Made by a program: the position numbers and the translations under genes. The notes under the pieces are model-generated. The model ran no database searches. It had not been told where the DNA came from and saw nothing but the letters and a program-made list of their open reading frames with translations. From assembly GCA_017311185.1 (NCBI GenBank), contig JAESUZ010002608.1:186001-250000 (forward strand): DNA of 64,000 nucleotides, given 5' to 3'. Origin of the DNA: Proteles cristata cristata. Lineage: Eukaryota; Chordata; Mammalia; Carnivora; Hyaenidae. Below are positions 1 to 64,000 of this stretch, in pieces (the first letter of the stretch is position 1; each line of letters starts with the position of its first letter).

Positions 1-194
1 GAAAGATTCTGATTCATGCTGGAGTGTGAGAGCTGCCAGGCGACATGATCTAGAAAGTGTCTTGGAGAAAAGAGAGTGCATACTTGGAGTGGTGCATGAG
101 GCCATACAAGGGCCTCACTAGTGTCAACAGGCTCCTAAGTCAACAGGCCTCCTCCTCTGCATACAACTGCTAAAACCTTCTTTCAGGACACTCG

Positions 195-530
195 CTCTTC
201 GAAATTCTGTGCCTTTCCACCTGCTATTCCTTCTTCCCGAAATAGCTTTTTTCTTCCATTACCTGTCTCCTATTTGTCCTTCAGAACTTGTTTTTGTGGT
301 CACCTCTTCCAGGAAGGCCTCCTAATACCTCTCTTCTCAAGTCTCCCCTCCATGCTCCTTTAGCATTTTATAAATATCTCTGTTATATCACTGGCCACCT
401 TTACCTGGTGTCCCATCAGACTGAGCTAGATGTGGGCAGAAACTTTTATCTCTGTGCATTCAGTGCCTGACACAATGCCAGTCCTATAACACATCCTCAG
501 TAAACATCACTGCATTAGTGACAGAATGGA
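195..530 (+). repeat. L2 LINE 3' end fragment
   Basis: L2-like phrases in order: a CTTCAGAACTTG...GTCACCTCTTCCAGGAAGGCCT block, then TTTATAAATATCTCTGTTAT, and CAGTGCCTGACACAATGCC near the 3' end. Diverged copy; ends approximate. Confidence 0.6.
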
Positions 531-689
531 TGACTTGAATCCTGGTGTCAACTACCTGAGGGCTCAGATAATGACTTTGGATCCTTGTTAGCCTTTCATC
601 AGTGCTCATCAGTGATAGTTGAGTCCTCGTGTCGTAAGTACCCAATGACTGCTTGACCACGGACACTTATTACTGTTAGTAATTCTCTA

Positions 690-860
690 TAGCGCATCAC
701 ATAATCCAAGTTCTTTCATACCTATTAGCCCCTCTGAGCCTCTCAGCAATCTTGTAAATTAGGTTAGACCAGATATTTTTTCATCATTTTAATAGCTGAG
801 AAAATGAGTCATAGATACTAAATGGCTTTTAATTTACCTATTTCTATAAAAATTACTTAG
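690..860 (-). repeat. Diverged MIR, antisense
   Basis: Weak match to reverse MIR (CTCAGCAATCTTGTAAATTAGG, then AGCTGAGAAAATGAGTCATAGA). Confidence 0.45.
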
Positions 861-984
861 TGTCTCCCCTATGCAAGGTGCTGTGATGGACACAATTAAA
901 GACATGATCCTTGTCCTTCAGAAACCTATATTCTAAGAAAAATCAAACTTATTCTCCAAATAAGCCATGGTACAAAAGAGTGTA

Positions 985-1198
985 GGGGCGCCTGGGTAGC
1001 TTAGCTGGTTAAGCATCTGGCCCTTGGTTTCAGCTCAGGTCATGATCTCAAGGTCTGTGGGTTCCTGCCCCACATTAGGCTCTGTACTGACAGCGTGGAA
1101 CCTGCTTGGAGTTCTCTCTCTCCCTCTCTCGCTGCTCCTCCCCTACTCACATGCATGCACACACTCTCCCTCTCTCTCAAAATAAATTTTTAAAAAAG
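985..1198 (+). repeat. CAN-SINE (tRNA-Lys derived)
   Basis: Head GGGGCGCCTGGGTAGCTTAG, CT-rich body and AATAAATTTTTAAAAAA tail. Possible short target duplication GTGTA. Confidence 0.9.
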
Positions 1199-1767
1199 GG
1201 TGTATATTAAATCCAATCTGGAGTGTGTCAATCTATAAGGCAGTAGGAGTTTGGTAGACAAAGGAGTCATGGGTGACAGAGTAGCTAAGAGTGACATCAT
1301 TGTGGCAGATGCAGAAATTGCATGAAGACTGGTTAGCAGATGCCCCCTGGGCAAACCTAGCCCTGAATGCCAAGCTCACCTCTCCAGATTTCGGTCTTCT
1401 AGATTTTGGCTTACTAATCACTCACTATCCTATTTTGATGTTTTAGGGGACATTTTTTTGGAATATTTTCTTCACATTGTTTTAATTGTTTTCGGAAGGA
1501 AGGTTGGTCCAGATTAGCTGGTCTCCCTCTTCTAGAAGCAGAAGTCTGCTGTGGTGTGTGGATAGAGATGGTGATCGGAAGTTTCCAGCAGCAGAGGGAC
1601 ATGAGTAGAGAGATTAGTCAGGTATGCGGTTGTTTCAGGGAGAAGTTGCAGGGGTCGCTACAGGGGTGGGGACAGAATAAAAAGGATTCTTTTTCTTGAC
1701 TTCCTTCCCCGGCTCCAACCAACTTCAAGAATGAAAGAATTTATGGGTTAACTCTCATATTGGTACT

Positions 1768-1895
1768 TCTTTTTTTTTTTTTTTTTAAATAGTTTACTGT
1801 CAAGTTGGTTTCCACATAACACCCAGTGCTCATCCCCACAAGTGCCCCTCTCCGTGCCCATCCCCCCCTTCTCCTCCCCTCCTTCTAATTCTGCT
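1768..1895 (-). mobile_element. Carnivore LINE-1 3' end, antisense
   Basis: Starts with poly(T), then GTCAAGTTGGTTTCCACATA and CACCCAGTGCTCATCCCCAC. By my recollection this is the reverse of the carnivore L1 3'UTR. 5'-truncated to about 125 bp. Confidence 0.7.
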
Positions 1896-2330
1896 TAAAC
1901 CCATGGGATTTCAAAAACAGGCAGCATTGTCTTAGTTACTTAATTGCTTCCTTGTTGGGGAGCCTTCAATTCCAACTGCCAACTGTGCCAAAAGGAAAGA
2001 GAGACCTAAGCCACAGATAGAGTAAGTGCTCAGGAGCACTGAACCGTTGTCCCTTCTGCCCTGAGCGCCAACTCAAGCCGTGATCCCAGCAGTGAGGGAG
2101 CTCCAGGAATGGAGGCTGCATCCCCCAGGCAGGAGACTGGTCAGCATCAGCATGTGGTCCTCTGGGCGCCTGCCTTCACAGCGGGAGCTGCTGGAGCCCT
2201 CGCAGAGGGAGAGGCCCTGAAAACCTCTGAGTTGCCGGCCCTGATGCTGTTTTCTTATATGAGAAAGAGAAACCACTATTTGCTCCAGCTGTTGCTCGTT
2301 ATGTGTTTTATGATTTGCAAATGAAACACT

Positions 2331-2520
2331 TTTAAAAAATTTTTTAACATTTATTTTTGAGAGAGAGATAAAGAGCACAAGTGGGGGAGGGGCAGAGAGA
2401 GAGGGAGATACAGAATTGGAAGCAGGCTCCAGGCTCTGAGATGTCCGCACAGAGCCAGATGTGGGGCTCGAACCTACGGACTGCAAGATCATGACCTGAG
2501 CCAAAGTCTGACACTTAACG
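2331..2520 (-). repeat. CAN-SINE, antisense, head truncated
   Basis: Body and tail are present, but the copy stops at GACACTTAACGG without the GCCACCCAGGCGCC head. It abuts another antisense SINE at 2521. Confidence 0.85.
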
Positions 2521-2710
2521 GAATGTTTGTTTATTTAGTTTGAGAGGGGAAGAGGGGCAGAGAGAGAGAGGGAGACAGAGAATCCCAAGCAGGCTCCACA
2601 CTTTCATCACAGAGCCCCATGCAGGGCTTGATCCCCCCCAACTGTGAGATCATGATCTGAACTGAAATCAAGAGTCAGATACTTACCTGACTGAGCTACC
2701 CAGGTGCCCC
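2521..2710 (-). repeat. CAN-SINE, antisense
   Basis: Starts AATGTTTGTTTATTTAG and ends GAGCTACCCAGGTGCCCC. Confidence 0.9.
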
Positions 2711-2742
2711 AAAATCTGCTTCTTTTAAGAAGGATTGGTACT

Positions 2743-2868
2743 GGGGTACTTGGGTGGCTGAGTTGGTTGAACATCCAAGTTTTGATTTCAGCTCAGGTCA
2801 TGATCTCATGGTTTGTGAGTTCGAGCCCCATATCAGGCTCTGTGCTGAGAATGCAGAGCCTGCTTGGG

Positions 2869-2902
<34 letters not shown>

Positions 2903-2972
2903 CTTTTCTGTCCTTTCCCTACTGAAGCTCACACTCTGTCTCTCAAAATAAATTAATAAATTAAAACAAAAA
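2743..2972 (+). repeat. CAN-SINE, sense
   Basis: GGGGTACTTGGGTGGCTGAG head, (TC)n body expansion and AATAAATTAATAAATT tail. It faces the previous copy head to head. Confidence 0.9.
2871..2901. repeat. (TC)n microsatellite in a SINE body
   Basis: Expansion of the CT-rich region of the + strand SINE at 2743-2970. Confidence 0.9.
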
Positions 2973-3346
2973 AGAAAGGAGAATTAGTGCCTAGAAATCT
3001 ACCCAACTGCCCCCTCCATATCTTTTATGGTGGGTGGTTGAAGATTTCTTACCTTGCACCACGTTTGATTAGACAGTTGAGGAAGCAGCTCGTTCTCAGA
3101 GAGGCAATAGGCTTGCACAGCGCTTGAGTGAAATCTACAACTTAAGGAGCATTTTCAGGCCTGTCTTCTCACAGAGATCAAAGGAGAAGGGAAGGTTACC
3201 TGTTAACTGGCATTGCAGCGGCAGCATCTGGTATGTGAGACCAGAGAAAGGGGGAATCCAAACGAGCAGAAGTAGCTAAAGCAAGCTTCATGGAGGACAT
3301 AAGACTTGAGTAAGGATGTGAAATAGATAGATAAAGACAAATAGAT

Positions 3347-3539
3347 CAGTGGTTCCATTGCCCCCCAACAGAGATGTGGCAATGTCTAGAGACCTTTTTG
3401 GATGTCACAGCTCAGGAGGGGTGGTGGCATCTAGTGGGTAGAGGCCAGGGATGCTGCTAAAAGTTCTACGATGCACAGGACAGTTGCCACAACAAAGAAA
3501 TACCCACCCCCAAAACAGTGCTGAGGCTGAGAAACCTGG
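3347..3539 (+). mobile_element. MER20 (hAT-Charlie non-autonomous DNA transposon)
   Basis: Starts CAGTGGTTCCATTGCCCCCC and continues GGCAATGTCTAGAGACCTTT, GGCATCTAGTGGGTAGAGGC and CCAGGGATGCTGCTAAAA. It ends GCTGAGAAACCTG. Order and content match MER20 as I know it. Confidence 0.85.
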
Positions 3540-3599
3540 AATAGATAGAAGGGGAGAGGAGGGCAGGCAGAGGATGGTGCGAGCCAATACATGGAGCCA

Positions 3600-3710
3600 A
3601 AACGGGCAATAAATTACTTGAAAGCAGAGACTGCCCTCTTTGCTGTAGCCCCAGCACACATCAGTAGCTGCCCCATGAGTAATTTGTTGTTGGATGAATG
3701 AATGAACACT
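3600..3710 (+). repeat. L2-like 3' end
   Basis: Phrases GCAGAGACTGCCCTCTTTG, TGTAGCCCCAGCACA and GTTGGATGAATGAATGAA resemble L2 3' ends. Confidence 0.5.
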
Positions 3711-4503
3711 GGCCATCCTTGAATTCTACCTTGGATCTCTGACAGACAAGTCCTCTGCCCAGAGTAAAGAAAGAAGTCAGTTTGGTTGATACTTTTTTCC
3801 CTGCCCCACCTTTTCCCTCATCCTCTGTGTTCAGAATAGGTTGCCTCTCTGACTCGCTTACTCATTCTGCTCAGTTTACTAACATTCTTATACCAAACCT
3901 GATACCTGGGGTCATCCTGCAAGGTTTCAGGACCTGGAGTAGGTGCCACGCCCCCTCACTGAGCTGGCAGCTGCAGGTGCTGGGAAATGGCGTGTCGCTT
4001 GTATTCATCAATCGTCAAACACTGTGACTCCCCGCAGCCCAGGCTGACTTCCCACCTGTCCCATCTGTAAGTTCTCCAGGGACCAGCATGTCCCCAGAAT
4101 GGAACTTCTGGCCCCAGAGAGTTCTGCCCTCTTCTGGAAGACTCTCTCAAGTAACTGATAGGTACCCTGTGAGCCCAGAGATCCATTGCACATCTTTTTA
4201 TGCATATCCTAATGGGAGACATCTCCTTGAAATTTAATTGCTTCCCAGACCTCAATACCATCCATTTTATTTATGCAAAAAGCAGCTGGTGAGACTGCTC
4301 TGGACAACAAACAGAGGCAAGGGCGCGCCTTTGCCGCAAGGCATCTGGCTCAACAAACAACATGTCTAAGAGACAGCGAAGGATTAAACCCTTCAGAACA
4401 TCCAAAGCCAGGACACCGTCTATGGCTTGCCTCCGCCCTGCTGCCCTCTTTTCTGCCCCCGCCCAGCCTCAGTCTCCTCCTTTGTTCAGTCCCTCTGCCC
4501 TCA

Positions 4504-4504
<1 letters not shown>

Positions 4505-4544
<40 letters not shown>

Positions 4545-4545
4545 A
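4505..4545. repeat. (TC)n microsatellite
   Basis: About 18 TC units not attached to a recognisable SINE. Confidence 0.93.
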
Positions 4546-4799
4546 GTCCGTATCAAAATGCTTTGAGCATGTTTTCTATCAGTCACTGACCCCAGTCTAC
4601 TATAGCTCCAAGGGGCTACATATCCTCTCTTATCATCTCTGGTTCTAGAAGAAAAAGACAAAACATTTAACCTCCACAAAATTCATTTCAGGTTCTGGGG
4701 CACAGGAGAGGGTGTTTATGCTGGGGTGTGGGTGGGCTCCTCCCTGGGATTCCTGAGATAACTGAGCACTATCGCCTCCTTCTGAGAAGACCAGCTCTG

Positions 4800-4930
4800 C
4801 CTCTCTCAGATCAGCTTATCCCCATTCCTCAGATGAGCAATATCAGAGCCAAAAGGCTAAGTAGCTTGTTCAGGGTCAGATAACGGAGTCAGTCCCAAAA
4901 CAGTATTTAAATCCAGATGTGTTCCACCCC
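4800..4930 (-). repeat. MIR, antisense
   Basis: CCCCATTCCTCAGATGAG and AAGTAGCTTGTTCAGGGTCA are typical reverse-MIR phrases. Confidence 0.6.
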
Positions 4931-5396
4931 AAGGGCAGCAGCCATAACACCCCTAAGCAGCAGGAATGGGAAGTGGCACCAAAGCGTGGAGAAGTATGCA
5001 CACAAGTGGGAATCTACTCCCCTGCGGAAGCCAGGCTTTACAGTGAAGGGAAATGGATGGGAGGACACTCGTGCTAGAAACACGCACAGCCAGATGGAGG
5101 CCTGGAATGTTCTCCCCTAACAGGTATCATAAACCCAGAGGCAGCACACCGGGTGATGGGGAGGAGGGACGGGCCTGTGCAAGAAGCCATGTCCTGCGGA
5201 AAGCAGGCATTGCCTCTCCTCTCTGACAGTTTTAAGCTAGAAAAGAGAAGCAGTAACGCGAGAAGTGGTCCAGCTTCTCAGTACGTACATCTGAGCAAAA
5301 AGAAAGAACTAGTCTAAGCCATGCAAATGATAAAAGCCTTGGGAGACAGTGATTTCTCTCCTCCTGTTGAAGCTGGATTTTAAAATGACATGGATA

Positions 5397-5604
5397 GGGG
5401 TACCTGTGTGGCTTAGTCAGTTAAGCATCTGACTCTTGATTTCAGCTCAGGTCATGATCTCACGGCTCATGGGATCAGGCTGTGCATGGACAATGTGGAA
5501 CCTGTTTGGGATTCTCTCTCTCCCTCTCTTTCTGCCCTTCCCCTGCTCATACATGGTCTCTCTCTCTCAAAATAAATAAATAAACATTTAAATTTTTTTA
5601 TAAA
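5397..5604 (+). repeat. CAN-SINE
   Basis: GGGGTACCTGTGTGGCTTAG head, CT body, AATAAATAAATAAAC tail. Confidence 0.9.
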
Positions 5605-8600
5605 GTAAAAATAAATATAATAGCCCAGATCCATAGATATGCATAGAAAAAAACAAGACCACATACAAAAAATATTAACAATATTTTTCTTTGGATGCAG
5701 GGCTTACATCATTTTATTATTTTATAACTATTTTACCATTTCTCTCTTTTGCGCTACTTCTGGATTTTCATGTTCTCTATAATGAACATATATTACTTTT
5801 ATAATTCTACATATGAAAATATATAAGACATGCACATATGTATGTTTCAAAGTTCATGATAATACAGCCCCAAAATGGAAGCTTTAAAAGTTTAGACCGA
5901 AATTTTATGAGTAGCATAAAAATATCCAGAGTCCAGAATGAACAGGGTTTAGGAAAACATGTAAGGATTCCAAATTATTGAGTAAAGTTATGCTCAGATA
6001 AGACAGAAAGCCTGTGGCCAGAGAGGGGGCTGTGATGTGAAGGACTAAGGGAGAGAAGGCACAACTCATCAACACTCCTTCCTGCAACATCTCTTCTCCA
6101 CCAGAGAAACTTTTCCTCAAGTTGGAAAAGGCCAAATAGACATACAGAAACTATTCAAGCCTAACACGGTCTGTTTACGAGGGCTCGAGAAGCCAAGTGA
6201 CATAAACCAAATTCATATCAGCTGATGAAGACAAGGGAGGGAATTTATGAGAGGAAGGTGGCCAGTGCCGCTCCCAGAGTCTGAAGGAGGCCTCCCGGGC
6301 AGCCAGGATTTGCGTCTTACTACTTCAGCTCTCACTGCTTTGTCCTCTCCCTCACTGTTTCGTCCTCTGGATCTTTTTGATCTCTGTTTGTCTCTAGCTT
6401 CACTGTGCAGAGTCAGTCTGTGGCCAGGTACGGGACTGCCATCCCCAGGGCACACGCAGTCTACATCCGTGCTCGTAAGAGAAGAGAATCAGAAAGCTCA
6501 GGCCCACCCTACCCGAGTTTCTCTCAAGGCTCAAATATTTTGCGCCCTGTTATTTTAAAATAAATGTCTAAAGTGTCATTAGATTCACCAACAGATATAT
6601 TGATAAATTATAGAAAATAGAACACATCCCAGAGGAGTTATATGTTATCTTCAGGGAGACACATAGTGTTTTAAAAGACCCACAGGAAAATTCCTGGCAC
6701 AGAGTCTGAGTCCCCCTGACATTTCCATGCATGGCTCTCCTCCTTCTCCAGGGACGCAAACTTGGATTAATGGTTGTCATTGTCTATTGTTCTTAAGTAA
6801 GGTACACCAAGGCCATTGTGCCCCTTCCAAGAAATCGGTTGCATATGTGTAGTGAAGGAGGAGAGCACGAAGCACCTGCAGATCCACCACTCAATGTCCC
6901 TTTTGTTTGGAAATCATGCTGGCTTTATTTCTACATGTAAACTGATGGAAAACTTGTCTATCAGTGTTCCAAATAAGAGTAAAAGAAGGTTGTGTTTGGA
7001 TGTCATCTTGGGCCCTTAATTTTTGCCCTGAGGGACATAATAAAAGAATTCAAAACATAATCACTCCCGCCCCTAGTTATAGTTAGTCAACGGACAATGC
7101 TGGCCTCAAGTCAGACCCTGGACAAGCCATTGCCCATTACCTCACTGTGGAGCGCGAGCTCTTTTTATACCTGAGAACATTCTGATTGCTGGCAACCCCC
7201 ACAGAGGTGGGAAGAGACAGGGAGGCAATATCAGACATTATAACTTACAGGGAGTAAAGGTAAGTGAAACTCCCTGGCCAGCCTCAGACTCTTGGGTTCT
7301 CAAAACTACATTCACTCCAACAAAAGAATTAAAAAAGGACTTGCATTGGAGGGCAGCCCTGATTCTGGCTGACAGAAAAATTCTAGAAATTATAGACCTT
7401 TCAGTTTTATCTGATTGTCTATAAAATTATATTATGGTGTGTTGCCTGAGATACATGATTCAACACATCCTTGCCAGAACGCCACATTCAGGGAGAAAGC
7501 GTACTTGGTATAGGACACAGGTTGAAATAGTGATGAGATGTATTGATTCACATTTGCAAGCATTGCTTTTGAGTACATGTCTCTCAGGAACCTTCTGGAA
7601 GAAGGACAGATTGGCAAAGTGGACATTAGGCAATCTGGATGCTCCGCTCAACACTTAACATCTAACAAGTCATTCATTTGTAGCACAGGATATCAGCCAC
7701 TATGCTAGACTCAGGGGATACAAAGATGAAAGACAACCCATATTCAAAGTTATTTCACAGATGGAATGATGGACCAAAACAAACAAGAGAAAATTGAATA
7801 TAAAGTCTTGCATTTCAGTTGTGAAAATTCAAATCATATAATTATGTAGAAGGAAGGGCACCTATGTGCCCCTCTGCCCAGCTGCCTCCTCAGTCTTCCC
7901 CCAAGAAGAACAAATATCTATCCTATTGGTGACATTTCAGGTTGTAGAGTCGACCATGTCACTATGGTGCCCCCACATCAAGGTCACTGAGAGCCCCTAG
8001 TGCTTGGGTCTAAACACCATGCTTGCAGGGACACCATCTAAACAGTGAAAGATCTAGAAATTAATTGTTGGGTTTAGAAAAGAGAAGACTCACAGATGGT
8101 AAGGAGGATGTGGGGAGTAAGGCAACTTTTGTACCCACCATGGTTCTTGTCAATGACAGAAATGCAGTCTGGCTGAGCTAGGCAGGAGAAGGACAGGAGG
8201 CGTGGGAAACACACTGAGACAAGGAGATGCGGCAGCATAACGCGGCCAAGGTAGCCCCAGGGACAGCCATGTAGGGACACAGTGCTAGCACTGCTAATAC
8301 CACTGAACTCCTGGTGCCATCTTCACCGGCACCTCCACCATAACTGTACAAAGCACGGCCACAAGACAGACACACGAGATCCTGCAAACAGGTGAAGGGA
8401 ACCTGCTGGTAACTGTGAGGGACACTGACAAGATGGCAGCCACAGAAAGGGGAGCAGGCAGCCAGTCCCAAGTGGAGTGGGACAGAGGATGCCAGAAACA
8501 CATGACAATGTGGTTGAACATGTAAGATCAGATATCCACAAGAGGGCAAGGATGGACTTGGTTTCAATTAAGGACAAATCCATAAAAAAAAATGCATATT

Positions 8601-8788
8601 TTTAAAAAGTCTTAAGTATACACAGCACAGAAAATACAAGAAAGGTAAAGTAAACAACTGTGAAAGCACTTATGTCATAATATTCATCTAGAAATGATGA
8701 CAACATACTCACATGTCAGGATGAGAGAATGGGAAGATGGCATATGTATTGAGGTGAGAAGGCTCATAAGAAAAAGAACTAAGTCCTC
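5605..8788. other. Gene-free stretch
   Basis: No exon-like open frame with convincing splice sites, no RNA gene and no clear SINE. 5.6-5.9 kb is AT-rich. The block at 8065-8570 has higher GC and an unrecognised 129-codon - strand frame (8178-8567) without family features. Confidence 0.5.
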
Positions 8789-8804
8789 AAAAAATCAAGA
8801 AGCA

Positions 8805-9009
8805 GGGGCGCCAGGGTGGCTCAGTCAGTTAAGCGTCCCACTTCGGCTTAGGTCATGATCTCCAGTTCATGGGTTCGAGCCCCGCATCAGGCTCTGTGCA
8901 GACAGCTCAGAGCCTGGAATTTGCTTTGGATTCTATGTCTCCCCCTCTCTCTGCTTCTCCCCCACTGTGCTCTGTTTCTCTCTGTCTCAATAATAAAACA
9001 AACATTCAA
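8805..9009 (+). repeat. CAN-SINE with 16-bp target duplication
   Basis: The direct repeat AAAAAATCAAGAAGCA flanks the element at 8789-8804 and 9010-9025. Confidence 0.93.
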
Positions 9010-9148
9010 AAAAAATCAAGAAGCATTATAAGCATGTTATGTAGAGATATGGACAGAAAGACAAAATGATCAGTTAAAAGTTGGAAGTGGTTGGCTCTGC
9101 AGAGTAGAAAAATAGATGGGATGGACTAGACAGGAGAGGACTGCTGTA

Positions 9149-9338
9149 TTTTTTTTTTAATGTTTATTTATTTGGAGAGAGAGAGAGAGCAGGGGAGGGG
9201 CAGAGAGAGAGGGAGAGGGAGAGAATCCCAAGCAGGCTACATGTCCAGCACGAAGCCCCAACGCAGGGCTTGATCTCACAACCATGAGCTGAAATCAAGA
9301 GCTGGATGCTTAATCGACTGAGCCACGCTGGCGCTCCA
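9149..9338 (-). repeat. CAN-SINE, antisense
   Basis: Poly(T), AATGTTTATTTATTTGGAGA, ending GAGCCACGCTGGCGCTCC. Confidence 0.9.
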
Positions 9339-9424
9339 AGGGACAGCTGTATTATTCTTTAAAAACCTTGTATATCTAAGTACCCTTGAAAACTAGATAT
9401 ACATATTTAAAATTGATAAAATTT

Positions 9425-9634
9425 GGGGCAACTGGGTGGCACTGTCAGTTAAGGATCCAACTCTTGATTTCAACTCAGGCAATGATCCCAGGGTCATTGA
9501 ATTGTGCCCTATGTCGGGCTCCACACTGAGTATGGGGCCTGCTTAAGATTCTCTCCTTCTGCCCCTCACCTGCCAGCATTCACGCTCTCTCTCTCTCAAA
9601 TAAAAAATGAAAATAAAAAATAAAAATAAAAATC
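9425..9634 (+). repeat. CAN-SINE, diverged
   Basis: GGGGCAACTGGGTGGCACTG head and AAATA-rich tail. Imperfect flanking repeat AAAATTGATAAAATTT / AAAATCGATAGAATTT. Confidence 0.85.
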
Positions 9635-9649
9635 GATAGAATTTGTCAA

Positions 9650-10070
9650 TTTTTTTACCTTGATAAAAATTTCAGCCAAATAAAAAAATTTTGAAATATG
9701 ATTTAAAATACATATTCACAACATAGGAACAAAATACTGGAACAATCCAAATATTATCAATAATGGAGTGCAATTTGGCATGAAAAATGAATGAACCACC
9801 ACTAATTCAATGTAGACAAATCTTAAAAACAAAATATTAAGCAAAAATTGTGACAAAGCATATATACTGTATGATTCCATTTATGCAATGTCAAAAATAA
9901 AGTACTGTTTTAGGATATGTACATAGACGGTAAAATTAAAAGGGCGAAGATGACTAACAGAAAGTTCTGGATAGTAGTTATCTCTGGCAGAGAAGGAGGA
10001 AGATGTGAACCAGGAGCTTCTAAGTAACTAGTAATTTTTATTTCTAAACTACATGGTGATATCCCACTGT
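9650..10070 (+). mobile_element. Old LINE-1 3'UTR fragment
   Basis: Phrases such as GTATGATTCCATTTATGCAA and GGATAGTAGTTATCTCTGGC are typical of L1M 3' ends. Confidence 0.65.
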
Positions 10071-10073
10071 TTG

Positions 10074-10074
10074 T

Positions 10075-10111
<37 letters not shown>
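10074..10111. repeat. (GT)n microsatellite
   Basis: About 19 uninterrupted GT/TG units at the end of an L1 3' fragment. Confidence 0.93.
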
Positions 10112-10114
<3 letters not shown>

Positions 10115-10149
10115 AACTATCATATGTTTTTGTAGTCTTTTGTATGTGT

Positions 10150-10680
10150 TTTGGGTTATTTATTACTTTATAACAAGCCACCCCAAAATTAGCAGCTTAA
10201 AACAAAGATTTATTGTTTCCTAGGATTGTGTTTTCAGCTGGGCTCAGTTGGGAGTTTCTTCACCTCTTTGTGGTATGGGCTGGAGCTGTTCATGGGGCTG
10301 CACTCAGCTAGAAACTGAGTAGCAGCTGAAACACCTAAAATGGCTTCACTCACATGTCTGGTACCTCAAGTGGAAAAGGCTGTGGGGGCTGATGAGGCCG
10401 CCCTCTGTCCACATGGCTGCTGTCCATTCTGTGCTCTAGCCCAGGACCCTTTAAATGGCAGCTGGCTTCCAAGAAAGCAAAAGCAGAAGTTGAAAGGTGT
10501 CTTAAGGTCTAAGGCTAGAAGCCACAATGTGTCACTTCCACCACATTCTGTGAGTAAAAGCAAGTCATAAGACCAGCCCAGAGTCAACGGAAAGAGGAAT
10601 CCATCCCACCTTTTACTAGAAGGAGTGGCGAGTGGCCACATGGTGCAGGGATGGGGGACGGTGCTGGCAGCCATCTTTAA
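10150..10680 (+). repeat. Ancient interspersed repeat, family not assigned
   Basis: Starts TTACTTTATAACAAGCCACC with AGCAGCTTAAAACAAAGATT. Later GGCTTCACTCACATGTCTGG, GGCTTCCAAGAAAGC and GTGTCACTTCCACCACATTC. I recognise this as a common mammalian repeat, probably LTR-type, but cannot name it with certainty. Confidence 0.6.
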
Positions 10681-10881
10681 AGACAAGAGATCACAGAGTC
10701 TAACAGAGGATCTCGTGATCAGCAGGGTTTTAGAAAGTAAATTTATCAAGAAAGGCACAAGATATATGAAGGAAGCTATAAAATGAATTGTTGATTTCGC
10801 AAAAATACTAATTCTCCAAAAGTCAATATATATAATTCATGTAATTCCATTTTGAATAGTTATTTTTAATAGGGCAATTAA

Positions 10882-11080
10882 GGGGCACCTGGGTGGCTCA
10901 GTCAGTTAAGTGTCCGACTTTGGCTCAGGTCATGAACTCACAGTTCAAGACCCATATCAGGCTTTGTGCTGACAGCTCAGAGCCTGGAGCCTGCTTCAGA
11001 TTCTGTCTCCCCCTCTCTCTGCTCCTCCCTGGCTCATGCTCTGACTCTCAAAAAGTAAACGTTAAAAGAATTTTTTAAAG
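10882..11080 (+). repeat. CAN-SINE with 12-bp target duplication
   Basis: TAGGGCAATTAA occurs at 10870-10881 and 11081-11092. Confidence 0.93.
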
Positions 11081-11099
11081 TAGGGCAATTAAAAAATTA

Positions 11100-12240
11100 A
11101 CTGGATAATAAAGTTTACAAACCAGGAAGAGAGCGCTACCCAGAAACCAAATTTTCTGGATACTTGATCTTGGACTTCCTGGCCTCTAGAACTGTGAGAA
11201 ATAACTTACTGCTGTTTAAGGCCCCCTCTCTTTTATGGGAGCCCCAGCAAACTAAAAGGCAATATATATGATATAGAGCAGAAAACACCTTCTTAATCAA
11301 GATTGAGAACGTAAAAGCTATAAAAGAAAAGATAGGCATATTTGGCCATGAAAAGTTACAAAGAAAACGAAAGTCCTTTGAACAGTAAAATATCACCTAT
11401 ACAAACAATACTAAAGGAATAATTCAGGAAAAATATTTATAATGCAGATCATATAAAGTTAATACTTAAAACATGCAGGGGCGCCTGGGTGGCTTAGTCA
11501 GTTAAGCGTCCGACTTTCGCTTAGGTCATGATCTCGCGGTTCGTGGGTTCGAGCCCCGCGTCGGGCTCTGTGCTGACTGCCAGCTCAGAGCCTGGAGCCT
11601 GTTTCAGTCTGTGACCCTCTCTCTCTCTGACCCTCCCCTGCTCACGCTGTCTCTCTCTCTCTCCTAAAAATAAATAAAAAACATTTAAAAAGAAATACTT
11701 AAAACATGCAAACAGCATCTACAAATGTGGTAAGTGGATCTTGCAAAGAAACAGAGACAAATTAAACTAGAAAAAAATCTAGAATTTCAAGTTCATTTAT
11801 CTTGTAAACATAAGATGCTCAAATTCACTAGCAGGCATGAAAGTGTTACATAGCAACAAAATATCACTTTATACCCTTCTGACATGTAAAAAGATGAAAA
11901 GCTATAACTCTTGTTACTGGTGTGGATATAAAGAAACTGTCCTACATGGCTGGTGGAAATGTAACATATCACAATCATTTTAGCAGCCATCTGATGCTAT
12001 CACTAAAATTAAAAATGCGTACAGCTTTTGACCTAACAATTCCCCTGCTGGGAATCTATCCTATAGAAATAAAATCACTAGTACATATGTGTGAGAGCAT
12101 TCACTGTAGCAAAGCCTATCATGAGAGAAAAATGGAAACAAGTGGAATTATCATTACTAGGGGAATAGCTAAATCAATTTGGGTACAACCACACCATATA
12201 TATTATGCCATTATTTAAAAGAATAAATTAGACAGATAAT
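11100..12240 (+). mobile_element. Old LINE-1 3' fragment, split by a SINE
   Basis: Sense L1 3' phrases: CAACAAAATATCACTTTATA, GGTGGAAATGTAACATATCA and CAATTCCCCTGCTGGGAATC. Interrupted by the SINE at 11478-11693. The first ~300 bp are less certain. Confidence 0.65.
11478..11693 (+). repeat. Young CAN-SINE, variant subfamily, 17-bp target duplication
   Basis: AATACTTAAAACATGCA flanks at 11461-11477 and 11694-11710. The body carries the diagnostic TTTCAGTCTGTGACCC with ACTGCCAGCTCAGAGCC. Confidence 0.95.
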
Positions 12241-12779
12241 AGGTGGCTTAAAGGGGGCTCAAGGAAGCATGGCTGGATGAAAAAGCAAGTATAGTCAGGT
12301 GGTCATACTTGATTCACTGTAATAAACTAATCACCATATATTGCCGTCCATGTAAATATGTATGTTCACGTGTGTATATATATGGATATGTGTACATGCA
12401 CATATACTGCACACATGCACACCCATGTCTGGCATTTGATGACATGAAGAACTATGGCAGGGAAGTAGTTGTGAACTCGGGTTACCTGACTGCCAGGGGT
12501 CACTAATATGGAAGAGAAATGGAGGGAAAGATGAATGAAGAGTAAACCAAAAAAAGAAAAAAGGGGGGAAAACTGCACACAGACGGGCATATAAATAATC
12601 ATATTTTCACAGCTATAAATTTGTGTTCGCAGGAGGTTACATGTCCAAGGGTGTTAAATTAAGAGTGGTGTTTTTCCAAGGCAGTAGAGCAGATGCACTG
12701 CCTACATTCAGGTAAATCCAGTCCCTGGTCCCCTGCAGCCTGGATCTTGGAATTGGGACAGAAACAGCCATTTGGGAAA

Positions 12780-13745
12780 GTCTCCATCCACCTGCATTAA
12801 AAGTATGACAAGATCTGGCAAATCAAAACCACCAAGAGATATCACTCCACACCTGTTAGAGTGGCTACTGTCTAAAAGGCAAGAGATATCCAGTGTAGGT
12901 AAAGGTGCGGAGGAAAGGGAATCCCCGTGCACTGTTGGTGGGAATGTAGACTGGTGTGGCCACTGTAAAAAACAGTATGGAGCTTTCTCAGAAAATTACA
13001 AATAGAACTATCACACAATCCAGCAATTCCACTTCTGGGTATATGTCCAAATGAAATAAAACCTCTGTCTCAAAGAGATACCTTTCCCCATATTCACTGT
13101 GGCATTGTTCCCAAAACATGGGCACCCAAAACATGGGAACAACCCAATTGTCCATCAACAGATGAAGAGATTTAAAAAATGTGATTTATAAATAAAGGAA
13201 AATGTGCCAGAGATATAGATAGAATAGAATATTATTCAGCCACAAAAAAGAAGGGAATATCCTGCCTTTTGGCACAACATGGATGAATCTTGAGAGCATT
13301 ATGCTAAGCAAAATGAGTCAGACAGAGGAAGACAAATACCATGCAATCTCACTTACACGTGGAAGCTGAAAACAAACAAACAAACAAACTCAGAAACAGA
13401 GAGAAGATGAGTGGCCTCCGGGGCTGGGGGTGCCAACGCGTGAAGGTGGTCAAAGGGTAACAAATTTGCAGTTCCAAGATAAGTCAGTTCTAAGGACGTA
13501 ACATACAGCATAGTGACTGTAGTTAACAACATACTGTACTGTACAACTGAGAGTTGCTAAGAGAGATTTGAAAGATCCTCAGCACCAAACAAAACAAAAC
13601 AAAACACTTGTAATGAAGTAAGGTGATAGATGTGTTAATAAGCTTATTGGGATCACCATTCTGCAATATATACATATATCAAATCACTTCCTTGCATACC
13701 TTAGACTTACACACTATGTCAATAGGTCAAATATATCTCAAAACT
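12780..13745 (+). mobile_element. LINE-1 3' end (L1M type)
   Basis: Phrases in order: AGATATCACTCCACACCTGT, CCAGCAATTCCACTTCTGGG, CATCAACAGATGAAGAGATT, TATTATTCAGCCACAAAAAA and GTGACTGTAGTTAACAACAT. Typical L1MA/MB 3' ORF2-3'UTR order. Confidence 0.8.
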
Positions 13746-14094
13746 GGAAAATAAAAAAGAATGATAAGATCTGCCCTTCCAGGGACACAGCCTTGAGCAG
13801 ACACTCCCCAGGCACTGATTGGCCTTGATCTCAGTGACAAATGACCCAGGTGGTGAGGCCAAAACCACAACCAAAACCAAAATCGGACCAATCCTACACC
13901 ATAGCCACCCACGACTCCCAAGCCCTCAGAAAGCCCAGCTTACACTTACCCGCAGTGCTCTCCCCACTTCTTTGACACCCTGTAGTGTGTAGCAGGAACC
14001 TGGTATCAGGGGGCAGACAATTTGGGTCTATACCTCTCTCTGCCTCTCACTTGTGCACCATGATGGAGATCAGGGTGCGTAACTTTCCCTGTGA

Positions 14095-14975
14095 TCAAAG
14101 CAACAGAAAGGCTTTTTTTCTAGCTTGCACATGACCTTTCCAAATAACCTGGATGTCCATCCAGTGCTGGTGGGAATGTGAATGGATACAGACTTTGAGA
14201 AAGTCATGAGGTGGAACAGAGTAACTGACATAAGAGTCGGACTGAAGCTCGTAATTGGGGCGGGAGGACTGGGGGCTGGGAAACACTCAGCCCGCTGAGG
14301 ATTAAGAGAAACCGGTCCTTCTGGTCGTCCCACGCCTGGAATCTGTCCTAAAGGCTTGTGCACCAGCACGTTCATTTCAGATTCACTTGTAGTAACTTAG
14401 AAGTGGAAACACCTTGTATATCCAAAAAAATAGGCCCGTTGTTAGGTAAAATAGGCATATACTTTTGACAGGACATTATCTAATCATTGAAAATGATGCT
14501 TACAGAATTTTAATTTCATAGGAAAACCCTATTGATAAAGGGCTACTTTTTATAAGAAGTATGGAAGGGATGCCTGGGTGGCTCAGTTGGTTCAGCCACT
14601 GATTCTTGGTTTCAGCTCAGGTCACGATCTTGTGTTTCATGAGTTGGAGCCCCACACCAGGCTCCAAAGCTGGCATTGCAGAGCCTGCTTGGGATTCCCT
14701 CTCTCTCCCCGTCTCTCTGCCTCTCCTCTGCTCATGCTGTCTCTCCCTCTCAAAAAAAAAAAAAAAAAACTTAAAAAAAAAAAGCAGTAGGGAAAAGGGT
14801 ATATGCTACTTGATCTCAAATATACAGAAAGAATAGATGCAAAAGGAAAGGACTAGAAAGGAATGTGCCAATGTTACCAGTGGGTAGTAAATCTGTGGAC
14901 GATTTCCTCTAATCTCTTTATCATTTTCTCTATTATTCAAAATTCTACAATGCGCATGCAGCTCCTCGATGACTG
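14095..14975 (+). mobile_element. Old LINE-1 3' fragments, split by a SINE
   Basis: L1-like CCAGTGCTGGTGGGAATGTG, later GTAACTTAGAAGTGGAAAC and CCAGTGGGTAGTAAATCTG, interrupted by the SINE at 14567-14783. Confidence 0.55.
14567..14783 (+). repeat. CAN-SINE
   Basis: GGGATGCCTGGGTGGCTCAG head and long A-rich tail. Confidence 0.9.
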
Positions 14976-16899
14976 GGGAGGAATAGCTTAAAAAGTACAA
15001 GTAAAAACAAAAGCTGGTAAGATATGTCACTGAGCAATAGTTCAGTGACAAATGTGACAAACTACATGTTTGCCATTGGAGGTCCTATCTCTTGACAATT
15101 GTGCAATCCTTGTCACCCTCTGATCTCGGAGCTTCACCCTTTTTCACTGCATTTTCAGCCTGGAAGAAAGATGTGCCCTTCAGGCCAGGCTGCCCAGGAA
15201 CCTGGACCTCTGACACCCCAGAGCAGGGAGATCCCCTCGGTGTAGACAGAGGGATGTAAGCTGAGACCAAACACCTTCAGAGCCGCTGGAGCTTAGGGAA
15301 AGCTCCCTGAGGGGCAGGGCTGATAGCTGTTTGGAAGGAGGGGAAATTCATTATGGGGAAATCAAATTGGTGAAAATTTTTTAAAGACAGAATGAATAGA
15401 TTCCAAAGCATCATCTTTATCAAGCACACTTGATAAAGAGTGCTGGCAAGCACAAACTTGACAGCTAATAAACTGGAGTTGCAAACGTGGGGGGCAGGGA
15501 GGGACAGGGCAAAGGATTGCTGAGCCAAGTAGAATCTGCAACCCGGAACAAGTGACATTTGCCCTCCATGCCCTCCACCATCTCCCTCTGTTTTCTCCCT
15601 TTCTTCAGCCCCTCCCCCTCCCCTTTTCCCACTGTTTTAAGCCACCTGGAGTCCCACACCCCTGGAGAGATGAGACAGTGAGAAAAATGCATGTTTTCTT
15701 CCTGAAGTAGTAGTTGCTCTGTGGAGGCAGCTCAGCTCAGTGAGAGGAAGCCCATGGGTGGTTTTTCAGGTCTGACCCCTTGGGAGAGCTTGGCACTCAA
15801 TGACCTCTAAGTTCTCCTGGGAGGGAAGGGCAGTGCCCTCCACACAGAGAGCTGCACTTTCTCACCCACACCATGGGGTTCTCTGGGTCTACGATGGACT
15901 TGGAGGAAAGTTTAGCCAGGAGGGTGATGATACTTTTGGTCTCTGGCATGTCACCTTCCCATGTCCACACTCTCCTGCCCCTAACTGCCTCAGTCTTGGC
16001 TCCTATTCCCATATTCCCCCCTCTGGCTAGTGCTGGTAAGGTGGAGAGGCCCTCCCTAGAGAGTCCTGGCACCAGAATCCAGCACATCTAATCCATGGAT
16101 ACAGTTTTACAGAGGAGAAAAGGGAAATTACAGAGCCCTTCCAACAGCCCCAAAACTCCTAAGCCACAGAAGACTCAAGCGATGACAAATGCTGAACCTA
16201 TGAGACCCAGGTCCATCTGAACTACCCCCAAACATCCAGCCCCCACCCCAGTGCTCACAGAAAGGACTAAGCAGAGCCCAGGTGTGTCAAAGGTCTCTGA
16301 CCTTGCCTCTCCCCATGGTCCTAGCACCTCCTTCACCTCCCCCCACCTCCCAACAGTGCTCTGCGTGACTGAATGACTTCATACAACTTGCATTTATTTG
16401 CTTGTTTCTAATCACATCCTAGGATCTCATGCCCTCTTGATGGTAAATAAAAAGGAACAGAAGATGCTTCCTAATGACCTGGAAAATCAAGTTCATACCT
16501 TTCCCAAATCAGAATGAATTTGTTCTAAATCTAGCCAAGTCAGAAGCAAGCATTAGCAGAAGGCCCACCCACTTGGCCATTTCCCCCAGTCTCTTAAGGC
16601 TTAATAAGTCACCCTGAAGGGTTGGCTTCACCTGAGATGAGTCAGTATCTTCTGTTTGCATATGGTCATTACTTTCTTTTCAGAGGGAAAAAAAGGAGGG
16701 GGAGGGTCCTTGTCTATAGATGGACAGTCATTAACAAAAATTATCCTTCAAAAACCATCATCAGACTTACATAGTGTCTAAAAACCCATTGTTTCACACA
16801 CTTCTCAGAGCAATGACTTTTTCTAGAATATTTGATGAGGCCAGATCAGCATTTTACTGACAGTCAATATGTCTCATTGGTGCAGACTCCAGTTTCTGG
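14976..16899. other. Mostly unique, gene-free stretch
   Basis: There is little repeat sequence and no convincing exon. 16.37-16.87 kb contains a perfect AP-1 motif TGAGTCA at 16638-16644 and a GGAAAA NFAT-like half-site near 16491. It could be regulatory, but nothing proves it. Confidence 0.4.
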
Positions 16900-17141
16900 G
16901 GGAGCCTGGGCGGCTCAGCCGGTTAAACCTCCGACTTCCATGACCTCATGGACAGTGAATAGCTCATGACTTCAGGCCCCACATCCGGTTCCCTGCTGCC
17001 AGAACAGAGCATGCTTCAGATCCTCTGTGCCCACCCCCTTTCTGCCCCTCCCCCACTCATGCTGGAGAGCAATTGCACACATGCTATCTCTCTCTCTTTC
17101 AAAAATAATTGAACATTTTATTTTTTAAAAAAGTTAAAAAA
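16900..17141 (+). repeat. CAN-SINE, diverged, 12-bp target duplication
   Basis: TCCAGTTTCTGG lies at 16888-16899 and 17142-17153. The head is GGAGCCTGGGCGGCTCAGCC. Confidence 0.9.
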
Positions 17142-17264
17142 TCCAGTTTCTGGTATGGATGAGTAAGTTTGTACTATACTAATCTTCCTGAAGATAACAA
17201 TTAGAAGCTTCCAGACTCAAAAACAAAACAAACAAAACAAAAAAATCAAAATAAAAACCTACTG

Positions 17265-17482
17265 GGGGCGCCTGGGTGGCTTAGTCGGTTAAGCTTCCGA
17301 CTTTCGCTTAGGTCATGATCTCGCGGTTCGTGGGTTCGAGCCCCGCGTCGGGCTCTGTGCTGACTGCCAGCTCAGAGCCTGGAGCCTGTTTCAGTCTGTG
17401 ACTCCCTCTCTCTCTGACCCTCCCCTGTTCGCGCTGTCTCTCTCTCCTAGAAATAAAAAATAAATAAATAAATAAATAAATA
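17265..17482 (+). repeat. Young CAN-SINE, variant subfamily, 17-bp target duplication
   Basis: AAAATAAAAACCTACTG flanks at 17248-17264 and 17483-17499. Diagnostic TTTCAGTCTGTGACTCCC body and TCCTAGAAATAAA tail start. Confidence 0.95.
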
Positions 17483-18525
17483 AAAATAAAAACCTACTGA
17501 AGGCTGGAAGCCCTGAAGAGTATCCAAAAGTTACAGATTCTAGAGGAAAGTTGATACTTGGAAGAAGGAAACAGTATGAGGGGAGTGCCCTAGTTTTAAG
17601 ACTTTTCACCTGAGGGAGAGTGTCCATCAGTGTCCTCAGAGGTAACTAACACTGAGAGAGAACCCACAGTCTTTCTGGCCTGAAAAACCAGGGGATAGAA
17701 TTTGGAGCAACCACGACTCTTGGAAAATGAGTAGAATCCAGAAAAGGAGAGGGAAGAGAGAAAAAGCCTCAACTTTCCTGTGTAAATGCTGCTCAAGTTT
17801 CTGCCTGACCCCAAATCACCCATACACAGGACAGACTTAAGGCAGCCCCAATAAGGATAAAACAGCTGAGCCAAGATTTGAGATGTCACCCTAAAAATAG
17901 AGTTTGCAGTTTGAACCCAACCAAGTTATTATTTGCTAAAGCAAAAATTCACACCTTTCTGAAGGAATACAACAGATTCAGTCTCCACAACGTCACAATC
18001 ACACTATCTGGAATACAATCCAAAATCTCTTGACATTCAAAGAAAATGTGACCCATGCTGAAGACGAAAGACAATCAGCAAAAAGCCAGCCTCAAAGCAG
18101 ATGTTGAAATGTGCAGAAAATGATTTTAAAGCAACCATTTGACTATGCTAAATGATGTAAAGGAACATGTTAAAGTAATAATGAAAATACAGTGTTTGCA
18201 GGTAAATAAAAACAACCATAAAAAAGAATCAAGTGGAAATTCTATAACTGAAAAACACAATATCTAAAATTGTAAAAATCAATTGGATGGGCTTGACAAT
18301 GGAATGGAGAAAACAGAGGAAAGAGTCAGTGAATCTAAAGAAAGATCAACATAAAACATCCAACTGAAGAATAGAGAGAATAATAATAGAGCCTGTAGGG
18401 TAATATCAAAAGGTCTAACATACATGCAATTGGAACCCTAGAAGGAAAAGAGAGATGAAGGAGATAGAAAATACTATTTGAAGAAATAATGACAAAAAAT
18501 ATCTCCAAACTTGGGGAAAGACATA

Positions 18526-18750
18526 CATTCTTTAAAGTTGATTTATTTAGCTTGAGAGAGAGAGAACAAGCAGAGGACAGGAAGAGAGAGGAGGAGGGGC
18601 ATAGAGAGGGGGACAGAGGGTCTGAACCAGGCTCTGTACTGACAGCAGAGAGGCTGATGCAGTGCTTGAACTTATGAACTATGAGATCATGACCTGAGCC
18701 AAAATCAAGAGTCAGATGCTTAACTGACTAAGTCACCCAGGCGCTCTAGA
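18526..18750 (-). repeat. CAN-SINE, antisense, 10-bp target duplication
   Basis: GAAAGACATA lies at 18516-18525 and 18751-18760. The element ends AGTCACCCAGGCGCTCTAGA. Confidence 0.9.
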
Positions 18751-19087
18751 GAAAGACATAAATTTACATATCTAAGAAGTTCAGCAATCCTCAAACAGGT
18801 TAACTAAAAGAAAACTATGCCCAGGCACATTAGAGTCAAGCCTCTGAAAATCAATGATAGAGAGAATATCCGGAAAGAGTTACAAAGCAGGCAACAGTGA
18901 TTCAAATGACTGATCTCTCATGTCAGAAACAATGGAAGCCAGAAGGCAGGGGATTAACGTCTTGGTGGGCTGGAAGAAAGAAACAACCTAGTCCAGAATT
19001 CTATCTCTAGCAAAAAAAAAAAAAAAAAAAAAATTATCTAGTATGAAGGCAACATAAAAGTTTTTCAGATAAAAGAAAAGTAAAAGA

Positions 19088-19310
19088 GGGGCGCCTGGGT
19101 GGCTTAGTCGGTTAAGCGTCCGACTTTCGCTTAGGTCATGCTCTCGCGGTTCGTGGGTTCGAGCCCCGCGTCGGGCTCTGTGCTGACTGCCAGCTCGGAG
19201 CCTGGAGCCTGTTTCAGTCTGTGACTCCCTCTCTCTCTGACCCTCCCCTGCTCATGCTGTCTCTCTCTCTCCTAGAAATAAATAAAAAACATTTAAAAAT
19301 AAATAAATAA
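19088..19310 (+). repeat. Young CAN-SINE, variant subfamily, 19-bp target duplication
   Basis: ATAAAAGAAAAGTAAAAGA lies at 19069-19087 and 19311-19329. Same diagnostic body as 17265-17482. Confidence 0.95.
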
Positions 19311-19546
19311 ATAAAAGAAAAGTAAAAGAATTTGTCACCAGCAGATCTGCACTAAAGAAATGGTGAAGGAAATGCTTCAGGCTAAAGAGATACGAGACCA
19401 AATGAAAATATGAATTTTTAGGAAGGAAGGAGGGACATCCAAAATGATAAATATCTGGTAAATATAAGATTGATTTTTCCATCTTAATTCGTTTTAAGCA
19501 AATATGACTATTGAAAACAAAAATTATAACACTGTCTTGTGTTTAT

Positions 19547-19781
19547 TTTTTTTATTTTTTATTTTTTTAAATATTTTTTATTTATTTCTAGGAGAGAGAG
19601 AGAGAGACAGCGTGAGCAGGGGAGGGTCAGAGAGAGAGGGTGATACAGACTCTGAAACAGGCTCCAGGCTCCGAGCTGGCAGTCAGCACAGAGCCCAACG
19701 CGGGGCTCGAACCCACGAACCGCGAGATCATGACCTAAGCGAAAGTCGGCTGCTTAACCGACTAAGCCACCCAGGCGCCCC
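19547..19781 (-). repeat. Young CAN-SINE, antisense, 17-bp target duplication
   Basis: CACTGTCTTGTGTTTAT lies at 19530-19546 and 19782-19798, perfect. It is in inverted orientation to the copy 236 bp upstream. Confidence 0.95.
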
Positions 19782-20289
19782 CACTGTCTTGTGTTTATAA
19801 CATATGTACTTTTCAGGTGCCATAGAAAGGAAATGTTGTATGTCAGATCAATATTCCACTGGAGGGTGACAAGTGGGCCTATATGGTTGCAAGTTTCTAT
19901 ATTTATGTGAAGCAGGACAATATCACTGTAACTCTACTGTGAAGATTAAGACTGTATGTCATGATTGTTACAGAGCCATGAGGGGAGGGGAATGCACTGA
20001 TATATAGCAAAGCTACCAACATGGAAATGAAAATGGAATTCTAAAAAGTGTTAAATTATAATTCTTAAGAGTGAGCCTATTTCCCCCCGAGTGTGTGACC
20101 CAAAAGAGAGAGCAGGAAGGAATCCACAATGACTTTTAAGATACAGTTGCCACATTCTACTCATTCGATATAAGTCAGTAAGACCAGCCACAGAGGAATT
20201 AAGGCTATGCCCTTTGAGGGGAGGAATATATTTGTGGACGTATATTAAAACCATCTCAATTCCTGAGATGCAATTGCCTTTCATTTTTT

Positions 20290-21050
20290 TCTGAGTCTTT
20301 CAGAAATTATCTACACGTACAAAAGCTGATAGTCCTTTCTCATTAACATAGCTAAGACCTCACTCTATATATCCTATACTTTGCTCTTTCCATTTGATAA
20401 TATATCTTGAGAATTCTCATAAGTCAGGACAGAGATCTATCTTGCTCTGTGAAATATATTCAAAGCATCAAAGTACTTAACCAGCCCCTGCTGATGGTCA
20501 TATAGGTTGTTTACTACAACAAAATAATGCTGCCAGGAAGATTTTGCTATCTATATTTTTGCCAGTTTATGTAAGAATATCTAGGAAATAAAGCTCTTGG
20601 AGTAGAATTACTGGATGAGAGTTTATAAACATTTGCAATCCTGATTATGTCAATTTGTCTTCCAAAAAGATGACTGGTTGATACACCCATCTGTGTTACT
20701 GAGAACCCATTTCCCTATCCTTGGTAACACAAAGTTTTAATGTAGCCTTAAAATGTTGCCCACCTGATAGGCCCAATATAGTATGTCACTGTTGAGTTGA
20801 TGTGCTATTTTGATTAGCATTAAATTTATAAGCCATTTTTATTTCTTTTCTATGAGCTATCCTATACCTTATTAATGTGTGAAACAAAGGAAATGTATCT
20901 TTATCTATCATATATGCTGCAAATATTTTCCCTTGTGTTGCCATTTGCCTTGTGCCTTTCTTTTCCTGACATACAAAATGTTTAAGTTTTGAACTAGTCA
21001 AGTTTAAAGTGAATTTCTTACGAGGATGTTAAATGTGTCAAAATTTCATT
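20290..21050 (-). mobile_element. Old LINE-1 3' end, antisense
   Basis: Reverse L1 phrases: ACTTAACCAGCCCCTGCTGA, AAAATAATGCTGCCAGGAAG, TTGGAGTAGAATTACTGGAT and GTCAATTTGTCTTCCAAAA. Confidence 0.7.
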
Positions 21051-21056
21051 TTATGA

Positions 21057-21263
21057 GGCGCTTGAGTGGCTCAGTCAGTTAAGCATCGGACTCTCAATTT
21101 CAGCTCAGGTCATGATCTCACAGTTCATGAGTTCAAGCCCCACATTGGGCTCTGTGCTGACAGTTGTGGAGTCTGCTTGGGATTCTCTCTCCCTCTCTCG
21201 CTACCCCTCCCTGACTTGCTCTCTCTTTCTCTCAAAAATAAATAATAACACATTATAATTTTT
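21057..21263 (+). repeat. CAN-SINE with 13-bp target duplication
   Basis: TTTCATTTTATGA lies at 21044-21056 and 21264-21276. Confidence 0.93.
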
Positions 21264-21808
21264 TTTCATTTTATGATTTCTGTTTCTTCCCCCAAAGTTA
21301 GAAAGATCTCCATTTCGTGGTTCATGTTACAAGTCATTCATGCCTTCTACTAGCATTTTTATGGTTTCAACGTTTACCTGCAAGTAACTGCAATCTGGAA
21401 TATAGATTAAAAAGTAAGGCCGTTATCTATATTTATTTATTTTTTTGTCCAAATGACAAGCTGGTTTTCCCAGCATCAATTATTAAAGAATCCACTTCTC
21501 TCCAGTAATTCGAAATGCCATTTTATTAGATGTGCTATGCTCCCTCTGTTTTGCAGACTGTTTATGGACTCTGCTTTGTCTCATCGAACAACAACTACTC
21601 TGAAGATGGGCAGCTTTGAAGGTACAAAAAGGAAAAAGGTCTGGATCTTTGGAGTTCATGGCTAGGGAAGAAGCACAGCTGCAGGGGCCAGGGGGTGCTG
21701 TCTGAGCAGCTTGGGAGGGAGGGCAGGAGGAGGGTGAGGATTTGGAAAGCATCAAGCATATAGAAAAGAGATTGATGGCTAAAGTACATAAATTTCATAA
21801 TGGTATTT

Positions 21809-22000
21809 TTAAAAATGTTTTTAGTTTATTTATTTTGAGAGAAAGAGAGAGTATGGGAAGGGCAGAGAGAGAATCCCAAGCTGACTCTATACTGTCAGTG
21901 TAGAGCCTGATGTGGGGCTCAAACTCATGAACCGTGAGATCATGACCTAAACCAATATCAAGAGTCAGTCACTTAACTGACTAAGCCACCCAGGCACCCC
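21809..22000 (-). repeat. CAN-SINE, antisense, 13-bp target duplication
   Basis: CATAATGGTATTT lies at 21796-21808 and 22001-22013. Confidence 0.93.
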
Positions 22001-22013
22001 CATAATGGTATTT

Positions 22014-23930
22014 CTTAAAAGCAATCGTGCTGCTTCCCAAAACAACTAAAACTAATAATGACACTTGTCCTGGGTCTCAAAAGACTTGCTTTCATGAACG
22101 AAAGAAGAATTTGCTAATCAGCTAGCCAAACACTTCTAAAGTTCTTGAAATCATTTTGACCTCTGGTACGCATCTATTCTATTATCTTCCTTCTGACTCT
22201 TGAAATCATGCTGCTTTTTATCAGAATGAGTCAGTGTGTATTCGAAACATGTGGGACCCCAAAATAGAAGGGTGGTCCTGCCCCTTACTGGAGATTACTG
22301 GGGTTCTTCCTCTGCACCAGGTACTCCGTGTGGTCCCTCATAAACCTTGCCCTGTGATCCTTGCAGCAGCACAAGAGGCCATCGTTATCTGTGCTTCATG
22401 GAGAAGATAAGTGCTGGCCCAAAGTCACACTGGAGTGATTGCAGAGCTGGAACTCAGCACAGCACCCTGTGTTGCGGGAGCCGTAGCCTTGCCAGGATGC
22501 GACACAGCCTCTCCCGTGTCATCTATAATGTAGATCAGGGGAAATGACAAAGAAAGACTTTTAAAGCTGAGTTTTCCAGAGAAGAGGAAATGGAAAGAAG
22601 ACTAGGAAAGGAACCACCCACCCCATCGCCATCCAGAACTAGCACGAGGACGTGGCCTCATTTACCCCAGTTGACAATGACTTAGGGAACCATGAGCTTT
22701 CTCTCCTTTTCCCAGCCTAAGTGGGGTAAGCTGCTGTCCCTCTGGCTGCATCCATGCTCAGGCTCCTGTCATGTCTCAGGGGAGGCCCTTCTCTCTGGAA
22801 GCCTCTTGGCAGAGACCTAATTTGACCTCCGGGGCTTCCTGGCCACTTGAGCCTAGAAGATGGCCCATCCCTGAATCAGGGCATTATCTTACCCAGGCAT
22901 GGAATAAACAGGTGCAGAGGAATGAGAAAATCATACCAGCCTACAACTCTGTGGCCTCCAACTGGAAATTCCGATACGTTCCATCTGCCATTTCTCTTTG
23001 CTGCTAGATTTCCACCAAGTGCCACTCCTGGGATTTATACCCTGGCTCCAATGACTTAGGCCAGCTGGGGGGGTCACTTTTACTAGATTAAATCTGATTA
23101 AGAGTGTCAGGTGGCAGAGAGGGGCCCTAAAGCACCCCAGAAACAATACTGGTTTTATGTTCCAACCCTTCCTTCTTCCAAGTATTCATATGGAGTGACC
23201 ACATACAGTTGAGCAGGTTGTATACTATACCACATTACTGAAGATAGAACTTGCAATGACCTCTGATTCACATACTCTCAGTGTTTCCTCAACTATGAGG
23301 ACACTGGTATCAACTAAAGCTCACCCTCAGAGGCCTGTACACATACATCCCAATCCTCTCAGAGGGTGACTCCCAGGAAAACCAAGGTGAAGAAACTCAA
23401 AAGACTAGGGCAACATTCTGCCTTTAATACCTGGGAATACTAGCACCTTCTCCGACCCTCCACTCTTTCCCCACCCCAGTATTCATATGTAAATCCATAA
23501 AGCCTTTGAGACATTCTGCCAAGAAATTCATAGTGCAGGTTGTTTCCAGAAGAGTGACCACATGTCTGGTTTGCTCTGGACAGTCATAGGTTATGACTAT
23601 TGTAATGGTGATCTCAACAGTTTAGCACTTGTCCCAGACAAAAGTGTCCTGGTTTGAATAGTTAATTATAGTCACCCTCCTGAAAATCCACAAATGGGCC
23701 AGCCCAGAGAGACTGAGAAAAGGCAGCACCAGCCAATAACAGAAACAAACACTAAGAATCATTTAATTGAGCCACCAATATATATACCTATATGTATATA
23801 TGTCTGAGTTATGCACATGCATGTATATATGGTTTATATGAATGCATATATAACATATATATAACATGTATAATACATACATTTGTTGAGTGTTAGATAA
23901 TTCTCAACCTGCCAGCCTCTGCACTAAGAG
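22014..23930. other. Gene-free stretch with one MIR
   Basis: An antisense MIR-like segment is at about 22315-22465 (CTTGCAGCAGCACAAGAGGC and GGCCCAAAGTCACACTGG). An AT-rich tract is at 23775-23885. I found no exon or RNA gene. Confidence 0.5.
23775..23885. repeat. AT-rich (TATA/TATG) low-complexity tract
   Basis: Interspersed TATATA, TATGTA and CATGCATG units over about 110 bp. Confidence 0.8.
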
Positions 23931-25320
23931 CTTTAACGGCTCTGCATCTACCTGTATATATATTTTAAAACTAAGACTTTATTCTGACACCTCCAATTCC
24001 AATCCAATATTACCAGGGTCAGTCATCCTAGCTCTTCCCCTTTTCATAACTGTAGCTTTTTTCTATAGCAGAAAGAAGTCTGCCTCTCATGATCTACATC
24101 ATATCTACTTATCTGGAAACCCTCACGTACACATACATAGTTTCAGAGTCTCTGGCTCTATCCTTATGAGAAACCAATTTACTAACTACAGATCAGTATC
24201 TACACCCAGTGCTTTGTCTTCAGCCTGAGCAGTCAAAACACCATTTTCCAAAGTACCTTCGGCGAGTTCTATATGGTCTCTTGTAGGCTAAGTTATTCTT
24301 TTGTAATACATTTAGATGTTCTGCAACCTTTTGAATTCCATTTTGGGTTCTCCCTACAACCTGGTGAATTTTTTAAAATACATATGTAAAATTCATTCTT
24401 TGCGATGTGTAATTCTATGCATATGCGTTTGCAACTTGAACAAAGCACAGAATCACGTGTTCACCACCTCCGTCATGACACGAGACACTTCTATCACTCC
24501 CAAACTCCCCATGCCACTCCACTGTGGTCAACCCCTTCATGAGCATCTTCCGTGGTAACACTGATCTGTTTTCTCTCCTTGTAGTTTTTGCCTGGCCCAT
24601 GAATGGAATAATGCAATATGTACCCTTTTGAGCCTATCTTCTTCCATTAGGCAAAATGCATTTAATTCATCTGTCTATTGTGTAAATCAGTGGTTTCTGT
24701 CTTGGTGACACTGAGTAACCCTCTGTTGTACGCTGTGTGATAGGTTGTCATTCACTGGTGAGGGACATCCAGCTGTTTCTAGTTTAGGGTGAGTGTGAAG
24801 ACACGTGCTGTAAACGTTCTCACACAGACATTTTGTAAACATAATTTTTATTTCACTGGGTAAATACCCGGGAGTGGGATTGCAGGGCTATATGCTAAGA
24901 ACTTCTTAAATTTTCTAACTTTTTAAGAAACTATCTGTGTGCCAAAGGGCACAGTACCTTTTTTGCATTCCCACTAGCAATAGATACATGATGGTTTCAG
25001 TTGTACTGGGGCTCTTCAGCAGCTGGTACTGTCAGTATTATGTATTTTAGCCACTCTAATGGGTATGTAGCAGTATCTCATTATAAATTTAATTTGCATT
25101 TTCCTAATGACTAGTGATGCTGGGCATGTTTTCATGAGCTTATTGGCCATCTGTACATTTTCTTTGGTGAAGCATCTTTTCAAATTCACTGATTCTTTAA
25201 CTTATTCTTTTTTTATTGTTGGTCTTTGAGAGTTCTTTGTATATTCTGGATACAGATCCTCTGTTAGAGATGTGATTTGCAAATATTTTCTCCCAGTCTG
25301 TGGCTTGTCTTTTCACTCTC

Positions 25321-25541
25321 TCTCTCTCTCTCCTTTTTTTTTTTTAATGTTTATTTATTTTTGAGAGAGAGAGAGCACCAGCAGAGAAGGGGGAGAGAGA
25401 GAGAGGGAGAGAGAGGATCTGAAGAGCATTCCATGCTGACACCAGAGAGCCCCATGTGGGACTCAAACTCACAAACTGAACCTTGAGATCATGACCTAAG
25501 CCAAAGAAAGATGCTCAACCTACTGAGCCACCCAGGAGCCC
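25321..25541 (-). repeat. CAN-SINE, antisense, within LINE-1
   Basis: Flanked by CTTGTCTTTTCACTCTC (25304-25320) and CTTGTCTTTTCATTCTC (25542-25558), a 17-bp duplication with one mismatch. Confidence 0.93.
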
Positions 25542-25781
25542 CTTGTCTTTTCATTCTCTTAACAGTGTCTTTTGGAGAGTAAATGTTTTTAATTTTGACA
25601 AAATCCAATTTATCAAATTTTTTATTTAGTACCCTTTGCTTAACCTAAGCTTACAAAGATTTTTTTCCTGTTTTCCCCTAGAAACGTTAGTTTTACATTT
25701 TACATTTTGGTCTATAATGTATTTTTAGTTAATTTTTATGTTAGTTGTGAGTTACGGGTCAAGGTCGTTTTTATATTTCTG

Positions 25782-25826
<45 letters not shown>

Positions 25827-25830
25827 GTCT
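25782..25830. repeat. (TCTA)n tetranucleotide microsatellite
   Basis: About twelve TCTA/ATCT units inside an antisense LINE-1 fragment. Tetranucleotide arrays of this kind are often polymorphic. Confidence 0.93.
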
Positions 25831-26883
25831 ATTTTGATATATGGACATCCAACTCTTCCAAATTCATTTGTTGAAAACACTATCCTCTCTCCATTGAATT
25901 GCCTTTGGACTTTTGTCAAAAATCATCTGGCTGCATTGGTAACCCTAGACTCTCAATTCTGTTTCATTGATACTTGTGGCTGACATTCCACCGATACCAC
26001 ATTTTCTTGTTTTCTACATCTTTATAGTGGTTCTTGAAATCAGTAATGACAGTTGTCCCAATGGATTCTTCTTTTTCGAATAAACAATTCTGACTCTTTC
26101 AGTTCCTTTGTCTTTCCAAATAATTAGAATCTGCTTTTGGGGTGGGGGGGTAGGGAAGGCTATTGTTATTTTGATTGAGACTGTTGAATTTAGAGATGAA
26201 TTTGGGGAGAGTTGACCTCTTGAACCGAGACATGCTGAATTCATGTATCAAACACAGTATAATCCACTGGTTACACAGATAACTGGAGGATGAGAGAGAA
26301 AGTCGGGGATTCAGAGAAAGCCCAAGTGTTAGTAACTCAGGAAGCAGCTATGACCCCTGGGGCTGACAGGGAGGGAAGGTTATGGAGGCCTGGGAGTTCA
26401 GAGGAAGCACAGCTGCCGGTCAGCTCTGCAAAGGGGGACACTGTGTGGCTAATGCTCAGAGAATGGGGGGGAGGGGGACGGACATGCCAGGCTGGGGCTG
26501 GACCTCTGAGGGGATGTAGCAGGCTTAGATTGTCAAAAGAAGCTGGAGGCTGGACCCAGAGGGCTCCTAAGGGGCTGGAGCTATGCTAACAGGAACTGGA
26601 AACCGTGCTCCCACCTTCCAGCCTCTCTCTAGTGCCTTCCACTGGCATCAAGTGTGTCTGAGAAATGTGGTTTGCAGAGCTCCAGCTTCAGCAATGACAG
26701 CAGAATCCAGGAACGTAGGCTTGGGGCTGAGAGCTGAGTCATCAATGCACAGCATACTCAATTAGACTGTAAACCTCTACTGGAAGCTGTTTTTCCATTT
26801 ATCTGGGTAGTGTCTAGCATAGTACCTGGGGCGTGATACAGATTCAAAAGTATTTGAATCTGAGCTATTCAAATATCCCTGTT

Positions 26884-27085
26884 AGGGCACCTGGTGGCTC
26901 AGTTGGTTGAGCATCCTACTCTTGATTTCAGCTCAGGTCATGATTTCAAGGTCAAGGGATTGAGTCCCACATTGGGCTCCATGCTGAGCATGGAGCCTGC
27001 TTAAAATTCTCTTTATCTCCCCCTCAGCCCCTCTCCCCTGCTCACTGTTCTCTCTCTCTCTCTAAAATAAAAATAATAAAAATTA
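26884..27085 (+). repeat. CAN-SINE
   Basis: Head AGGGCACCTGGTGGCTCAG (one base lost from CTGGGTGG) and an AAATAAAAATAATAAAAATT tail. Confidence 0.9.
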
Positions 27086-28010
27086 AGAACTGTTAATTCA
27101 GGAATGAAAGAGGTGATATTATTACAGATATCACAGACATTAAAAAGACAATAAAAGAATATTATGGACAATCCTGTACCCATAAATTCAACAACTTGGA
27201 TGAAATGGACCAATTCCTTGAATACATGACCTACTAAAACTTACTCTAGAAGAAATAATCCAAACAGTACTCTATCAAACAGATTAAACTCATAGTTTTT
27301 TCTCTCTCTTTTTTATATGTTTATTTTTGAGAGAGAGAGAGAGAGAAAGAGAGCACACACACAAGTGGGGGAGGGGCAGAGAAAAAGGGGGACACAGGAT
27401 CTGCAGCAGGCTGACAGCAGATCAGGGGCTCAAATTCACAAACCATAAGATTATGACTTGACCCAAAGTCAGACACTCAACTGACTGAGTCACCCAGGTA
27501 CCCCTAAACTCATAGTTTTAAGCTTTCCAACAATAATAACAAAAACACCTCTAGGCACAGATCATTTGGTTTGACTGGGGAATCCACCAAATGTTTAATG
27601 AGGACATAATGCCAATTTATAATCTCTTTCAGAAAACAGAAGAGAATACATTTCCCAAATCACTTCATGAGGTCAGCATTACTCTAAAGCCAAAACCAGA
27701 CAAAGACACTACAAGAAACAGAAACAACAGATCAATATCCCTCACAGACACAGTTAAACAATCCTCAACACAATGTTAGCAAATTGAACCCAGAAATATG
27801 TGGAAGGGACAATATGCCATGATCCAGTGTGGTTTATTTATCTCAGGAGCACAAGGCCGGTTCAGCTTGGAAAAATCAGTGTAACTCACTGAAAAGGAAA
27901 AATCTTACAATTATCTCAGAAAAGCTTTTTGGAAAAAGCCAACACTAGGTGCATGTTAACAACTCCCAGCAAACTAGGAATAGAACAACAAACCTTAACC
28001 TGAGAAAGAG
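27086..28010 (+). mobile_element. LINE-1 ORF2 (reverse transcriptase) fragment, sense, decayed
   Basis: L1 ORF2 phrases: AAAGAATATTATGGACAATC, GATGAAATGGACCAATTCCT, ACTCTAAAGCCAAAACCAGA and GATCAATATCCCTCACAGA. It has stops and frame changes and is interrupted by a SINE. Confidence 0.78.
27300..27504 (-). repeat. CAN-SINE, antisense, 15-bp target duplication
   Basis: TAAACTCATAGTTTT lies at 27285-27299 and 27505-27519, inside the L1 ORF2 fragment. Confidence 0.93.
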
Positions 28011-28103
28011 TATCTGTAAAACCCTGTCGCATCTCTGTTCTCTGGTTCCTCCTAGCATAGGGAAGACACGCTGGCTCCTCTGAAAAGCCTTTTCTTCCTT
28101 TTT

Positions 28104-28337
28104 TGGTTTTTGTAATGTTTATTTATTTACTGTTGAGAGAGAGCCATGTGAGTGGGTAAGTGGTGGGTGTGCTCCGACAAGCAAGGGAGGGACAGAGAGA
28201 AAGGGAGGCAGAATCCCAATCAGTCTCTGGGTTGTCCATACAGAGCCCACGCGGGGCTTAAGCCCACAAATGGTGAGATCATGACCTGAGCCAAAATCAA
28301 AGTCAGATGATTAACCAACTGAACCAGCCAGTGTGTC
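28104..28337 (-). repeat. CAN-SINE, antisense, diverged
   Basis: AATGTTTATTTATTTACTG start. Weak flanking repeat CTGAAAAGCCTTTT / CTGAAAAGTCTTTT. Confidence 0.85.
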
Positions 28338-28589
28338 CCTGAAAAGTCTTTTGTTCTTGAGAATGTACCACAGAACAGCCAAAAAGGAACTATATTTCAT
28401 CAATTCTAAGATGCCCATTTTTTTTCACATTTTAACATTTCTGAACTCCAGATACATGTTACAGCCAATGGTATCTTACAATTATAAAAAAGGCAGAAAG
28501 TCTTTTCTCTCTTAGTTGTACATAAAATAAGGGTGCATCCTTCAAGGGCATTTTTGAGTGTTTGAATTGATTGTTTTCGAGAGTTGTAG

Positions 28590-28990
28590 CAAACACTTGT
28601 GGCAGAGACAGGTAACTATCCATCAACATCTGTTCCCTTCTACCATGGTAATAAATTTTAGCCTGACCACAGGATGACCTGGTTAGAGACCACACTTCCA
28701 GGGCTCCCTTGCAGTGGGTGTGGCCAATGGGAAGTGAGTGGATGTGATGTATACAACTTTCGAGTCGTGGATAACCAAAAAGATAAGCCAATTAATTTGG
28801 AATTTCTATCTTTCCCCTCCAACAAGCCTGATTCCCTCCTTCAGCCTTAAGGGCATTAACAATGTGGCAGGAAAAGGGGGTGAGGAAGTAACAATGGGAA
28901 GGAACCTGGGTCCCTGAATGACCAGGAGAAGCAAGGCCACCTGCCTACACAAACCACTCACCTTGGGACTCATATATGGCACAGAAATCA
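28590..28990 (-). repeat. Ancient interspersed repeat, family not assigned
   Basis: Contains CATCTGTTCCCTTCTACC, CCAGGGCTCCCTTGCAGTGG, GTGTGGCCAATGGGAAGTGA and GGGTCCCTGAATGACCAG. These are familiar from a widespread mammalian repeat I cannot name securely; its orientation is uncertain. Confidence 0.45.
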
Positions 28991-29424
28991 CCTTCCATTT
29001 TTTAAAATCTATTGTATTTGAGAGCCTCCCTCCATCTCAACAGATTATTATTTATCGTAACTAAAACATTTCCCTCTTCCCAAGCATTGGCTCATCTTGG
29101 CCAGCCCCCTACCTGGCCGTTTTTCTGTCCAGCTTTCTGATTATCTCTTTGCAGCAGATACTGAGATTCTGCCCCTGCGGTAGGATATTTCTGTCTGGCA
29201 CGTTGATGTTCTGAGCATTTTGACATGTTTATCTGGATTGGTTCCCTTAATAAGTTTGCTATTTCCCTTTTATGCTGCTTAGTAACATAACCATTGTCAA
29301 TGATGACCACATACATTTTGGTGAGGATTGTTCTTCCGTGAATAATCACCACTTCAGAATCAGCATGGCCGCAGCAAGATAGCTTCATCAAAATGAAAAC
29401 CCCTGCTGGCACACTAAAAATGTA

Positions 29425-29612
29425 GAGAGGAAAAGAGGGAGGGAAAGAAACAAGGATGGAGGGAAGAGGGATGGGGGAGGGAGAAAGGAGAGTAGAATGA
29501 GAGAGAGAGGAAGGAGGAGGGAGGGAGGGAAGGGAGAAGGTGAGGGAGGAAGGATGTCGTCGGATTGAGGGAGAGAGGAAGGAGGGAAGGAGGGAGGAAG
29601 GGAGGGCGGGCA
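29425..29612. repeat. Polypurine (GGA/GGGA-rich) tract upstream of SIGLEC15
   Basis: About 190 bp is almost entirely A and G on the + strand, in GAGGGAGGGAAG-like units. It is a low-complexity purine/pyrimidine asymmetric tract ending about 330 bp before the SIGLEC15 start codon. Pro/Ser/Leu-rich open frames on the other strand are artefacts of it. Confidence 0.85.
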
Positions 29613-29639
29613 GCAAAAGAGCAACACTTTTTCCAAAGG

Positions 29640-29945
29640 GACCAGGGGCCCCAGGAAAGTGTCCTTCCTCTTCCTCTGTACTTCTCTGTTTCTTGTCCTG
29701 GAAAATCATCTGAGTGGTTCCCCTGTTGGTTTTCCACATGACTAAACCCCACGGGCTTCATCTAATCATACCCAGGCTGCTTGACTGCCTCTCCCCAGTT
29801 CCTCCCATGCCTGGAGCCCAGTAGGGGCACAGATCCGGGCACAAGGCCACCTCCTCACCTGCCTTCTCCCACGTCATCAAGGAGGCTTCTCACTGGTGGC
29901 CCAGGCGAGAGGAGGGCTGGCCTGGGGTCTCCAGACACTCACAGC
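29640..29945 (+). promoter_or_regulatory. Probable SIGLEC15 5' UTR / proximal promoter
   Basis: This is unique sequence between a polypurine tract and the start codon. There is no clear TATA box and no CpG island, unlike exons 3 and 4. Two TTCCTCTTCCT-type blocks (29660-29675) read GGAAGAGGAA on the other strand, resembling ETS/PU.1 sites. A GGAAAA near 29700 resembles an NFAT half-site. These would fit a myeloid/osteoclast promoter, but motif matches this short are weak evidence. Confidence 0.4.
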
Positions 29946-29997
29946 ATGGGATGGTCCCTCCGGCTCCTGGCCTGCCTGGTTGGCATCTTCCCAATGG
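29946..29997 (+). CDS. SIGLEC15: SIGLEC15 coding exon 1 (signal peptide)
   Basis: The ATG at 29946 has a strong start context (A at -3, G at +4). It opens 17 codons, MGWSLRLLACLVGIFPM, followed by one base of a Gly codon and a consensus donor GTAAGT at 29998 (phase 1). The LLACL core matches the leader of mammalian Siglec-15. A hydrophobic stretch with a nearby small residue (Gly18-Ser19) fits a cleaved signal peptide. The 5' UTR and transcription start lie upstream and cannot be placed from sequence alone. Confidence 0.9.
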
Positions 29998-32900
29998 GTA
30001 AGTTTCCCACTCTTCTCTGTGGCCCCTGCTCAGAACAGAATAGATGCTCATAGAAACTTAGGTACAGTCTTCTCTCCTTAAACTTGGGATGACCATGTTG
30101 CCCTTTGGGAAGCTGTGGTGACAGAAGCCATAAGTTCAAGCCTGGGTGATGCCTTGCGTTTCAGTGACTTTAGGCAATCCTCTGGGGACAGTGACTTTAG
30201 GCAATCCTTTGGGGACAGTCCAGGGACTTTGGGTGATGCTGATCAAGTGGTTTATGTCTCAATGGGCACAGCCCAGAGGGGCAAGGAGTTTGGGGTAAAA
30301 GTGGGGGTGATTTCACATGGGGAAGAAGACAAGCAACAGAGGGCATCCTGACCATCCAGCAGGAATCCCAAGGTGTGAACGGGAACTCTTTGCCATAGGC
30401 TTGAGTAACAACATCATCAGCCACTCAGCTCAGTGAGTTTGTGTCCCTGGGAACGGTGTTTCAGTTATGGACCACCTGTATCAGAATTTCAGTGGGGAGA
30501 GAGCATCTGTTTAAATGCAGAACCTTGGACTCCACCCCAGACCTGCAGAATGAGATTATCAGGCAGCAGGGCCCAGAAGTCTCCATTTGCAACCATCTTC
30601 TCAGGTCATTCTGATGCCTGACATAGTTGAGGGTAATTGGGATAAATGACAAAGGCCATCCTCTGAGCCCCTTGGCCCAGACCCCAGTCCTTTCCTGGAC
30701 TCCCGCCTGAGATGTCCCTCCTGCAAATATGTCCCTAGACTCAGCATTGGTGCTTCCATATGCATGGCCACTGGCCGTCATGTGCCACCTGAGGACACCT
30801 CTGACATCATGGTGCTCTAAGCTGTTGTGCAACATTCCTTGGTTGGGGGCCTGTCTCCATGACTGGATTATACACTTCCGTACCTTAGGCTCCTTTTCCT
30901 GCCTCTCAAGCATTCAACAGAGGCAGAGTCCAGTTCAGGTCTGGTTTGGATAATAGCAGCTGGCTACAAAGCTCTTATAAGTGCTGGCCACTGTAATTAG
31001 TAACTCACATAAGCCTCAAAGCCCTTTGTGGAAGGAATTACTATATTCCCTTTTCACAGATGAGGCAACAGAGGTACAGAGGGGCTCAATGAGTGGAGTA
31101 GGGTGGAGTTGGGGTGTGTGGCTCTGGACTGGACCACCACCAGCCCCCACCTGAGCTGCCCGTTGTCCTGTGACACAGCCCTGCAGTGAGGACTGATGGG
31201 GAGAGGCTTTCTTTTCTGAGTGACCTAACTCAGCTGTCTTTCTGGGATGATTTAGAGCTGGGTCCCACTTAGAGGGTGGGGGATGGAGGAGGTGACCCTG
31301 CCCGGACCTTGGGTTGATAAGAGAGCGGCTCAGACGTAAGTGTTGACATCACACCCAGCTTAAAACCTGGCTCTGTGTGGTCTATTTACTAGCTGTGTGG
31401 TCCTTGGAAGGTTACCTCACTTCTCTGAGCATCAGCAAAGTGGGATCCCTGGTGCCTTGTGGGGTACTGTGAAGGGTGATTAGATCATGCATAAAAGCCC
31501 CCCCCCTCCCCCCAGCACAGTCCTGGTGCTCAGTGATTGTGCAATAAATGGCAGGGAAATCTTGTTGAAGTAACATAACCTCAAGAGAGGCTATGTTTGG
31601 CGGGGGCGCAGGGCCTGTTTTATTTCTTTTCTCTTGTTGAGGGTCAGTGACTATGAATCAGTCAAAGACAAAAAGACTTAGAGGAAGCAGAAGCAGTCAT
31701 GTGTCCAGGAGCAAAACTTAAACCACGTAAGTGTTCCTGCCATGTATCGAGATTTACCCAGCGAGGCTGAGGTGTTTTGTGGGGGACGGGGGTGGGGGGG
31801 GCACCTTTTTTCTCATACTAGCAGCTGCTTCACAGAACTAGGGTGAGCAGGGTCACACTTTCTGGGACCCCTCTGGCCCTGTTCACCTATGAGTCTCTCC
31901 GTGTGGCACCAGGCCTGGGACAGAGGCTGGAGGACCAGGCTGGGTCAGGCTGCAATGCGGGAGCAGAGCCACTTTGCGAGCCGGGTGCCCGCACGTCACA
32001 GCCTCGCCCCCAGCTGCGTCTCTGAGCGTAGGGACAGGACAGACCCTCGGCCAAAACAAAGTGGGAGGAATTTGTCCAGGAAACCCCCCTCCACTGCCTG
32101 TGCCCTTCTTCTTACTGATGCCACCCACCCTCAGCACGCAGTGCCCTGGGGCAGCCCCCAGTCTCCCAGGGGCTCACACATACTCTCCCCTGTCTTCTTG
32201 TCTCTCCCATCTGGCTCCCCACAGATCTGCTTTTAGAAAGCTGGACATGCCAGGGAACATGCAGGGGGAGAGAACAATGGTCTGGGAGCTCTGACCACTT
32301 GCGTGACCTTGGACAAGACTGTAGTTGGTCCACAAACCTCTGATAAGTAGGTGGAGCAATCATAGTGGCTGTCACCCTCCAGGGCTTCTGTGTCAGGCCC
32401 TGACAAGCAGCTCATTCACTCTTCACCCCAGCTCTACAATGTGAGCACCCCTGTGCCTGTTTTAGGGAGGCCAGTGGAAGTTGGGTGGTTTTTCTGGGGT
32501 GTCACAGCCTGGACTGAACCAGAGTGTTCTGAGTGCAAGCCCCACCTTTTCCACCACCCACGTGCGGTGGTGGGAGCCCGGAGCTCTGATCCACTGCTGA
32601 CACACAAACCGAAAGGCAAGACAAATCTCAGTAGTGAGCAAGGGCATGAGGGTGCAGGGAAAGGCCAGGGAGGAGATGGGCTGCTGTCATGGGTCCAGGG
32701 GGAAGCAGGAGAGTTTCCTGAGCCAGGATGATGCTTCTGCTCCTGGCGGCTACTGTGGCCAGTAGCTTGGGCTAAGAAGTCCTACTTGGGGCAGAGGAGG
32801 ACTGACGGGGAGCAGAGCCCCCTGAGAAGGCTGGGGGAGCACAGGCAGAGACAGGCTAGGTGGGAACTCTGGAGAGCAGCACCCTGCGGTGGACACTGGC

Positions 32901-35900
32901 CCAGGGGCACGGTCAGCCGAGGCTCCCCATCTGCAGCTCAGGCAAGTGGGGCCACATCCACAACCAAGTGGCGGAGAGGTAAGGCCAGAGAAGAAGCAGG
33001 GATAACCCCGAGCTCAGGAGAACAGCCAGACCTCTTCCTCCTTCCGCCCTGCCCCTCATCCCTTCCCTAAATGCTTCTGGGTCCAGCTCACACTGAAAGA
33101 TGGGATTCCTGTTTTCTCTGTCACCTCCCTCGTGATCTGCAGCCCTTTCTCACCTTTTCTCTACTGATAACCTATCTGCACAATTCACAGGCCCCAATAA
33201 GAATTGCTGGGAGTAAACTCAGGCAGGAGAGAAGTGGATGGAAGGCGGTGTGCCCCAGCTCAACCTACACGCCTCACTGGTGATGTTTGCTGGCCAAGAT
33301 GAGCATTTCCCCCTTGTCCCCAAATGCCCTCTCTTGGCCCCCCAGGTGCCACCATGCCCGAGAGGCTCCCACCGGAGTCACTCCCTGAGAACACCCCTGT
33401 TAACATGCCAAATGTCCCCAAGGAGGGTGGCCCCCTTACAGATAGGTGGCCTCATGAGAGTGGCTGCCTGCCCACTGGTGATGTCAGCCATCATGGGGCT
33501 GAGGGGGCAGCAGCACAGCGGAGCTCTGAGGGACTCCAGCTCTGAGCACCACGTGGCCACCCCTCTGGGAGGCACGGTCCACACTGATTACCCACACAGT
33601 CCCTAAGATGCTAAAGTGAGCTGCAAAAGGTGAAATGTCAGGGTACCATATCTTCACCCCTGCTACATCGGCTTAAGATGTGGGCCCAGAGCACTTCCCC
33701 ACCACTGCCCAAGCCCCCCACCCTGCTCCCTCGTATTCACCCTCCCTTGGCAGGGCTGGTGAGAGAAGGGGGCTAATGTGCATTGAGCATTTGCAGGGTG
33801 AGCTACACGTGTGACTTCATTCAACCTTCAAGCCCATGAGGAAGGTATTAGGTGCCCCAATTTGCAGCAAAGGAATCTGAAACCTGGGACAGTAATTAGA
33901 CTGCCCAAGGATCACCCAATAAGTGATTGAACCTCGGACTGGGTGCTCATAAGTGTCCGGGAAAGAATGACCACAAGTGAGATCATCACCCAGGTCCAGC
34001 TGTGCCAACGCAGGGAAGCTTGCCGGCATGCCCTGTGGTCCGCCATTGAGTAGCAGATGTGGACAGTGAGAGGAATGTGGGTCTCTTGTGGACCCTAGAG
34101 GCTAACAGTCCCAAGGCAAGGAGATTAGAGACTCCACAATAAGGGGGCTTGGTTTCAGTTCAGGAGCTGTCCCTCCCTTGCCCTAAAGATGGGCATGAGC
34201 TACCAGAGGGAATAACAAATGTCACAGGATTCTGGGGAGCTTGGATTCCTGCCAAAGCAAACGCATGTGCTCCCTGGGAAGTTCCTGCTGGGACTTCCCA
34301 CCCTCCCCTTGAGTCCCTGAGTGGATGCATCCAAAGTCTCTTGTGTAAGAGGGAGTCCAGGTGGTTGCCTCTTGAAACACCATTCAGCAGGTAAATAGGA
34401 AACACAAATCTCCCCCTAACTGGAGCCAAGTTCCTAACACTGGCGGAAAGGGCCTATGGGTGCCATCTCAGCTGCTAAAGCAAAGCCCCCTGGGAGGGAG
34501 AGGCCATGGCAGACCACCTGTATCCCACTTCGCCATGTTCCAAACCAGGCTTTCATCCTCGAGGGACACAGCGCACGGGACAAAGTAGAAACATGAACCA
34601 CCAAGGGGGAAGCCTTGGCTCTGCTTCTGGTTAGTCAAAGGACCTTGGGCAGTCACGTGGCCTCTCTGATACTCAGTTCTCCCTTCCCCAAAAGGGGCTA
34701 TTGCCAGCCTCTCATGGGGTTGTTGTACACATGAAATGGTATGAGGAATATCTCCCAGTGAGCACCCAAAGCACTGTGTCCCCTGGGCCCCTTATCTTGT
34801 CATGTCTGCAACCTCTATGCTGATGGCCTCACCTCCCTTTGCCTAGAACACCTACCATCTACAACAAGTCTTAGAAAATCCCCCTCCTTTCTCGAGGGTC
34901 TGTCTGGTGTCCTCCAAGCATTCCCTGCCTAATATTTGCACACCTCTTCCTCTTCCCCCAGCCCACACCACCCTCCCCTGCCAGCCTGATTACCCTCCCT
35001 TCTGCCCTATTTCAGCAACCCAGTTTAACATCAATTACTACACGGCAAGAGCCGTGCTAGGCATTAACGACAAATACTAGCAGACATATATGGTCCCTGT
35101 CCTCCCAGAGCTTCTGGGTGCCTGGAGGACAAACCTCTGCCAGCCCAGGGGCCCAAGGCAAGGGTGCCAGACCCAGGCTTGGAGGAAGGCCTCCCTCTGT
35201 AGGAAGAGTCAGCAAGAGACCTGGGGGTGACTGGGAGGAAGTTGGTGAGTGAAATGGGCCAGGAACCTTGTTCAGACAGAGGGAACATTGTTCGTGTCCC
35301 TCATTAGAGCACCTGGCAGGCTGTAGTGTAATTATGTGTTCACAGATCTGTCTCCTTTCTGAGTGGTGAACCCCAACAGGCTGATAAAGTATCCTATTGA
35401 TCTTTGTAACCCTGGCTTGTATCCAAGTGCCTGGCTTAGAGTGGGGACATGTCTGATAAATGTCTGCTAATTGATAGCAAAAAATATCTCTGGGCAATCA
35501 GTACCTGGCTCCAGGATGCCTGTAAGATTCAGAAGGTCAAAAGAGGCTGAGGTTACAGAGTGTGAGAAGCGTAGGGAAACTGAGGCAGGGACTGAGCCTC
35601 AAGAGTGGGGAAAAGTTTCTGCAGCTAGAAGTACTAAGTAAACCAAAAAAACCTTCAGAAAGAGTTTCTCCAATTTGAAACTAGGCCCTTTGGTTATTAA
35701 CAACTGAGCAAACAAGCTCTTACTAGAGGTAAATGTCAAGTCCCCCACTTGGGTTCAAAAGCATAATTCCACTTATTTAGAGGAAATGAGATTTGGCTTA
35801 TAAACAGATTGACTGCAAAAAGAACTTGTGGTTTTACTCAATTGCAAGCTCAGCACAAGCCCAAAGTGTAGTTTTATAAGAGGCAAAGCTCACACAACCC

Positions 35901-38900
35901 AATTCATACCCCACTCTGCTGGTCCAGCACCTCTGCGGCGCACACCAGCAGCACACCCCTGCAGGACATGTGCAACACACACCCGTGCAGCGCACACCTG
36001 CAGCACACACACCTGCAACACATTCCTGCAGCACACACCCCTGCTGTACACACCTATAGCACACCTACAGCACACTCCTGCAGCACACACCCCTGCTGTA
36101 CACACCTACAGCACACACCCCTACAGTGCACACCTGCAGCACACACACCTGCAACACACTCCTGCAACACACACCCCTGCCGTACATACCTACAGCACAC
36201 ACACCTATAGCACGCACCCCTACAGTGCACATCTGCAGCACACACACCTGCAGCACACATCCCTGCTGTACACACCTACAGCACACTCCTGCAGCACACA
36301 CCCCTGCCATACACACCTACAGCACACTCTTGCAGCACACACCTCTGCAGTGCACACCTACAGCATACACCCCTGCCATGCACACCTACAGCACACTCCT
36401 GCAACACACACCCCTACAGCACACACCTGCAGTCCCCAACTCAGGACACTACGTTGCAAGGAGAGCACCAAGCAGGCAGTGAGGAAGGGAGGGGCAGGGG
36501 AGGTCCTGGAATTTCCGCCAGAGAAGGGAAGGTTTAATGGGTCCAGGGTGGCCATGGTGGGGTCGCAGAAGGGCCATCACTGTGAGATGATGTGCATGTT
36601 CCAAAGAGCAGTGGGTCATGTCAGTAATGGTAGATGTTTCTATGCAGGAGGAATGTCCTGACCTGTAGATAATTCATAGATGGGATGGGCTTCTTGGAGG
36701 ATGGATGGTAACTGGCTGTGGGCCAGGATTCCAACCCAAGACATGAGCTACCCCCGAAGAGTAAAGAGCACTGGACATGGAGTCAGAAAAGCTGGGTGTC
36801 TCCCGTCATCTGTCTCTGTGACTGTGGAACTCCATTTTCTTATCTATAACAATATTCCCCCAAGTCTTTCTCCCCCAGGGTGTTTTGAGGGTCATGTGAC
36901 ATGATGTATCTAAAAGAACTGTGTAAATTACAAAGCTCTTGGGAGATAGAAAAGTGAGTATATTATTCCCTCGAAGGATCCCTTTTGTGAACTGCCTTCA
37001 GGGTTCTAGCTGGGTAGACCTAGCGCCCTGTTCTCCCTCATCAGGGAGAGACTGCCCCTAGTCTGTTCCTCGGAGGCCCAGGCCCAACACCCACCCATCC
37101 ACCTGCTCACCCCTTCCCCTGAGCAGCACACATATGCAACAACAGGGACAGGGGCTCTCCCGCCGTCTTCAAGCTGAAGGCAGAGCACAGCTTCCAGACC
37201 TTAGCTCAACCATACTTCAGAGGCTCACACACAGGAGGTGAGGAGGTAAGCCCAAAGGCACTTGCACAGAGCAAGAAAGCAGCACAGTGGTCTACCACTC
37301 TTGGTGCCTCAGCTCCTTACCTGGCCTTTTGGGAAGCCCATTCCTGTTGACCTGCATTTTCAAGGGATCTCATCCAATCCAACACATTAAGTTCAAAACA
37401 TGCCATCGCTTGCCAAGCCTGTTTCCCCTCTGTGAATGGGAGTGTTGGTCTCCTTGGATGAGCCCCAAGGCTCCATGCCTCTGTGGAGTCAGGCAGTCCT
37501 GAGTCTGAATGCTGGCTTTCCTTCCTAGCTATGTGACCTTATGTAATTACTCAACCTCTCTGTGCCTCAGTTTATTACATGCAACCCAGGAATAACTGTG
37601 CTTACATCTAGGATCATTTGTGAGAACTAAAAGAGATACTACTGGGAACTTGCTCAACACAGAGGTGCACAGTAAGTGCTCTTATTATCATCACTATCGC
37701 CGGGGTCTTGGGACTGTATTGTAACCGTGGAATCCTGGGCTTTGGGGCAGCAGGGCAGGCGTTAGGGAAGCGTACGGGGTTAGGGGACTTGTAGGCGCAG
37801 TGGGACCGCCCGAATGAGGCAGTCTCGGGCACCTCAAGAGTCATGGGAGACGAGATCCCGGGAGATGCCTCTCCAGTCACGGGGTGGGCTTCTGGGTCCC
37901 CAGGTGGGAGACGCTCCCAGAGTCCTAAGGTTTCCAGCCCCCCACCTCGGCGGGGATGCCCCCCCAGAGTCGGGGGGTGGGGGCCCGCGCGGCCCGGGGG
38001 CAGGGCTGACTCTCCGGGGGCCCGCCCGCAGGTGCGCCCGCCCAGCGCTGGTCCATGCACGTGCCGGCCGAGGTGAGCGCGGCGGCGGGCGAGGCGGCCG
38101 TGCTGCCCTGCACCTTCACGCACCCGCACCGCCACTACGACGGGCCGCTCACGGCCATCTGGCGCGCGGGCGAGGCGTACGCGGGCCCGCAGGTGTTCCG
38201 GTGCGCGGCGGCGCGGGGCAGCGAGCTCTGCCAGACGGCGCTGAGCCTGCACGGCCGCTTCCGCCTGCTGGGCAACCCGCGCCGCAACGACCTGTCGCTG
38301 CGCGTCGAGCGCCTCGCTCTGGCCGACGACGGCCGCTACTTCTGCCGCGTCGAGTTCGCCGGCGACGTCCACGACCGCTACGAGAGCCGCCACGGCATCC
38401 GGCTCCGCGTGACCGGTGAGCGCCGTACCCTTCTTCCCGGGCCCGTTCCCGCCCCGTCCCGTCCCGAGAGCTTTCCGGGCGCCCGCACTGCGCCCGCCGC
38501 GGGCATAGAAAGGCAGCAGCACACAGCCCCTCTCTAGCGTAGGGGTGTCTCACACCCGGCGATGGCCACGAGCCGCCTGAGAATTTGTTTAAAATGCAGA
38601 CTGCTTGCTCTGAGAAGGGCTGAACGGGGCCCAGGAATAGGCACTGTAATGAAGCGCGTAGAGGCGAACGTCCGCAGAAGCTCGCAGTCGAGGGGGAGAG
38701 AAGTACGGGTTGAACAGTAATCCTGAATATGGCAAAGCCTGCAATGGGATGTGTGCTCTGTGCACTGAAGGGCACCCGCAGCCCCTCGGGTGCAGGGTGC
38801 CCAGGGAGCCCACAAGTGCCCAGTACTTTGCTAGACCCTGGCATAAAGAAGTGGGAACCAAGGTCCCCGGTGCCTGGAACACTGGTTCTCAACCCTGGCT

Positions 38901-41900
38901 GCGCACTGGAATTAGCCGGGGCGCCTTTAAATATCCTAGCCCCACCCCCACCCTCCGTGCTGTGGGGATCCAGTTCTGGGTCCCAGTCTGGCTCTGCCAA
39001 GAACTTCCCATGTGCCCTTGGGCTGGCCTGGCTGCCTCTCCGAATGCATTTCAGTTTCGTCCCAGGGCCCTCGCCACCCTGCCGTAGACAGGTTGTCTGG
39101 GAGTGGGACGTGCCCCTGAAATCGTACCAGCAGACAGTCCCCAGCCCTGAGCTACGGCAACAATAACGAGTGAACATTTGTCAGTGGGCCACGCCCTAAT
39201 CCAAGTACCCAATATGTCTTAACTTGCCAAATCTTCTCAACGACCCCATAAGGTAAGTGATCCCCATTTTACGCATGAAGAAACTGAGGCACGGAGCTTC
39301 GGAATAACTTGCCCAAGGCCATATCTCTATTGGGACCCAGGCACCGTGGCGCTAGAGCGCCTACCGCCCCCAAATCTCTCGGTGACTAAAGGGGACTGGG
39401 AGGGGTCTCCCTTGCCCTTGCCTTTCCCTTTGCCCGCTATGCTCTGACCAGGATTCGCTTTCTGCGCCGACCCCTCGGCCGCCGCCCGCAGCCGCCCCGC
39501 GGATCGTCAACCTCTCGGTGCTGCCCGGCCCGGCGCACGCCTTCCACGCGCTCTGCACGGCCGAGGGGGAGCCGCCACCCGTCCTCGACTGGTCCGGCCC
39601 GGCCCTGGGCAACGGCTCGGCCGCCGCGCAGGGCCCGGGTCAGGGACAGGGTCACGGCCACCAGGTGACCGCCGAGCTGCCCGCGCTGGCCCACGACGGC
39701 CGCTACACGTGCACGGCCTCCAACAGCCTGGGCCGCGCGGAGGCCAGCGTCTACTTGTTCCGATTCCACGGCGCCTCCGGGGCCTCCGCGCTCGCCCTCC
39801 CGCTCGGGGCGCTCGGCCTCAAGGCGCTGCTGCTGCTCGGCGTTCTGGCCGCCCGCGCCGCCGCCCGCCGCCGCCTAGGTGGGTGCACTCTGGGGCCAGG
39901 GTGGGGCGGGGCGGGCGCTCTCCTAGGTAAGGCGGTCTCGCTGCCCTCCTGTCAAAACCCAGCCCGAACACTCTCTGCACCCGTGCGCCATCTCACGTTC
40001 CTCTCCCTGCGTACAGCCCAGGACGTGGGAACTAGCAAGGAGCTTCCTTTTACACTAAGGAAGCTGACACCGGAGAGGTTAAGGAACTTGCCTATGGCCA
40101 GCGGCAGAGATAGAGACCCGAAAAGCATAGCGCTGCCCTTTCGGCGGCACCCCATAAATGACTCCACAGTAAGGCTTCCCAAATAGCACCATTCTGGTGT
40201 GGTACAGTAAGCATCTTGAGGACCTACTGTGTGCTGTGTAGGTGCCAGGAATACAGAGATGAGTAAGAGATGCCCAGTCTGCAGGGAGAAGGGCTGTCCG
40301 GTTGCCCAGGTACCACAGAATCACAGAGTGGCAGACCACATTCTGGTGGGACATCTGGATAGGGGCCAGGAGGGAAGGTGAGAGCTAACTCAGAAACTCC
40401 AACGAGGAGCTTGGTGGTGTTCCCAGCAGAGGGAGCAGCAAACGCAGAGGTGAGGAAGTGTGAGTTAGTAGGGTGTCTGGGCGAGCTGCTCCTCAGGAGC
40501 GCCTGCTCTCGCTGAGCTGGTGGGGAAATCTGCTTGTGCCCCAGACAGGGGCTGCCCAGAGCTCCCAGGCCACCCAGGTCAGCAGCCCCAGACTCAGCCT
40601 CTCCTGGGATGGAATCCAAAGTTTGTCACAATTGCCCTTCCTGTGGCTATGCCATCGTCTGTCTTTCTGGTTCTAGAAACCCACCAAGCATTCTGTACTG
40701 CACAGTCCTCAGAAAGGGAGGTCTTTCTGCTGGGCGGCACCTCACGCTCCTCTCCTCCTCATTAACTCCTGGTCCTCTGCCAGGCCACTTCACACCCTGC
40801 TAGCTCGTGTTTGTTACACATCCCCTCAGAGCACTTTCCACAGTGGGGTAGGGTGGACAGCCAGGGCCTGTAGCCTGAGGCAACCATGGAGATTCATGCC
40901 TCCCCCCTCCACCTCTCTCTCTCTCTCTCTCTGTCCCTCACACAGAGCACCCAGTCACCCAGGACACCCCACCACGGTGAGTACCTTCCCCTCACCCACC
41001 CGGCTCTAGTCCCCACTGGCCAAGGTGTGCAGGCTTCTCAAGGCCCGTGCAATAAGGATAAAGAAGAGGGTTGGGGGCTGGACCTTGACCAGGGCTTAGA
41101 CTCCCCCTGTGGCCTTCCAAAGCCCTCCTCTTCGGTCTCCCAAGTCCTTGCCCTGATCAGGCCATGCTGACCTGCCCTCCCCACTCCACCACCAGCATTT
41201 ACAGTCTGGGCTTCACCCTGGTGTCTCTCCCAGACCTGCCTGGTTTCCTGGTGCTACAGGGCCATTTTCCTGTCTTATGTCCACACTAGATGTGATTCCT
41301 CAACGCTGTGTCTCCTCTTGTGCTCCTCAGCATTCTAGAACAGGCAGACTCACACAAAAGCCACCTGGGGGCACTGATTCTCCCCCAAAGCTGAAAACTT
41401 TGCAAACACAATGCCATTAGAGGTCCAGAGGGTTAAGCTAGGAAGCGCTGGTGCCCAGGCTCCCCTTCTCTCCCAGTGTCTGCTCATGTGGAAGTCTGTG
41501 TTGAAGAAGAAAGAATCCAATTCACTGACCCTGGGCAGTGTGCCTGGGATGCTGGGGAGTCAGGAGGTGGAACACAGTCTTTCAGGGCCCATTGGACAAA
41601 CCCAGGCATTCCTGTAACTCCATCCCTGCCTGTGCCGAGGCCTGGAGAAGCCATAATGCCAGCCCAGTCCCCTCTCTCCAGCTGCCTGCTCAACTATCCC
41701 CCACATTCTTGAAAACCTGTGCAATGTCCCTTTTCTTTGCTGATTCACTAGCACACCAAGGCACCTAAATCAGAAAGCTGAGTGTTCAAATATTTATTGA
41801 GTACCTGCCATGTACCAGACGCTGTTTTGGATACGAACACTACAGCAAACTTCCCTGACCTCAGAAAACTCACATAACATGGAGAATTTAATAAACACCT

Positions 41901-42788
41901 AGACACAATCATCTTAGATTCTAAAATAAGAGCTGTGAGGAAAATGGACAGGGCCACGCAGCAGAGCTCCCAGCGGAGGGAGGCATTCATGGGCAGGCCA
42001 AAGGCTCAGGGGACACCTGGGAATGGGCTGATGGGAAATCACTGAGTGGTGGGGAGCAGACAGGTGGCCCCATCTATACAAGAGTGGAGGCCAGGAGACT
42101 TTTGGGGTGGCTGCTGACGAAGGCTGAGGCCGGCTTGACACTAGGAAGGAGGTGGGCTGGTGGAGGTGGGGAGGTGGGGCAGGTGGAAGGCGGGGTTGAC
42201 CAGACGGCCAGGTGGGCAGCAGGGCCAAAGGAGGCAGCAAGGTGCCCAGGCCTGAGCTGTACCCTGGTGTCACTGACCAAGATGAAGACAAGAGAGAGGG
42301 AAGGGGTGGGGTGGTGAGGATCATGGGAGCACTTACATGTAGGTCTGAGGTGCTCATTAGGGAAGTCAAAGTCAGGAGAGCAGCTGGGGCTCAGGAGGCC
42401 AAGCCTAGGAGAGCAGTCTGGAGGGCACGTGACACAAGATGGTTGTTGAAGCCACCAACGAGATCCCTTAGAGAAGATGGAGCCTCTGCGGTCTGGGCTG
42501 CCATTCCCCAGAGCCTCCTCCCCGCTCCGCAGCTGCTGCCCCTGCCCTGTCTCCACCCTTCAGGTAGTCCCCAAGCCATCTCTGTTGTACTAAGCCCCAG
42601 GCCCCTCTCGTTCCCCCTTCCTGCCTGTCGCCGGGGCATGGTCTGGGCAAGTGGCAACGACCCCACTTCTGTATCGGGTAGTCAACCGACTCTCTTCTGT
42701 CCACAGGCCCCAGGCTCAGGAGTCCAACTATGAGAATTTGAGCCAGATGAGCCCTCGGGACCCACCAGCAGCCACATGTTTACCGTGA
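29946..42788 (+). CDS. SIGLEC15: SIGLEC15, sialic-acid-binding Ig-like lectin 15 (complete six-exon gene)
   Basis: Exons join at 29946-29997, 37612-37671, 38032-38415, 39492-39878, 40946-40976 and 42707-42788. They give 996 nt, 331 residues plus stop; I recall human as 328. All introns are GT-AG and all phases fit. Order: signal peptide (~1-19), short stem (~20-42), V-set domain (~43-165), C2-set domain (~168-257), transmembrane helix (~262-285) and cytoplasmic tail. V-set cysteines are C64, C142 and the extra pair C95/C104. R143 (motif YFCRVEF) matches the sialic-acid-binding arginine. K276 in the membrane helix matches the lysine (human K274) that pairs with DAP12. Sequons are N172 and N206. 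The tail has a conserved NYENLSQM motif, a YxxL-type signal. Family knowledge: cell-surface receptor on myeloid cells and osteoclasts, preferring sialyl-Tn-type glycans, promoting osteoclast differentiation and suppressing T cells. Exon 2 is MIR-derived. I am very sure of identity; exon ends are read by eye. Confidence 0.96.
30162..30215. repeat. 27-bp tandem duplication in SIGLEC15 intron 1
   Basis: Two copies of a unit starting CAGTGACTTTAGGCAATCCT differ by one base (CTCTGG versus CTTTGG). They lie 165 bp after exon 1. Confidence 0.9.
30965..31115 (-). repeat. MIR, antisense, in SIGLEC15 intron 1
   Basis: TTCACAGATGAGGCAACAGAGGT-like core with AGTAACTCACATAAGCCTCA upstream. Confidence 0.65.
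31350..31550 (+). repeat. MIR, sense, in SIGLEC15 intron 1
   Basis: CTGGCTCTGTGTGGTCTATT, AGCTGTGTGGTCCTTGGAAGG and a CAGTGATTGTGCAATAAATG end. Confidence 0.65.
33775..33945 (-). repeat. MIR, antisense, in SIGLEC15 intron 1
   Basis: CCCAATTTGCAGCAAAGGAA and GCCCAAGGATCACCCAATAA resemble reverse MIR. Confidence 0.55.
34625..34780 (+). repeat. MIR, sense, in SIGLEC15 intron 1
   Basis: GGACCTTGGGCAGTCACGTGG, CTCAGTTCTCCCTTCCCC and ATGGGGTTGTTGTACACATG follow MIR order. Confidence 0.6.
35300..35480 (+). repeat. L2-like 3' end in SIGLEC15 intron 1
   Basis: TCTTTGTAACCCTGGCTTG, AGTGCCTGGCTTAGAG and TCTGATAAATGTCTGCTAAT resemble the L2 3' end. Confidence 0.5.
35936..36432. repeat. Minisatellite in SIGLEC15 intron 1
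   Basis: About 500 bp of imperfect tandem copies of a ~12-13-nt core (GCACACACCTGCA / GCACACCTACA) are arranged in higher-order blocks of roughly 36-40 nt. All frames stay open over most of it, producing spurious Cys- or His/Thr-rich open frames on both strands. It lies in intron 1. Confidence 0.9.
36755..36970 (+). repeat. MIR, sense, in SIGLEC15 intron 1
   Basis: GTAAAGAGCACTGGACATGG and GGAGTCAGAAAAGCTGGG, ending AGAAAAGTGAGTATATTATT. Confidence 0.6.
37488..37697 (+). repeat. MIR SINE containing SIGLEC15 exon 2
   Basis: This matches the MIR consensus along its length: GTCAGGCAGTCCTGAGT, CTAGCTATGTGACCTTA, AACCTCTCTGTGCCTCAGTTT, then the MIR 3' half (GTGAGAACTAAAAGAGATA and CAGTAAGTGCTCTTATTAT). 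It has the same orientation as the gene. Coordinates are approximate to within about 10 bp. Confidence 0.88.
37612..37671 (+). CDS. SIGLEC15: SIGLEC15 coding exon 2 (60-nt stem exon, MIR-derived)
   Basis: This small exon has acceptor CATCTAG ending at 37611 and donor GTAAGT at 37672. Phase 1 on both sides lets it be included or skipped without a frameshift. It encodes the stem just after the signal peptide, with cores SFVRTK and NLLNTEVH that match human and mouse Siglec-15 as I remember them. The whole exon and both splice sites lie in a sense-oriented MIR SINE (37488-37697); the donor comes from the MIR segment AGTAAG(C/T)GCT. It is too short to stand out as an open frame and was found through its splice sites and phase. 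Confidence 0.9.
37900..38520. other. CpG island over SIGLEC15 exon 3
   Basis: CpG density is very high and GC content is well above the flanks. The island covers the V-set exon and its intron edges. It sits about 8 kb inside the gene, so it does not mark the coding start. Confidence 0.8.
38032..38415 (+). CDS. SIGLEC15: SIGLEC15 coding exon 3 (V-set Ig domain, sialic-acid site)
   Basis: 384 nt, phase 1 on both sides; acceptor CCGCAG ends at 38031 and donor GTGAGC starts at 38416. It encodes residues 38-166, starting APAQRWSMHV. Landmarks are LPCTF (C64), FTHPHRHYDGP, AIWRAGE, FRCAAARGSELC (C95, C104), LRVERLALADDGRYFCRVEF (C142, R143) and DRYESRHG. R143 is the ligand-binding arginine by position and motif. 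The exon lies in very GC-rich, CpG-dense DNA, and long open frames on the opposite strand here are by-products of that composition. Confidence 0.96.
39170..39355 (-). repeat. MIR, antisense, in SIGLEC15 intron 3
   Basis: CCCATTTTACGCATGAAGAA, ACTGAGGCACGGAGC and CTTGCCCAAGGCCATAT are clear reverse-MIR phrases. Confidence 0.75.
39440..39930. other. CpG island over SIGLEC15 exon 4
   Basis: A second dense CpG block covers the C2-set/transmembrane exon. It is separated from the first by about 900 bp of lower-GC intron containing an antisense MIR. Confidence 0.75.
39492..39878 (+). CDS. SIGLEC15: SIGLEC15 coding exon 4 (C2-set Ig domain and transmembrane helix)
   Basis: 387 nt; acceptor CCGCAG ends at 39491 and donor GTGGGT starts at 39879. 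The exon starts APRIVNLSV, with C2-set cysteines at 187 (HALCTAEGE) and 239 (GRYTCTASNSLG). It continues through VYLFRFHGASGAS into a hydrophobic helix with K276 (GLKALLLLGVLAA) and a stop-transfer ARAAARRRL. Sequons are N172 (NLS) and N206 (NGS). The C-E loop holds a Gly/Gln/His-rich run, GPGQGQGHGHQ, which by my recollection makes it two residues longer than in human. The exon is GC- and CpG-rich. Confidence 0.95.
40000..40135 (-). repeat. MIR, antisense, in SIGLEC15 intron 4
   Basis: AGGAAGCTGACACCGGAGAG, then GTTAAGGAACTTGCCTATGG and CAGAGATAGAGACCCG. Confidence 0.6.
40912..40932 (+). repeat. (CT)n microsatellite in exon-5 acceptor tract
   Basis: A run of about ten CT units ends 14 bp before the SIGLEC15 exon 5 boundary. 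It serves as most of the polypyrimidine tract of that acceptor. Confidence 0.9.
40946..40976 (+). CDS. SIGLEC15: SIGLEC15 coding exon 5 (juxtamembrane tail, 31 nt)
   Basis: A 31-nt exon between acceptor CACACAG and donor GTGAGT. It completes a Glu codon and encodes EHPVTQDTPP plus two bases of Arg. Human has EHLDTPDTPPR at this place as I recall, so both identity and phase agree. The polypyrimidine tract of its acceptor is a (CT)n microsatellite at 40912-40932. Confidence 0.88.
42707..42788 (+). CDS. SIGLEC15: SIGLEC15 coding exon 6 (C-terminal tail and stop)
   Basis: The acceptor TCCACAG ends at 42706. The exon encodes (R)PQAQESNYENLSQMSP, then RDPPAATCLP and TGA at 42786-42788. The tyrosine motif NYENLSQM is the conserved tail signature. 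The last residues differ from human (which ends ATMCSP), as expected for a fast-evolving C-terminus. I found no AATAAA on the + strand between the stop and about 48.1 kb, so the end of the 3'UTR is unknown. Confidence 0.93.
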
Positions 42789-43099
42789 GGAGTCTTTTGG
42801 CCACTGGCATCCTCTTGTGCAGCGTGAGGAGCAAAGGCCAATGCCAGGCTTGGCTGGGACAGCCCTTCCTGGCTCCCAGCCACCTTGGCAGCCCCCTGTC
42901 AGGCGAGCCCCTGCAAAAGGTTTCCAGACCCCATTCACAGAGGCTCAGTGGTTTCCTACATCAATGTCTGTCCCAGAGCCCCATGTATGTCAGTGGGACC
43001 AGCATTTGGAAAGAATGTATATGTGTGTGCATGTGTGTGTGCGTGTGTGCATGAGCTCCAGTGTGAAATTTACAGTCAAGCTCTGGCCCTTTCTTACAG

Positions 43100-43310
43100 A
43101 GAACACCATCATAAAATGGGCAAGACACTGGTCAAAGGGTCTCTCAGGCTCTGACCTGCTGTGTCGACCAGGGCACTTTGTTACCTCTCTGAGTGTTAGT
43201 TTGTCCACTCTTAAACATGGACAATAATCTCCCCTCCTGGCTACTAGGACTATCAAGATCTGAAGAAATAATGGATGTGAAGGGACTTTGGGAAGTACAG
43301 AGCTATGTAC
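43100..43310 (+). repeat. MIR, sense, downstream of SIGLEC15
   Basis: GGGCACTTTGTTACCTCTCT, GTTTGTCCACTCTTAAACAT and GGACAATAATCTCCCCTC match MIR order. Confidence 0.6.
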
Positions 43311-45508
43311 AGATGTGGGGGTGGGGGAGGCAGGTCACAGGCTCCTCCTTTCAGGCACCCTTGGGACGTGCAGAGACTTCTTGGAAAGTGGGGGCCCCGC
43401 ACCAGCCTGGCCAAGAACGAGGATTCCGGAGAGCAAGCCTCTGAGGCTGGGGCTGTGCAAACCTGCAGCCCCAGGAACATCAACTCAGCGGTGCAAGAAG
43501 CCCAGTAGCCCTGCCCCCTGGGGTCTCCTCTGTGACTGCCCACCTCTTACTCCAGTGGCTGCTCTGCACTGCCTTGAGCTGGGACCCCTGCAGAAAGGAA
43601 ATGAAACATCCATCATCTCACAGCATCTGGGATCCACTGTCCTCAAGGACCAAAAGCTGAGAGGTCAGAGGGGAAGTCTGGGCTGTAGGTTCATGCGGAT
43701 AAAGCAGCTGTGGTTGTGACCTCTCCCTGTGCCCCGCATCTGCCCTGGACGTGCGAGGTCTGAAGGCACCAGCAATTTCACAGCATTTGCCCGAGGCCTC
43801 GCAGACTGACTGCAGGGTGCTGCCTTCTGTGCTCACACCTCAGTGTGAGCCTGTGCATTTTAATTCCTGCAGTCTTTGGGCTCAGGGGATGGGGGAGGAG
43901 GTGTGCTTGAGCTCAGGGCAAGCTGGTGAGAAGAAAGGGCCTCTGGGCCAGGGACTGAAGAAGCAATGGGGACAGTCTTTCCAAACTTTTCCCAAAGCTA
44001 GGGTGGTAACCTAGAGGAAGGAAGGGTCCTCACTGATGCTTTTCTGGGGAGGTGGCCTGAGGTATGCGGGAGCTCCACAAGTTAATAAGTAGGGCAGTGG
44101 GTGACAAGGTTCCCTTGCTCAGCAGAGCCTTTGCCAGGGCAAGTGGGTGACAGCAGCTCATGGTTGTTAACTTGGGATCCATCCAGGAGCCTGTCTGAAC
44201 TGTCAGAAGGTCAGAGGAATTGGAATTTGTACTTCCTTGTATGACGATACTTTGGGCACCTCCATGGAGGGTCCTGTATCGCCAGGGAAGAAGTGAGGGA
44301 CACAGGGGTGGTGTGTCTTGAAACATCTGCAGGGTCTTTGAGGCCCGTTTCACAGCCAAGAAAAAGCTACAATAGCAATTATTTCTTATGTAACTATTTT
44401 GTGCTAGGAATTGGGCCAGGTGTCTGGGCATTCAGAAATGAACCAGGTGTGTGTATCAGTCAGTCTGAGCTAGGCTGAGCTGTGTTAACAAACAAACCCA
44501 AAATCACAGTGGCTGAAAACAACTAGAGTTTATTCTCCCCAGAATTACGTGTCTGTCACAGATTGGCATTGGAGCTTTGCTTGCTGTACTTATATAGGGA
44601 CCCGGGCTCCCAAGGATCCGCCATCTCTTATCATGGATCGTTGGGTTGGAGATAAAAAGAGAGCTCTCAAGGGCCTCCCACTTGAGATCATAACTCCTGG
44701 CCAGAACTAGCCACACACCACACTCACCCTCAAGGGGCTGGGCAGCCCGACCCTACACTGTTCCAGGAAAGAGGAAAGCCAAAAGCATGAGCAACAGCCC
44801 CGACAGCTCCACAGTAAGATTTCTCAGGTTAGTGACAACAGGCCAGTTAGCGGGAAATCCCATAAGGGCAACAGAATGCTGAAGGTGCTATGGGACCGCA
44901 CAGAAAGGAAGAGTAACCCAGTCTTGGGGTGGCTTTCTGGAAGAAGGGACATGGAAATGGTATGTGCCGGCCCTGTAAATGGGGGAGAATGGAAGTCAGA
45001 AGAACAAAGGTGATTCCAAGTGGAAAGGACAGTCTGGGCAAAGGCCAGGTAGTCGCACACAGCATGACAAAGTTGCTGGAGCATGAGGGGTGGAGGCCAG
45101 GCGGCAGGAGCTGGGGTGGCAGCAGGAGGGGGCTCCCACACAGCAGTGGTAGCGGCAAGTGCCAGCAGGGCTGAGAAGCAGAAGGGAGTGGAGCCCCCAA
45201 GGGGCCAAGCATGGTGCTGCATTCACCCTTCCCCACTGACTGTTGCACCTGCTCCACACCCACCATGCTCTGCAGCTGCGGTTTCCGCCTCGAGACCCTG
45301 GGCTCTCAGAGCCGTGTTTCTGCAGTGGTTTCTGAAGGTCACCTGCATCAGGAGCACCTGGGGAGCTTGCTCAACTCCCCATTCTGAGTGCTACCTGGGC
45401 CTCCTAAAAAGTGAGCTCTGAGGGTAGGTGCTGGAATTTTAAACAGATGCTTATGTGATTTTGCCCCTAACTTTGTATTATGATTTTCAATCATGTGTGT
45501 GCGCATGC

Positions 45509-45510
<2 letters not shown>

Positions 45511-45556
<46 letters not shown>
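45511..45556. repeat. (CA)23 microsatellite
   Basis: 46 bp of perfect CA repeats between SIGLEC15 and EPG5, 82 bp from a reverse-complementary (GT)24. Confidence 0.97.
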
Positions 45557-45557
<1 letters not shown>

Positions 45558-45634
45558 CTGTAAAAGGAAAATGATCACCAAGTACCCACCACCTACATCC
45601 ACAGTTACTACCATTTTGCCATATTTGCTAATGT

Positions 45635-45638
<4 letters not shown>

Positions 45639-45686
<48 letters not shown>
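45639..45686. repeat. (GT)24 microsatellite
   Basis: 48 bp of perfect GT repeats. Together with the (CA)23 upstream it forms an inverted repeat. Confidence 0.97.
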
Positions 45687-45688
<2 letters not shown>

Positions 45689-47071
45689 CAGAGCCATTCA
45701 GGAGTAGCTGCAGACACTACAGCACTTCGCCTCTGAATGCCTCAGCTGCATCTCCAGAGAAGACCATTCTCCTCCATAACTTCAGTGCCATTTTCACGTT
45801 TGAGAAAACATTAACAATAATTTAATAATATCATCTTCTAGCCCACATTCGTATTTCCCCAGTTCTCGAAATGTCTTTTTTACCTTGTTGTCTCTACCCA
45901 GGCCCCAGCTGACCCTAAGTGATTCTTAAACAAGCTAATGTTTGAGGTCCCCTCTGGGTGGGCCCGACTTCCAAGGGTGCGAGCTCACCACCCAGTGCTC
46001 CTTCCTGTGGTATGTGCAGTTTGAAGGGGGGGGGCTTCCTGCAAACTGCAAAAGTGGCATTCCTAAAAAGAATGCACATCTGGTGGAGTGGTGTCATACC
46101 CCACGGTGGGCCGTGGGCAGCACACACAGAGCAGAGGGTCCCTCTGGCACTCCCTCTACCGATCTGCTCAGAGCACAGGCAGCCTCCTGATTAGTGTCCA
46201 GATAAAGCAGCTGCTCTAGGGTCAGAGGGGAGGGTGGTGAAGCGCCTGCACTTGACCATCACCAGACCCCAGGCACTTGGAGCTATCACTGGGAGGTCTG
46301 CGTGGAGCTGAGCGACCATCCTCCCCAACCCGACCATCTCAGAGCACTCAGGCTTTGTCAATGGCAAGCAAGGACTAGAGCCACAGGCAACGCATTCAGT
46401 CAGCACATTGTCATGGAGAGAAGGGACCCAGGAGACTTAGTGTTTTCAAGACAGGACTCTGTGGTGTGGCCCCAGGTGCACAGCTAGAGCCTTCCCTTCA
46501 GGGCTCTGGGAACATGAGCCCATTGTCCCCAGAAGGGCCACTGACAGCCCGAAGACTGCCCTCCACTGCCAGCCCCCCACCTACTGTCCCTGGAGAAGGC
46601 AGTAGGAGGAAGACGTGCCTGTCCAGATGCGCCAAGAGCCCAACACACTTCCCCTGCCCTCAAGGAGCTAATGACCTTTTACATCGAGATGTATCTATAG
46701 AAGACAGTGTCCATGAGACAATCTGCACTGAAGGTAGGCCCTGCCTGGGGATGGAAATGACATACAGTGGGCTGAGTTTTCACATACAACCCCTTTGCCA
46801 GCCTGGACAGGAGCGCCGGGGTCCCCAGGGGCCCCACTGGTCACAGGGCCTTCAGGCCAGTGGGACCTTAGAGACCAAAAGTCGGGGGTCCTCGGCTTTG
46901 TCCTGCCTCCTGCCCTGGCCACTTAGGTCACTGCCACCAGCCCTCTCTCCCCCAATAACAGCCCCTCAACATTTCCTCAGTACCTTCACCTCTGTAGCCT
47001 CAGGGAGTTCTTGCTGTAAACTCAAGGAACAGGAAAAGCTCCAATTATCCCCATTTAAAATAGGGAAAGAA

Positions 47072-47103
47072 GGGGCGCCTGGGTGGCTCAGTCGGTTGAG
47101 CGA
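47072..47103 (+). repeat. CAN-SINE head fragment (32 bp only)
   Basis: A near-consensus SINE head, GGGGCGCCTGGGTGGCTCAG plus TCGGTTGAGCG, stops abruptly into CTCCTCTGCTGCC. No body or A-tail follows. Confidence 0.85.
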
Positions 47104-47470
47104 CTCCTCTGCTGCCTCCTCTTTCCCAGGCTTTCCCACGTAGGTTTTTCCTCCTCTCCTGTGCCCCTTCCTGTGTGTCATGTTTTATGCACTAAAGGGA
47201 GAAAACACATGATCTGCCAACATAAGGATACAGAAGTACTTGGAACTCTGGGTTTCCCAGGGTCTGGACCCCCAGACCTTTGTCTTCCACAGTCATCCCC
47301 AAGGCCTATGTGCAAGTGACCTCAAAGGGTCCTCAAAGCGGAAGATAGCCCAGGCGCTCACCTCCATACCACCATCAAAGGAGGAGGGGGAGGAGGACGG
47401 GATGAAGCAGGGGAAGAGTGAGAAAGGGAAGGTGGACAGAGGGCCTTAAGGAAGGTTAAGGACCAGGCAG

Positions 47471-47671
47471 GGGGTGCTTGGGTGGCTCAGCTGGTTAAAC
47501 ACCCAACTCCTGATTTTGGCTCAGGTCATGATCTCATGGACTGTGAGATCAAGCCGTGTTCAGGCTCTACACTGACAGCATGGAGGCTGCTTGGGACTGA
47601 CTCTCTCTCCCTCTCTTTCTCCCTCTCTGCCACTCACACCATCTATACCTCAAAACAAACAAACAAACAAA
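47471..47671 (+). repeat. CAN-SINE with imperfect target duplication
   Basis: GGACCAGGCAGGG before and GGACAAGGCAGGG after. (AAAC)n tail. Confidence 0.92.
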
Positions 47672-48655
47672 GGACAAGGCAGGGAGCACTGCAGCCCAGG
47701 AAGACTGAAGGTCCACATTAAATCCTGTGTAAGCCACAATTTGGGCTATATTAAAACACAGTGTCCAGGAGAGATACCGTGTTGGTCACTCTGACAAATA
47801 GACCAGGAATGTAGGGTTGTTTCCTAACAGGGTTTGGCTAGCAAAGGAAGACCAAGAGGGAAGAGGGCTGTGTTCAGAAGAGCAGTTTCCCGAGGAAGGT
47901 CCTGGCTCCTTCACCCTGAGATGAAGGCCTCTCTAATCCTCAGCCACCCCACGCTGACAGACGCCACTCCCCACTGCATTTCTGCGCGGGTGTCCCAGCA
48001 AGAAAGCCCACTGGTCTAGGGACAGGAAACCAGATTCCTACACTAGGTGGTGGCACAACTTGCCTCCAATCCACTTCCCAATCTCTAAATCTTGTGGCTC
48101 CATCTGGAAAAGGAAGCCAAACCCAAATAAATAGGAAGGGGCCCTGTCCCACAGAAATTCCAAATTGCCGTTAGTCCCAAGTCAAATATGCAGACCCTCC
48201 CACCATACTTGGGCCCATTCAAGATGTGTCTTACAAATGCCAGTGCAAACGAAACAGAGGTCCCAGGTACTCAGTGCTCAGGTTATACTGCCCTCCCCTG
48301 GCAGCTCGGCCTCTAAGGTGCCCTACCCCCACCCAGGAAGTCAGGGGGTGGAGCCTTCAAGCAGCTTGCTGTCCCTCCTCCTCCTAAGGTCACAACCACA
48401 CCAGACTCTCAGGGCTCTCCTGAACTCTCTGGGATCACCAGGTGGCCTCCTGTTCTTAAACTCCCAAGAGTTAAGTTCCCTTTGAATTTAACTTTGTGTG
48501 TGGTGTGGTAACAAGTCACAAAATACACATTCTATCCCTTGCAAGCTTTCTAATTCCAAGTTTTTCTTAGTGTGATTTCTAGATGAAAAGACTTTCCAAC
48601 CAACCTGCCAAGAACAAGACATGTTCACCACACGTAAATTAAATTTTAATTCTGG

Positions 48656-48661
48656 TTTATT
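48656..48661 (-). terminator. Candidate EPG5 polyadenylation signal (AATAAA)
   Basis: TTTATT on + gives AATAAA on -. A GT-rich downstream element follows within 40 nt. It is the last such motif before single-copy DNA gives way to SINE 47471-47671. Confidence 0.5.
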
Positions 48662-48737
48662 TGCAGAATTTTACTTAAACCCGTTCGCATTTCTCCGTTT
48701 CTCATCATTATATAAAAACCCAATCTTTGTACAAGTG

Positions 48738-48774
48738 GGTAAAATGCTAAACTGGGTAAAATGCTAAACAATGA
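48738..48774. repeat. Short tandem duplication in EPG5 3'UTR
   Basis: Two copies of GGGTAAAATGCTAAAC in tandem. Confidence 0.8.
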
Positions 48775-49257
48775 ACAAGAAGGGGATATTGCACATTTAA
48801 TGACCAGATAAGATGTGGTTGTTAAAGGCCACACTAGACATGTGGGAAGGAAAGAGTTAAACACACTCAGGAAGTACTTGTTGCCATGTAAGTGATTTTT
48901 AGCCACTGAAGGAAAAATAAATTCTAACTGACTTCAGTGCTCAGTGAGAGATATTACATCTGTATATTAAAAAATAAAAGTTTTAACAACATTTATTCCT
49001 TAGTGATTTCGTTATCCCAAAACAGGGTCAGTAGTTCAGTTTTATTTTTTTCAAGTTATTATCATCAGAAATCAGGAACCTTATCCAGACCAGAAGATGG
49101 ATCACCTGTAGCTTCCGTAGGACACCTGATGACTCTTATAATGTGTGGGGATCACCACGGACCAGAACAAGGTCTATAAGGGTGCCTGGCTTGTAAACCA
49201 AAACTTTATCCAGTTCAACCCAGATTCAAATGGAAGATCAGTATGAGGATACTCTTT

Positions 49258-49279
49258 AAAAAAAAAAAAAAAAAAAAAA
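49258..49279. repeat. Poly(A) run
   Basis: Homopolymer of about 22 A on +. No SINE body is attached, so it may be simple expansion within the EPG5 3'UTR. Confidence 0.85.
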
Positions 49280-52200
49280 GCAAGAGGTTTGTTTCCAACA
49301 TTATGCTCTTCGTTTTGTTTAACAAGACAAAGTTAATGGAGCAGAAAAAAAATCAGCTACTACTTCAAAATAAGCCATAAAGTTGGTCCAAACTGAAGAG
49401 CAGTTTTAAAAGATACGTGCAAAGCGCCTTACTGTTAGCTTATCATGCAGACGAGCGAGGAGACTGGTCTTTGGCAGCAACTAATGTGAAACCAAGGTGT
49501 GGAGTTTGGATCTGCCACTAACTGAATGTGTGAACCACAGGGCACAGGCGCTGCAAGCCGATGCCATCCACGTGTCCTGGGGGGTAAACTTCACTATTTG
49601 GCCCACGCTGGTGTGACAAAGCCCAGGGCAGACATCAGGCCAACGGCACACAACGGAGGGAAGCATACTCTCTTGGTGCCTGCAGGTGACTGCCACCTCA
49701 AGTCTGTGCCCCCTGGCCCTGCTATCCATGGACACAGCCCTTTTGGAGTCACATGGGCCAACTTGGGCACTTTTTCCAAAGAGCAGCCCTGTCAGACATC
49801 GTGGGGGAAGAGGACCAACTAAAGGCACTGAGCGTTTAGTGTGAAGACTAAGAGGTGGACCAGTGGGGTCAGGGGGGTGACGAGGTCTGGAAATGCCAGA
49901 AGATTGGTTGGGGGAGTAGCAGAGGAGCCCCGGCCTGGTTGGCTGCAGCCAAACTGTGACCAATGCCATCAGGCCAGTTCTGGCACAACATAAAGCCAAT
50001 GGCCACCTGGGCCTGTCCACAAGGGGCAGGAATACTGGCCACAGGACTGAGCAGAGAAGAAGCAGTGGGGAGACTGGAAGGGCAGGGTTGGGGTTCCCTG
50101 CTGAGTGAGAAGTGGGACCAGATAAACTTTAAAAGTAATGTTTCTGCGGCATTTGCTTCCTGCTCCAGAGGAAATCATTAACCTTAGTATTAAAAACCCA
50201 ATAGTAAACTGTGTATCACCTTCACTCAAAAGGAAGAAAGGGCATGAACTCAACACTCTAGCTTGTGCCCCATGGACGCACTGATTTTAGTCACTGAAGG
50301 AGGAAGGGGCTGGTACTAGGTTAGGGTGAAGTGAGGCCACTTGGGGGTTTTCATTTTCAGGAGAGACTTGCCCCGCCTCAGAATGAAGGACTCAGGCAAC
50401 CCCAGGGGGCAGAGGAGACCGAGCCCCAAACTGATCACGATGTTCTCTGTGTGCCCAGGAGCCCTGGAATCACGCCGGGTGGGTCCTCGCTCCTCCATCA
50501 GGCTGAGCAGACACATCAGCAGTCTCCCCTCCTCGGCCTCTGCGCCTTCCAGCTTTCTGCCCTGTTCACTCGCCCCGGTCAGGCGCAGGAGCCAGTGTGC
50601 CTCTTGGACCTGCGCTCCGTGTGCTGTGGGGAGCTGAGGGCAGACGCAGGGGAGGGGCCTGTCACCGACCTGGAAGCTGCCAGACATCACTGTCTGAGCC
50701 AGGTGCCACCAAGGGGTGCTGGCTCGCCTCCCAACTCTGCTCGGTGCAGGGTGGCCTTTGTCTGGCTTGATCGCGGCAGCCACGTGCGGCACCACGGGTG
50801 AGGGTCTCTAAACCTGGCCCCGTGCTCTCGGAAGGCCGACTATCTTTGGCAGCAAAGGCTCATTATTCCTGAAAGCCAATGGGCAGGCTGTTCTATTCTG
50901 CCCCAGAAGGTGACAGCAGTGTTGTCACCTTTTGAACCATCTTAGCGTCTTTAAAGCCTAGAGATGCGCCGAGGAGGCTACTGGCGAGCGAGGCTTCCGC
51001 TGTCTGCACGAAGGAGTTAGAGAGGAAGCGTTTCACTGACCAGCTCTGATAATCAAGTTCCAGTATCAAAACAGAGGACATCAGGCATAAAATTCTGCAT
51101 CAGCTTTAACTGAAATACCCCTACCATTCATGTTCTTGCCAGCTACAACCAAAGACTGATTTTATTTTTTATAATTTTTACAGATCAAATTCATTATAAA
51201 TATTACAAACCTTTGAAAATCAATAGATGAATCACAATTTTCCTTAAAATGTACAGACTGTCACTCAAAATTTTCACATTCTAGGATATCAATAATTACA
51301 GCCTCCTCACAGAGAACAGCACACAAAACACTTCCTGTCATGAAATCTTTGTTGCAACATCAGCCACTGAACTGCCTACAGCTTCTAACATTTTCTTACA
51401 CAGCACCGGGAGGCTGACTGATTTTGAAAATGGAGAGAAGCAAAACCAAGGAAGCTCTGTGACGTGCCCTACGAGACGGATGCTCGTGGCCTACAACCCT
51501 AGAGGCTGGACAGGGATCATCTCGATCCATGGGACAGGCGTGCTCTGTGCAGCTAAAGAAGTTCGAAATGGAGAACAGGCTCCCGCACGCTTCCAAATGC
51601 TGGCGGGAGCGCTCCACGAGGAGATCTGAAGAGAGGCTATCATTCCGTTAACCTTTACCCCGATCCCCCCTGCTGAGGGATCTCAGTTCAGACAATATTA
51701 GGTAAATACCCTTGGGTTATAAGTAACCCATGAACAGAAGACATATTTGCAAGCTGAACCAACAAAATCAATTTCCAGCCAAGAGAATTAGGAAGGCAGA
51801 AGTCAAACTGCTCGTGCCGGGGGTAGAAACGACAAGAGCAAGAACCTGCCCACAGAACAAGGCAGCAGACAGGCTCCGGCAGTGAGTGAATGGCTAACGA
51901 CAACAGAAGGCACATGGCTACTAGAAAAGTCAAGTTTCCACGGACAAGCGTCTAACTTCATTTGAGCTTAAATGTGGAATGAAGAAACAAGAATACAGAG
52001 CATCAAGTTCTCAGACACTCTCTCTCTAGAGAGCAAGGCCTTCAGATTTCAAACCCGGTGCGTATCGAGAGGTGCAAACTTTAATGTTTATAGGGGCTGA
52101 GGAAGCGGTGTGAAGGCAGGAAGGGGCTGGTGTAGGCCCGACAGGGATTACGTCCATGGTGACCATACTCCCACTGCGGGGATCAAACGAAACACGTCTG

Positions 52201-52714
52201 TACACAGACTGCTCATCACACGCCACCTGTGTGCCCCCTTGGTTTACACGGACGCCTCCTTCTTGAGGACCACAGCCAGAAGCAAATGGATTTGTCTCCA
52301 TCTCTGCTGTCCACTACAATCAAGGGCCAAGTGGCCACATTTTGGACAATGCCTCACGTTAATTCAGGATTCTTATCTCCATTATGAGAGAAATAATACT
52401 TTTCAGCTGGTGTATTTCCCCACATTTGAGAAATGCAGACATTTTCAAAGCTTGTTTTACTCTGAAAGAACACAAATGAGGTTCAAAAGTGAGGGCTCTA
52501 CATGATTCCCAAAGCAGTTAGATCTGACACAGCAGTCTTGGGATTTACATAAAACAGACAGAAATGGAGACATACAACAGAGCCCCGCGGGGAGTCCTGC
52601 AAAGTGACTAGGGATCCAGCAGCTGAATGGCTCTGTGCCCAAGTGGGACTCAGTTTCTCCCGTGGGGTGAACATAAAAATTACAAAGGCCCTGGGAAGTG
52701 CCAAGAACTAATAA

Positions 52715-52753
52715 ACACACACACACGCACGCACGCGCGCGTGCACATGCACA
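52715..52753. repeat. Alternating purine-pyrimidine tract (AC)n(GC)n
   Basis: ACACACACACAC runs into GCACGCACGCGCGCG and then TGCACATGCACA, in strict alternation for about 39 nt. It lies within the candidate EPG5 3'UTR. Confidence 0.85.
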
Positions 52754-52904
52754 ACAGAATTATCTAGTGCCTCCCGACGTGCATCTCAGTCAACTAAATC
52801 AATGGCCACAGTTCTGCAGTGACACTGAGCAAAGTTACTTGTGCAACAGCAAAGTTAAATGTAAACATAAACGGCAACGGGGTTTTTTGAGAGACTCAGT
52901 GTTA

Positions 52905-53087
52905 CTATCGTATGTTGTCCAAATAATGCACTTCTGGATAGAGACAGTTAACAAGGAGAGCCAGGAAGCTTTTCCCATCTTGGAGACAATGGCCAGGATG
53001 CTTTATAAATTGTGCAGCTTGTGATATCTGATCCTGGTATTCAACATACTGCTTACTTGATGTCAAGGATTCAAGAGCATTCAGAGC
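52905..53087 (-). CDS. EPG5: EPG5 terminal coding exon
   Basis: 183 nt from acceptor TCTTTTAG to the TAG stop at 52905-52907 (- strand). It encodes 60 residues in phase 0: [39 protein letters not shown] and [12 protein letters not shown]. The identical-looking end of human EPG5 makes this the true C-terminus. Confidence 0.95.
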   Translation of the reverse strand, partial: ALNALESLTSSKQYVEYQDQISQAAQFIKHPGHCLQDGKSFLALLVNCLYPEVHYLDNIR

Positions 53088-56000
53088 CTAAAAGACACAG
53101 AAGAAAAGAGGGTTAACCACACAGATGGATATATGTGACTCTCACAGGTGCAGCACACTGGCCACTGGTACAACTGCAAGCCTCTGGATGCCTATGGAAC
53201 TGGAAGCAGAAGTCCCCAAGGCAAGCACTGATTAACCACAGCAGAAGGAAGCCAGCAACCCAAGCTTCTCTGGCATTAGCAGCCTCCACATCCAGCCTCC
53301 CTTCCTTCTGGCTGTGCGGTTTCTTGAGCCTTCCCCACAGAGAGCCACTGTGGCAGCCAGGCCGGCCCACTGCCTCGTCCTCCCTGCCAGTGCCAGCACA
53401 GAGCCCTCCCTACCAACTGTCTGCTGCCTCTCCTCCTGGAACCCAAACCAGAACTCCCAGGCACCAGCTGCTGTGAGACATTTGATTTGCTGTTGGGTTT
53501 GTTCTTAGACTACAAAATCATATCATATTAAACTGTCTAATTATTTGCAATTCAAAAGAAACTAGTGCCTAAGTGCTGCTGAGAGTAAGATCATTGTATC
53601 AGTCGACAAGCACAGAGTACAGATCAAGCTCCTCGGCTTTGCCCTCCAGAAACAAGGAAGGTGCTTCTGTGCTTCTCTTTGGGAATAAAGAGAAACATCC
53701 TTCAATTCCACAATTTTTTTTTAAATTTTTTTTTAATGTTTTATTTATTTCTAGGAGAGAGAGACAGAGAGAGACAGTGTGAGCAGGGGAGGGTCAGAGA
53801 GAGAGGGAGTCACAGACTGAAACAGGCTCCAGGCTCTGAGCTGGCAGTCAGCACAGAGCCCGACGCGGGGCTCGAACCCACCAACCGCGAGATCATGACC
53901 TAAGTGAAAGTCGGACGCTTAACCGACTAAGCCACTCAGGCGCCCCAATTCCACAATTTTAACATTTCTTTCCTTCATAGTGGGTAAAGAGAAGAAGACT
54001 GTATTTGGAAAAAACGAAATCGGAGCAATGCTTCTTGGTATGGGGAGAGCTTTGTTTTCCAGCTACACAAGCCCACCCACCCTCATGGTTCTGAACATGA
54101 CCATCAACTACCCCACACCTCCCCCTCTCAGATATGGGGGCCACCGCACGAGAGGATGCAGAGCAAAGCGTGGAGGTGCTCTGGTCAGTAAACAAGGAGG
54201 GATAAACAAGGAGGGAGAAGATGTTGAGGACGGTAAATAATCTGGCAGCTTAGAAATAAACTGCCAGGGGTTGAAGACCGAAGTCTCAGAGCCAAAAATG
54301 AACAACTGAGGAGATGTGGCTCCCAGCCTAACTGCCATGTGGAGGGAGTCCAGTCTAAGGACAGGCATCAACATAGGGGACAGACAGGAGTCATCAGTTT
54401 AAGGGAATGTAGGCGGAGAGGCAAGGCCCAGAAGACCTGGCAGCCACTGGAGAGCATCAGACTTCTCGAATATATGTGGAAGGGTGTCGCGCCAACGTCA
54501 CAACTGGCCCTCGGGAGAATCCCCCACCCATGTGTGGCACTTCATACACAGCTCATAACACAAAAGCAGGGATGCACACAGCAGTTGTCATGTCAGCCTG
54601 TGACAAGTATTGGGTACTATATAAACCAAGAAGCCTGTGAAGAACCCACTGCCCAGATCGCTGGATGCTTGCTCTTAATAACCAAGAGATCGCCCTGCAC
54701 GTGGCTGGCTTGGACTCACAAGGCCGCAAAGGACAAAGAGCAAGGGGTGCGAGAGCTCACCAGGCACAGAGAGAACTGCAGGGCGCAGACAGGGTGAGGC
54801 CCAGCCACACCTTCAAGTCTCTGAGCCCCACCCCTCCCGGTCCCACTTCCTCAGCACACAACCAGGATGACAGCAGCTCCTACCCCACGGCACAGGGTTC
54901 TTACAAGTATTAAATGAGCTAAAACGTTAACTCAGGGGCACCTGGGTAGCTCAGTCGGTTAAGCGTCCGACTTAGGCTCAGGTCATGATCTCACAGTTCG
55001 TGGGTTCGAGCCCTGCGTCGGGCTCTACGCTGACAGCTAGCTCAGAGCCTTGAGACTGTCTTCAGATTCTGTATCTCTCTTTCTCTGACCCTCCCCTGCT
55101 CACGCTGTCTCCCCCCTCTCTCAAAAATAAATAAAGCATTAAAAAAAAATGTAACTCGTTAATAATCAAGGCAGTCAAAGTTACTGCAGTGCATGGCATG
55201 TGGTGACCAGTCCAGAATGCTGGTCGCTGCTTTATAGGAGACCCCTGTCTATGCGCCTGCCTGTTTACAGGTGAAAACGCTTACGGGGACGGGCCCACTG
55301 CCACGTGGCCTTCCATGTTTTCAGAACAAACCAGAATTTCTCCCAGCTGCCATTGTGTCCACATTTTTTGATTATTTCAACATCAGCAAATGGGGATCAG
55401 CCCCCAGACTCACAAAGCCAGAGGCACTTCCATGGTTCCACACTAAAACTCAACTAACCTTATCAGTCTGCTGTGGCCCCATCCTCTGTGCCAGCCCTGG
55501 GCCCCCGCATGTGGTCATCGTCCCATTCATCAGAACCAAATTCGACCCTGGACGGGCTTGTTGGCCCATGGCCTTGCTCCTTCTACAGCGGCACTTGCGG
55601 TAGCCTAGGCCTGCGCCTACAAAACCTGGTTTAAAATCCGAGGCAGGCACGTGCAGCGCGCAGAGCACAGCACAGAGCTCGGCCAGAGAGCACACGACTG
55701 TGCGTGAGGATGACGGCAGCTGCCCCCCACCCCCAGCCTCCTGGGAAGGCCCACCCGAAGACCCCAATGCTTAACATTATGCAAAGCTGTTTTTACTGAC
55801 CTGCTGCACTTTTGGGGTCAGATGTAATTCAGAGCCAGGCTTCAAACGGATCTGATCCTCGGAAGGAACCTGAACCGAAAGGAAGGCGGCCATGCCTCGA
55901 GCAACCACTCGGAACCTTCAGTGTCAGGGAGAGGTCAGAAGTAAGTGACAATTCAAATAAATATTTTAAGACAAATCCCGCATTTTCTCTTTAAAAACAA

Positions 56001-59000
56001 GATACACACATTTCAGACCTAATGTTGTTGTTAGCCTCTGCAGGAAAATCTTAAGTATAACCAAGAAGGAGCCTTAACCTTCCTTTCCATCATCACTGCC
56101 CAAATAATGTAAGCAACATTCAGACTCAAGAATAAGGGTGTTGCAAACATGCAGAATAACTGGAACTCTAAGACACTGCTGGTGTGAATGTAAAAACTGG
56201 TTCAGGAACATAGGTTTGGGCAGTTACCCAGTAACCTAAGCACAGAGGAACCATATTCCACTCCTGGGCATATACTCAAAAGAAATGAAAACAGGTGTTC
56301 TAACAATAATTTGTAAACACACTTCATAGCAGCCAAAAAGTGTGAACAACCCAGATGTCTACGAACTGATGAACAGGTAAACAAAAATGTGGTATATCCA
56401 TACAATAGAATACTCTTCAGCCATAAAAAGGAGGGAGGTACTGATACATGATTAACCATGGATCAGTCTTGCAACTTCAGGTGAAGTCACAGAAGCCAGA
56501 CACAAGAGGCCACATACTATATGATTCCATTTATATGAGATGTCCAGAAAAGATATACTCAAGTCAGAAGGTCAGTTAGTGGCTGCCAGGGACTCAGGGG
56601 AAAGGGGCATAGGGCGTTAACTGCTTAGTAAGTATAGGATTTCCTGTCGGGATGACAGAAATATTCTGGAACTAGACAGCAGCGATGATTATAACAACAC
56701 TGTCCATGTCCTAAACGCCATTGAATTGTATATTTTAAAAGAGTTACCATAATAAATTTTACATTATGTGTAGTCTTCTACAATTGAAGTGAATCAAAGT
56801 CACAGACTCCAGCTAAATTCTACCTCGAAGAAAGAAACATGATGTAACCTGGTCTGGACTAAGTGATCCCCAAAGTTGCAACAAGGGAGGGGCTATTCTA
56901 CAAGCATGCTGACATCATAGTGGCAGAACTCTTTTCAACCCTGCTAAGGGCTAGGAAAGAAAACCATTATGCAAATAAGGGAGATTAAAGGGGAGACCAG
57001 TGGCAAATTCTTTCATGCCTTGGAATTTTTAGCAACAAAAACTTAGACTTGTTTCTCATTACTTATCCCTCTTATCAGTTAACTTGAACTCATCTTGATT
57101 CACAATTCTAGGAGACTGAGCCCCTCATGGGGCCTGCACTGCCCTGACAAAGTATAGGCAGTGAAGCAGCTAACTGGGGTATTTTAACCTAACTTTGCAC
57201 ACCGTTGCTTGCTCAAAGCCAGAAAGAATGGTAGTGTTGTCAGGTTACAAAGTCAAACTACAGCAAGAGATATTACTAAGAAAACATGCTTTAAATGTGA
57301 AAACAGGGGCGCCTGGGTGGGTTAGTCGGTTAAGCGTCCGACTTAGGCTTAGGTTATGATCTCACAGTTCGTTGGTTAGAGCCCCACGTCGGGGTCTGTA
57401 CTGACAGCTCAGAGCCTGGAGCCTGCTTCAGATTCTGTGTCTCCCCTTCTCTCTCTGCCCCTCCCCTGCTCATACCCTGTCTCTGTCTCTCTCAAAAATA
57501 AATAAAAGATTTAAAAAATGTGAAAACAAAGTTGTTTAAAAAAAAAAAAACATGTTTTTTAATATACAAAGATGTAATCACGTTGATTTTTTTCCCCCTT
57601 AATCTCTGGGGGCACTTAACCTTGAAGTCAAAAAGCCTACTGAAGTACCCCAGTCACCAAGCAGGGGCAGAGGTTGAGGCCCATTCAGAAGAGCAGTGGC
57701 AGGTGCTTCCTTACCGGTTAGACAGGGGCGACTTCCGGCCCAGCCCGATTGCCCCCAGAATGCCAGAGCTGAGCCTCTCCTCGGCCAGCAGGCTCTGTCT
57801 GCTCTGAAGCATGAGCAGAATTCGAACGACAGATTCTATCAGGACCGAGTCACTCTGCTCCGTCTGAATCAGGGACAGCTGCAGGACTTGGTGCCACCAC
57901 AAAAACAGCTTAGCCTCTTCTTGAACGGAGCTGGGGAGAGGCCCAAGAGGAAAAGAGAATTAGAGGTAGATTCTTTCCACTCCCATTTAATTGAAATTCC
58001 ACATGTGAATTTTAAGCATAGGGGACACTCGGGACTTTCAAAGCTCCCAAGGAGCTGACAAGCCAGCATGTTAACACAGTGAGAGGGACAGAGCAGCTAC
58101 AGGGCCGACATACCTGGGGAATACCTGCTCCAACCACCTGCTTAGGGTGAGCAGCACTTTCATTTCATTCCTTAGAGTCTGTTCACTGTTTAAACACTGA
58201 AGCAAGTAGACATAGAGAGTCAGGTAGCTGCCGAGGGACAGGCACTCCTGCAGAAATTCTTCTATGGTAAGCTCCGGAACTTGAAGGGATACCAGAATGG
58301 GGCCCCATCCTAAATTCTGATTGGGAGAGCCTGAAAAAAGAACACGAAGAAATGATAGCAAGATGAAAACAAGAATCAAATTATTTACCTGCTGGAATGG
58401 GCCTTTTCACTTTAGGCTTCGCATCAAGCCCACGTGGGCCCTGGAGGCTACGCAGTGAAACGTGCCTCACAGTGTAGACTGAGAAGACCTCACGCTAAGT
58501 GCCCATTCACAGCTAGAGGGCAAGAGGTCGGAACCACCCTTCTCACCATTTTATGACCATTAAAATCATAGGTGGGTACTTCCCGTCCAAGTCACCTAAC
58601 AGTTTTAACTTCATCTAATACCTTTTAAGTGTGTTATGAATACTTATGCTTTTCTAATGGATATTATTATTCTTCTATTTGACAGAAGTATTTCTACTTT
58701 TCAGGGTTTAGTTTGACTCATACCTCAACGGAAATCCTTGAAAATGTTTCACAAACTGAAAAAAGTTTTTTGATTTTAGTAACCTGAGTGAATTTGAAGC
58801 AGGAGTGTTACCCTAATAGTTCTCACTTCTTTGGGGGAATGACGGTGGGGAGATGGTGACATGCACGGCACCTTCCGCTGGGGGACGGGCATTGTTCACG
58901 GGTTGTCAAGGAAGGGCAGTGGCAGATGACGGGCACTTCCCGGCATTTTTGCTCTAATACCCTTCCTTCTCTCCTACTGTGTGTCTAATATCCTTCCTTC

Positions 59001-59850
59001 TCTCCTACTGTGCACAGTCATGTGCTCTGGGTATCAAAGCTGAGAACATTCATCTGAGCAATTCTTCTTAACCGGAACATGTTATTTCCAGAATCTAGTT
59101 TAGAGGGAGGTTAAGGAATAAGAAAGATTTTTAAAAGGTGGGGGGGGGGGGGGTGGGTGGGCTTTGACCTCTTTGTAATAGTGTAAAAGATGTGACAAGA
59201 AGCAATAAAAGACATACACGAAAGCTTATTTTAAAAAGTGACAAAAATAAAGAATATTAACATAGTGGGTCTTATTGTAAAGATTCTGGCTTATAGCATT
59301 TCTTTTGAAGATCGTGGCTAGGCCTGTGACTTTACATGACTTGCCTACCATAAAAGAACCAGTCTGGCCTTCAAAACCACTGTAAAATGAATTAGAGGTT
59401 CCCTCCACTGAAACAGGACTGTACTAATAGACATGGGCCATGGGTCCTCACGCTAACTGCAGATCTTCGCAAACAACAGAAAACACACAGCGAAACAGCA
59501 GCTACATTAACAAAGAAATCACTCACGGGGAGGGTCCGGAAAGGTACATCCTTCTGACAAAGCTTTACTCTCCCCTGGAAAAGACTGACCTAAAGAGAGC
59601 CTCATACCTTCGTTGAAGTAGGCAGTGATGCAGGCTTCCGTGGTCTCCGCCATGTGGCGGACGGAAGCCAGGCTCTGACAGGCCGCTGTTAAGAGCGGCA
59701 GGACCACCAGCCCGTGCACTTTCTGCCCAATCCAGGAGAGGACGCTGCCCCGGAGGAACTCTGCCGTTGGAATAGTTGCATTGTTCATCATCATCAGGAC
59801 TTCCATAAAGAGGCTGCTGAGCGCCATGTGGCGGGTCTGGCTGTCCATGT
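52905..59850 (-). CDS. EPG5: EPG5, ectopic P-granules autophagy protein 5 homolog (last five coding exons, partial)
   Basis: Five - strand exons (59608-59850, 58114-58330, 57715-57930, 55801-55915, 52905-53087) join in frame and encode the last ~323 residues of a protein of about 2,580. Recognisable stretches are [44 protein letters not shown], and the C-terminus [17 protein letters not shown]. They match human EPG5 as I recall it. EPG5 is a large cytosolic/late-endosomal protein, a RAB7A effector that tethers autophagosomes to lysosomes by assembling SNAREs; loss causes Vici syndrome in humans. This C-terminal part has no named catalytic motif and looks helical. All junctions are GT-AG. The 5' part lies beyond 64,000. 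No frameshift or stop is visible. Confidence 0.95.
53718..53945 (-). repeat. Young CAN-SINE, antisense, variant subfamily, in an EPG5 intron
   Basis: CAATTCCACAATTTT lies at 53703-53717 and 53946-53960. The body carries the reverse of TTTCAGTCTGTGACTCCC. Sense relative to EPG5 transcription. Confidence 0.94.
54935..55149 (+). repeat. CAN-SINE in an EPG5 intron
   Basis: GGGGCACCTGGGTAGCTCAG head and an AAATAAATAAAGCATTAAAA tail. Classical body TTCAGATTCTGTATCTC. Confidence 0.93.
55801..55915 (-). CDS. EPG5: EPG5 coding exon (second from the end)
   Basis: 115 nt; acceptor ACTGAAG and donor GTCAGT on the - strand. After one base of Arg it encodes 38 residues, [24 protein letters not shown] and [14 protein letters not shown], ending in phase 0. 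The acceptor polypyrimidine tract is weak, but the protein match and both phases support it. Confidence 0.9.
56110..56775 (+). mobile_element. LINE-1 3' end in an EPG5 intron
   Basis: GACACTGCTGGTGTGAATGT, CATATACTCAAAAGAAATGA, AAATGTGGTATATCCATACA, ATGATTCCATTTATATGAGA and TTGAATTGTATATTTTAAAA appear in L1M 3' order. Confidence 0.8.
57306..57515 (+). repeat. CAN-SINE with 13-bp target duplication, in an EPG5 intron
   Basis: AAATGTGAAAACA lies at 57293-57305 and 57516-57528. Confidence 0.94.
57715..57930 (-). CDS. EPG5: EPG5 coding exon (third from the end)
   Basis: 216 nt; acceptor CTCCCCAG and donor GTAAGG on the - strand. It encodes [20 protein letters not shown], then [19 protein letters not shown] and GRKSPLSN. 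It ends CG, to be completed by G (Arg) of the next exon. Both phases agree with the neighbouring exons. Confidence 0.93.
58114..58330 (-). CDS. EPG5: EPG5 coding exon (fourth from the end)
   Basis: 217 nt between acceptor TTTTTTCAG and donor GTATGT on the - strand. It encodes [16 protein letters not shown], then [19 protein letters not shown] and [16 protein letters not shown]. It ends with AG, which pairs with the C of the next exon (Ser). The following intron is only 183 bp. Confidence 0.93.
58953..59012. repeat. 31-bp tandem duplication in an EPG5 intron
   Basis: Two copies of a unit containing CCTTCCTTCTCTCCTACTGTG, one mismatch apart, with period 31. Confidence 0.85.
59139..59161. repeat. 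G-rich run in an EPG5 intron
   Basis: About 14 consecutive G, then TGGGTGGG on +. It lies in the intron between the fifth- and fourth-last exons. Confidence 0.85.
59608..59850 (-). CDS. EPG5: EPG5 coding exon (fifth from the end)
   Basis: 243 nt. The acceptor (- strand) CCCTGCAG precedes 59850 and the donor GTATGA follows 59608. It starts with two bases of an Asp codon, then encodes 80 residues from [10 protein letters not shown] through [17 protein letters not shown] to [10 protein letters not shown]. It ends with one base that joins GC of the next exon to give Gly. The sequence is rich in Leu, Met and Ala, consistent with helical repeats. Confidence 0.93.
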
Positions 59851-60780
59851 CTGCAGGGGAGCACAGACACACACCGTGAGTGGCTGCCCTAACGGTGATG
59901 TCGACGTGCCCAATCTCGGCCACAATGCAGGCACATTTTACAGTTCTGGTCGCTGATCCTGAAGGACCACAAGGAATACTCTGGACGGTGCTTAGCTATT
60001 AAGGACAGGATGCAGTATATCAGTACTTTGTAAGGGCAAAGGAGAAAGCACTGACAGGTCCCCGGTTACAGCAGGTGTAGACACATCAAGCTGGTGAAAG
60101 ACTAAGTTATTTGCCAGAACACGCTTACTTAGACTTTCTCTTCCAAACTTTGCTCACATGGAAAACCAAATACACAGATCTCATACCACCTGGTAAACTG
60201 TCTAGAAATAGCACCTCCGCTCACCATTGCTAAAGCTGTTGATATTCTGGCGTGATTGACAAGGAACAGGGCTTATTCCTTAGAATGAAATATAAAAGTA
60301 AGGAAAAGAAAAACCTTTTTAAAAGAGCTCCTCACTTAAGCAGTTTTTATTTTTGTTTTTTTAAATAAGAGAAGTGGATGGACTGGCAATATAAATGGGT
60401 CTTTCCAAAAAATTGAGAGATGAAAAGAGAACAGAGGACAAGAAAAAGCAAATTCACTCTACAAGAGAACTGCAAATGAGTACGTTATTGAAATGGATTC
60501 TTTCTTTACATCCCCAAATTAAAATTTCACCGAAAGTTCGTAGAAAAAAACAATCCAACAAGCCATAGTTGTTGCCAACTCCTCCTAGCTCTCCTTGAGT
60601 TCGGTAAAAACTCTTAATAAACTACAACCTTAATGATGAGGCTTTCTCATCACAAGGCTTCAGTATTCATGTTGATGAGAGTAGGTGAGCCTTGACCTTA
60701 CTCACCATACCTATCAAACCAAACTCACCCACTCGCAAGTGTTAAACCCTAACTTAATGTTACTATAAGACCTACTTCTT
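59851..60780. other. Probable EPG5 intron, no feature seen
   Basis: No - strand frame with EPG5-like sequence or good splice sites was found between the 59608-59850 exon and the first SINE. A very short exon could be missed. Confidence 0.5.
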
Positions 60781-60783
60781 ATT

Positions 60784-60989
60784 GGGGCACCTGGGTGGCT
60801 CAGTCAGGCTGGCCATCTGACTTTTGATTTTTGGCTCAGGTCATCATCTCACAGTTCATGAGTTCAAGCCCTGCATTGGGCTCCGTGCTGAGGGCATGAG
60901 GCCTGCTTGGATTCTTTCTTTCTCTCTCTCCCACGCCCTGCTCCTCACCCTCCTCAAAAATAAATAAATGTTAAAAAAAAAAAAAAAAC
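60784..60989 (+). repeat. CAN-SINE
   Basis: GGGGCACCTGGGTGGCTCAG head, AAATAAATAAATGTTAAAA tail. Confidence 0.92.
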
Positions 60990-61095
60990 CTTTTACTTAT
61001 TATCAAACAAGGACTTCAGAAACAAAAGTTTTACAAAGACACTGTATGTTAATACCTGTTTTTTTCATGTATTTCTATAGGTACAGATATTCTTT

Positions 61096-61293
61096 TTTTT
61101 AAAGTTTACTTATTTATTTTGAGAGTGAGTGAGCACAAGCAAGGGAGAGGCAGAGAAAGGGAAAGAGAGAATCCTTAGCTGTCAGAATTTGACAAAGTGG
61201 AGCCTGATACGAGGCTCTCATGAACCATGATATCATGACCTGAGCTGAAATCAAGAGTTGGACGCTTAATTGACTGACTCACCCAGGCACCCC
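61096..61293 (-). repeat. CAN-SINE, antisense
   Basis: Flanked by CAGATATTCTTT and GCAGATACTCTTT. Ends CTCACCCAGGCACCCC. Confidence 0.92.
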
Positions 61294-61699
61294 GCAGATA
61301 CTCTTTATTAAGGCATTATCTCTGTATTTCAGCCCAACAGCAATTATAATTTTAATCTGCCTTTTAATTCTGACTCACAGGAACAAAATACTACAGTAAG
61401 CTTCCTAATAGATCCCACCCTCGCCTCTCCCTATGCATCATCAACATAGCCGACAAATGTTTTCTTAAAAACCAGATCCGATCCCATCACTCTTCTGATT
61501 AAGATCTTTCTAGAATGCCCTCCTCTTCTGTGCTTGGCCAGCTATTATCTAACCTTTAGGGCCTAAACACATTTGATAAACTCTAAAACAGTCTCCCCAG
61601 TATTGCCCAGTAATTTTATTTTCTTTCCTTTTTGCTTTCTTAAACATTCGCTGAGTTACTGACTTGCCAGACGGATGCTAGAGCTTGAGGGGCACACGG

Positions 61700-61865
61700 C
61701 ATTCCATGCTTACACTGTCCATATGAGACAGGCACGATTATTATGTCCATTTTGCAGATGGAATTACACAACTTCTCCAAGATCACATAGTTAGCACCTG
61801 CATAAAGCAGGCAGTCTGGTTCCAGACTCTATATTTTTAACTGTCATATTACATGCCCTGTATGG
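61700..61865 (-). repeat. MIR, antisense
   Basis: TCCATTTTGCAGATGGAATT, CTCCAAGATCACATAGTTAG and CAGGCAGTCTGGTTCCAGA. Confidence 0.65.
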
Positions 61866-61989
61866 TAAGTCTATATTGCAGATATGGTCAAGAAATTTCA
61901 ACTGACTTCTCGTTCACCAATTTCAACCTACTCAGACAGCGACACCAGCTTTCAATTACTATGCTTCCCTAAATACTACAGTTGTCTAT

Positions 61990-64000
61990 TCTCAAACAGT
62001 ATTTAAGTAAATACTAAAAAGTTTGTGAGATTCATCCATGTTGTAGCAGATTTTCATTGTTGTATTCTATTATACAAATATACTACAATTCATCCTTTCT
62101 GCTGAATGGGCTCTTTCCGGTTCTGGACCCCTTCAGATGCATAGCTACAGACATTGTTCACATTTCCCAGGCACAGGTGAATTTCTTTTAGAATATTCTA
62201 AGAAGCAGAATTCTGAGTCATAAGATATGCAAACTAGTAGATGATGGCAAACATCTAAAAAAGGTTGTACCAATATACTCTGATCAGCAGTACATGAGAG
62301 TTACCCTGATCCACATAGTTGCCAATACTTAGTATTGAAACCTTTTCAATTATAGCCACTCTAATGGCTATGTCATCATATGTCTCTAAGGTTTTAATTT
62401 GTATTTCCCTGATTATTTTTTAAAGTTTACTTATTTATTTTGAGAGAGAGAGAGAGAATGCTCATGTATGTGTGAACAGTCAGGAGAGGGGCAGAGAGAA
62501 TATGAGAGAGAATCCCAAGCAGGCTTCATGCCATGAGACCATAACCTAAGCTAAAACCAAGAGTTGGATGCTTAACCGACCGAGCCACCCAGGCGCCCCG
62601 ATATTTTCGCTGATTATTAACAAGGGTTAGGAGCTTTTCATAAATATACTGGTCATTTAGATATTCTCTTTTGTGAAGTGTCAATTCAAGGGTCTTTGTT
62701 CATTTTTTCTACTGGGTCTTTTTCTTCCTTTATCCAGTGTGACAATTTTAGTCATTCATATTTAATGTAATTACTGACATTACTGGGTCTAAATCTACTA
62801 TTTTACAATATACCTTGAATTTATTCCTCCTATTCTACATTTCTTTTCTTTTTTACTTCTTTTCATTATTTCTTATTATACTTTTTCTCTTTTAGTCTGG
62901 AAGTTAAACACTCAGCATTCTCACAGTGGTCATCTTACAAATGACACGTGCATTCTTGATCTTTCCAAGTCTGACGTTAACTGACTCCCAGACACTCAAG
63001 GCCTTTCTAACATTCTAACTCCTACCACATCTTCCCTGCTGGTGCCATAACCCAGGGAGGCATTACTGTTACTCTTGTTTTAGACACTCACATTTCATTT
63101 AGAGTCACGCCTGTTCTTGGCACTTTCATTGTCCTTCATCCTCAGTCTCTTCCTACTTATCTTCTTTGGGTTATTACTTCTTTCCTTCCACACTATTTAG
63201 TTGTATTCTGCTATTCTTTTTATAATCTCTTATGCTGGATTCTTACCTTATTAATCTTCATCTTTTTAAAATTTTAATATAAGCATTTATGGCCAAGAAA
63301 TTAAGTCCCACTGTAGCTGCATCCTACAAGTTTGAATGCATTCTGGTTTTTTTATCCAGTTCTAAATATTTTCAATTTCTATTATGACTGTTTCTTTGGT
63401 GATCATTTAAAAGCTTGCTTCCAAGCATGTGATTCCAGCGTGTGATTGTATTTTGCCATTGGTTCCTAAGTTCACTGCGCTGTGGTTCGAATGCGTGTGG
63501 TCTGTCCCACACCAGTCCTTCGGGATTGGCGGAGACTGACTTTATGCTGAACGCAGGGCGAGGTTCCTTACCCGTGCCGTGCGAGATTGACACCGTGGGA
63601 GTTCCACATTTGCAGGGCACATCTTCTCCACATGCGTGCTACATCCAGCTGGGCCATGCAGACTTCCTAGAGCCTTACTGATTGTCTTTCTTTTATCAAT
63701 TACTGTGAGAAATTACTGTACCAAAATCTCTTACTGTGAGTGACTTTCACATTTCTCTTCCTAATTCTGTCAATTTGCACTTCAGGTATTTGCAGTCACT
63801 ACTGAGTTATTAGGTACAAATGCATTTATTGTTATTATGTCCTCCTGGTGAATGAAACCTTTTATCAATTTCCAATGACTCTGTCTCTATTAACCCTTTT
63901 TATTTATTTATTTTTCTGTCATGCAACTTCAAGGCAGGAGAATACTCTAGAGATCATCTGGCTCTGTAATGCTGTCTGTTTTATAGTCCTATCTGTCCAA
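61990..64000 (-). mobile_element. Old LINE-1 fragment, antisense on +, split by a SINE
   Basis: Reverse L1 phrases: AGATTCATCCATGTTGTAGC, TTATAGCCACTCTAATGGCT, CATATTTAATGTAATTACTG and GTCCCACTGTAGCTGCATCC. It runs to the window edge, in the same orientation as EPG5. Confidence 0.68.
62409..62600 (-). repeat. CAN-SINE, antisense, internally deleted
   Basis: Tail and head are present (ends GAGCCACCCAGGCGCCCC). The segment with the B-box region is shortened: GCAGGCTTCATGCCATGAGA runs straight on. Confidence 0.88.

What the first reader, a model, noticed from the sequence alone, without database searches (positions are those of the whole stretch)
37488..37697. SIGLEC15 exon 2 was born from a MIR transposon
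Seen: exon 2 (37612-37671), its acceptor and its GTAAGT donor are all inside a sense MIR. Upstream is the MIR core AACCTCTCTGTGCCTCAGTTT, and downstream MIR sequence continues with GCTCTTATTAT. The MIR phrase AGTAAGYGCT supplies the donor, and MIR CTCATAGGG aligns with the acceptor CATCTAGGA. Known: MIRs spread before placental radiation, and MIR exonisation has been seen in other genes. As I recall, human and mouse Siglec-15 have the same 20-residue stem, so the exaptation should predate their split. Inference: a SINE supplied the extracellular stem between the leader and V-domain of an immune checkpoint receptor. The symmetric phase (1-1, 60 nt) lets the exon be skipped cleanly, giving a stem-less isoform. 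I know of no report of this origin.
Basis: partly seen in the sequence, partly recalled or inferred. Interest (0 to 1): 0.86.

Follow-up and report, generated by a model that had tools for sequence, protein, structure and literature searches.

The report
Transposon-born front tail of Siglec-15
A 60-base coding piece of the immune-receptor gene SIGLEC15 matches an ancient jumping element (a MIR) and its product is found in receptor models from all four main groups of placental mammals but not in the marsupial, platypus, bird, reptile or amphibian models examined, so a placental ancestor likely turned the element into an exon that adds a tail, predicted to be floppy, beside the receptor's sugar-binding pocket.

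Summary
Window 37481-37681 is a sense MIR (E 1.1e-17). SIGLEC15 exon 2 (37612-37671) and both its splice sites lie inside it. A consensus from 68 MIR copies of the same genome, picked only by a 21-mer upstream of the exon, matches exon 2 plus splice sites better than all 5000 shuffles.

Of 73 named placental models 63 carry the exon-2 peptide, across all four superorders. Of 68 named non-placental models none does; 37 of these pass a crude test for a leader running straight into the V-set. The exon was likely gained on the placental stem.

Exon 2 encodes the membrane-distal N-terminus of the mature protein: human chain 7zoz begins inside it, AlphaFold gives pLDDT under 50, and the crystal model starts at residue 42, two residues before sialic-acid contact W44. 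Skipping is supported only by one desman model.

MIR exonisation is a known kind, with DMWD as precedent. I found no report for SIGLEC15 in the held library, but two dedicated MIR-exon papers are not held.

The parts
37481..37697 (+). MIR SINE, sense to SIGLEC15, covering the end of intron 1, exon 2 and the start of intron 2
   Evidence: nhmmer aligned 37481-37681, envelope 37461-37697, E 1.1e-17 with the recalled consensus; E 9.5e-6 with a leave-target-out profile from the window; genome-derived consensus
37553..37573 (+). MIR core 21-mer AACCTCTCTGTGCCTCAGTTT, used to pick genome copies independently of the exon
   Evidence: 193 copies in the own genome, 0 in the reversed control
37591..37611 (+). 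MIR-derived 3' splice region: AATAACT (possible branch site, inferred) through acceptor ..CTAG
   Evidence: aligned to consensus AATAATAATACCTACCTCATAG; branch site not tested
37612..37671 (+). SIGLEC15 exon 2, 60 nt, phase 1-1, encodes SFVRTKRDTTGNLLNTEVH(S)
   Evidence: gene model; match to human chain 7zoz_A; peptide in 63 of 73 named placental models
37632..37634 (+). AGA (Arg) where the MIR consensus has the stop TGA in the frame that is read
   Evidence: alignment to the genome-derived consensus; completes R-T-K-R, a furin-like motif (motif recalled)
37672..37677 (+). donor GTAAGT supplied by MIR AGTAAGT
   Evidence: consensus ATAGTAAGTACTC aligns here
29946..29997 (+). SIGLEC15 exon 1 coding part, leader MGWSLRLLACLVGIFPM(G)
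38032..38415 (+). SIGLEC15 exon 3, V-set domain with sialic-acid Arg143
   Evidence: 7zoz_A E 1.6e-80
39492..39878 (+). SIGLEC15 exon 4, C2-set domain and transmembrane segment with Lys
40946..40976 (+). SIGLEC15 exon 5, cytoplasmic
42707..42788 (+). SIGLEC15 exon 6 coding part with stop

Best explanation
Exon 2 of SIGLEC15 is a stretch of a sense-strand MIR SINE that likely became a coding exon on the placental stem lineage, using the MIR's own AG and GTAAGT as splice sites and adding a 20-residue tail, predicted to be unstructured, to the N-terminus of mature Siglec-15 beside its sialic-acid pocket. Steps: (1) shown: the MIR consensus of this genome is a ready cassette, CATAG|63 nt|GTAAGT, and the present copy keeps both sites with 60 nt between them. 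(2) Shown by alignment: the frame that is read would hold a TGA stop in the consensus, and here it is AGA; small indels leave the length a multiple of three. (3) Shown at the level of gene models: the peptide is in all four placental superorders and in none of 68 named non-placental models, of which 37 pass a crude test for a leader joined directly to the V-set domain. (4) Inferred: the gain was fixed before placentals radiated and the exon is included constitutively in most species. (5) Inferred: the tail is kept for a modest role at the membrane-distal face, such as spacing the V-set domain from the leader's cleavage site or tuning access to the glycan pocket. It ends six residues before W44, a modelled contact of Neu5Ac.
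For: MIR match E 1.1e-17; leave-target-out E 9.5e-6. 68 genome copies picked by the upstream 21-mer give a consensus that exon 2 plus splice sites matches at z 8.0, 0 of 5000 shuffles. Controls do not match MIR: exon 1, the first 84 nt of exon 3, and 40930-41010 around exon 5 (z 1.1, -1.3, 0.0; 300 shuffles each). Human chain 7zoz_A starts FVRTK.. and the authors' construct is residues 20-263. 63 of 73 named placental models have the peptide, 0 of 68 named non-placental models do. BLOSUM scores are bimodal: 64 of 158 proteins at 54 or more, the other 94 at 28 or less. A search with residues 1-58 of P0064 gave 55 proteins of 69 candidates, all from placentals or the unnamed P0008; one of them, P0044, lacks the peptide. 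In 40 placentals (of the 63; models with clean lengths) the segment has no gap or insertion, and S19 and T34 are invariant. AF2 pLDDT is under 50 at residues 16-39 of P0001; the 7zoz model covers residues 42-166; W44 touches NHAc of Neu5Ac in simulation (passage of PMC10264397).
Against: Exon 2 alone is only moderately above chance (2 of 5000), and the one neighbouring MIR copy does not match the exon part. No RNA was seen. No marsupial, monotreme or reptile DNA was held, so whether the MIR itself is absent there, or present but not spliced, is untested. 31 of the 68 non-placental models do not pass the leader test (partial or other 5' ends) and say less. Ten of 73 placental models lack the peptide: seven begin at or after the V-set start with no leader (P0034, P0054, P0062, P0063, P0065, P0074, P0115), one is a 5' fragment of other sequence (P0056, dingo), one has other sequence there (P0044, Chlorocebus), and one joins leader to V-set (P0066, Galemys). 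Constraint is modest: mean identity between superorders is 0.705 for exon 2 (minimum 0.25), 0.635 for the leader and 0.897 for the V-set. A functional role of the tail is inferred only.
Confidence: 0.88

Rival explanations
1. The MIR inserted, and perhaps was spliced, already in the therian ancestor, and marsupials lost the exon; the placental pattern is retention, not gain.
For: MIRs were active in the common ancestors of mammals (stated in PMC2394776). The opossum automated model P0075 carries sequence like translated antisense MIR before the V-set (RLSDLPKVTQLVTVRS against RLSNLPKVTQLVSGRA; 0 of 1000 shuffles), so MIR-type sequence likely sits in or near that intron too.
Against: The opossum piece is in the opposite orientation to the placental exon and does not resemble its peptide (score 17). 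Tasmanian devil models P0071 and P0073 and platypus P0077 join leader to V-set directly, as many sauropsid models do, so a gain in placentals needs fewer steps.
Confidence: 0.1
2. Exon 2 is an old coding exon of non-repeat origin whose resemblance to MIR is chance or comes from a MIR inserted next to it.
For: Exon 2 alone reaches only z 5.4 against the genome-derived consensus (2 of 5000 shuffles) and nothing against the neighbouring copy.
Against: The alignment is collinear through exon, splice sites and flanks; exon plus splice sites is reached by 0 of 5000 shuffles; none of 68 named non-placental models has the exon.
Confidence: 0.03
3. The exon is MIR-born but has no function: a tolerated neutral tail that persists because it does no harm.
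For: The tail is absent from the crystal model and unstructured in prediction; identity is lower than in the V-set; one desman model lacks it.
Against: No length change or gap in 40 placentals, invariant S19 and T34, D26 in 39 of 40. Mean identity between superorders is 0.705, where a neutral simulation gives 0.56 at 0.3 substitutions per site and 0.47 at 0.4 (0.67 at 0.2; the divergences are assumed, and frameshifted models would not have been seen).
Confidence: 0.3

Closest known systems
DMWD exon 2, a conserved MIR exon (Sela et al. 2007, PMC2394776; passages seen)
   Different: DMWD's exon is alternatively spliced there. The SIGLEC15 exon sits between signal peptide and ligand-binding domain of a cell-surface immune receptor, and its gain is bracketed here by xenarthran, afrotherian, marsupial, monotreme and sauropsid models.
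MYT1L exon 5, MIR exon, constitutive in human and mouse (same paper)
   Same: A MIR exon that appears constitutive.
   Different: A different, nuclear protein (recalled); lineage bracketing not seen in the passages.
FGB intron 1 MIR pseudoexon (PMC4615370, passages seen)
   Same: A MIR supplies the splice sites of a new exon.
   Different: A cryptic exon activated by a mutation, not a fixed coding exon.
Siglec-15 structure 7zoz (PMC10264397, passages seen)
   Same: The expressed human protein includes the exon-2 segment.
   Different: The passages seen do not discuss the tail's origin; residues before 42 are not in the model.

Membership tests
MIR (CORE-SINE) | Conserved core near AACCTCTCTGTGCCTCAGTTT | tested here: met
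   Exact 21-mer at 37553-37573; 193 genome copies
MIR (CORE-SINE) | Collinear match over most of the element | tested here: met
   Positions 29-240 of a 258-nt recalled consensus
MIR (CORE-SINE) | tRNA-related 5' end with pol III promoter boxes | tested here: inconclusive
   The alignment starts at consensus position 29; boxes not examined
MIR (CORE-SINE) | L2-like 3' tail and target-site duplication | not tested
   TTATTATCA follows the donor and resembles the consensus tail; duplication not sought
SINE exonisation | Both splice sites lie inside the element | tested here: met
   Acceptor AG at 37610-37611 and donor at 37672-37677 within the aligned MIR
SINE exonisation | Exon absent in outgroups | tested here: met
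   0 of 68 named non-placental models; protein level only
SINE exonisation | Exon present in mature transcripts | not testable with these tools
   No RNA held; only gene models and the human expression construct
Siglec-15 | V-set with sialic-acid Arg143, transmembrane Lys | tested here: met
   R143 and K276 invariant in 62 sequences; 7zoz match
Proprotein-convertase substrate (furin type) | R-X-[KR]-R motif (recalled) | tested here: inconclusive
   Motif in the window and in 26 of 40 placentals; missing in 14, among them both xenarthrans, five mouse-like rodents and both simians; cleavage not testable here

The most novel reading that the evidence does not exclude
The MIR gave Siglec-15 a placental-only regulatory cap on its sugar-binding pocket. 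The change that removed the MIR stop codon (TGA to AGA) also made the Arg that completes R-T-K-R|D, so in the species that keep this motif (26 of 40 examined, the window's among them) a convertase would trim the new tail and re-shape the face around W44, while simians including humans read RTKI and keep the full tail. Carnivoran and human Siglec-15 would then differ in ligand access through a transposon-born segment. (Probability lowered from 0.12 to 0.10 on recheck, because the motif is also missing in both xenarthrans and in mouse-like rodents.)
Probability: 0.1. Interest if true: 0.82.

Novelty: new member of a known kind. Interest (0 to 1): 0.62.

Why it matters
Coding MIR exons shared across placental orders look rare: Sela et al. 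found four MIR exons shared between human and mouse in their set. This one changes the membrane-distal end of an immune receptor described as an emerging cancer-immunotherapy target (abstract start of PMC10264397). The outgroup bracket (marsupial, monotreme, sauropsid and amphibian models without the exon) makes an exon birth datable and testable, and the tail lies in the construct used for binding and antibody work, although the only Siglec-15 structure my searches found does not show it.

Tried and rejected
Stem or stalk reading: rejected, because the segment is N-terminal to the V-set. RNA hairpin as the exon signal: no unusual fold (z -0.74, 47 of 200 shuffles as stable). Inverted MIR pair (37481-37697 and 39156-39382) pairing around exon 3: duplex energy not unusual (17 of 200 random pieces as good). 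The neighbouring MIR copy as sole comparator failed for the exon part. Scan of 68 copies for exon-ready MIRs (AG, GT, multiple of three, open in phase 1): 0 of 68; 12 have both AG and GT, 2 of these with a length divisible by three; the test is strict because old copies are gapped. A direct DNA search of the own genome with 37591-37697 did not complete. In the first PDB search I gave the V-set in the wrong frame and got no match; corrected. Literature: no listed paper links SIGLEC15 to a MIR in its title or the start of its abstract; these are listings, most of them capped (15 of 29,780; 11 of 11; 20 of 89; 12 of 14; 10 of 509; 2 of 2; 15 of 27; 15 of 33). The two papers that hold both 'siglec15' and 'transposable element' are off topic by title. 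'siglec' and 'cd33l3' occur 0 times in the main texts of PMC2203978, PMC2879366 and PMC2394776, and 'siglec' 0 times in that of PMC7786948. Krull 2007 and Lin 2009, dedicated MIR-exon papers seen in reference lists, are not held; supplementary files were not open to me; two of the four shared MIR exons of Sela et al. are unnamed in the passages seen.

Full report
What is there. The window holds SIGLEC15 on the + strand in six coding exons: exon 1 29946-29997, exon 2 37612-37671, exon 3 38032-38415, exon 4 39492-39878, exon 5 40946-40976 and exon 6 42707-42788, with AG and GT at the intron ends, giving a 331-residue protein. The exon ends were set by hand from the sequence and the known protein; no RNA was available. 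Its V-set matches human Siglec-15 chain 7zoz_A at E 1.6e-80, and the top full-length relative is 95 percent identical (Neofelis nebulosa), so the source is probably a carnivoran (inferred).

Is the exon inside a MIR? With a MIR consensus recalled from memory, nhmmer finds 37481-37681 on the + strand at E 1.1e-17. To remove memory from the test I used the window's genome. The 21-mer AACCTCTCTGTGCCTCAGTTT, upstream of the exon, occurs 193 times and its reversed control 0 times. I took the first 68 places listed of these 193: 8 delivered and 60 fetched; the target is not among them. Their consensus downstream of the 21-mer came out as cctcatctgtaaaatggggataataataatacctacctcatag|ggttgttgtgaggattaaatgagttaatatatgtaaagtacttagaacagtgcctggcacata|gtaagtactcaataaatg (bars are mine). 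Exon 2 with splice sites scores z 8.0 against it (0 of 5000 shuffles), exon 2 alone z 5.4 (2 of 5000). A profile from ten other MIRs of the window finds the target at E 9.5e-6 with the target left out. Against the one neighbouring MIR copy the exon part does not rise above chance, and 41 of 12,788 window 60-mers reach exon 2's own score. In the global alignment to the consensus the exon matches 40 of 58 aligned bases, 0.69; the 68 copies average 0.72 over the same cassette. So it looks like an ordinary old MIR.

How the exon arose. The consensus offers AG and GTAAGT 63 bases apart. The present exon has 60 bases; the alignment shows small indels near its start and small losses near its end. In the frame that is read the consensus would have one stop, TGA, and here it is AGA (37632-37634). 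Eighteen of 68 copies still show TGA at that place, and 18 others have a gap there. In the present copy the other two frames hold stops. Codon 18 is Gly whether exon 1 is joined to exon 2 (G+GA) or to exon 3 (G+GT) (sequence), and Gly18 is invariant in the 62-sequence alignment. That fits insertion at a pre-existing exon 1-exon 3 junction (inferred; no outgroup DNA was seen).

Who has it. Two protein searches gave 158 distinct proteins (120 listed of 151, 120 listed of 220; clusters at 90 percent identity, some species twice). Scores to the exon-2 peptide split cleanly: 64 at 54 or more, 94 at 28 or less. By name, sorted by me from the listed names: 63 of 73 placental models have it, including Xenarthra (Choloepus, Tamandua), Afrotheria (Dugong, Rhynchocyon, Chrysochloris, Orycteropus, Elephantulus, Tenrec, Loxodonta), Laurasiatheria and Euarchontoglires; 0 of 3 marsupial, 0 of 2 monotreme and 0 of 63 sauropsid or amphibian models have it; 1 of 17 unnamed ones does. 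Thirty-seven of the 68 non-placental models pass a crude test for a direct leader-to-V-set join (Met start, V-set Trp at residue 18-33); a few of these have doubtful leaders (P0080, P0096, P0150), and the other 31 have partial or other 5' ends. A third search with residues 1-58 of P0064 gave 55 hits of 69 candidates, all from placentals or the unnamed P0008; one, P0044, lacks the peptide. Human was not among the proteins named in the listings; human evidence is chain 7zoz_A. The ten placental models without the peptide are listed in the Against line. The only one that joins leader to V-set directly is Galemys P0066, while another talpid, Condylura P0040, has the exon.

What the segment does. 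It is not a stem. The human construct begins at residue 20 (PMC10264397, passages seen), so the peptide forms the start of the expressed ectodomain. AlphaFold2 on P0001 with a 62-sequence alignment gives pLDDT under 50 at residues 16-39. The 7zoz model covers 42-166 although the construct starts at 20. W44, which contacts the N-acetyl group of Neu5Ac in the paper's simulation, is six residues after the tail. In 40 placentals (of the 63; I chose models with clean lengths) there is no length change, and S19 and T34 are invariant. Mean identity between superorders is 0.705, above the leader (0.635) and below the V-set (0.897); a neutral simulation gives 0.56 at 0.3 and 0.47 at 0.4 substitutions per site (divergences assumed). 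I read this as modest constraint on a flexible tail at the glycan-binding face. The role itself is inferred. A furin-like R-X-[KR]-R motif (recalled) is present in 26 of 40 placentals, and its last Arg is the codon that replaced the stop in this window. It is missing in 14: both simians in the set and human (RTKI), both xenarthrans, five mouse-like rodents, pig, oryx, golden mole, slow loris and pika. Cleavage is untested.

Known or new. MIR exonisation is well documented; a conserved coding case exists in DMWD, and a constitutive one in MYT1L (PMC2394776, passages seen). That study found four MIR exons shared by human and mouse, of which the passages name two. In the searches listed under Tried and rejected no listed paper tied SIGLEC15 to a MIR, but two dedicated MIR-exon papers were not held. 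I therefore file this as a new member of a known kind, with the caveat that a catalogue may already list it without comment.

Noticed in passing
P0075 (Monodelphis domestica model A0A5F8GZ98), residues 1-39: The opossum automated, 5'-incomplete model carries RLSDLPKVTQLVTVRS before the V-set, matching antisense MIR translated (0 of 1000 shuffles): either a model artefact or a second, independent MIR contribution at the same protein position.
   Followed up: partly
window 37623-37637: RTKR|D furin-like motif in the tail; R-X-[KR]-R in 26 of 40 placentals, missing in simians (RTKI), both xenarthrans and mouse-like rodents among others.
   Followed up: partly
P0066 (Galemys pyrenaicus): The only placental model with a leader that joins it directly to the V-set, while the talpid Condylura P0040 has the exon: loss, skipping or model error.
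   Followed up: no
window 35828-36661: Long ORF with THTCSTH-like repeats, probably a minisatellite in SIGLEC15 intron 1 (inferred from the translation).
   Followed up: no
window 39156-39382: Antisense MIR in intron 3, strongest MIR hit of the window (E 4.2e-19), inverted to the exon-2 MIR around exon 3; predicted pairing is not unusual.
   Followed up: yes
P0073 (Sarcophilus isoform 1): Carries 19 extra residues between V-set and C2-set that isoform 3 (P0071) lacks; unrelated to exon 2.
   Followed up: no
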